A stretch of DNA of 36,797 nucleotides, taken from an uncultured Bacteroidota bacterium. GTDB lineage: Bacteria > Bacteroidota > Bacteroidia > 2-12-FULL-35-15. The stretch is taken from NCBI GenBank assembly GCA_903870175.1, contig CAIQBY010000392.1:1-36797 (forward strand), given 5' to 3'. The notes under the pieces are model-generated. The model worked only from the letters and a program-made list of their open reading frames with translations. It searched no databases and was not told the DNA's origin. Of this stretch, positions 1 through 36,797 are shown piece by piece; position 1 is the first letter of the stretch, and each line of letters begins with the position of its first letter. The translations under genes were made by a program, and so were the position numbers.

Positions 1-465
1 AGGCTGGAACAATTTATTGTGGAATTTCCAAAAGGAATTCCATTGGCAATAGAATTGCGCAATGCCGAATGGTTTAATAATAAAGAAACTGCGGATAAAG
101 TTTTTAGATTATTTGAAAAACATAGTGTTTCAAATATTATTGTGGATACTGCCGGAAGGAGAGATATAATGCACATGCGGCTGACGAGCCCTATTGCATT
201 TGTGCGATATGTAGGAGCAAATCACGAAAGCGATTATTCAAGATTAGACCCTTGGATTGAAAGAATAAGTAGTTGGAAAAAACAGGGGCTTAAAGAAATC
301 TACTTTTTTATTCATCAGAATCTTGAAGTGGAATCTCCGCTGTTATCTGCTTATTTTATTGAAAAAATAAATGCTTCATTAGGTTTGGATTTACATATTC
401 CTGTGAAACCGGAACCTAACAAAGCAAAAAAAGGAAAGGATAAACAAAGTGATTTGTTTTCCTGA
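1..465 (+). CDS. DUF72 (YecE-like) domain protein, 3' part
   Basis: The frame is open from base 1, so the gene begins before the window and only about 154 C-terminal residues are seen. The text IPLAIELRNAEWF followed by a VDTAGRRD segment and a FVRYVGAN strand matches the DUF72/YecE family, a TIM-barrel family whose biochemical role is unsettled. The conserved RxxxW-like and 'R(Y/F)xG' strands near the end of the barrel are visible. The tail (after LDLHIPVKPEP) is a lysine-rich, probably disordered extension ending in DLFS. The gene is convergent with korB, with only 11 bases between the stops and no obvious hairpin there. Confidence 0.85.
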   Translation, partial: RLEQFIVEFPKGIPLAIELRNAEWFNNKETADKVFRLFEKHSVSNIIVDTAGRRDIMHMRLTSPIAFVRYVGANHESDYSRLDPWIERISSWKKQGLKEIYFFIHQNLEVESPLLSAYFIEKINASLGLDLHIPVKPEPNKAKKGKDKQSDLFS

Positions 466-476
466 TTTAATAAATA

Positions 477-1499
477 TTATATCGTCCAGGTATTATTTCC
501 TTTAAGCAAAGCGTCTAAATCACCTTTGCCTTTTTTGGAAATAGCTTCTTCCAACTGCGCCACCATCGCATCTTCATAACAAAAACGGTCTTCGGTGTAA
601 AACACGCCGAAAGGACGAGGTAAATAATGTGCAGATGAAGGCTTATCAAAAAAACGAACAAGCATTCCCGCTTTCACAGCGTCTTTTTCATCATGTATCC
701 ATAAATCATTTGCAGAAACATCAGCAAGATTTACAACTACAGGCTTGAAACCATCCAACTTAATTCCTTTATCTGCATTCTCTCCAAAGATTAATGGTTT
801 GCCGTGTTCCACCATTAATGTATTTATTTTCTTTGTTCCTTTTTCAGTAAACACTTCAAAAGCACCGTCGTTAAAAACGTTGCAGTTCTGATAAATTTCT
901 ACCATAGAAGTTCCGCTATGAGCATTTGCACGCTTTAATACTTCGCGCAAATGAATTGGGTCTCTGTCCATTGAACGAGCCACGAACGTAGCATCAGCTC
1001 CTAAACATAATGCAAGCGGATTAAAAGGATGATCAACTGAGCCCATTGGTGATGACTTGGTAATACTGCCCATTGGAGAAGCCGGTGAGTATTGTCCTTT
1101 GGTCAAGCCATATATTTCGTTGTTGAATAGCAATACATTTATATTGAAATTTCTTCTTAATAAATGTATCAAATGGTTGCCGCCTATTGATAAAGCATCA
1201 CCATCACCAGTAACTATCCAAACGGATAATTCTGGACGGGAAGCTTTCAAGCCGCTGGCAACTGCTGTTGCACGACCGTGAATACTGTGCATTCCGAAGG
1301 TTTCCATATAATATGGAAAACGAGATGAACATCCGATACCAGAAATAAATACGATCTGCTCGCGAGGAATACCTAAATCAGGCATCACTGTTTGTACTTG
1401 TTTCAGAATTGAATAATCTCCGCAACCAGGGCACCAACGTACTTCCTGGTCAGTTACAAAATCTTTTGCTGTTAATTTAGGTTCTATTGTTTCTATCAT
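477..1499 (-). CDS. korB: 2-oxoacid:ferredoxin oxidoreductase, beta subunit (KorB-like)
   Basis: Beta subunit of a two-subunit 2-oxoacid:acceptor oxidoreductase, which binds thiamine diphosphate and a [4Fe-4S] cluster and passes electrons from oxidative decarboxylation to ferredoxin in the cytoplasm. Visible: the cluster cysteines C23 and C26 in [12 protein letters not shown] and C57 in [11 protein letters not shown], with a further Cys in the [12 protein letters not shown] segment; the ThDP motif [10 protein letters not shown] followed by [14 protein letters not shown]. Length 340 aa is normal for the family. It starts 9 bases after the alpha subunit stop, so the two are co-transcribed and probably co-translated. 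Substrate is most likely 2-oxoglutarate, by analogy with KorAB of similar architecture, but pyruvate or other 2-oxoacids cannot be excluded from sequence alone. Confidence 0.9.
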
Positions 1500-1508
1500 T
1501 ATGCTTTA

Positions 1509-3359
1509 TTATTTAGTAACCATTTCTATTATTTTATTTTTTATCTCTATAGATGTAAACGGTAATCCCTGAATTTTATTCAAACCTTTTGCATCTACAA
1601 AATATTTATCACGAATTACTTTTACCAATTGTCCGTTGTTCATTTCCGGTATCAACACTTTATCATAACTTTTTAATATTTCTCCAAGATTTTTAGGGAA
1701 TGGATTCAGGTATTTAATATGTGCGTGCGCTATATCGTAACCTTCTTCAATGGCTTCGTTCACGGCAGTTTTAATACTTCCATAAGTAGAACCCCAGCCA
1801 ACAACAAGCAATTTACCTTTTGCATTTCCATTGTCTATTGTTTGCAATGGAATGTAATCAGCTATTTTATCCACTTTTGCCTGACGAAGTTTCACCATAA
1901 ACTCGTGATTCTCGGGCTCGTAAGAAATATTTCCTGTTTCGTGTTGCTTTTCAATTCCTCCTATACGATGCTCCAAACCTTTCGTTCCTGGGATTGCCCA
2001 AGGGCGTGAAAGTTTTTCATCACGTTTGTAAGGCAAATATTTTTCGCCTTCTTTCAATTCATTTTTTGCAAACTGAACATTGATCTCTTTCAAATCTTTA
2101 GATGCCGGGAACTTCCAAGGTTCAGCACCATTGGCAATATAACCGTCACTCAAAAAGAAAACAGGTGTCATAAATTCCAATGCAATTCTGCAGGCTTCGT
2201 AAGCAGAATAAAAACAATCGGAAGGTGAATATGCAGCTATGATGGGCACTGGAGCTTCTCCATTACGACCGTGCAAAGCCTGCATCAAGTCTGCCTGCTC
2301 TGTTTTTGTTGGCAGTCCGGTACTTGGTCCGCCACGCTGAACATTAATAATAACAAGCGGCAACTCCATCATCAATGCTAATCCTATTGCTTCTCCTTTT
2401 AATGCAATGCCAGGTCCTGAAGATGCGGTTACTGCAAGTGCACCACCAAAAGCTGCACCAATGGCCGAAGTAACAGCAGCTATTTCATCTTCTGCCTGAA
2501 ATGTTTTTACTCCAAAGTTTTTATTTTTTGCAAGGTCATGAAGAATATCTGATGCCGGAGTTATAGGGTAAGTACCATAGAATAAGGGCAACCCTGATTT
2601 CTGAGAGGCAGCAACTAATCCAATTGCAGCTGCCTGATTTCCCATAATACTTCTATAAGTACCACTTTCAACCGGTGCAGGCTTCACTTCAAAGCGTTGC
2701 ATAGGTGCTTCTACAGTGTCTCCGTAATTATAACCAGCTTTAAGTACTTTTATATTTGCATCAATAAGTTCCGGACGTTTTTTAAATTGCTCCTTAATAA
2801 ACGTAATAGAATTTTCGATAGAACGGTTATACATCCAATAGATAAATCCAAGTACGAACATATTCTTCGACCTGTCCATTTCCTTGGTTCCCATTCCGGA
2901 ATCAGCTAATGCATTACGTGTAATTTTTGTTACATCTATTTCAAACAGTTTAAACTTGTCTAAACTGCTATTCTTTAAAGGGTTTTGCTCGGCTGGAATA
3001 TTTGCCAGTTTTAAATTCTTTGCATCAAAACCATCTGTATTTGCAATGATTATTCCGCCGTCTTTAAGCTGTTTAATATTTGCTTTCAATGCTGCGGCAT
3101 TCATTACTACCAGCACATCGGCTGCATCACCGGCTGTATATATTTTTTCGCTTCCGAAATGAAGTTGGAATCCTGAAACACCGGCAATTGTTCCTTGCGG
3201 GGCACGTATCTCTGCAGGGAAGTTCGGAAAAGTACTTATGTCATTGCCGTACAAAGCTGCTGTTGTGGAAAACTGTGTTCCGGTTAACTGAATACCATCG
3301 CCGGAATCACCTGCAAACAGTATAACTACATTCTTTTTTAATTCTGTGGTTGCACTCAT
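1509..3359 (-). CDS. korA: 2-oxoacid:ferredoxin oxidoreductase, fused gamma-alpha subunit (KorA-like)
   Basis: Large subunit of the same enzyme. The first ~200 residues are the gamma domain ([13 protein letters not shown] near the N terminus, then [15 protein letters not shown]). After a short linker the alpha domain begins near residue 235 with [12 protein letters not shown] and carries the hallmark [10 protein letters not shown], the AEDEIAAV segment and [14 protein letters not shown]. The C-terminal part ([12 protein letters not shown]... [10 protein letters not shown]) is the transketolase-like third domain. At 616 aa it matches the fused gamma-alpha type that needs only a separate beta subunit; no ferredoxin-like delta domain is encoded here, so an external ferredoxin is expected. 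Start ATG at 3359. A candidate promoter lies about 105 bases upstream. Confidence 0.92.
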
Positions 3360-3759
3360 TTATTATTACTTTTTGTTCAACTATTAGTTAATTATAACAA
3401 CATTTTCTATTAATTGTTGCAAATAAGGCAGGCAAACAATTTGCTTGTTTATTTTTTCAAGCGCCAAATGTACAAATTTTGTAATGCAAAATACCAAATC
3501 TCGATAATAAGAATATTTTGGATGACTAAATACGGTTCTGATTCTTAATTTCCTGCATGTTTTATTCAAACTCATGAGAGTTAAAAGGAAATTAATTTTA
3601 TAATAATTGGACAGTTGTTAATGAATTTGAATATAACCTTTTACTATATAAACATTATCCTTGATGATTCTTTTAGGAATAAAGTACCTGTTAAATAATA
3701 TTCTTAAATAAGAGATGAAATTGATACTAGAATAAGTATAAAAACAAATAGGAATAATT
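3360..3759. other. intergenic region upstream of korA, no gene seen
   Basis: About 400 bases between the korA start and the stop of the large secreted protein. Apart from the candidate korAB promoter I see only AT-rich sequence. A 63-codon open frame on the minus strand (3384-3575) has no domain-like pattern, lies across the candidate promoter and is not called. No clear GC-rich hairpin terminator for the upstream gene is visible. Confidence 0.6.
3465..3498 (-). promoter_or_regulatory. candidate Bacteroidota promoter for korAB
   Basis: On the minus strand a TACATTTG box (3472-3465) fits the Bacteroidota -7 consensus TAnnTTTG, and a TTTG (3498-3495) lies 22 bases upstream of it, close to the usual 19-21 base spacing. 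It would give a leader of roughly 100 bases before the korA ATG. Such short AT-rich motifs arise by chance, so this is a candidate only. Confidence 0.4.
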
Positions 3760-6700
3760 CTATTGAAGAACGGTAACGTGTCCAATTCGTTTTATTTGAT
3801 CTCCCACAAAAGGAGTTGCTATAATCTTATAAACATATACTCCCTCTTCTACTTTTGTCCCCATGTAAGTTCCATCCCAGCCTTTACCGAATTGATTAGT
3901 TTCAAATAGTTTTTCTCCCCATCTGTTAAATATCGCCATATCAAGATCTTTAATTCCAAATCCTTTTGCATAAAAAGAAGTATTCGTCTCTCCATTATTT
4001 GGTGTAAACGCATTTGGAATGTATAAGCCATAATCCGTATTCACATATATTACAACTGTATCTTTATTTTCACATCCATTGGCATCTATCGCTGTAAGAA
4101 AATAAGTTGTTGTTACAGTAGGTGAAACAACCGGAGTTGAACAAGTAATGCAATTTAAAGTAGTGCCCAGTCCGGCCTCACTCCATAAAAAAGATGCTGA
4201 ACTCACACCTGTTAATATTGCATAATCAGTAACATTAATAGTTTGATCCGGGCCTGCATTAACGCTCGGTAAAGGGAATACACTAACCAATACATTATCA
4301 TTAGATGAACAGATTCCGCCATTAGTTACCGTTAATGTATATGTAGTAGTAACGCTGGGAGAAGCTATAGGAGAAGCGGATGCAGGGTTGTCTAACCCAG
4401 TTGGAGGCTGCCAGTTATAGCTTGTCCCGCCACTTGCAGATAATACCGCTGATTGTCCAATACAAATTGCCTGATCCAATCCAGCATTTGCAATTGGATT
4501 TGGAATAACAGTTATTGTAACCGTGCCTGTGGATGAACATGTTCCATTAGTGCCTGTTACAGTATAAGTTGTGGTGGTTGCAGGTGCAGAAGTAACGTTT
4601 GCACCTGTAGCAGCACTTAATCCGGTAGCCGGAAGCCAAGTATAAGTTGTCGCTCCACTCACAGTAAGAGGCACACTGGAACCCTGACAAATAGATGGAG
4701 ACGGAGGTGTAATAGATATATTCAAAGCATTATTTACTGCAATTGCATAGGTAACTGGTGTGCCTGCCCCACACGCATTTGTCTCAGTAACTGAAATGTT
4801 TCCTCCTGTTGCACCTACAGATACTATAATAGAGTTTGTACCCTGACCGGATGTTATTGTTGCTCCGGCAGGCACTGTCCAGGCATAAGTAGAGCCTACT
4901 GTAGCTGTTACTGAATATACTGACCCTGTTGCATTCGGACAAAGTGGTGTAGGTCCTGTGATTGCTGATGTTGCAGGAAGACTGTTTAGTGCGACATTAA
5001 AGCTTACCGGTGCTCCAGTGCCACAGCTACTGGTTTCTGTAACTGTAACTGTTCCGGCTGTTGTACCCAAAGTAACAGTAATTGAATCTGTATTAGTTGG
5101 TGAAGATGTAATAGTTGCTCCGGCAGGTACAGTCCATGAATAGGTTGATCCGGGAGTATTGGTTACATAATAAATATTCCCTGCCGAGTTAGGACAAACA
5201 GGTGTAGGCCCCGTAATAGGCGATGTTACAGGAATTGAACTGGTTACTATAACTAATGTATCAGGCGCACCAACTCCGCAAGGGCTTGTTTCTATTACAG
5301 ATATTGTTCCTGCAGTAGCACCAAACGAAACCATGATGGAATCTGTGTTAGTAGGTGATGAAGTAATTGTTGCTCCGGCAGGAACTGTCCAGGCATATGT
5401 AGAACCTGCTGAATTTATTACTGAATATGAAATCCCCATCGCATTTGGGCAAACAGTAACAGGACCTGTTATTGGTGATGTTACAGGAATGCTATTTGTA
5501 ACTACAGCTATATTAACAGGAGTACCGGCACCACACGTCCCCGTTTCTGTAACTGAAACAGTTCCGCCTGTTGGTCCAAAAGTTACAGTGATTGAATTTG
5601 TATTTGTCGGAGCAGAAGTTATTGTAGCACCGGCAGGAACAGTCCAGGCATAAGTAGAGCCTGCAGTATTAGTTACCGAATATACCATTCCAGTGGCGTT
5701 TGGACAAACCGTTGCAGGCCCTGTAATTGCTGATGTTACCGGAAGGGAACTTAAAGTGACTGGATAATTAACCGCCGACCCTGACCCACAGGCACCGGTT
5801 TCAGTGACAGACATTGTACCTGCCGTAGTACCAAAGGTAACAGTAATAGAATCCGTATTTGTCGGGGCAGATGTTATAGTTGCTCCGGCAGGAACTGTCC
5901 ATGAATACGTAGAACCGGGAGTATTGGTCACATAATAAATATTTCCTGTTGAGTTAGGACAAACAGGTGTAGGGCCTGAAATTGGCGGAGTAACAGGAGC
6001 AGAACCTATCGCGACAGCAAATGTTACAGGTGTACCTGAGCCACAGGAATTTGTTTCAGTAACGGAAATAGTTCCTGCTGTGGCGCCAAAAGTAACAGTA
6101 ATGGCACTCGTTCCTTGTCCCGCAGTTATTATTGCTCCTGCAGGGACAGTCCAAGTGTAAGTAGAACCAATAGTAGCAGGCGTTATCGAATAAATAACTC
6201 CTGTTGCATTCGGGCATACAGGTGTAGTTCCGGTTATAGGTGGGGTTACAGGTGCAGTACCGCTTACAGTTATTACAGTTGTTGCAGTCATAGGTGTTGA
6301 GCATCCCGGAGATGAAACTGTGTATGTTGTGGTAACTGTTGGTGCTACAGTAACTGTTGCACCTGTACCATTAAATCCGGCAGGTGTAGAAGCCCAGGTA
6401 TAAGTAGAACCGCCGGCAGCTGTAAGATTAGTATTCACTCCAGGGCAGATAGTTGCAGCAGTCGGTGTAACTGAAATCGCACCAGCACTTGCCAATACTG
6501 TTACAGTTTGAGAGATTGAATTGGAACATCCTGAAAAATTATCAGTTACTGCCAAACTTATTGTATAAACGCCAGGTGCTGCATAGGTATGAACAGGACT
6601 GAAATTTGCCGCTGGACTTCCTGCAATATAAAAAGCGGTAGTTCCATCACCTAATGTCCAAAGATAACTTACGAATGTACCTTGATTACTGGTAGGTTGG

Positions 6701-8037
6701 CATAAGAAAGATCCACAAGTACAGATATTAACACCCAAGCCTCCGGTACTGCAAGTCATTACTGATGCATTGGTAAAAGTAACCGGAGAACCTGCACAAA
6801 CAGGATTCGGACTGCTTGAAAATACAGCAGAAGGTCCTGCTTTTATGGTAACAGTTTGTGTTGCAGTTGAAGTGCCACACGTTCCGTTGGAAATAGTTAC
6901 TGTATATGTATATGTTCCAGGTGTTGTAAGGTTTAAACTTATTGATTGAGTGATAGCAGTAAATCCTGCAGGGCCTGCCCAACTCCAGCCGGAACCATTG
7001 GATGCCGTTAAAGCCACCGTTGTTCCTGCACAAACTGATGTTGGTCCTGAAATGCTTGCTACCGCAGAAGATGTGGTAAAATTAATTGAAGTAGGGAGCA
7101 TTTGATTGGCACAATTATCTATTAATGTATTGCCATCGCTTCCTGTTGCAATATTTAATGTCCAGGGCCCTGCTCCCGAAAGTGCAGGAGTAATTGAAAT
7201 ATTATCCTGAAGTGTGGAGCTTCCGCAGTTTACACCGGCAGAAGCTGAAACAGTGTAAGGTCCTCCTGTTCCTGTAATAGTATATTCGCTGCCATTAGGA
7301 CTGATTGAAGAACATAGCACCGGCTCTGAAGTGGTTAAAGTAATGCTCGACCCGCCGCAAGGCGCATATACAGAGGCTGGTGTAGGCGCAACATTACCGA
7401 ATATATTTGCAGAACCTGCTCCCTGCTGAAAGTTTAATGTATATCCATTTTGTGTTGAACTATAATTACTCACTATCAGCACATAAGTTTGTCCGGTAGT
7501 TACATTTAATGTAGTTGATTGATTACTTCCGCTTGCCGGTTCAGAAGCATTAGTACCGCTCGCACTTAGTCCTGTGTTTCCGGGATTAGCTGAATAATTA
7601 CACCTTACAGGAGTAATTGCTCCACTTGCAATGCCCGAACAATTCGCTCCGGTAATGTCATATAAAGCAAAGTCATAATCATCATTCGCATTGTTCGGTG
7701 TAATCTGAAAGTTCTCCGCTCCGCCAGCCTGCACAGTAAAAACATACCACACCGAATTAAGTTCGTTGGAACCAAGACAGGTATTATTGGGTATTTCCTG
7801 AACGTTCCCATATCCTGAATATGACACATTTTGTGTATAAGTGTATTGGCAAACCGGAATCGCACTGTTGCAATCCTGCTCGGGAGCTCCCATAGGCATT
7901 CTGCTGGATGGATAAGATGGAGGATGCAGGCCGGCTTCCTTTGCTTTTATAAGTAATTGAAGCTGGGCAGGAGTTATTTGAGCAACAATACTGTTTTGAA
8001 AACAAAACAGTATCAGAAGGGTAATAAGATTTTTCAT
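3760..8037 (-). CDS. large secreted PKD/Ig-like repeat protein with type B T9SS sorting domain
   Basis: A 1425-residue surface or secreted protein. Residues 1-19 (MKNLITLLILFCFQNSIVAQ region) are a signal peptide. An N-terminal beta-sandwich region (~55-210; DCNSAIPVCQYTYTQ, then NSVWYVFTV) is of a kind common at the front of Bacteroidota secreted proteins. PKD/Ig-like units follow, then six tandem ~85-residue PKD-like repeats (roughly residues 595-1105) with the pattern ITGPTPVCPN...YxVT...GSTYxWTVPAGATI...SVTETxxCG. The end (residues ~1339-1425; YIPNAFTPNN... FNRWGEKLFET... GWDG... GVYVYKI) is the gliding-motility-associated C-terminal domain that directs type IX secretion. No catalytic domain is visible, so adhesion or matrix function is inferred. 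A TAACTTTG box at 8082-8075 could be its -7 element, but no -33 TTTG is present at the right distance. Confidence 0.92.
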   Translation of the reverse strand: MKNLITLLILFCFQNSIVAQITPAQLQLLIKAKEAGLHPPSYPSSRMPMGAPEQDCNSAIPVCQYTYTQNVSYSGYGNVQEIPNNTCLGSNELNSVWYVFTVQAGGAENFQITPNNANDDYDFALYDITGANCSGIASGAITPVRCNYSANPGNTGLSASGTNASEPASGSNQSTTLNVTTGQTYVLIVSNYSSTQNGYTLNFQQGAGSANIFGNVAPTPASVYAPCGGSSITLTTSEPVLCSSISPNGSEYTITGTGGPYTVSASAGVNCGSSTLQDNISITPALSGAGPWTLNIATGSDGNTLIDNCANQMLPTSINFTTSSAVASISGPTSVCAGTTVALTASNGSGWSWAGPAGFTAITQSISLNLTTPGTYTYTVTISNGTCGTSTATQTVTIKAGPSAVFSSSPNPVCAGSPVTFTNASVMTCSTGGLGVNICTCGSFLCQPTSNQGTFVSYLWTLGDGTTAFYIAGSPAANFSPVHTYAAPGVYTISLAVTDNFSGCSNSISQTVTVLASAGAISVTPTAATICPGVNTNLTAAGGSTYTWASTPAGFNGTGATVTVAPTVTTTYTVSSPGCSTPMTATTVITVSGTAPVTPPITGTTPVCPNATGVIYSITPATIGSTYTWTVPAGAIITAGQGTSAITVTFGATAGTISVTETNSCGSGTPVTFAVAIGSAPVTPPISGPTPVCPNSTGNIYYVTNTPGSTYSWTVPAGATITSAPTNTDSITVTFGTTAGTMSVTETGACGSGSAVNYPVTLSSLPVTSAITGPATVCPNATGMVYSVTNTAGSTYAWTVPAGATITSAPTNTNSITVTFGPTGGTVSVTETGTCGAGTPVNIAVVTNSIPVTSPITGPVTVCPNAMGISYSVINSAGSTYAWTVPAGATITSSPTNTDSIMVSFGATAGTISVIETSPCGVGAPDTLVIVTSSIPVTSPITGPTPVCPNSAGNIYYVTNTPGSTYSWTVPAGATITSSPTNTDSITVTLGTTAGTVTVTETSSCGTGAPVSFNVALNSLPATSAITGPTPLCPNATGSVYSVTATVGSTYAWTVPAGATITSGQGTNSIIVSVGATGGNISVTETNACGAGTPVTYAIAVNNALNISITPPSPSICQGSSVPLTVSGATTYTWLPATGLSAATGANVTSAPATTTTYTVTGTNGTCSSTGTVTITVIPNPIANAGLDQAICIGQSAVLSASGGTSYNWQPPTGLDNPASASPIASPSVTTTYTLTVTNGGICSSNDNVLVSVFPLPSVNAGPDQTINVTDYAILTGVSSASFLWSEAGLGTTLNCITCSTPVVSPTVTTTYFLTAIDANGCENKDTVVIYVNTDYGLYIPNAFTPNNGETNTSFYAKGFGIKDLDMAIFNRWGEKLFETNQFGKGWDGTYMGTKVEEGVYVYKIIATPFVGDQIKRIGHVTVLQ
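4710..6270 (-). repeat. six tandem ~255-bp coding repeats (PKD-like units)
   Basis: The DNA block encoding WTVPAGATI recurs at about 4861, 5116, 5371, 5626, 5881 and 6133, a regular 255-base period (85 codons) that drops to 252 once. Units two and five (in protein order) are almost identical over YYVTNTPGSTYSWTVPAGAT, whereas neighbouring units differ more. That suggests a multi-unit duplication or recombination within the gene rather than simple single-unit expansion. Recombination between units could change copy number in frame. Confidence 0.85.
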
Positions 8038-8990
8038 GTAATCGTAATAAAATAATTTTAAATTAGAGAGGAGTCAAAGTTAATATATAATAAAAGCTAA
8101 ATCATTGATAAATAACTTTAATTATTCAGGGGTTGATGTTAAGAACTTAACATTATACAATAATGGCATTATTTATTTGATAAGGCTCAAAGGTAAAATG
8201 AAGTATTTTAATTTAAAAGGGGGCTACCCACTTACTTATTTCCTTCTCTTTTTAATATAAATAACTAATTTCTGCGATTTAACGAATGAATAGTTATTTA
8301 TTTCTAAAACCTTATATGTACGAAATGACTTCATTTTGATTAATAATTAGATTTTGTCTTTTTAAGTTTTTACAAAAAAAATGTTCTTAGGATTATTGTA
8401 AATTTCGAAGAACTTGAAATCTGTTTTAAGGATAGTGAAAGTGCTGAAATTGTTACAAAAATTATTTTTAAGATACTAAATGCAGAAATGAGAGGTAATA
8501 TTCCAATACTTATTATACAAATCACCAAATCTACATTATCTATTTCCTTAATTTTCTTACGACAAAAAATCGGTACAATAGATTAATTTTAACCTTAAAT
8601 TCAGAAACAGGTCACTTTAAATTTGTTTTTCAGTTTTCAAAGTAAAAATAAAGGAGCCAAATTATTATTTAAGGGAACTCCTTTATTTTAAAAAGGAGTT
8701 CCCATTAAAAATAAAGGAGTTCCCTTTTTAAAAACAGGAACTCCCGTTTAAAAAACGGGAACTTCCGTTTAAAAAACAGGAACTCCCTTTTAAAAAACAG
8801 GAACTCCCTTTTTAAAAACGGGAGTTCCCATTTAAAATAAAGGAGTTCCCATTAATAATAAAGTAACTTAGTTTTTTAACAAAACGGGCAATTAAAAAGC
8901 TAACTTTTCCAACATTATGAATATGATTATCAGCAATATATAGGAGGCGAAATCGAAATAAACATAGTATGGGATTTAATAATTTCAGCC
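8038..8990. other. 953-base intergenic region with a 21-bp repeat array
   Basis: Lies between the start of the large secreted protein and the stop of the histidine kinase, both on the minus strand. It holds the array at 8673-8850. Upstream of the array, 8347-8586 is an open frame of 79 codons on the plus strand with no ATG near its beginning and a protein-like middle (NFEELEICFKDSESAEIVTK); it may be a decayed gene fragment or chance. The rest is AT-rich with no feature I can support. Confidence 0.6.
8673..8850. repeat. 21-bp periodic array 1 (core GGGA-AC/GT-TCCC)
   Basis: Nine copies of a near-palindromic core, GGGA and TCCC arms around a central AC or GT, begin at 8673, 8695, 8716, 8737, 8757, 8779, 8800, 8820 and 8842 (some copies lack one outer base; the fifth reads GGGAACTTCC). 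Spacing is 21 bases, once 22. Spacers are ~12 bases of A/T, typically with a TTTAAAA centre. The central dinucleotide gives each core an orientation; in order it reads AC, GT, GT, AC, AC, AC, AC, GT, GT. It starts about 140 bases downstream of the kinase stop. It contains frequent stop codons and is not coding. Confidence 0.9.
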
Positions 8991-11900
8991 CTAACAAATC
9001 GGTAAGGAAATATAAAACACACTGCCTTCGCCTTTTTTAGTAGTAAACCATATTTTACCGTTAATATCTTCAAGAATACTTCTTACTATCGCCAATCCAA
9101 GTCCCATGCCTCCTGTTTTTGTAGTAAAGTTTGGTGAGAAAATTTTATCCGTTAAATCATCATTCACTCCTGTTCCGTTATCTTCAATGCTTATTATTAT
9201 CTGTCCATTTTCCTTCTTTAACAGCACATTTATTTTCCCTTCCTGATGCTCAGGAATTGCCTGAATTGCATTTTTAAATAAATTATTAAACACACGCAGC
9301 AATTGTTCTTTGTCCGCATTTACATAATTTATATCATCGTATTTGCATTCGAAATTAAAATGTACATGCTGCATTCCGCTATATAAACCAATACAATTCA
9401 TCAATACATCCTTCACATTTATTTTCTCGAGATTAGTTTTCGGCATTTTCGCAAAGTTCGAAAACTCAGTAGCAATAGTCGAAAGGGTATCAATCTGTTC
9501 AATGATAATTTTCGTCAACCGTTCCATCTTTTCATTCATATCCGGCGCATGGTCGTTCCAGGTGCGCTGCAAATGCTGAACACTCAGTTTCATTGGTGTC
9601 AGCGGATTTTTAATTTCATGAGCCACTTGTTTCGCCATCTCCCGCCATGCACTTTCCCTTTCCGATCGCGCCAGCAAATCAGCACTATACGCCAACTCAG
9701 CAATCATTCTGTTATATTCACTCACCAGATTTCCTATCTCATCCTTCTCTTTCCATTCAATCGGTTCATTCGTTTTTCCCAACTTTATTTTACTCAGTTT
9801 ATCCTGAATTAATTTCAATGGCTTGGTAACATAATTCGAAATGAAAATTGCAATTACAATAGACAATGCAAATAATAAAACGTAAATATTTATCAATGTA
9901 ACAAGGAAACCGGAGATTTCTTTTTCCAGTTTACTTTGCTTCGAGAAGTATGGCAAATTAAGGTAAGCAAGTAATTTTCCATCTTTATTTTTAAAAGGAA
10001 TATATGCTGATAAATAATTTAATTTACCGATTCTTTCTTCATGCACGTATTCTGTTTTTCCTAAAACAGCAATTTGTAAAAATGCTTCAGGGTCCATTTT
10101 CTTCGAAGTCAATCCTTCATCAAACACCTGCGAACGCGAAGAAGCGTATAAATTTCCTTTGGCATCATAAAAACTAATATCAGTAAAAAATACAGTAGAA
10201 GATTTCTTTAAAACAAACGAAACATAATCAACAAGGCTTTTATTCAGATTGGTTTCATTCGATAATTTACTCTCGACATCAATCAATACAGAATGGATTT
10301 TTTCGCTGATACTCTCCTGATTTTGCGTTTCAAACTGTTGATTTATATAATAAATTGTACCTCCTCCAAATAAAGCGAGAGAAACCAACACAATCAAAAC
10401 CAGCACTGCTTGTATTCGATATTTAAAAGTAAAGTTTTCAAAAAGCGTACCCAGAGAAACCTGACGAAAAAACAAAACAGATAACAACAACAAACTGAAA
10501 AAAGCAAACAGATAAGAGAATGTGGTTACCTGTCCAATAAATCCTTCACTGCGTTTACTCAATACAATAAGCGTTTCTGGGTTAGGTTGAAACAAAAGAT
10601 GATTGTAACCGTCCTTATCCATAAATTGAAATTCGTCCTTGCCCCCTTCCAAATCCTTACTCGTCAAGCCATACGAAAATTTTCCATATTGATTTATAAG
10701 TTGATGATGTTTATATTTAGCATACGAATAATTTGTCAGCTCTTCCGATAACCCAACATTTTTATCCAGCAACAATTCAGGAAAACCTATTTCATCAGAA
10801 ATAAATTTAGCATCAAGTTCAATATATAAGGTTCCAAATTTCCTTTTTGTACTAAGGGTTCTAAAAAAATCCAGCTTCGCTAAATAACTTATTTTACCGG
10901 ATGCATTATTTATGAAATTAAAATTTTCACAGGAAGTAGGCTTTCCTTTTTTTGCAATCAAATCATCGAAATAAAAATTGTTATCGAACATTGGATTTCG
11001 CGCCTTAATTACAGGAAGACACATGCTGTCGAACAGTGCAACATGCAGATCATATTTCTCCCAAAATCCGCTAAAATACTGCTGCCTGATTCTCTTTTCG
11101 AATTCTGCCGGCTGTTTATCAATTCTATTTATATAGGAAATTAAAACTGCATCATTTTGAATTTTTTCCTCCACATCCTGAAATAAAAGTTCAGCAACAG
11201 GGTCTTGTTCGGCAGCTAATTTTTCTGCATAAATCTTCCGTGTTTCCTTTTCTTTAATTCCAGAATGTTTGATAAAAACATGAACCGCATACAATGAAAA
11301 TATGAAAACTAAAAATACTATTCCCGAAAAAGAATAAGCCGTTTGCGACCTTTTGAAGATATTGATTGAAAAAATCAGAATGAATGGAAGAAAGAACACA
11401 AGCAAATCAAAAGAGCCGAGAAGTTGAGATACTGAGGCATATATTATTCCAGTGATTACAAATACAATTACATAGGCTTTAATATCCAAATCAAGTAGTT
11501 TCAACACATCCACTATTTTATCGGCAAATAGAAAATATACAAACAATAAAAGTCCGATAATTACTATTCCGACATAGCTGTAACTATTCAAGCTGAATAA
11601 ATTATTTATACTAAATGGTATGTTGGAGTTATTGATTAGACCTGTGAAAAGTTCTGTAATTAACCATGAGAAACAAAAGAAAGACAGGAATAAGACAAAG
11701 GAAAGAATAAGTTTTTTTCTATTGTTTAACAGAATAAGAATTGATTTAAAACTAAGTTCATTTAATACGTAAAATGATAAATAGAAAAGCAGAACAACAT
11801 TTATTAATAAATCCCCGAGAGATGTAAGCCAAATAGAATTGGCATCAGCAAACACTTTTGGGCTGAACAATTCAAAACCATAAAAACTTTCAGGCAAAGA

Positions 11901-12686
11901 AAATATAATTGTTATTAATCTTAATGAAACAATACTGACAACAAAAAGCAAAACAGAAATATGTTTCCCGATTCGTTTTTCTGTAGAGGCAAAAACTCTT
12001 CTAAAGAATATAAGAATCAGAATACATGCAAGGATGTTAAGCAAAACAGAAACATAAGAAGTAGAAGTTGTATAACTCGATGGATTAAATACCAGTGAAA
12101 ATAAATATTCACCATCCGAGTTCTTTATTTTAGTGGTGCTTTCGGGGTGGTCGATAATTAATTTTGTGTCTGCAGAAATATCAAAATCCTTTTGAAATTC
12201 GTTTATCAAATATTTATTTTGATAAGGGTAAACATTTTTTAAAAGAATTAATCCAACTATTGTTTTGGTAGTAGTAGCATTTGTATGAGGCCGCATTACT
12301 TCAAACCAGCCGTTATGCAACTTCGCCATTTTTGTATCCAGGCAAACTTCCTTCACCCAATTTTCTACCGCAATTGAATTGTCGCTCCAAAATTTCAATG
12401 TATCATTTTCGTAAATTAATAATGCCAGTCCTTCCCGCTCCATTAAATCATTATAATAAGCTGGCTGTTCTATAAAAAGTTGATTGTAATTTTTTGTTGA
12501 AGCTTGTTTTGCAAGTGATGACATCTCTTCATTCAACCGCTTCTCCTTTAAATGTAAGGTGCTTTCAAAACTATTTATAGTAAAAGTGGAGGTGCTGCTG
12601 AACGAATGATGAAAAAAATAAGCTACCCCAAAAAACAGGAACGCGGAAAGAAGGACAAGAATTTTATTATTTAATATTGTTTTCAA
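8991..12686 (-). CDS. large membrane sensor histidine kinase (NtrY-like, HAMP, HisKA, HATPase)
   Basis: A 1231-residue inner-membrane histidine kinase. Order: N-terminal TM (~9-25), a ~180-residue extracytoplasmic part, a block of about eight TM helices (~208-470), a second extracytoplasmic region (~470-720), two TM helices (~722-780), a third sensor-like region (~785-925), a TM (~927-950), HAMP (~950-1000), then the phosphoacceptor H1023 in KQVAHEIKNPLTPMKLS. The ATPase part shows NLFKNAIQAIPE, EDNGTGV and GGMGLGLAIVRSI. The layout resembles NtrY-family kinases but is longer than usual. No response regulator is adjacent, so the partner is unknown. The start is TTG at 12686: the only ATG-type alternative is 54 codons in and would remove the first TM, and an in-frame TAG lies nine codons upstream. 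Confidence 0.88.
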   Translation of the reverse strand: MKTILNNKILVLLSAFLFFGVAYFFHHSFSSTSTFTINSFESTLHLKEKRLNEEMSSLAKQASTKNYNQLFIEQPAYYNDLMEREGLALLIYENDTLKFWSDNSIAVENWVKEVCLDTKMAKLHNGWFEVMRPHTNATTTKTIVGLILLKNVYPYQNKYLINEFQKDFDISADTKLIIDHPESTTKIKNSDGEYLFSLVFNPSSYTTSTSYVSVLLNILACILILIFFRRVFASTEKRIGKHISVLLFVVSIVSLRLITIIFSLPESFYGFELFSPKVFADANSIWLTSLGDLLINVVLLFYLSFYVLNELSFKSILILLNNRKKLILSFVLFLSFFCFSWLITELFTGLINNSNIPFSINNLFSLNSYSYVGIVIIGLLLFVYFLFADKIVDVLKLLDLDIKAYVIVFVITGIIYASVSQLLGSFDLLVFFLPFILIFSINIFKRSQTAYSFSGIVFLVFIFSLYAVHVFIKHSGIKEKETRKIYAEKLAAEQDPVAELLFQDVEEKIQNDAVLISYINRIDKQPAEFEKRIRQQYFSGFWEKYDLHVALFDSMCLPVIKARNPMFDNNFYFDDLIAKKGKPTSCENFNFINNASGKISYLAKLDFFRTLSTKRKFGTLYIELDAKFISDEIGFPELLLDKNVGLSEELTNYSYAKYKHHQLINQYGKFSYGLTSKDLEGGKDEFQFMDKDGYNHLLFQPNPETLIVLSKRSEGFIGQVTTFSYLFAFFSLLLLSVLFFRQVSLGTLFENFTFKYRIQAVLVLIVLVSLALFGGGTIYYINQQFETQNQESISEKIHSVLIDVESKLSNETNLNKSLVDYVSFVLKKSSTVFFTDISFYDAKGNLYASSRSQVFDEGLTSKKMDPEAFLQIAVLGKTEYVHEERIGKLNYLSAYIPFKNKDGKLLAYLNLPYFSKQSKLEKEISGFLVTLINIYVLLFALSIVIAIFISNYVTKPLKLIQDKLSKIKLGKTNEPIEWKEKDEIGNLVSEYNRMIAELAYSADLLARSERESAWREMAKQVAHEIKNPLTPMKLSVQHLQRTWNDHAPDMNEKMERLTKIIIEQIDTLSTIATEFSNFAKMPKTNLEKINVKDVLMNCIGLYSGMQHVHFNFECKYDDINYVNADKEQLLRVFNNLFKNAIQAIPEHQEGKINVLLKKENGQIIISIEDNGTGVNDDLTDKIFSPNFTTKTGGMGLGLAIVRSILEDINGKIWFTTKKGEGSVFYISLPIC

Positions 12687-12808
12687 ATTACTAATATTGC
12701 GAACAATTAACTACTTTTAGAAATAAATTTTATTTTTACATTCTTAACAAAAGTAAAGAAATATATTTTGGGTGTTGAAGAACCTCATAAATTATACCAA
12801 AAAATAGT

Positions 12809-14710
12809 ATGGCAAAACAAGTATCAGTAAAAAAAAACAATTCCAGAGAAGCACATATTCCTGTAAGTCTTGCTAAAAACAAACTGTTTCCCGAATTTAA
12901 AATACAAGTTATTGTATTGGCAATTATTGGATTAATTATTTATGGCAATTCTTTTTTAAATGAATACGCTTTGGACGATGGAATTGTGATTGAAAAAAAC
13001 GACTATGTACAACAGGGTTTTAAAGGCATTCCAAAGATTTTAAAAACGGATGCTTATGATAGCTTTTACAGATCAATGAATGCAAAACAACAACTTTCCG
13101 GTGGTCGTTATAGGCCACTTTCAGTTATTACTTTTGCTATCGAACAACAGTTATTTGGCAGCAAGGAAAAAGTAAAACCGGCCGGCGATGTTGCCTTTAT
13201 CAGGCATTTATTAAATGTTGTGTTTTATATTTTATCTGTCCTTGTATTATTATACTTTCTCCAAACCTTTATATTTAAAGACAGTCCGCTGATAGCATTC
13301 ATTACTTGTCTTTTGTTTTTAATTCATCCGTTGCATACCGAAGTTATTTCCAACGTAAAAAGCAGGGATGAAATATTATCGTTTTTATTCATTATTCTCA
13401 CTTTCATTAAAGTTTTCCGTTACAAAGAATCAAAGAAACCTCTTCAACTTTTTGCAGCTTTAGTATTTTATTTCTGCGCTCTGCTTTCCAAAGAATATGC
13501 TGTAACATTAATAATTCTCATACCAATGTTATTATACATTGTCAGGGGAGATTCAATGAAAGAAGTCATTATAGGAGTCCTCCCGTATGTGTTTGTCGCT
13601 TTAATTTATTTGCTCATTCGTTTTTCAATTGTCGGTAAGGGAGCTACAATAGAAAACCCGGATGTTTTAAACAACCCTTATAAATTTGCAACTTCTCCGG
13701 AAAGATGGGCAACTAAAATTGAAATTTTGAATCATTATTTACGATTATTATTTTTTCCCCACCCTCTTTCAAGCGATTATTCATACAGTACAATTCCTTA
13801 TAATAATTTCGGAAATCCAATGGTATGGCTTGCAATCCTTTTTCATTTATCCGCCATTGCTACTACTTTTATATTATTTATTAAAAGAAATATTATCTCA
13901 TTTGCGTTAGCTTTTTACTTACTTCACTTATTTTTAGTTTGTAATTTAGTAATGGATATCGGTGCCACAATGGGCGAAAGACTAATCTACCATTCATCTT
14001 TTGGTTTCTGCTTAATTATAGCTATTTTTATTAATTGGTGTTTGCAAAAAATATCAGAGATGAAAATCAAAAAGATCGCAACAATTTCTGTACTCAGTTT
14101 AATTACCGTCGGTTGCGCAGCCATTGTAATTCCACGAAATGCAGAATGGAAAAACGATACAACTCTTTTTATTACAGACGCCGAAACAGTTCCAAACAGC
14201 GCATTAGTAAATGGGAATGCAGGCAAAGCGTATCTTGATTTGTCTGAAAAACCGGAAAATAAAGCTCAGGAAACCGAACTTATTCAAAAGGCTATCGTTC
14301 ATTTGACAAGAGCTGTAAACGTTCACAAGGATTATGTTAATGGTTATTTAAATCTTGGAGTCGCCTATTACAAATTAAAAGATTACGACAACGCACGCAA
14401 GCAATGGGACAAGGTAGCAGATCTCTATCCCAACAATCCATTTTTAAAAAGAAATTATGCTGTCCTTGCAACTATTTACTATAATAAAGGCATGGAAAAG
14501 GGAGGAAAAGAACCCCTTGAGGCAATTAAATATCTGGAACAAGCAGTTCAGCTTGACCCTTCAAATGCTGAATATTGGTATAACTTGGGAGGCGCCTGTT
14601 ATACTGCCAGAGATTATGAAAAAGCAAGAAATGCATGGACAACCACTCTTCAATTAAATCCAAACAAAGAAGAAGCAAGACAGGGTTTAACTGCACTTCC
14701 TATGAAGTAA
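12809..14710 (+). CDS. TMTC-like multi-spanning membrane protein with C-terminal TPRs
   Basis: A 633-residue protein with about ten hydrophobic segments (~28-460) followed by tetratricopeptide repeats (~465-633; YLNLGVAYYKLKDYDNARKQW, then EYWYNLGGACYTARDYEKAR). The early YALDDGIVI acidic pair, GGRYRPLSVITFAIE and the loop HPLHTEVISNVKSRDEILS match the bacterial relatives of TMTC / DUF1736 proteins, a GT-C-fold family whose animal members are O-mannosyltransferases using polyprenyl-phosphate mannose. A glycosyl-transfer role at the outer face of the inner membrane is therefore inferred from family, not shown. It is divergent from the histidine kinase across 122 bases and convergent with hemH. 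Confidence 0.85.
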   Translation: MAKQVSVKKNNSREAHIPVSLAKNKLFPEFKIQVIVLAIIGLIIYGNSFLNEYALDDGIVIEKNDYVQQGFKGIPKILKTDAYDSFYRSMNAKQQLSGGRYRPLSVITFAIEQQLFGSKEKVKPAGDVAFIRHLLNVVFYILSVLVLLYFLQTFIFKDSPLIAFITCLLFLIHPLHTEVISNVKSRDEILSFLFIILTFIKVFRYKESKKPLQLFAALVFYFCALLSKEYAVTLIILIPMLLYIVRGDSMKEVIIGVLPYVFVALIYLLIRFSIVGKGATIENPDVLNNPYKFATSPERWATKIEILNHYLRLLFFPHPLSSDYSYSTIPYNNFGNPMVWLAILFHLSAIATTFILFIKRNIISFALAFYLLHLFLVCNLVMDIGATMGERLIYHSSFGFCLIIAIFINWCLQKISEMKIKKIATISVLSLITVGCAAIVIPRNAEWKNDTTLFITDAETVPNSALVNGNAGKAYLDLSEKPENKAQETELIQKAIVHLTRAVNVHKDYVNGYLNLGVAYYKLKDYDNARKQWDKVADLYPNNPFLKRNYAVLATIYYNKGMEKGGKEPLEAIKYLEQAVQLDPSNAEYWYNLGGACYTARDYEKARNAWTTTLQLNPNKEEARQGLTALPMK

Positions 14711-14764
14711 CAATTAAAAATTCTTTATTTGATATGATTTTATTCTTTAATAAAAAGGCCAGAT

Positions 14765-15778
14765 TTAATCTTTGACAATCATATTTTTTAACGCATCAAT
14801 CCACTTCGCATTATCATTCAAACTTTCAACCAACTGAATTTTCTCGCCTCCGTGCTTCTTGAATATCTCGTTATATTCAGTACCTATTTCATAAATAGTT
14901 TCGAGACAATCAGCTACAAATGCAGGTGAAAACACAAGAATTTTCTTTTTACCTTCCTTTGCCTTTTGTGCAATTACTCTATCACTATAAGGTTTTATCC
15001 ACTTATCATCCAGCCGTGATTGAAAAGTGGTTTCATATTTTCCATCCGGAATATTTAAGTGTTTTACCAATTGCCTGGTAGTTTCAAAACAATTGGCCCG
15101 ATAGCAATATTGATTCTTTTCAGTTATTGAATCACAACAGCTGCCAAGCTTGCAGCTATTTGCACCATAATGTGCCGACCCCTTGTTTATATGCCTTTCC
15201 GGCAAACCGTGATATGAAAATATCACAAAATCATAATCATCAATCTGATATTTTTTGGCTACATCAACACATGCAGCAATGAAATCAGGGTTATCGTAAA
15301 ATTTGGAAATAATTTTCAGAGATGGTGTAACTTCCCAATTTTGAATCAATCGAATAGCTTCCGCCACAGACGACCCTGTACTCGAAGAGGCATATTGAGG
15401 ATATAATGGAATCATAATAATGTTATCAACCTGCGCCAGCCGCAACTTATCCAGTGCCGATTCCAGACTCGGACTTTGATAACGCATACCCAATTCCACA
15501 ACATATTTATCACCTAATTCTTTTTGCAAAAGCACTTTCATCTTAATGCTGTTTGTCAACAATGGTGAACCTTCCGCTGTCCAAATATGCTGATAAAGTT
15601 TTGCCGACCTTGAAGAACGAAACGGAACAATGATTCCATTCACCAATATAAAACGACCAATCGGATTGATATCAATCACTCTTGGATCATTTAAAAATTC
15701 TGATAAATATTTACGTACATCCGATGTTTTAGGACTATCCGGCGTTCCTAAATTAATTAATAATACTCCTGTTTTCAT
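14765..15778 (-). CDS. hemH: ferrochelatase
   Basis: Inserts ferrous iron into a porphyrin (protoporphyrin IX, or coproporphyrin III in the alternative pathway) as the last or near-last step of heme synthesis. Visible: N-terminal GVLLINLGTPDSPKTSDV, the LYPQYASSSTGSS loop, the catalytic-His motif FSYHGLPERHI, and TFQSRLDDKWIKPY and FSPAFVADCLETIYEI with the conserved Glu. Length 337 aa is normal. Between the catalytic His and the TFQSR segment there is a Cys-rich stretch (CKLGSCC ... CYRANC) that recalls the cluster-binding cysteines of some bacterial ferrochelatases. The ATG is three bases after the lpdA stop, so it should be translated with lpdA and may be the last gene of that run. Confidence 0.95.
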   Translation of the reverse strand: MKTGVLLINLGTPDSPKTSDVRKYLSEFLNDPRVIDINPIGRFILVNGIIVPFRSSRSAKLYQHIWTAEGSPLLTNSIKMKVLLQKELGDKYVVELGMRYQSPSLESALDKLRLAQVDNIIMIPLYPQYASSSTGSSVAEAIRLIQNWEVTPSLKIISKFYDNPDFIAACVDVAKKYQIDDYDFVIFSYHGLPERHINKGSAHYGANSCKLGSCCDSITEKNQYCYRANCFETTRQLVKHLNIPDGKYETTFQSRLDDKWIKPYSDRVIAQKAKEGKKKILVFSPAFVADCLETIYEIGTEYNEIFKKHGGEKIQLVESLNDNAKWIDALKNMIVKD

Positions 15779-15781
15779 AAA

Positions 15782-17185
15782 TTATATATGTAATGCTCTT
15801 TTACCTGTTGCGTCCAAACATGCTTCCTTCATTGCCTCTGTGAACGTTGGATGTGCATGACTCATTCTCGAAATGTCTTCAGCGCTCGCGCGATATTCCA
15901 TAGCTACAACAGCTTCTGCAATCATATCTGCAGCACGAGGTCCAATCATGTGTACACCCAGTATCTCATCGGTTTCTTCATCAGCAAGCACTTTTACAAA
16001 ACCATCTGTATCCATTGATGCTCTTGCTCTTCCGCTTGCCTTGAAAGGAAAGTTCCCTACTTTATATTTTTTTCCCTGCTCTTTCAATTGTTCTTCTGTA
16101 AAGCCAACAGCCGCTACTTCGGGCCATGTATAAACAACTCCGGGAATTAAATTATAATTGATATGAGGTTTTTGTCCCATCATTGTTTCTGCCACAAATA
16201 TTCCTTCCTCCTCGGCTTTATGTGCCAACATTGCACCTTTCACCACATCGCCTATTGCATATATCCCCGCCACATTTGTCTGCAAATGATTATCCGTTTC
16301 TATCCGCCCTTTGTTATCAAGCTTTACACCTGCTTTATCCAAACCTAAATTATCCGTATAAGGTTTTCTTCCTACTGAAACAAGGCAATAATCCCCTTTA
16401 AATTCAACCTTCTCACCTTTGGCATTATCAGCCATTACAGTAACTTCTTTTCCTTTTGAAGTAACTCCTGTAACTTTATGACTCAAATAAAATTCAAATC
16501 CAAGCTTCTTCAAACTCCTTTGCAATTCCTTTCCAAGTGCACCATCCATCGTACTTATAATGCCTGAAGTAAATTCTACAACAGAAACTTTAGCACCTAG
16601 TCGGGCATATACCGAACCTAATTCCAAACCTATTACTCCTCCGCCAATAATTATCAGATGCTTCGGAACTTCAGTCAATTCAAGTGCTTCTGTGGAGGTG
16701 ATAATTCTTTTTTTATCAATTACAATTCCGGGCAAAGAAGCTGGTTTCGACCCTGTTGCTATTATTGTCTTTGCACTTTCAATCTGAGTCTTCTTTCCAT
16801 CTGCACCTGCAATCTCAATGGTATTAATATTTACAAATGAACCATGTCCGGTAAAAACAGTAATCTTATTTTTCTTCATCAGAAAATTAATTCCATCACA
16901 AGTTTGTTTTACAACATCACCTTTGCGTTTTATCATCTGCTTTAAATTCACCTTTACATCCTTCACATCTATTCCATGTTCAGTGAAAGTATGAGTCGCA
17001 TTATGATAATGTTCCGAAGAATCCAATAATGCCTTTGATGGAATACATCCAACATTCAAACACGTTCCTCCAAGCGTATTATATCTTTCAATAATAGCTG
17101 TTTTCATTCCCAATTGCGCACACCTTATGGCTGCCACATATCCGCCTGGACCGGAACCTATAACTGTTACATCAAATTTTTCCAT
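15782..17185 (-). CDS. lpdA: dihydrolipoyl dehydrogenase (E3)
   Basis: FAD- and NAD-dependent flavoprotein that reoxidises dihydrolipoamide for 2-oxoacid dehydrogenase complexes or the glycine cleavage system. Visible: FAD-binding VIGSGPGGYVAAI at residues 8-20, the redox disulfide C42/C47 in GGTCLNVGCIPSK, the NAD-binding IIGGGVIGLELGSVYARLG, the second FAD motif GIYAIGDV, and the C-terminal interface HAHPTFTEAMKEA with the His-Glu dyad. Length 467 aa is typical. No E1 or E2 genes are in the window, so it is the E3 of complexes encoded elsewhere. It sits 69 bases after lnt and 3 bases before hemH. Confidence 0.96.
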   Translation of the reverse strand: MEKFDVTVIGSGPGGYVAAIRCAQLGMKTAIIERYNTLGGTCLNVGCIPSKALLDSSEHYHNATHTFTEHGIDVKDVKVNLKQMIKRKGDVVKQTCDGINFLMKKNKITVFTGHGSFVNINTIEIAGADGKKTQIESAKTIIATGSKPASLPGIVIDKKRIITSTEALELTEVPKHLIIIGGGVIGLELGSVYARLGAKVSVVEFTSGIISTMDGALGKELQRSLKKLGFEFYLSHKVTGVTSKGKEVTVMADNAKGEKVEFKGDYCLVSVGRKPYTDNLGLDKAGVKLDNKGRIETDNHLQTNVAGIYAIGDVVKGAMLAHKAEEEGIFVAETMMGQKPHINYNLIPGVVYTWPEVAAVGFTEEQLKEQGKKYKVGNFPFKASGRARASMDTDGFVKVLADEETDEILGVHMIGPRAADMIAEAVVAMEYRASAEDISRMSHAHPTFTEAMKEACLDATGKRALHI

Positions 17186-17254
17186 TGTTTCTATTTAATA
17201 TTTATTGATCAATATAATTACTGCGAAATTAAAACAATAAACAGTACTTCCTCA

Positions 17255-18868
17255 TTAATTTTCCTTTTGTTTTCTAATAATCTTAAATCGCATCAGCCAC
17301 GAATAAAGCAAAAATAATAAGGACAAATATATTGCTGCTCGCGCAACATAATCTCCAAATCTTGTGTAAAATGTTTGCTTATCCATCAGTTTTATTTGCC
17401 CGCTTATTACAGCCGGTTTCCACCAATCTGTTGCCTGTTCTACTTCTCCTGCAGGATTTATAAAACACGAAATTCCTGTATTTGCACTTCTTGCAATCCA
17501 TCTTCTTGTTTCAATCGCACGCAAAGCCCCAAACTTCAAATGTTGTTTATACCCCGGAGTATCGCCCCACCAGCCGTCATTCGTAATTATAGAAATAAAT
17601 TGTGCACCGTTAATAACATATCCAGTCACAAATTCTCCATATATACTTTCATAACAAATTACTGCTCCCGTCCTCATCTTCTTATCCTTCGACACTAGGG
17701 CGGTTCGCTCCTCCTGCGTTCCATAACTTCCCGCCGTACCGCCAAGACTAATTGCATACTTTTCAAAGTATTTGAATAAAAATGGGAAAGGCATTTTCTC
17801 AACTCCCGGCACTAATTTCGATTTATGATAAACCTGAATACTATCTGTATTATCAATTTGCAATCCTGTATTATAATCATCATAAAATGATGTACTGTCA
17901 TCACCGAATTGCCGCGCTGTTATTGTCGGTATTTCTCCCTTATTAAAAGCTTTCGAGCTATTCGCACCAATTATCATTTTTAATTTAGGAAACGGTTTTA
18001 TAAACTCTTTCAGTGTTTGAATACTTGGACTTTCCTTCAGTTTCCCTTCCCACAAATTATCCTGTATTGCTGTTTCCGGGAATATCAAATAGTCAGTTTT
18101 ACTATCTGTTTTCATTGCTGCCAGTTTCAGCATCTTTCTCAATTGATTATCAAAAGTGCCATTAAATTTTTCATTATAAGGATCAATATTCGGCTGCACC
18201 ACCACTATTTTAGTATTCCCTTCATATTTACCATTCCAATAATATATAGTGTATGACAACATCACGGGAAGCACTATCAAACAAATTACTCCAATAATTT
18301 TTGATTTATTTATTTCTTTTCCTTCAAATTTATTTCCTATAAGTTTTGCAATTATAACGTTCGAACCCAGCACCCATAGGCTTCCTCCAAACACTCCAGT
18401 ATATTCATACCATTGAATCCATTTCGGATGATCGGCAAAACCATTTCCTAAAGTTAGCCATGGCCAACTCAAATCCCAGCGAAGATGAAAGAATTCAAAT
18501 GCCATCCAATAACAGATGAATATCAAACTTCCCCACTTTTCATCTATTCTGTTTTTCGTTTTATGAAACATCAAAAACACAATTGTCATCAACAACGTGT
18601 TTGCTGTTATGGCCATTATTCCTCCGCCAAGCGATGCATTTATCACCCACCAGGTCGTTATTACATTCCAGATTAAAAATGAAAGATAAGTACAACCCAA
18701 CAGTATAAAATATTTATGCCTGTACTTTCCTTCCGATAAAACTTTTTCTAAAATTAATATTGGTACAAACCCGACAAATAATAAAGGAGCAAAACCATAA
18801 GGAAACCAGCCGAAAGCCAATAGCAATCCTCCGAAAATTGATAATAAATAAAGCTGATAGATTTTCAT
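17255..18868 (-). CDS. lnt: apolipoprotein N-acyltransferase
   Basis: Inner-membrane enzyme that adds the third acyl chain to outer-membrane lipoproteins. The N-terminal ~210 residues form several TM helices (FGGLLLAFGWFPYGFAPLLF first), followed by a CN-hydrolase domain with the catalytic triad E265 (LIFPETAIQ), K351 (HKSKLVPGVEKMPF) and C405 (GAVICYESIYGEF), and a C-terminal TM before a basic tail. Length 537 aa is normal. The frame is open to a TTG at 18877, but the ATG at 18868 gives the standard MKIYQLYLLS start and is preferred. It follows the OmpA/PD40 gene by 32 bases and is probably co-transcribed with it. Confidence 0.93.
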   Translation of the reverse strand: MKIYQLYLLSIFGGLLLAFGWFPYGFAPLLFVGFVPILILEKVLSEGKYRHKYFILLGCTYLSFLIWNVITTWWVINASLGGGIMAITANTLLMTIVFLMFHKTKNRIDEKWGSLIFICYWMAFEFFHLRWDLSWPWLTLGNGFADHPKWIQWYEYTGVFGGSLWVLGSNVIIAKLIGNKFEGKEINKSKIIGVICLIVLPVMLSYTIYYWNGKYEGNTKIVVVQPNIDPYNEKFNGTFDNQLRKMLKLAAMKTDSKTDYLIFPETAIQDNLWEGKLKESPSIQTLKEFIKPFPKLKMIIGANSSKAFNKGEIPTITARQFGDDSTSFYDDYNTGLQIDNTDSIQVYHKSKLVPGVEKMPFPFLFKYFEKYAISLGGTAGSYGTQEERTALVSKDKKMRTGAVICYESIYGEFVTGYVINGAQFISIITNDGWWGDTPGYKQHLKFGALRAIETRRWIARSANTGISCFINPAGEVEQATDWWKPAVISGQIKLMDKQTFYTRFGDYVARAAIYLSLLFLLYSWLMRFKIIRKQKEN

Positions 18869-18900
18869 AAAAGGCAAAGGTATTCTATTTATTTACATGC

Positions 18901-20862
18901 TCATTTCTCCGTCGAAAAAGAAGAAACTGCAATTATCTGTATCTTCCTTTCCATGGCAGCTGCAGGACTATAAACTGAATTTTTCGTATCGTAATAATCA
19001 TCGCTCACATTCGGTCGCGCTTTCAATTCACCAATATCTTCCTCCAGAAATGTAATACTCCCTTCCTTCGCATCTGCATTATTTACATAGTGTGCAAACA
19101 CTCCATTTTCATATTCCATAAAATAATTTTTTAACGACGACACTCTTCGCTTCGCAAGATTAACATTATAATCCGTTGATGCCAGCGGGCTGCAATATCC
19201 TTTCATCGTTATGGTAACTTTCTCATTATCCTTCAAAACCTTTTTAAGCAACTGTGCAAACCTTTCCAAATCCTGCATTCCTGCATCCACACTGTCATCA
19301 AAAAATGTTTCAATATCATTCACCGCTCTGTCATAATCCTTATCTGTCGCACCTTTCGAATATTCCCTTTTATACTGCTCACGCATTGCCGAATAATCTT
19401 CGTAAGTCTTTTTATAATTTTTTGTTGTAGTAACAGCCAGAGTTTTTTTATCCGGCTCATCATTATGAAAATACAAAGTTAGCGGAACCAGCAGTTTCAT
19501 TTGTGTCACAAACACCTTTGTACTGTCAACCTTTCTGGGCGGTTCATTAATCTTCGGTATTTTAAACATAAAAATATCATTGCAGCAACTTTCCTTTTCT
19601 TCAAAATAAGAACCCTTCCTGTTCGATGAAATAAACGCTTCTGTCTTCTTCGAATTTATCGAAAAATAAATATCATTGCAATTACTGTTAATTGGTGAAC
19701 CCAGATTCTTCGGCTCACCGAATTCCCCATCTTTATATCCACTCTTAAATATATCAAATCCTCCAAGCCCTTTCCACCACGTCGAACTGAAAAATAATTC
19801 CTGACAAGGTTTGCAATAATAAGGAGTAATTTCATCCTCTATCGAATTTACATTTTTTCCTGCATTCACCGCCTTTCCATACGTTCCATCCTTCTTAATC
19901 CTGCAATACCAGATATCCATTTTCCCTTCTCCGCCCGGACGATTGGACGAAAAAAACAAAACTTCCTTATCTCCCAAAAACCCTACTGCCGGTTGCGTAT
20001 TCGTATACCCTTTCATATTCACAGGCTCCGGAAGCTTCCGCAATCCCTGCCAATGCCCATTCACAAAGTCCGACGAATATATCTCACACATAAAATCCTG
20101 AGCATTTTTCTGCGAACATCTGCTTATGTAAACCCTTGTAAAATCATCATTAAAAGCAGTATTCGCCGTATGCACTCCCTCCTTGTTAAAAACAGTATCC
20201 AGCTCTCTCGCCTTCTCCCAGCGCAAACTATCCTGCACCGCAGTATATATTTTATTATAACTCACATTATTTTTCTTATCCCTGTCCTTCGTATCCCGCA
20301 GCGACGAAAAATACAAAACGCTATCCACCTCCACCGGCGCATATTCCGACACCTTACTATTCACCATCGAGTCCAGATGCACCATCTTTATTGTCTTATC
20401 AGGGCTCGCCATCAGCATCTCCGCATAATCACACGCCGCCACCTCCATATTCGCCTTCCTCACATAATAATCATCCGTCTTCAGCTTATTCCGTTTCGCA
20501 TACTTATCAAACAATTTTTTCGCCTCCTTATATTTCCCTTCCCCCTTCTTAATCGTCGCCAGCCAAAACGAACACAGCGGATAATGCTTCCCTCCATCCT
20601 TCTTCAACACCTTGCCATACCAGTGTTCCGCAATCCCCAAATCATAATTCAGCCTGCTCGCCTCCGCATATTTATACTGCACCCCAATGTCGCTCGAATC
20701 CTGATTAATCGCCCTGTTATAATATCCCGCAGCACCAAAATAATCATGATCCTTCATCGCCTCATCACCGCTATCAAGCAAATCCGCCGTCCGCTGCCCG
20801 AACATCGAACCCGAAATCAGCACACAAATCACAACAAATAAAATTCTCACATCACACCTCAT
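18901..20862 (-). CDS. OmpA-family protein with TPRs and PD40 (WD40-like) repeats
   Basis: Exported envelope protein of ~653 residues. A signal peptide (RILFVVICVLISGSMFGQ) is followed by TPR-like helices (~25-135; DLLDSGDEAMKDHDYFGAAG, then AEHWYGKVL), a beta-propeller of PD40 repeats (~155-430; VLYFSSLRDTKD, VLFFSSNRPGGEGKMDIWY, ELFFSSTWWKGLGGFDIF, EAFISSNRKGSY), and a C-terminal OmpA-type peptidoglycan-binding domain (TITMKGYCSPLASTDYN, VNLAKRRVSSLKNYF). The same domain order occurs in PorE-like proteins of the type IX secretion apparatus, but many Bacteroidota paralogs share it, so no symbol is given. The frame extends one codon to a GTG at 20865; the adjacent ATG at 20862 is chosen. It is first in a run with lnt, lpdA and hemH. 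Confidence 0.88.
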   Translation of the reverse strand: MRCDVRILFVVICVLISGSMFGQRTADLLDSGDEAMKDHDYFGAAGYYNRAINQDSSDIGVQYKYAEASRLNYDLGIAEHWYGKVLKKDGGKHYPLCSFWLATIKKGEGKYKEAKKLFDKYAKRNKLKTDDYYVRKANMEVAACDYAEMLMASPDKTIKMVHLDSMVNSKVSEYAPVEVDSVLYFSSLRDTKDRDKKNNVSYNKIYTAVQDSLRWEKARELDTVFNKEGVHTANTAFNDDFTRVYISRCSQKNAQDFMCEIYSSDFVNGHWQGLRKLPEPVNMKGYTNTQPAVGFLGDKEVLFFSSNRPGGEGKMDIWYCRIKKDGTYGKAVNAGKNVNSIEDEITPYYCKPCQELFFSSTWWKGLGGFDIFKSGYKDGEFGEPKNLGSPINSNCNDIYFSINSKKTEAFISSNRKGSYFEEKESCCNDIFMFKIPKINEPPRKVDSTKVFVTQMKLLVPLTLYFHNDEPDKKTLAVTTTKNYKKTYEDYSAMREQYKREYSKGATDKDYDRAVNDIETFFDDSVDAGMQDLERFAQLLKKVLKDNEKVTITMKGYCSPLASTDYNVNLAKRRVSSLKNYFMEYENGVFAHYVNNADAKEGSITFLEEDIGELKARPNVSDDYYDTKNSVYSPAAAMERKIQIIAVSSFSTEK

Positions 20863-20996
20863 CACAATTTTAAAATCAAAATTATTTCTCGCAAAGGTAA
20901 ATTATTTGTCCATCCAATCCATCATTTCATTCCAACCTTAGACAAAGACACACCATTTTCAAATCTTCAAATTTTCAAATCATCAAATTCTTTTTT

Positions 20997-21170
20997 TGGG
21001 CGAATCACGTTCCTGCCATCCACGCAAGTTCCTCCCTGCCCTCACGCGGTATCTTTTTTTCTTTAATTTTTCCCTGCGGGGCAAAGGAAAAAAAAGGATA
21101 CTCACGCGGGTCAGGCGCAGTTGCAAGTTCATCGCGGTCACTGAGCCTCGGTCATTGAGCCTGTCGAAAT
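20997..21170. repeat. GC-rich REP/MITE-like patch
   Basis: A patch clearly richer in G+C than its surroundings. It includes a 51-base segment (21050-21100) whose ends are inverted (TATC-T7-C against GG-A8-GGATA) flanked on both sides by the 9-base direct repeat CTCACGCGG (21041-21049 and 21101-21109). Further right, CGGTCAyTGAGCCT occurs twice in tandem (21135-21148 and 21149-21162), followed by GTCGAAAT; this resembles the widespread bacterial repeat family containing a GACAGGCTCAGTGACC-type sequence. The call as a repeat rests on recall and internal structure, not on copy counts. Confidence 0.55.
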
Positions 21171-21234
21171 GTCCATACCAACACAAAAAAGTTCCGTAAA
21201 TTACTATTACTTATAACAAGATACTTCCCACTCC

Positions 21235-21411
21235 GATAATCGCTAACGACTTCCCGATAATCGCCTACGACCTCTCGATAATCGCTAACGACCTCCCGAT
21301 AATTGCTAACGACCTCCTGATAATCGCTAACGACTCCCCGATAATCGCTAACGACTCTTCGATAATCGCCTACGACCTCCCGATAATTGCTAACGACTCT
21401 TCGATAATCGA
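21235..21411. repeat. 21-bp periodic array 2 (core CGATAATCG), direct orientation
   Basis: GATAAT starts at 21235, 21256, 21277, 21298, 21319, 21340, 21361, 21382 and 21403: nine units at exactly 21 bases. The core CGATAATCG has palindromic CGAT/ATCG arms around a central A. It is followed by CTAACGAC or CCTACGAC and a pyrimidine-rich joint (CTCC, TTCC, CTCT). Unlike the other two arrays all units point the same way and the spacer is not AT-rich. Units differ by one to three bases (TCGC to TTGC; CTAA to CCTA), so it is old enough to have diverged while keeping exact spacing. No plausible gene covers it. Confidence 0.93.
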
Positions 21412-21559
21412 GTGTTTTTCAAAAAAAACTCCACAAACGCGATTTAAGACATGCTAATAACTTTAGGCTGTTTTGCAGCAAAAAGAAAAACAAATGGATT
21501 TGAGGGTCAATTTTGACCTCATTTAACTTTTTACCAAACAATATAAGTTCCAAAAAATA

Positions 21560-21590
21560 AAAGGTTATACATATAATATATGTATAACCT
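21560..21590 (-). terminator. terminator of yqeY
   Basis: A perfect 14-base inverted repeat, AGGTTATACATATA (21562-21575) against TATATGTATAACCT (21577-21590), lies 37 bases past the yqeY stop. On the minus strand it is followed by TTTTATTTTTT, as expected for an intrinsic terminator, although the stem is AT-rich. Confidence 0.7.
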
Positions 21591-21627
21591 CCAATTTCAA
21601 AAAAGCTACAACTTTAATCTAAAAAAC

Positions 21628-22068
21628 TTATTTACTCAACAATTCCTTCACAATCCCTGAAATTACCTTTCCATCCGCCTTTCCAGCCAATTGTTTAGTA
21701 GCCGCACCCATCACTTTCCCCATATCCGCCGCCGAAGAAGCACCTACTGCAGCAATAATTTTCGCCACCTCCGCTTTTATTTCATCCTCACCCATTTGTT
21801 TCGGCAGATAAGCTTCAATCACAGCCGCCTGTGCCAGTTCCACTTCAGCCAAATCCATTCTGTTTTGCGTTTTATACACATCAGCAGTTTCCTTCCGCTG
21901 CTTCACCATCTTCTGCATCGCCTTCAATTCCGTCTCATCCGAATATCCTTCAGCCGAAGTCTTCAAAATTATTATCGCCGATTTAATCGCACGCAAAGCT
22001 TCCAGTTTCGCAGCATCCTTAGCCAACATAGCAGTCTTAATCTCTGCATTTATTTTTTCTTCTAACAT
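21628..22068 (-). CDS. GatB/YqeY domain protein
   Basis: A 146-residue YqeY-family protein. The family shares the helical tail domain of the GatB/GatE amidotransferase subunits; its own function is not firmly established. Visible: N-terminal MLEEKINAEIKTAMLAKD, LEALRAIKSAII, RKETADVYKTQNRMDLA, EAYLPKQMGEDEIKAEV and the closing MGKVMGAATKQLAGKADG with KVISGIVKELL. The frame is open to a TTG at 22101, but that codon lies inside a good -7 promoter box, so the ATG at 22068, which also matches the usual family start, is chosen. It is transcribed alone, with its own promoter and terminator. Confidence 0.92.
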   Translation of the reverse strand: MLEEKINAEIKTAMLAKDAAKLEALRAIKSAIIILKTSAEGYSDETELKAMQKMVKQRKETADVYKTQNRMDLAEVELAQAAVIEAYLPKQMGEDEIKAEVAKIIAAVGASSAADMGKVMGAATKQLAGKADGKVISGIVKELLSK

Positions 22069-22098
22069 AATTTTATTTTTTTTATTATTGATTTCTGA

Positions 22099-22131
22099 CA
22101 AAATTAAGTATTTCTATTGTTCTGCAACAAA
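22099..22131 (-). promoter_or_regulatory. promoter of yqeY
   Basis: On the minus strand TTTG (22131-22128), 21 bases, then TAATTTTG (22106-22099) matches the Bacteroidota consensus TTTG-N19-21-TAnnTTTG. Transcription would begin near 22094, leaving a ~25-base leader before the ATG at 22068. This rules out the upstream TTG start. Confidence 0.65.
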
Positions 22132-22374
22132 TATTCTAAAATTGATTTTCAAATAACACACATTTCAACTAAATTCCCTTTAATTTTTATTTCCTGAAAT
22201 ATAATTTTAACATGTTTTAAAAAAAATTTACCAATGGAAACTTTTTTACCTTGAAATTAAAACAGAAAAGAACACCAATAATTTTTGATTTTCAAGCCAC
22301 GATTAATCTCTTCCTTAAATTTTATGTCATAATTGCAAATTGTGAAACACCGTCCTGAATTGTGATTTGTTTTA

Positions 22375-22410
22375 TTTGGTGCGTATTTCCAATTAAATTG
22401 TTTAATTTTG
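22375..22410 (+). promoter_or_regulatory. candidate promoter of the MORN/PAS-kinase/LytTR operon
   Basis: TAATTTTG (22403-22410) fits the -7 consensus; a TTTG (22375-22378) lies 24 bases upstream, a little further than usual. The predicted start near 22416 would leave a leader of only ~15 bases before the ATG at 22431. Confidence 0.4.
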
Positions 22411-22430
22411 TTCGAGAAGAAAAATAGTGT

Positions 22431-23990
22431 ATGCTTAGAATTTTAAAAATTGTTTTGGTGTTTTTTCCAATAGTTATGTTGGCTCAAACTGATAAAAACA
22501 CAAATCCAAACGGTTATAATAAGTTTTATTACGAAAACGGAAAACTTTCGAGCGAAGGACCAATGCGTGACGGAAAGCCGGATGGGTATTGGAAAACATA
22601 TTCGGAAAACGGAGTGATTAAATCGGAAGGAAACCGTAAGAATTTTCAGTTGGATAGTGTATGGAAATTTTATACCGAGAAAGGTAAACTGGCTTTCGAA
22701 TACAACTATGCCGCAGGAAAGAAAAACGGATTGCGCAAAACGTATGATACAAAAGATGGGTATATGACGATGTCGGAAAACTTTGTGAATGACGTGAAAC
22801 AAGGCAACACCGTATATTATTATAAAAACGGGAAGGTGAAACAAACTATTCCTTTTATTAATGGAAAAGAAGAAGGCAAAGGATTCGAATTTGCAATTGA
22901 CAGCACGATTATTACCCTCACGGATTATAAAATGGGATTTATTCAGCATGAGGAAAAGATAAACAGAAGAAATAATGATAGCCTGAAAGACGGAGTTTGG
23001 AAAGAATTTTACCCTACCGGAATTTTGAAAAATGAAGTTACCTACAGCGATGGGAAAATGAACGGTTATCTGAAAGAATATTCTCCAAAGGGAAGTTTGA
23101 TGAACACATCGAAATATATTAATGGCGTGCTTCAGACCAATGTAAAAGAACTTGCAAAATTGGATGTGCGTACAGAATATTTCCCGACAGGTGCGGTGAG
23201 ATTTACAGGTACTTATAAAGATGGAGTAGCAGAAGGAATTCAACGGGAATTTTCGCCGGAAGGCAAAGTGATAGCCGCAAAAATGTATGTGGATGGAACT
23301 TTAACAGGGGAAGGAATATTGGACACTATAGGCAGAATGCAGGGACCGTGGAAAGAATATTATTCTAACGGACTAATAAAATCACAGGGCGATTATTTAA
23401 ATAGTAAACGGATTGGAGAATGGACATTTACTTATGCCAACGGAAAGCTGGAGCAAAAGGGCAAGTATGATAAAAAAGGAAAAGCTCAGGGACCATGGAA
23501 ATGGTATTATGAAAGCGGAAATGTATGGCGCGAAGAAAACTATAGAAATGATTTGCAGGATGGCGTAATGACTGAATATGCCGATATGGCAAAGGACAGT
23601 GCGAAAATAATTACCAAGGGAGAATATATTGATGGCTTGAAAGAAGGACCATGGGTGCTCGAATTGCCGGATTATAAGGAAGAAGGTGATTACAAAGCTG
23701 ACAAAATGGATGGCGAATGGAAGTTTTATTATACAAGTACAAATAATTTAAAGTTTACAGGAAAATTTTTGGATGGTGTGCCTGACGGAGAACAAAAGTT
23801 TTATTATCCTAATGGAAAAGAAAAGCAAAGAGGCAAGTATGCAGGCGGAAACAAGGAAGGAGAATGGCACTTTTATGATGAAAACGGACAGCAATTTTTA
23901 ACTATTTTATATAAAAATGATGTTGAAATGAGTTTCGATGGAGTAAAAGTTGAACCCGAAACTGTAACCTCAGAGCCAAGTATTAAGTAA
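22431..23990 (+). CDS. exported MORN_2 / YwqK-like repeat protein
   Basis: A 519-residue protein. A hydrophobic N-terminus (MLRILKIVLVFFPIVMLAQ) looks like a signal peptide. Nearly the whole remainder is MORN-type repeats of ~22 residues with the pattern YYxNGKLxxEGxxxxGKxxGxWKxY, for example YYSNGLIKSQGDYLNSKRIG and FYYPNGKEKQRGKYAGG. Proteins of this kind are often labelled YwqK-family antitoxin by homology to a Bacillus gene, but nothing here supports a toxin-antitoxin role: it is long, exported, and followed by two signalling genes. It starts an operon with the PAS kinase (7-base gap). A periplasmic or surface role, perhaps sensed by or controlled through the kinase, is inference. Confidence 0.85.
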   Translation: MLRILKIVLVFFPIVMLAQTDKNTNPNGYNKFYYENGKLSSEGPMRDGKPDGYWKTYSENGVIKSEGNRKNFQLDSVWKFYTEKGKLAFEYNYAAGKKNGLRKTYDTKDGYMTMSENFVNDVKQGNTVYYYKNGKVKQTIPFINGKEEGKGFEFAIDSTIITLTDYKMGFIQHEEKINRRNNDSLKDGVWKEFYPTGILKNEVTYSDGKMNGYLKEYSPKGSLMNTSKYINGVLQTNVKELAKLDVRTEYFPTGAVRFTGTYKDGVAEGIQREFSPEGKVIAAKMYVDGTLTGEGILDTIGRMQGPWKEYYSNGLIKSQGDYLNSKRIGEWTFTYANGKLEQKGKYDKKGKAQGPWKWYYESGNVWREENYRNDLQDGVMTEYADMAKDSAKIITKGEYIDGLKEGPWVLELPDYKEEGDYKADKMDGEWKFYYTSTNNLKFTGKFLDGVPDGEQKFYYPNGKEKQRGKYAGGNKEGEWHFYDENGQQFLTILYKNDVEMSFDGVKVEPETVTSEPSIK

Positions 23991-23997
23991 AAGGGGT

Positions 23998-26900
23998 ATG
24001 GCAATTTCCAAAAAAACAAATCTTAAGGTGGAAACTGAAGTGAAAAAACTTCAGAAGCAAATAGATTTGCTTAAAAAAGAAAATGCCAAAACAAAAGCAG
24101 CACTTAAAATAAGCGAACAGAAATTTAAAAACCTCTATGAGTCTGGCTTTGAAGGAATAGTAATTCATAAAAACGGAGTAATACTTGAAGTAAATAATGC
24201 TATTTGTAAAAAAGTTGGATATACCCCAAAACAAATAATTGGTGAACCTGTTTTTAAATTCATTCATCCCGAATATCATGCGAAAGTTTTAGAAAAAATT
24301 AAGACTAAAGACGCATCGCCGTATGAAATAATAATGTTGCAAAAAGGAAAGAAACAATTCTGGGCGCAATTACTGGCAAGTGAAATAGATTATAATGGTC
24401 TGCCGGCAAGAGTTACGGCAGTTCGTGATATTACAGAATTAAAAGAAAGTGAAAACCGAATTTTAGAAAGTGAAAGAAAATTTTCTGTATTGTCAAATAA
24501 TTTCCCCTGCATTGCATATCGCTGCAAAATGGATAAAAATTTCACAATGGAATTTTTAAGCGATAATTTCTTTGAACTTACCGGTTATAACCCTAAAGAT
24601 TTCATTAATAATAAAAAGTTTGCTTTTAATGATATTGTTCATCCGGAAGATAGAGCGAATCCAATTTTATCTAAAGCTGTAAAACAGAAAAAAACATACG
24701 ACATAGAATATAGATTAATCAGTATTAATAATGAAATTAAATGGGTTTGGGAAAAAGGGCAGGGAGTTTTTGACAGCAAAGGGAAACTTTTATATTTAGA
24801 GGGTTTTATTGCTGATATTTCAGAAAAAAAGAAGTATGAACTGGAATTAAAAAGAACCAGAGAAAACTATAAAAGTCTGATCGATAATTCGCCTGACGGG
24901 ATAATTATTTATGTTGATGGCAAGGTTGAATTTGTAAATAAAGCAGCATTAAAATTGCTGGAGTCTAAACCTGAACAGGTAATAACAAGACACCGGACTT
25001 TTTATTTATTACCGGAATATCACCAATTTGCTGCTGAGCGAATGGAGAAACTATTTAAGGGAGAGATAGTTCCTTATGCTGAATTTAAAATGAAAACAGC
25101 GAAAGGTAAAATTATTGAAGTGGAATCAAAACCTACTTTGGTAACTTATGATGGTAAAGATGCAACTTTGGTGGTGATGCATGATATCTCTTCGAAAAAA
25201 CAATTGTTGAAAGAACAGGTACGTGCACAATACGCAGAAGAAGCAAATCAACAACTTCAATTCGAAATAAACGAAAGAAAAAAAGCGGAGCGAATAATTG
25301 AGAGTAATCAAAAATATACTGGATTATTGATTGAGAGTTCGCTTGATATTATTTGTGCTACTGATAGAAAGGGGAATATTATCGAATTTAATACTGCAGC
25401 CCAAGAAACATTTGGATATAAACGTGAAGAAATTATAGGGAAACATGTAAAAATATTATATGCAAATCCTAAAGAACGAACTAATATTACGGAAAAGGAA
25501 TTGATTGGGAAAGGAATATATATTGGCGAAGTTACTAATATTAAAAAATCAGGCGAACAATTTATTTCTTTTCTTTCTGCTTCCGTACTGAAAAATGAAG
25601 AAGGAGAAATTGTTGGAGCAATGGGCGTTTCCCGTGATATTTCCGAATCGAAAAAGGCAGAACAGGAATTAAAAGACAGTGAAGAAAGGTACAGGGCAAT
25701 TTTTAATCAGGCATATATAGGAATAGCAAAAATAGATCTGAAAGGGAAATTTATACAGGTAAATCAACAGTTATGTGATATGCTTGGCTATTCAAATGAA
25801 GAACTATGCAGGATGAACTTTGTTGACTTGACTTCTACTGAAGATATGGAATTATCTAAAAAATATTGGAATAAGTTTGTGTCCGGGAAATTGGAAAAAG
25901 CAACTTTTGAAAAAAAGTATTTACATAAAAATTTACAATTGATTTACGCAAACTTAACTATTTCACTTGTCCGCGACACATCAGGAAAACCTTCACATTT
26001 TATTACCGTTTTTCAAGACATTACAGAAAGAAGAAAAGCGGAAAAAGAACAACAAGTTCAGGCAGCCAAATTAAATTCTATTTTTGAAAGTGGTGCTCAT
26101 TTAATTTGGACAGCAGATAGAAATTCATGTTTGACTTCGTATAATCAGAACTTTAAAATTTTTATAAAGCAACAATATAAAGTAGAAATTTACCTTGGAA
26201 TTTCGATGATGGAAGGACAAATGATTTCTACTCAAGAATTAAATTCTTATTGGAAAAATAAATACGATTTGACTTTAGCGGGTATTCCCCAATATTTTGA
26301 AACAAAATTTATCAATGATATTGGAAGAGAAATATGGTATGAAATATTTTTGAATCCAATATTTGGTGAAAATGGTGAAGTTGTTGAGATTTCTGCAATC
26401 GGCCATGATATTACTGAAAAGATAGTTGCAAACGAAAAAATCCATCAGTCGTTACAGGAAAAGGAAGTATTGTTAAAAGAAGTTCACCATCGTGTTAAAA
26501 ATAATTTACAGGTAATTTCAAGTATTCTTAATTTACAATCATCTTATGCCAAAGATAAAAATACTTTGAATATTTTAAAGGAAAGTCAAAATCGAATAAA
26601 ATCGATGGCATTTATACACGAAAGTTTATATCAGACAAAAGATTTTTCAAATATTAATTTTTCAGAATATATAATTAATTTGTCTCGAAATCTAATTAAT
26701 ACATATTCTGATTTGGAATACGAAATAAAGCTAAAACTGGATATTCAACCTATTATGCTTAATTTAGACCTTGCTATTCCTTCCGGATTAATAATAAATG
26801 AACTTATTTCCAATGCAATTAAATATGCCTTTAATGATGTTTATAAAGAGAATATCATAGCAATAGTAATGCATTCCGAAGAGGAGTACTTAAAATTAGT

Positions 26901-27081
26901 GATTAGCGATAATGGAATTGGATTGCCAGAAAATCTTGATTTTAGAAATACGGAGTCTCTCGGATTGCAATTAGTTGTAACTTTGGTCGATCAATTAAAT
27001 GGAGATATTCAAATTGATAATTCAATAGGAACGAAATACACAATAATATTTAAACAAAATCAAATTAAAAATCGAATATAA
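23998..27081 (+). CDS. six-PAS sensor histidine kinase (HisKA_2 type)
   Basis: A 1027-residue kinase with no signal peptide or TM segment, so cytoplasmic. After an N-terminal coiled coil (~10-40) come six PAS domains starting near residues 42, 159, 287, 436, 561 and 690, several ending in the D-I-(T/S)-E PAC signature (AVRDITELKES, FIADISEKKKYE, VMHDISSKKQL, VSRDISESKKAE, VFQDITERRKAE, IGHDITEKIVA). The transmitter has H830/H831 in LLKEVHHRVKNNLQVISS, then the ATPase motifs ELISNAIKYAF, ISDNGIGLPE and ESLGLQLV, as in the HisKA_2 / LytS-side kinases. AAGGGG precedes the ATG. The partner is surely the LytTR regulator one base downstream. Confidence 0.93.
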   Translation: MAISKKTNLKVETEVKKLQKQIDLLKKENAKTKAALKISEQKFKNLYESGFEGIVIHKNGVILEVNNAICKKVGYTPKQIIGEPVFKFIHPEYHAKVLEKIKTKDASPYEIIMLQKGKKQFWAQLLASEIDYNGLPARVTAVRDITELKESENRILESERKFSVLSNNFPCIAYRCKMDKNFTMEFLSDNFFELTGYNPKDFINNKKFAFNDIVHPEDRANPILSKAVKQKKTYDIEYRLISINNEIKWVWEKGQGVFDSKGKLLYLEGFIADISEKKKYELELKRTRENYKSLIDNSPDGIIIYVDGKVEFVNKAALKLLESKPEQVITRHRTFYLLPEYHQFAAERMEKLFKGEIVPYAEFKMKTAKGKIIEVESKPTLVTYDGKDATLVVMHDISSKKQLLKEQVRAQYAEEANQQLQFEINERKKAERIIESNQKYTGLLIESSLDIICATDRKGNIIEFNTAAQETFGYKREEIIGKHVKILYANPKERTNITEKELIGKGIYIGEVTNIKKSGEQFISFLSASVLKNEEGEIVGAMGVSRDISESKKAEQELKDSEERYRAIFNQAYIGIAKIDLKGKFIQVNQQLCDMLGYSNEELCRMNFVDLTSTEDMELSKKYWNKFVSGKLEKATFEKKYLHKNLQLIYANLTISLVRDTSGKPSHFITVFQDITERRKAEKEQQVQAAKLNSIFESGAHLIWTADRNSCLTSYNQNFKIFIKQQYKVEIYLGISMMEGQMISTQELNSYWKNKYDLTLAGIPQYFETKFINDIGREIWYEIFLNPIFGENGEVVEISAIGHDITEKIVANEKIHQSLQEKEVLLKEVHHRVKNNLQVISSILNLQSSYAKDKNTLNILKESQNRIKSMAFIHESLYQTKDFSNINFSEYIINLSRNLINTYSDLEYEIKLKLDIQPIMLNLDLAIPSGLIINELISNAIKYAFNDVYKENIIAIVMHSEEEYLKLVISDNGIGLPENLDFRNTESLGLQLVVTLVDQLNGDIQIDNSIGTKYTIIFKQNQIKNRI

Positions 27082-27082
27082 A

Positions 27083-27835
27083 ATGTCAAAAACAAACATT
27101 CTTATTGTTGAAGATGAAAGCATAGTAGCTAAAGACATCCAACACAGTTTAAAAAAACTTGGATACACTGTTGTAGATATCTGTTCCAATGGTGAAGATG
27201 CAATTAGAATTGCAGAAGAGTTAAAACCAAATTTAATATTAATGGATATTATGTTAAAAGGTGATATGAGCGGGATCGAAGCTGCAAGCCAGATTCGCGA
27301 AAAATATAATATTCCAATAATTTATCTCACTGCTTATGCTGATGAAAGTACGTTAAGTAAAGCAAAAGTTTCAGAACCTTATGGATATATAATTAAACCT
27401 TTCAAAGAAATTGATTTGCATACTTCTATTGAAATGGCAATTTATAAACATGAAAAAGAAACCGATTTAAAAAAAGAAAGAGATTTTTTATATTCAATAG
27501 TTGAAAATAAATCATCGAAAGATCTCATATTTGTTAAATCAAATTCACGCCTTGTAAAAGTAAAAACAAAAGATATCTACTTTGTTGAAGCATTAAAAGA
27601 TTATGTAGTAATAAATACTGCGAGTGCAAGATATACAATACATTCAACTATGAAAGATATTGAAAAGAAATTATCTTCTTCTGATTTTATTCGTGTTCAT
27701 CGTTCATTTATTGTACGCATTGATAAGATTGTTGCAATTGAACAGCCGAACCTGATAATGGAGGATGATAAAAAACTTATTCCAATAGGAGGTTCCTATA
27801 AGGAAGAGTTATCGAGAAGATTAAATACGATGTAA
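27083..27835 (+). CDS. LytTR-family response regulator
   Basis: A 250-residue DNA-binding regulator. The receiver domain (1-~120) shows acidic residues E10-D11, the phosphoacceptor D55 in LILMDIML, the conserved Thr/Ala switch in YLTAYAD and Lys in GYIIKPFKE. A helical linker leads to a LytTR DNA-binding domain (~150-250; DIYFVEALKDYVVI, FIRVHRSFIVRID). The ATG follows the kinase stop by one base, so the two are translationally coupled and form one two-component system. A hairpin terminator begins six bases past its stop. Confidence 0.95.
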   Translation: MSKTNILIVEDESIVAKDIQHSLKKLGYTVVDICSNGEDAIRIAEELKPNLILMDIMLKGDMSGIEAASQIREKYNIPIIYLTAYADESTLSKAKVSEPYGYIIKPFKEIDLHTSIEMAIYKHEKETDLKKERDFLYSIVENKSSKDLIFVKSNSRLVKVKTKDIYFVEALKDYVVINTASARYTIHSTMKDIEKKLSSSDFIRVHRSFIVRIDKIVAIEQPNLIMEDDKKLIPIGGSYKEELSRRLNTM

Positions 27836-27840
27836 AAAGA

Positions 27841-27899
27841 TTAATGATGAGAGGGGTTATATTTCGAATCCCCACTCATCATTAAATTTTTTATTTTTT
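27841..27899 (+). terminator. terminator overlapping the 3' end of rnr
   Basis: TTAATGATGAGAGGGGTT (27841-27858) pairs with AATCCCCACTCATCATTAA (27867-27885) with an 8-base loop and one mismatch, followed on the plus strand by a T-rich run (TTTTTTATTTTTT). It ends the kinase/LytTR operon. The right arm lies inside the last codons of rnr. Read on the minus strand the hairpin is followed by TCTTTTTAC, so it may act both ways. Confidence 0.8.
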
Positions 27900-30151
27900 G
27901 TAGAAGTATTGTGAGGTTTATTTACTTTGGAATCCTTTACAATATTTTCAGACTTTTTGGAAGCAGAATCCTTACTCTTCTTTTCTTCAATAATTTCTAC
28001 CAAAGCAAAATCAAGTTGTTTCTTTATAAGGTCAGCGCGCTTTATTTCTATTCTTACCTTATCACCAAGTGTCAATACTTTCCCGTATTTTCGGCCTCTT
28101 AAACAATAGTTATCTTCATCAAAATAAAAGTTGTCATCACGCAAATCTCTGGTACGAATCATTCCTTCGCAATGATTATCGACAAGCTCGACAAAGATTC
28201 CCCATTCAGTAACACCGGATATAATTCCGTCAAACTCCTGTCCTATTTTATCTGATAGATATTGAACCTGCTTATATTTTATGGATGAACGTTCAGCATC
28301 GGCAGCAAGTTTTTCCATGTCGGAAGAATGTTTGCACTGTTCTTCCAATTTATCAATATCCGGATTTTTACCACCATCCAGATAATGTTGTAATAAACGA
28401 TGAACCATTACATCGGGGTAACGCCTTATTGGGGATGTGAAATGTGTATAATATTCAAAGCCTAACCCATAGTGACCAATGTTTTTTGTAGTATAAATTG
28501 CTTTCGCCATTGTGCGGATAGCAAGCATTTCAATCATTCCTGATTCTTTTTTCTGATTAACTTCTTTCAATAAATTATTCATTGAATCAGCAACCATTCT
28601 TTCGTTTTTAATATTCAATTTATAACCAAACTTAGCAACAAATTCAGCAAAGCTATTTAGTTTATCAGGATTGGGCTTGTCGTGAACTCTATAAACAAAA
28701 GGTTTTTGAGACTCTACGTTTCTTACTTTTGATTCTTTGCTTTCTTTTTTCTTCCCAACAAATTCAGCAACTTTTCTATTTGCCAATAACATAAAATCCT
28801 CAATCAGCTGATTTGAATCTTTAGCTACTTTAAAAAACACTCCGGTAGGATTGCCCACTTCATCCAAATGAAATTTAACTTCCATTTTTTCAAATGCGAT
28901 ACTGCCTTTTTTAAATCTGTTGGCACGTAATATTTTCGCCAATCTATTAAGTGTAAGTATTTCTTTTTTAAAATCTCCTTCCTCAGTTTCTATTACCTGT
29001 TGGGCTTCTTCATAAGTAAATCGTCTGCCGGAATTAATAATTGTTCTTCCAAACCATTCACCAATAACCTCTGCATCATCGGTCATTTCGAATACTGCCG
29101 AGAAACATAACTTTTCTTCGTGAGGCCGAAGTGAACAAACATTATTTGATAATATTTCAGGTAACATTGGTACAACTCTATCTACTAAATAAACTGAGGT
29201 TGCTCTTGAAACAGCCTCTTTGTCAATCATTGATTCAGGTTTCACATAATAACTTACATCGGCAATGTGAACTCCTATTTCCCAATTACCATTCGATAAT
29301 TTTTGAATTGATAAGGCATCATCAAAATCTTTTGCATCAACAGGGTCAATTGTGAAAGTTGTAATTGCCCTGAAATCGCGCCTTTTAGCAATTTCTTCTT
29401 CCGTTATTTTAATCGGAATTAAATCGGCAGCACGTTCAACATCCTTTGGGAACTCATAAGGCAAGCCATATTCAGCAAGTATAGCGTGCATTTCTGTATT
29501 GTTTTCTCCAACATTTCCCAATACATCAATTATTTCTCCGATAGGATTTACACCGTTTTTCGACCATTCAATAATCCTTGCAATTGCTTTCTGTCCGTCT
29601 TTTGCACCTTTCAATTTCTCTAAAGGAATATAAATATCCACATGAATTTTATTATTGCTCGGCACCAAAAAAGCAAAACGATTGGAAAGCTGAAGTGTTC
29701 CTACAAATTCGTTTTTCGCACGCTCGATTACTTCCACAATTTCACCTTCCTGCTTCCCTTTTCCTTTCGAATACAATTTTACTTTTACTATATCTCCGTG
29801 CAACGCATTCAATGTTTTCTTCGGATTCACAACAATATCATTTTCGCTTTCTTCGGAAACAATATATGCTGTTCCCGAATTTGTCATATCCACTTTGCCG
29901 GAAATAAAGGACTCCGTTAATTTTATTTTGAATTTACCGCGCTCAGGTTCCGAAACGGAGTCTGCATTTTTTAATTCCGATAGAACAGAAGAAATGAGCA
30001 TCCTCTGCCCATAATCAGTAATTTTTAATTCTGAAGCAATTTGCTTATAATTTAAAGCTTTATTCGGATTCGCAGAAAGCACTTTAATAATTTCTTCAAA
30101 AAGATAATTCTTTTTAATGCCTTTGTTTTTACTGTTGAATTTTTTAGCCAT
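27857..30151 (-). CDS. rnr: ribonuclease R
   Basis: A 3'-to-5' exoribonuclease of the RNB family that degrades structured RNA. Visible: an N-terminal winged-helix (~18-75; ALNYKQIASELKI), cold-shock/OB-like domains (~75-240), the catalytic RNB domain with FTIDPVDAKDFDDALS (the four-Asp metal centre), HIADVSYYV, VYLVDRVVPMLPEILSN and the later YTHFTSPIRRYPDVMVHRLL, then a C-terminal S1 domain (FDGIISGVTEWGIFVEL). A Lys/Ser-rich tail follows, typical of RNase R. Length 764 aa is normal. ATG at 30151. Divergent from the first sigma gene with array 3 between them. Confidence 0.95.
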   Translation of the reverse strand: MAKKFNSKNKGIKKNYLFEEIIKVLSANPNKALNYKQIASELKITDYGQRMLISSVLSELKNADSVSEPERGKFKIKLTESFISGKVDMTNSGTAYIVSEESENDIVVNPKKTLNALHGDIVKVKLYSKGKGKQEGEIVEVIERAKNEFVGTLQLSNRFAFLVPSNNKIHVDIYIPLEKLKGAKDGQKAIARIIEWSKNGVNPIGEIIDVLGNVGENNTEMHAILAEYGLPYEFPKDVERAADLIPIKITEEEIAKRRDFRAITTFTIDPVDAKDFDDALSIQKLSNGNWEIGVHIADVSYYVKPESMIDKEAVSRATSVYLVDRVVPMLPEILSNNVCSLRPHEEKLCFSAVFEMTDDAEVIGEWFGRTIINSGRRFTYEEAQQVIETEEGDFKKEILTLNRLAKILRANRFKKGSIAFEKMEVKFHLDEVGNPTGVFFKVAKDSNQLIEDFMLLANRKVAEFVGKKKESKESKVRNVESQKPFVYRVHDKPNPDKLNSFAEFVAKFGYKLNIKNERMVADSMNNLLKEVNQKKESGMIEMLAIRTMAKAIYTTKNIGHYGLGFEYYTHFTSPIRRYPDVMVHRLLQHYLDGGKNPDIDKLEEQCKHSSDMEKLAADAERSSIKYKQVQYLSDKIGQEFDGIISGVTEWGIFVELVDNHCEGMIRTRDLRDDNFYFDEDNYCLRGRKYGKVLTLGDKVRIEIKRADLIKKQLDFALVEIIEEKKSKDSASKKSENIVKDSKVNKPHNTSTKNKKFNDEWGFEI

Positions 30152-30258
30152 AGTTCAAAGATGCATTTGTTTTTTGAGACGGAGAAGGTTTTGTTGATAT
30201 TTTTCAAAAGTATTATTTGGTTTTCGAGCAAAATAGTTGGCAAAAGGAGGAGATTAGT

Positions 30259-30432
30259 GGACCCACTAAGCTACTTTCTTGGTCCACTAATTCAATTAGT
30301 GGGTCCAAAAAATGATTTCCTGGACCTATTAATCCGATTTCTGGTTCCATTAATTCAATTAGTGGGACCAGAAATCCAATTAGTGGACCCAGAAAGAGAC
30401 TTCTTGGGTCTGGAAAACTCTTTGTTTGGTCC
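30259..30432. repeat. 21-bp periodic array 3 (core TGG-A/T-CCA)
   Basis: Nine cores related to TGGwCCA, some with one extra G or C, are centred near 30261, 30283, 30304, 30324, 30345, 30367, 30387, 30409 and 30430, i.e. every ~21 bases (20-22). The central A or T sets orientation; in order it reads A, T, T, A, T, A, A, T, T. The eighth copy is degenerate (GGGTCTGG). Some spacers are themselves inverted: CCACTAATT and AATTAGTGG flank one base near 30284-30302, and CCATTAATT / AATTAGTGG recur near 30347-30365, so hairpins between neighbouring cores are possible. Confidence 0.88.
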
Positions 30433-30599
30433 AGAAAGTTGCTTGTGTTTTCGAATTTTATGTATTTATATTGCTGCAATATTTATATTTTATCAGTTGA
30501 AAGCCAAGTAAAATGTTAAATTTGCTACCTTAACAAAAGATTTATTTTGTAAATTAAAAAGTAAACAAACGTTAAATTATAAATTAATTGTACATTAGT

Positions 30600-30628
30600 G
30601 CAACCAAATTGAGAGATTTTGCATCTTA
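30600..30628 (+). promoter_or_regulatory. candidate ECF-type promoter of the first sigma gene
   Basis: GCAACC (30600-30605), 15 bases, GCATCTTA (30621-30628). The same layout (GCAACC-N15-GTATTATA) precedes the second sigma gene. An AAC-containing -35 and a 15-16 base spacer are usual for ECF promoters, so autoregulation is inferred. The predicted start would be about 8-10 bases before the ATG at 30643. Confidence 0.45.
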
Positions 30629-30642
30629 CCAATAATATATAT

Positions 30643-31173
30643 ATGACCGATGAGCAGATAGTGCAAGGGTGCATTAACAAAAACCCTATTGCTCAACAGC
30701 GATTGTATGATAAGTTCTCGAAAAAAATGATGGGTGTTTGTTTGCGTTATTGCGATAGTAAAGATGAGGGGGAGGATGTACTGCAAAATGGTTTTATAAA
30801 TGTTTTTGAAAATATCAAGACATTTAAGGGGGCTGGTTCTTTAGAAGGTTGGATTCGCAAAATAGTTGTTAATACAGCGTTGACAAATTTAAGAAGGAAC
30901 AAAAAATTAAAACAAAATGTGGAATTGGAAAGTGTAGAATTCTCGCTTGAAGACACAACTAATTATGGTGACAATTACGGAGCAAAAGAATTATTAAAGA
31001 TAATACAAACATTGCCAATAGGATTTAGGACAGTTTTCAACTTACATGCAATAGAAGGATACAATCATAAAGAAATAGGAGAAATGTTAGGCATTACAGA
31101 AGGAACATCAAAGTCGCAATATTCACGGGCAAAAATACATTTACAGAAATTAATACCAATAGATAGACAATAA
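30643..31173 (+). CDS. ECF sigma-70 factor
   Basis: A 176-residue sigma factor of the extracytoplasmic-function group. Region 2 is seen in LYDKFSKKMMGVCLRYC, EGEDVLQNGFINVFENI and SLEGWIRKIVVNTAL; region 4 in IIQTLPIGFRTVFNLHAI, GYNHKEIGEMLGITEGTSKSQ and the recognition helix YSRAKIHLQKL. The EGTSKSQ signature is typical of Bacteroidota ECF sigma factors. The frame opens at a TTG (30619) that overlaps the candidate promoter; the ATG at 30643 gives the normal MTDEQIVQGC start. The next gene starts three bases after its stop and encodes the presumed anti-sigma partner. Confidence 0.93.
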   Translation: MTDEQIVQGCINKNPIAQQRLYDKFSKKMMGVCLRYCDSKDEGEDVLQNGFINVFENIKTFKGAGSLEGWIRKIVVNTALTNLRRNKKLKQNVELESVEFSLEDTTNYGDNYGAKELLKIIQTLPIGFRTVFNLHAIEGYNHKEIGEMLGITEGTSKSQYSRAKIHLQKLIPIDRQ

Positions 31174-31176
31174 TTT

Positions 31177-32199
31177 ATGACAAAGAAAAGCATTGAAGAT
31201 TTGTTCAAAGATTCTTTCGAGGATTTTGAAGAGGAAGTAAGCCCGACAGTTTGGGAGAACATAAAGACCGGGCTGAAGGGGGCAGGATTGGGACTTCTCG
31301 GAAAAACCCTGATCAATAAAATTGGAACCAACACATTAATTGCGGTGGTTTCATCTGCAGTTACTGTTATTGCTACTGTTTCGGTAATGAACTGGACAGG
31401 TAATGCAGTGAAAAAATCAGGCGATGAAAGTAAGGCTAAAGCGGTAGTTAACGAAAAGCAAAATCCTCCGGCAACGATTGAAAATAAAACCATCAGTCAG
31501 CCTGTTGCTGAAGCAAAAAAGGAAGAAACTGATTTACCAATTGCAAAAGAAAACATGGTAAAATCTGAAGATAAATCGGCGAATGGAGAACAGGATATGC
31601 AGGAAACAAAAATACTTGTTAAGCCATTCCATAAAGACAAAAAGGAAATCCAAAAAGTAATTAAATCTTTTTCGGAAATACAAATAGCTTCTATATTTGC
31701 CAGTCCGGTTGGAGGTACAGTTCCTTTGATTGTAAACCTTTCGAATAGCGGAAATGGTAAAACAAATAAATGGAAATACAGTGATGGGAAAAAAGAAGAT
31801 AATATTCCTAATCCGGTTCATGTGTTTGAAACCCCTGGAACTTTTACAATTACTCTTACTTCAACTGATGAAAATGGGAAAACAAGTGTTGATACTAAAG
31901 AAATTGAGGTTACCGGCAATTCATCTATGATGGCAACACCAAGAGAATTAACGCCAAATGGTGACGGAATTAATGATGTTTTCTCTTTCAATGGAAAGAA
32001 TCTTGTGAAAATGAGCGGACAAATATTTGACAGCAAAGGAAACATTATTTTTGAATGCGATAAAGTTGGTGCCAAGTGGGATGGAAAGACCAGGAATGGA
32101 GAAGATGCTAAAGAAGGTACTTATTTTTATCTGGAAAGTGCTGATGGAAAAGATGGTAAACATTATGAACAGCATGGTTCAATTCATCTTACTCGTTAA
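31177..32199 (+). CDS. single-pass membrane protein with PKD and gliding-motility-type C-terminal domain; presumed anti-sigma partner
   Basis: A 340-residue protein. Residues 1-50 are an acidic then amphipathic cytoplasmic head (IEDLFKDSFEDFEEEVSPTVWENIK), 51-73 one TM helix (TLIAVVSSAVTVIATVSVM), 75-165 a charged Lys/Glu linker, 171-248 a PKD domain (VPLIVNLSNSGNGKTNKWKYS, FETPGTFTITLTSTDENGK) and 252-340 a domain like the type B T9SS/gliding-motility C-terminal domain (LTPNGDGINDVFSFNG, AKWDGKTRNGEDAKEGTYFY). Its head matches that of the barrel protein at 34686, and both follow an ECF sigma gene. An anti-sigma role is inferred from this. There is no cleavable signal peptide, so the C-terminal domain is probably a fixed periplasmic or outer domain rather than an export signal. 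Confidence 0.82.
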   Translation: MTKKSIEDLFKDSFEDFEEEVSPTVWENIKTGLKGAGLGLLGKTLINKIGTNTLIAVVSSAVTVIATVSVMNWTGNAVKKSGDESKAKAVVNEKQNPPATIENKTISQPVAEAKKEETDLPIAKENMVKSEDKSANGEQDMQETKILVKPFHKDKKEIQKVIKSFSEIQIASIFASPVGGTVPLIVNLSNSGNGKTNKWKYSDGKKEDNIPNPVHVFETPGTFTITLTSTDENGKTSVDTKEIEVTGNSSMMATPRELTPNGDGINDVFSFNGKNLVKMSGQIFDSKGNIIFECDKVGAKWDGKTRNGEDAKEGTYFYLESADGKDGKHYEQHGSIHLTR

Positions 32200-32225
32200 G
32201 ATTTTATAATCTAATTCTAATAAAA

Positions 32226-32261
32226 TAAAAAGGGCTCAGTAAATATACTGAGCCCTTTTTA
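32226..32261 (+). terminator. terminator of the first sigma/anti-sigma pair
   Basis: AGGGCTCAGTA (32231-32241) and TACTGAGCCCT (32046 offset: 32246-32256) form a perfect 11-base stem with a 4-base loop, flanked by A5 and T5, 27 bases past the stop of the membrane partner. The symmetric A and T runs would let it work in both directions. Confidence 0.9.
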
Positions 32262-32490
32262 TTTTAGTTAATTCATTCTTTAATAGAAAAAAGAGCAAAC
32301 AATAATAAAGGAATCATTCGAACTATTAAACTTCAGGAATTTTATGCTTCAATCTCTTGTAATATTGATTAACCAAGGCTTCATCCAATAAGTTATTTTC
32401 TTTTTTTCATGAAGAAGGTCTCTGATGAATTATAGAACCTTAAAGAAAATAATCATAGAGATGCACGCATTTAATATTTTAATTGCCTGT

Positions 32491-32525
32491 AAAAAAAGGG
32501 TTCAGTATTAATGCTGAACCCTTTT
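32491..32525 (-). terminator. terminator of the secreted PKD protein gene
   Basis: GGGTTCAG (32498-32505) and CTGAACCC (32514-32521) form a stem with an 8-base loop, flanked by A7 and T4. On the minus strand it lies 20 bases past the stop and is followed by seven T. Confidence 0.88.
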
Positions 32526-32544
32526 AAGATTAATTAAACAATCT

Positions 32545-33960
32545 TTATTTAGTAATAATCAGCTTTCTTGTGATTGTATTGCTGTCAGTTTTTAACTGTA
32601 ACAAATAAATACCGGAAGCAATGGAAGAAGCATCAAAATCTATGTTGTGTGAACCTGATGTTTTATTTCCACTTTCAATCAATTGAACTCTATTGCCTAA
32701 CAAATCAAGAAGGCGAACTTCAATGTTTGAATTTTGCTGAAGAGAATAAGAAATTGTTGTTGAACGCGAAAATGGATTAGGATAATTTTTCAGGGACTCA
32801 GTAAATTCTTTTTGTTCGATAATACCAACAGTAGCAGGATTTACAACGCTAAGGGTTGTAGTCTGTGCAGTATTATGCCCCGGAACAATAGTGTCGCAGT
32901 GAGTAGCTGTACATATTACACCCATGGAATCGCCGGACGTAATTGTCAAACATAAATTATATGGACCGCTGCCAACAGTATATGTATGTTGAGGATAAGG
33001 TAAAGTGGAGGATATTCCATCGCCAAAATCCCATAAATAAGAAGTTATTAAATATCCATTTCCGCTTGAATAATTATAAACCCAATAATTATATATATTA
33101 ACAGTATCATGAATAACAGTAAAGTTAGCGCTGCAAGGAGTATTTGCAGGTTGTCCCGGACTTACGTATTGACAAGTAGTAGAAGAACAGGTAGAATCGG
33201 TACTGGAAGTAACTGTTAAACATACACTATAACTTGCAGCTGCCCCATAAACGTGGTGAGTATTTGCCGAACTTGCCTGTGTTCCATCACCGAAATCCCA
33301 ATGATAAGTGTCGGCAGTTCCTGTAACTGAAGATATGAATGACACTCCGTTTCCTGTTGAATCATTTACAAAACTAAAATTGCCGCTGCAGGTTGCAGGT
33401 GCTTGCACATATATAGAATCGCAGGATGTATTACTGCATCCGTAGGAAGGATTTGAAATTGTAAGGCAGATAGTATAATGCCCGGGAGCATTGTAGTTAT
33501 GGCTAAAATTTGCTGCCGAAGCACTGTCTTGTGTACCATCACCATACTGCCAGAAATAATGTAAGCCGGTACCTGAAGATGAATTATAAATATTTACCAG
33601 TCCTCCGCCATTTAATGTATCTACATAAGTTGAGAATGATGCAGTACAACCGGGAGGTGTATTATTTATTACTGTAATCGAATCGCAGAAAGTGCAGGTG
33701 AGTAAGCCATTAGTATCAGAAGCGGTGAGGCATACATACCAGGTTCCTGTGGCAAAGGTATATGTTATGTTAGACCCATATCCAGATGTTCCGTTATTGA
33801 AATTCCAGTAATAGGAAAAGTTGGCAGTAGGAGTAACTGAAAAAGCTACCGTTCCATCATTAGCCGGATTTACAGTATAAGTAAAAGTGGCGGCGCATTG
33901 TGCTTTAATTGAAGTAACGCCAATTAAAGCAATTAATAAAGTTGTGAATAATTTTTTCAT
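32545..33960 (-). CDS. secreted PKD-repeat protein with type A T9SS sorting domain
   Basis: A 471-residue exported protein. Signal peptide MKKLFTTLLIALIGVTSIKAQ; then four PKD domains (~22-375), each with the core YxWxFGDG or near variant (YYWNFNNGTSGYG, YFWQYGDGTQDS, YHWDFGDGTQAS, YLWDFGDGISST) and a YxVCLT(V/I) strand, with paired cysteines in most domains; then the type A sorting domain (~387-471; LKNYPNPFSRSTTISY, EVRLLDLLGNRVQL, LASGIYLLQL-like strand, TRKLIITK). It is divergent from the second ECF sigma gene and shares an inverted repeat with it, so it may belong to that regulon. No enzymatic domain is seen; adhesion or matrix function is inferred. Confidence 0.93.
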   Translation of the reverse strand: MKKLFTTLLIALIGVTSIKAQCAATFTYTVNPANDGTVAFSVTPTANFSYYWNFNNGTSGYGSNITYTFATGTWYVCLTASDTNGLLTCTFCDSITVINNTPPGCTASFSTYVDTLNGGGLVNIYNSSSGTGLHYFWQYGDGTQDSASAANFSHNYNAPGHYTICLTISNPSYGCSNTSCDSIYVQAPATCSGNFSFVNDSTGNGVSFISSVTGTADTYHWDFGDGTQASSANTHHVYGAAASYSVCLTVTSSTDSTCSSTTCQYVSPGQPANTPCSANFTVIHDTVNIYNYWVYNYSSGNGYLITSYLWDFGDGISSTLPYPQHTYTVGSGPYNLCLTITSGDSMGVICTATHCDTIVPGHNTAQTTTLSVVNPATVGIIEQKEFTESLKNYPNPFSRSTTISYSLQQNSNIEVRLLDLLGNRVQLIESGNKTSGSHNIDFDASSIASGIYLLQLKTDSNTITRKLIITK

Positions 33961-34001
33961 TTGTATTAAATTTTAAAGTTATTAATTAATATTTTGTTTA
34001 C

Positions 34002-34101
34002 TTAATAACTTGGTTTTGCAAAATGGTTGCCTGAGAAATAAAAATATATTTGTAAAAGTAATAAAATTTCAGGCAACCTTTTAAAGATTTTATGTATTAT
34101 A
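34002..34101. promoter_or_regulatory. back-to-back candidate ECF promoters on a 10-bp inverted repeat
   Basis: GGTTGCCTGA (34025-34034) and TCAGGCAACC (34069-34078) are perfect inverted repeats 34 bases apart. On the plus strand GCAACC (34073-34078), 15 bases, GTATTATA (34094-34101) precedes the sigma gene. On the minus strand GCAACC (34030-34025), 15 bases, GTTATTAA (34009-34002) precedes the secreted PKD gene. Each would give a leader of roughly 30-35 bases. The plus copy resembles the promoter candidate of the first sigma gene. Alternatively the inverted repeat is an operator. Confidence 0.45.
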
Positions 34102-34138
34102 GTTGGAAGTAAGAATAGATTTTTGTTAGTTTAGTTAT

Positions 34139-34696
34139 ATGAATGGAGATTGGCAACTGATAGAAAGCTGTAAACATAACGATTCCGCCGCATTTGAGAA
34201 GCTTTATAAAAAATACGCTTCGAAAATGAAGGGAGTGGCATATCGCTATGTGAACGATTTTGCAATTGCTGAAGATATTTTGCAGGAAGCTTTTATAAAA
34301 GTGTTTGTCAATTTAAAAACATTTGATAACTCCGGTTCTTTTGAGGGCTGGCTAAGGAGAGTGGTCGTGAACTCATCAATTAATTATTTTCATTCATTAA
34401 AAAAGCAAAGCGAAAACATTTCGGATTTGGGATATCTTTTGGAGAATGATTTGAATGATGAAGGTGATGACGAAGAGTATGATTATTCGATGGAAGAACT
34501 GGTTGACTCTATATCCATGTTGCCGGAAGGATATAAAATGGTGTTCAATATGTATGTGGTAGATAATTTTACCCATAAAGAAATTGCAGCAGCATTAAAT
34601 ATTACTGAAGGCACTTCAAAATCGCAACTTTCGAAAGCAAGAGAATATTTAAAAAGAATGTTGGAAAAACAAAAAATGGTTTCTAATGGAAGATAA
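34139..34696 (+). CDS. ECF sigma-70 factor
   Basis: A 185-residue ECF sigma factor. Region 2: LYKKYASKMKGVAYRYVND, AEDILQEAFIKVFVNL and SFEGWLRRVVVNSSINY. An acidic insert (NDLNDEGDDEEYDYSM) lies between regions 2 and 4. Region 4: SISMLPEGYKMVFNMYVVD, FTHKEIAAALNITEGTSKSQ and LSKAREYLKRM. It is clearly a paralog of the sigma factor at 30643. Its 3' end overlaps the next gene by 11 bases (34686-34696), which points to translational coupling and fits a sigma/anti-sigma pair. Confidence 0.94.
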   Translation: MNGDWQLIESCKHNDSAAFEKLYKKYASKMKGVAYRYVNDFAIAEDILQEAFIKVFVNLKTFDNSGSFEGWLRRVVVNSSINYFHSLKKQSENISDLGYLLENDLNDEGDDEEYDYSMEELVDSISMLPEGYKMVFNMYVVDNFTHKEIAAALNITEGTSKSQLSKAREYLKRMLEKQKMVSNGR

Positions 34697-36323
34697 AGAA
34701 AAGAAGTTTGATGAAATGTTCCGGAAGCAGCTGGAAGAATTTAAGTTGCCGGTGTCAGACAAAGTGTTGGCTAATATAAAAGGCGAGTTAAGATTAACTG
34801 CACCAAAGAGCGCTTTTGGTCTTGGAAAATTATTATTGTCGATTGCGATTGTTGGCGGAGTGGCTGTGGCAGGATATTTTATGATTCATAAAAGCAATTC
34901 AACAATAAAATCAGAAACAAAAACTAAACAGGAATTGATCGCAGAGAACTCAAAGGAAAACAAAATAAACTCAACTGGAACACAAACAAAATTGGATGTA
35001 ATAAACACAAATTCAAACACCGCACAAACTACCGAAAAAAGAGCTGCAACTAATTCGGATGAAACCAAAACGAACTTGATAGGAACCCAAACCAATGCAA
35101 GCGGAACAATAAATAACTCAACAGGAAAACAAGCGAATTCAATTAGTACACAAAAGAATTCTAATGAAACGAAAACGGAGTCGGTAAAAACAAATGCGAA
35201 CTCAGTTAGCACGCAAAAGAATTTGAACGAAACCAAATCAAGTTCAAAAGTAAATGCAAACAACTCTTCTGGAACGCCAACTAATTCTAATGAAACTAAA
35301 AGTAAGCCGAGTGAAATAAAATCAACTCCCACGGAATTAAATGCAAGCGGTAAAGAAACCGGTAATAGCAATATCTCTAATTCTTCGGCAGGAAATACGA
35401 ACAGGCAGACAAATAATACTAATTCGGATTCTTCTGTTTTATCAGCTTCAACTGCTATTGAGGATAAAAAGGAAGAGAAGAAAGAGCAGGTACAAACAAC
35501 TGATTCGAAAGAGGTGAAAACGGAAACTAAAAGGGATTCAGTAGAGAATAAACCATTGGTAAAAGCAGATTCGACAAAACCAAAAACACAGGCACCGCCA
35601 TTGATTGATGATAAATCGAAATCAGAAAAAAACACTCATTTGTTTGTTGGCATAAGCGGCGGAGTATCTGATGCTTTCCGCACTTTAAATGTCGGCAATA
35701 ATGCAGGTGCGCAGAACAGAACTCAGAATGAAAAATCGATTGTTACTTATAATTCAGGAATTGAAGTGGGTGCAACCATTAAAAACAAATTGATTGCAGC
35801 AGTTGGATTTCGCATAAGTAATTACGGTGAGAAATATAATTATAGCAATAGTTCCGTTAAAATAAGTACGAGGGATTCTACGTATCAGGATACGCTTGGA
35901 GTTATACATACCATTGTACTTGATACAATAAGAACACCGATAAAAAATAATTATACACTTCAAAATAATTATCAATTTTTGACTATCCCGATACTTATTG
36001 GTTATAAAATTAATATCGGCGATAAATGGTTTGTGGCTCCCTGCATTGGCGCTAATTTTAATTATCTGCTGCATGCCACTTCTGCGTGGTTTGATACCAA
36101 AACAGGCGAACAGATTAGTTATGTAAAAGCAACTAATTTTAATCAGTTTTCTTTTTCAGGAACTTTTAAACTGGAAGTAGGTATTAATATAAAAGAACGG
36201 TGGAGTGTGATTTTTCAGCCGGAATATACCCGCTGGTTTCAATCGATATACAAGAAAAGCGACGAAATAAAACTCTATCCTTATTCGTATAATTTTAATA
36301 TCGGTGTGAGGTATAAGTTTTAA
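34686..36323 (+). CDS. probable dual-membrane-spanning anti-sigma factor (cytoplasmic head, TM, disordered linker, outer-membrane barrel)
   Basis: A 545-residue protein. Residues 1-41 form a cytoplasmic head (FDEMFRKQLEEFKLPVS, DKVLANIK) similar to that of the partner of the other sigma factor. One TM helix spans ~45-66 (LGKLLLSIAIVGGVAVAGYF). Residues ~70-315 are a low-complexity Asn/Ser/Thr/Lys linker with degenerate repeats such as SNETK, NSVSTQKN and SGTPTNSNETK. From ~317 a beta-barrel of the PorT/outer-membrane type follows (HLFVGISGGVSD, FLTIPILIGYKI, WFVAPCIGANFNYLL, WSVIFQPEYTRWFQS) ending in YNFNIGVRYKF with the terminal Phe of outer-membrane proteins. The layout matches dual membrane-spanning anti-sigma (Dma) proteins described in Bacteroides. 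Anti-sigma activity is inferred from layout and the 11-base overlap with the sigma gene. Confidence 0.87.
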   Translation: MEDKEKKFDEMFRKQLEEFKLPVSDKVLANIKGELRLTAPKSAFGLGKLLLSIAIVGGVAVAGYFMIHKSNSTIKSETKTKQELIAENSKENKINSTGTQTKLDVINTNSNTAQTTEKRAATNSDETKTNLIGTQTNASGTINNSTGKQANSISTQKNSNETKTESVKTNANSVSTQKNLNETKSSSKVNANNSSGTPTNSNETKSKPSEIKSTPTELNASGKETGNSNISNSSAGNTNRQTNNTNSDSSVLSASTAIEDKKEEKKEQVQTTDSKEVKTETKRDSVENKPLVKADSTKPKTQAPPLIDDKSKSEKNTHLFVGISGGVSDAFRTLNVGNNAGAQNRTQNEKSIVTYNSGIEVGATIKNKLIAAVGFRISNYGEKYNYSNSSVKISTRDSTYQDTLGVIHTIVLDTIRTPIKNNYTLQNNYQFLTIPILIGYKINIGDKWFVAPCIGANFNYLLHATSAWFDTKTGEQISYVKATNFNQFSFSGTFKLEVGINIKERWSVIFQPEYTRWFQSIYKKSDEIKLYPYSYNFNIGVRYKF

Positions 36324-36399
36324 CCTGTAAACAATGTTTTATTCATAAGTTTTATTTATTGATGTAGTGCAACATCGGAATATCGTTTTCTTTGTAAGC

Positions 36400-36797
36400 A
36401 TGAATTACATCGACATTGTTATTTGTATTCCTCTGGTTTGGGGTTTGTACAAAGGATTCAGGAAAGGACTTATAATAGAAGCCGCTTCTCTGGTAGCTTT
36501 CGCGCTTGGTGTATGGGGCGGCATTCATTTCTCCGAATATATTGCGGGCAAAATAAAAGAATGGTTTCACTGGCAATCGCCCTATCTGCCTATTGTTTCG
36601 TTTGCAGTTACATTTCTTGGCATAATAATTATTGTTTATTTTATTGCGAAGATTATTCAGAAAATGGTGGAAGGTATGGCGCTTAGTGCGGTGAATAAAA
36701 TAGCAGGAGCAATATTCGGCGCACTTAAATTTGCAATGGTAATAAGTGTAATTATTTTTGTGATGGATGCCATCGAAAAATCATATCCTTTTATTTC
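36400..36797 (+). CDS. CvpA-family membrane protein, 5' part
   Basis: The window ends inside this gene; 132 codons are seen. It begins MNYIDIVICIPLVWGLYKGF, continues RKGLIIEAASLVAFALGVWGG and has further hydrophobic segments (VSFAVTFLGIIIIVYFIAKI, IAGAIFGALKFAMVISVIIF). Four TM helices and the early GxxKGFRKGLI pattern match the CvpA family, inner-membrane proteins linked to colicin V export in E. coli and, more broadly, envelope stress tolerance. It follows the barrel protein by 76 bases with no clear hairpin between, so it may be read from the same transcript. Confidence 0.9.
   Translation, partial: MNYIDIVICIPLVWGLYKGFRKGLIIEAASLVAFALGVWGGIHFSEYIAGKIKEWFHWQSPYLPIVSFAVTFLGIIIIVYFIAKIIQKMVEGMALSAVNKIAGAIFGALKFAMVISVIIFVMDAIEKSYPFI

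Follow-up and report, generated by a model that had tools for sequence, protein, structure and literature searches.

Minisatellites in bacteria are usually regarded as separate loci whose unit lengths are arbitrary. REP/BIME elements, which go with RAYT transposases, are short palindromic intergenic repeats, sometimes clustered, and a single REP word is common across a genome. BrickBuilt of Porphyromonas gingivalis is a MITE carrying a 23-nt minisatellite of one word family, in 19 copies, together with a leader, a tail and terminal inverted repeats (PMC4596501). The TAACTGA heptamer forms direct repeats in Beggiatoaceae, Cyanobacteria and some Bacteroidetes (PMC4679880), and BldC-type regulators form head-to-tail oligomers on direct repeats (PMC5859096). 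Like BrickBuilt, the locus described here belongs to a member of the Bacteroidota and consists of tandem units between genes, each about two helical turns long.

The locus lies in a stretch of 36,797 nucleotides (the window), which is contig C392 of the 3.95-Mb draft genome G000 (423 contigs). Array 2, on the plus strand at 21234-21410, consists of eight full 21-bp units, each formed by the core CGATAATCG and a 12-nt spacer with the consensus CTAACGACCTCC, followed by a ninth core. A preliminary description of this DNA had reported nine GATAAT starts exactly 21 bases apart, and this is what is found on the plus strand (21235, 21256, 21277, 21298, 21319, 21340, 21361, 21382 and 21403, every step being 21); the full core starts one base before GATAAT, which places the array at 21234-21410. 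The other GATAAT words of the window are scattered. The unit differences given in the same description (TCGC/TTGC, CTAA/CCTA and a variable CTCC joint) are all present, and no two of the eight complete units are identical; their mean pairwise identity is 0.83 (0.67-0.95). Variation is confined to eight columns, of which seven are C/T and one is A/T. Between units of array 2 (plus strand, 21234-21401), 17 of the 19 changes are C<>T and none is G<>A; in the sister array on contig C403 (L009 9062-9208), described below, C<>T accounts for 15/15 changes, again with no G<>A. This bias is partly due to the all-pyrimidine joint, and at the CpG steps of both arrays the C varies and the G is constant.

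Array 2 is flanked by two minus-strand genes. One, at 18901-20865, encodes a 654-aa protein with an OmpA-like C-terminal domain (Pfam OmpA, 26.2 bits, slightly below the curated cut-off of 27.2) and is conserved in relatives; the other, at 21628-22101, encodes a YqeY-like protein (PF09424, 140.7 bits). A CRISPR array was considered and rejected, the spacers repeating with the unit and the flanking genes being the OmpA-like and YqeY genes; a CRISPR-like polarity from the tail of the array, inspected by eye, was unconvincing. A dispersed repeat adjoins the array, outside it, at 20955-21173; it contains GGTCACTGAGCCTCGGTCATTGAGCCTGTCGAAATG and has dozens of partial copies in four related genomes. 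The window holds two further arrays of 21-bp units, array 1 at 8674-8853 with the core GGA(AC/GT)TCC and array 3 at 30253-30437 with the core TGGNNCCA, both with unit orientations mixed in register and both with a homologous array in the related genome G012. The preliminary description took array 2 to be the only array with all units in one orientation and a non-AT spacer, which is correct within the window but does not extend beyond it, many arrays elsewhere in these genomes being one-directional.

We found the pattern CGATAATCG-N12-CGATAATCG at three loci of G000, namely array 2 and its paralogs on C403 (L009 9041-9216) and C354 (1934-2087), and at none in 394 other genomes of the class. A count of the core elsewhere in the genome, proposed with the preliminary description, could be made in 345,696 sampled bases of G000, where CGATWATCG occurs 14 times, always within the three sister arrays. 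The three arrays also have in common a conserved tail of about 75 bases, which in the window runs from 21402 to 21476 on the plus strand, opens with the last core and shows 84% mean column identity over 77 columns. A tail pattern search returned exactly these three loci in G000, and in 24 relatives only matches at chance level. Within the tail, a hairpin-forming stretch (GAGTGTTTTTC/AAAAAAAACTC, 21410-21431) keeps its pairing in the three copies, with 8/8 pairs retained, one pair changed on both sides (U-A vs G-C) and one G-C/G-U, which is weak support as it comes from only three sequences. The array 2 word is in no other genome searched, and its locus shows no synteny in relatives. Therefore, the three loci and their common tail, together with the absence of the word from the other class genomes searched, assign array 2 to a small, dispersed family that is specific to its species.

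The sampled stretches comprised 346 kb of G000, 86-136 kb each of G012, G005, G014 and G004, and a further sample of 200 kb from the more distant congener G010, plus others. These relatives are MAGs of uncultured Bacteroidota, and isolate names point to a lake or reservoir origin for several of them; the sample is one of draft MAGs, with one genome per species and partial coverage. We scanned the stretches for self-match at lags of 12-89 (84-base window, at least 64% self-match), settings at which 1.04 Mb of Markov-3 surrogate sequence gave no detection. Considering these surrogates, a TRF score of 233 and a core confined to the sister arrays, a chance origin of array 2 is excluded.

In 795 kb from five related species, the scan detected 44 arrays of period 21 or its multiples, periods of 42, 63 and 84 being also seen. 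When arrays lying in long open frames are set aside, the best lag is 20-22 in 41 of the 55 non-coding arrays and exactly 21 in 38; some arrays repeat at 20 or 22 bp, and outside coding sequence there are almost none at 15-19 or 23-29 bp. The words are mostly unrelated from locus to locus. At this density, we estimate about 200 such arrays in a genome of the size of G000. Several arrays stand at contig ends (L012 on G000:C394, L014 on C396, L175 on G012:C265 and L171 on G014:C44). Short-read assemblies of these lake bacteria probably break at the arrays, which are therefore likely under-counted, and assembly collapse may hide others. The arrays are found between tandem, divergent and convergent gene pairs alike, which argues against their being part of a promoter or terminator.

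Other members of the genus gave no array in 345 kb, and G010 a single doubtful one in its 200 kb. Two unrelated lineages again carry 21-bp arrays at high density, each with its own words: a best lag of 20-22 was found in 10/13 non-coding arrays of G041, a Bacteroidales MAG from a lake, and in 7/11 of those of G030, from another family, all of these at exactly 21. The trait is patchy and recurrent across three Bacteroidota lineages. Mostly unrelated words clustering at 21 in all three bear out the earlier suggestion that the period, and not an AT-rich bent spacer, is the common property. Array 2 thus belongs to a class of intergenic minisatellites spread over the genome. A given word is confined to a single locus or a few loci, and a unit length of 21 bp is nearly universal. 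The arrays evolve by gain and loss of entire units and by drift of the word, and now and then one is copied to a new site together with a short flank, an example being the CGATAATCG arrays with their common tail.

How strictly the 21-bp spacing is kept was estimated from wrap-around alignments covering 42 arrays and about 420 units in all. We counted 35 indel events per 820 minimum substitutions (0.043 per substitution), compared with 40 gap openings per 248 substitutions (0.161) in ordinary intergenic DNA aligned between G000 and G012. Array indels are thus about 4-fold rarer per substitution, a ratio biased by the fact that indel-broken arrays are harder to detect; several of the tests in this work also count related units more than once. 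The preliminary description held that no insertion or deletion had been tolerated in array 2, but the data do not support this claim. With only 8 minimum substitutions, about 1.3 indels would be expected at the ordinary intergenic rate, and finding none has a Poisson chance of about 0.28, which is unremarkable. Indels are moreover seen in other arrays: between G000 C168, where a 20-base unit is present, and G012 C506 the arrays differ by one whole unit of 20 bases and a few substitutions, the G012 copy of array 1 has one unit that is one base short, and whole arrays run at 20 or 22 bases.

The C168/C506 array sits in a 3-kb stretch that is 97% identical between the two genomes (G000:C168:23302-26333 and L211 8500-11513 of G012:C506) and covers the end of a large gene and the array; of the comparisons made, this one comes closest to a comparison of strains. 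As G000 and G012 are near 80% identical elsewhere, this stretch reflects either a recent exchange or an unusually strong conservation. A repeat adjoining the C506 array has a copy in G000 (C26:24939-24995) about 40 bp from a RAYT-like Y1_Tnp gene (25036-25395), and may be a REP element of this transposase. As a driver of the arrays in general, RAYT/Y1_Tnp was rejected, since matches are present in 13/15 genomes, with and without arrays.

G012 retains array 1, its units being oriented differently there, and has array 3 with about one unit fewer. Array 3 carries 38 substitutions in 156 aligned bases between G000 and G012, against 32/284 in its flanks, i.e. a rate about twice as high; at the corresponding intergenic site, G014, G005 and G004 do not have it. 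Upstream of the OmpA-like gene, three species carry arrays of three unrelated words, all at 21 bp (21234-21410 in the window, L168 10694-10966 in G005 and L171 180-429 in G014), which may be a coincidence or a turnover in place. Whole-unit turnover is fast, and since units are gained and lost as wholes, copying accounts for part of the exactness with which an array is spaced. One unit length across unrelated words and lineages is nevertheless beyond what copying explains.

With 10.5 bp to each turn of B-DNA, a length of 21.0 bp makes two turns. We favour, with a probability of roughly 40%, the reading that the arrays are minisatellites with fast turnover which are kept at two helical turns as protein-binding platforms. 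The DNA-binding protein would probably be a dimer that oligomerises, and would sit on the conserved core of each unit; sites 21 bp apart would share one face of the helix, so that neighbouring proteins could touch. The word would be free to drift or be replaced, the spacing could not drift far, and the platform would be amplified and renewed by unit duplication. Candidate outputs would be nucleoid packing, silencing or a tuning of the neighbouring genes.

Such a platform is the simplest reading that covers four features together: the period does not depend on the word, unit lengths are narrowly distributed, palindromic cores are in excess, and units are inverted in register. The scarcity of indels per substitution, with the detection bias noted above, and the gain or loss of a unit at C168/C506 are also in its favour. 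The spacing falls at whole helical turns regardless of the word, as a helically phased array demands. Palindromic cores exceed column shuffles, with a mean z of 1.23 over 41 arrays, as expected for dimer sites, but many arrays show little or no palindromy, and that of array 2 is not significant (p 0.097). In arrays 1 and 3 the units flip orientation in exact register, and both arrays are retained between G000 and G012. Against the platform stands the lack of a strong common motif, so that one protein of ordinary specificity cannot read all arrays: a search for a motif hidden across words gave 5.83 bits, a small excess over the 5.37 of shuffles. A common site was rejected, the palindromic tendency (GAA...TTC-like) being unusable as a site. 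A 10.5-bp modulation of column conservation was also rejected, because the neighbouring harmonics are raised with it, a signal due to clustered conserved columns. That the helical period itself, and not the word, is the conserved signal throughout the chromosome, with dozens of unrelated words per genome amplified and maintained at two turns by an undescribed protein or amplification machinery, we regard as doubtful.

Unit-wise copying alone also makes the spacing within an array regular, and it is only slightly less likely than the platform that the arrays are neutral minisatellites which nothing reads. Their units would be copied as wholes by slippage or unequal recombination, and the length of 21 bp would either come down from ancestral arrays or be the step preferred by a local amplification machinery. 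The direct gain or loss of a unit at C168/C506, amid 97% identical surroundings, is what such a process would produce, as are the absence of arrays from orthologous sites in sister species and the higher-order periods of 42, 63 and 84, which indicate block duplication. The divergence of array 3 ahead of its flanks, unlike that of conserved binding sites, points the same way. However, plain slippage gives no reason for a length of 21 bp in dozens of unrelated words and in three lineages, nor for the near absence of non-coding arrays at 15-19 or 23-29 bp, and it does not make in-register inversions of units.

Array 2 and its tail could alternatively be a non-autonomous mobile element of the BrickBuilt kind, copied to three places. 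The presence of common units and a tail of about 75 bases at three unlinked loci, missing from 24 relatives, is consistent with this, and G012 contains a similar pair of arrays with short flanks in common on both sides. The three CGATAATCG arrays, however, have no left flank in common and no consistent terminal inverted repeats (none in array 2, and weak AT-rich pairs of differing sequence in the other two copies), and an empty site with a target duplication could not be defined. We consider a mobile element unlikely, the more so as it would account for the three copies of array 2 but not for arrays of other words that have no common flank.

A role of the arrays as transcribed, structured RNA appears quite improbable. 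The minus strand of array 2 does fold better than dinucleotide shuffles (z -3.4, with -3.37 for a paralog), the tail keeps its hairpin, and 6/25 arrays, including arrays 1 and 3, fold strongly in comparison with column shuffles; in this same comparison, however, array 2 is ordinary (z -0.97) and about half of the 25 arrays show nothing, and no Rfam family was matched. Intrinsic curvature by phased A-tracts is very improbable: a two-turn period would add any bend in phase, and a few arrays (L143, L101b and L168) are predicted to be curved, but the mean z over 25 arrays is -0.15 against column shuffles and array 2 is predicted to be straighter than its own shuffles (z +0.85), so that predicted curvature, being no greater than in shuffled arrays, again favours period over bending. 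Finally, coding heptads, for which 21 bp would be 7 codons, can be practically dismissed: the unit length is divisible by three and some of the arrays fall within open frames, but open frames number 107 against 93.6 expected from composition, the arrays sit between genes, and the existence of 20- and 22-bp arrays and of single-base shifts means that the ruler is not the codon.

The class thus combines one unit length, whatever the word, with an occurrence in at least three separate Bacteroidota lineages whose close relatives are without arrays. If selection acts on the period, these genomes offer a natural test of helical phasing, with words free to vary and a spacing that is not; a purely mutational origin would call for an amplification process that works in 21-bp steps, which would be equally new. 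In the open-access literature, we found no description of a class of 21-bp arrays with many words and one period.

Compared with known systems, the TAACTGA repeats are similarly abundant, intergenic, direct and patchy across lineages, but they consist of one 7-bp word, head to tail, and in the best-studied genome lie mostly directly upstream of start codons (PMC4679880). BldC provides a model for a protein filament of variable length reading helically phased direct repeats; its repeats, however, are about one turn apart and have a set consensus (PMC5859096). Unlike REP/RAYT systems, the presence of arrays does not follow that of Y1_Tnp (PF01797) genes. BrickBuilt is the nearest published case: like the family of the three CGATAATCG arrays, it repeats a unit of constant length in tandem at several loci, and its copies share flanks and differ in copy number between strains, which we count as a likeness (PMC4596501). 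The arrays described here differ from it in their dozens of unrelated words and their period of 21, and array 2 has neither a common left end nor inverted termini, the tail being the one flank that it shares with its sisters. The class with many words and one period belongs among the intergenic minisatellites of bacteria.
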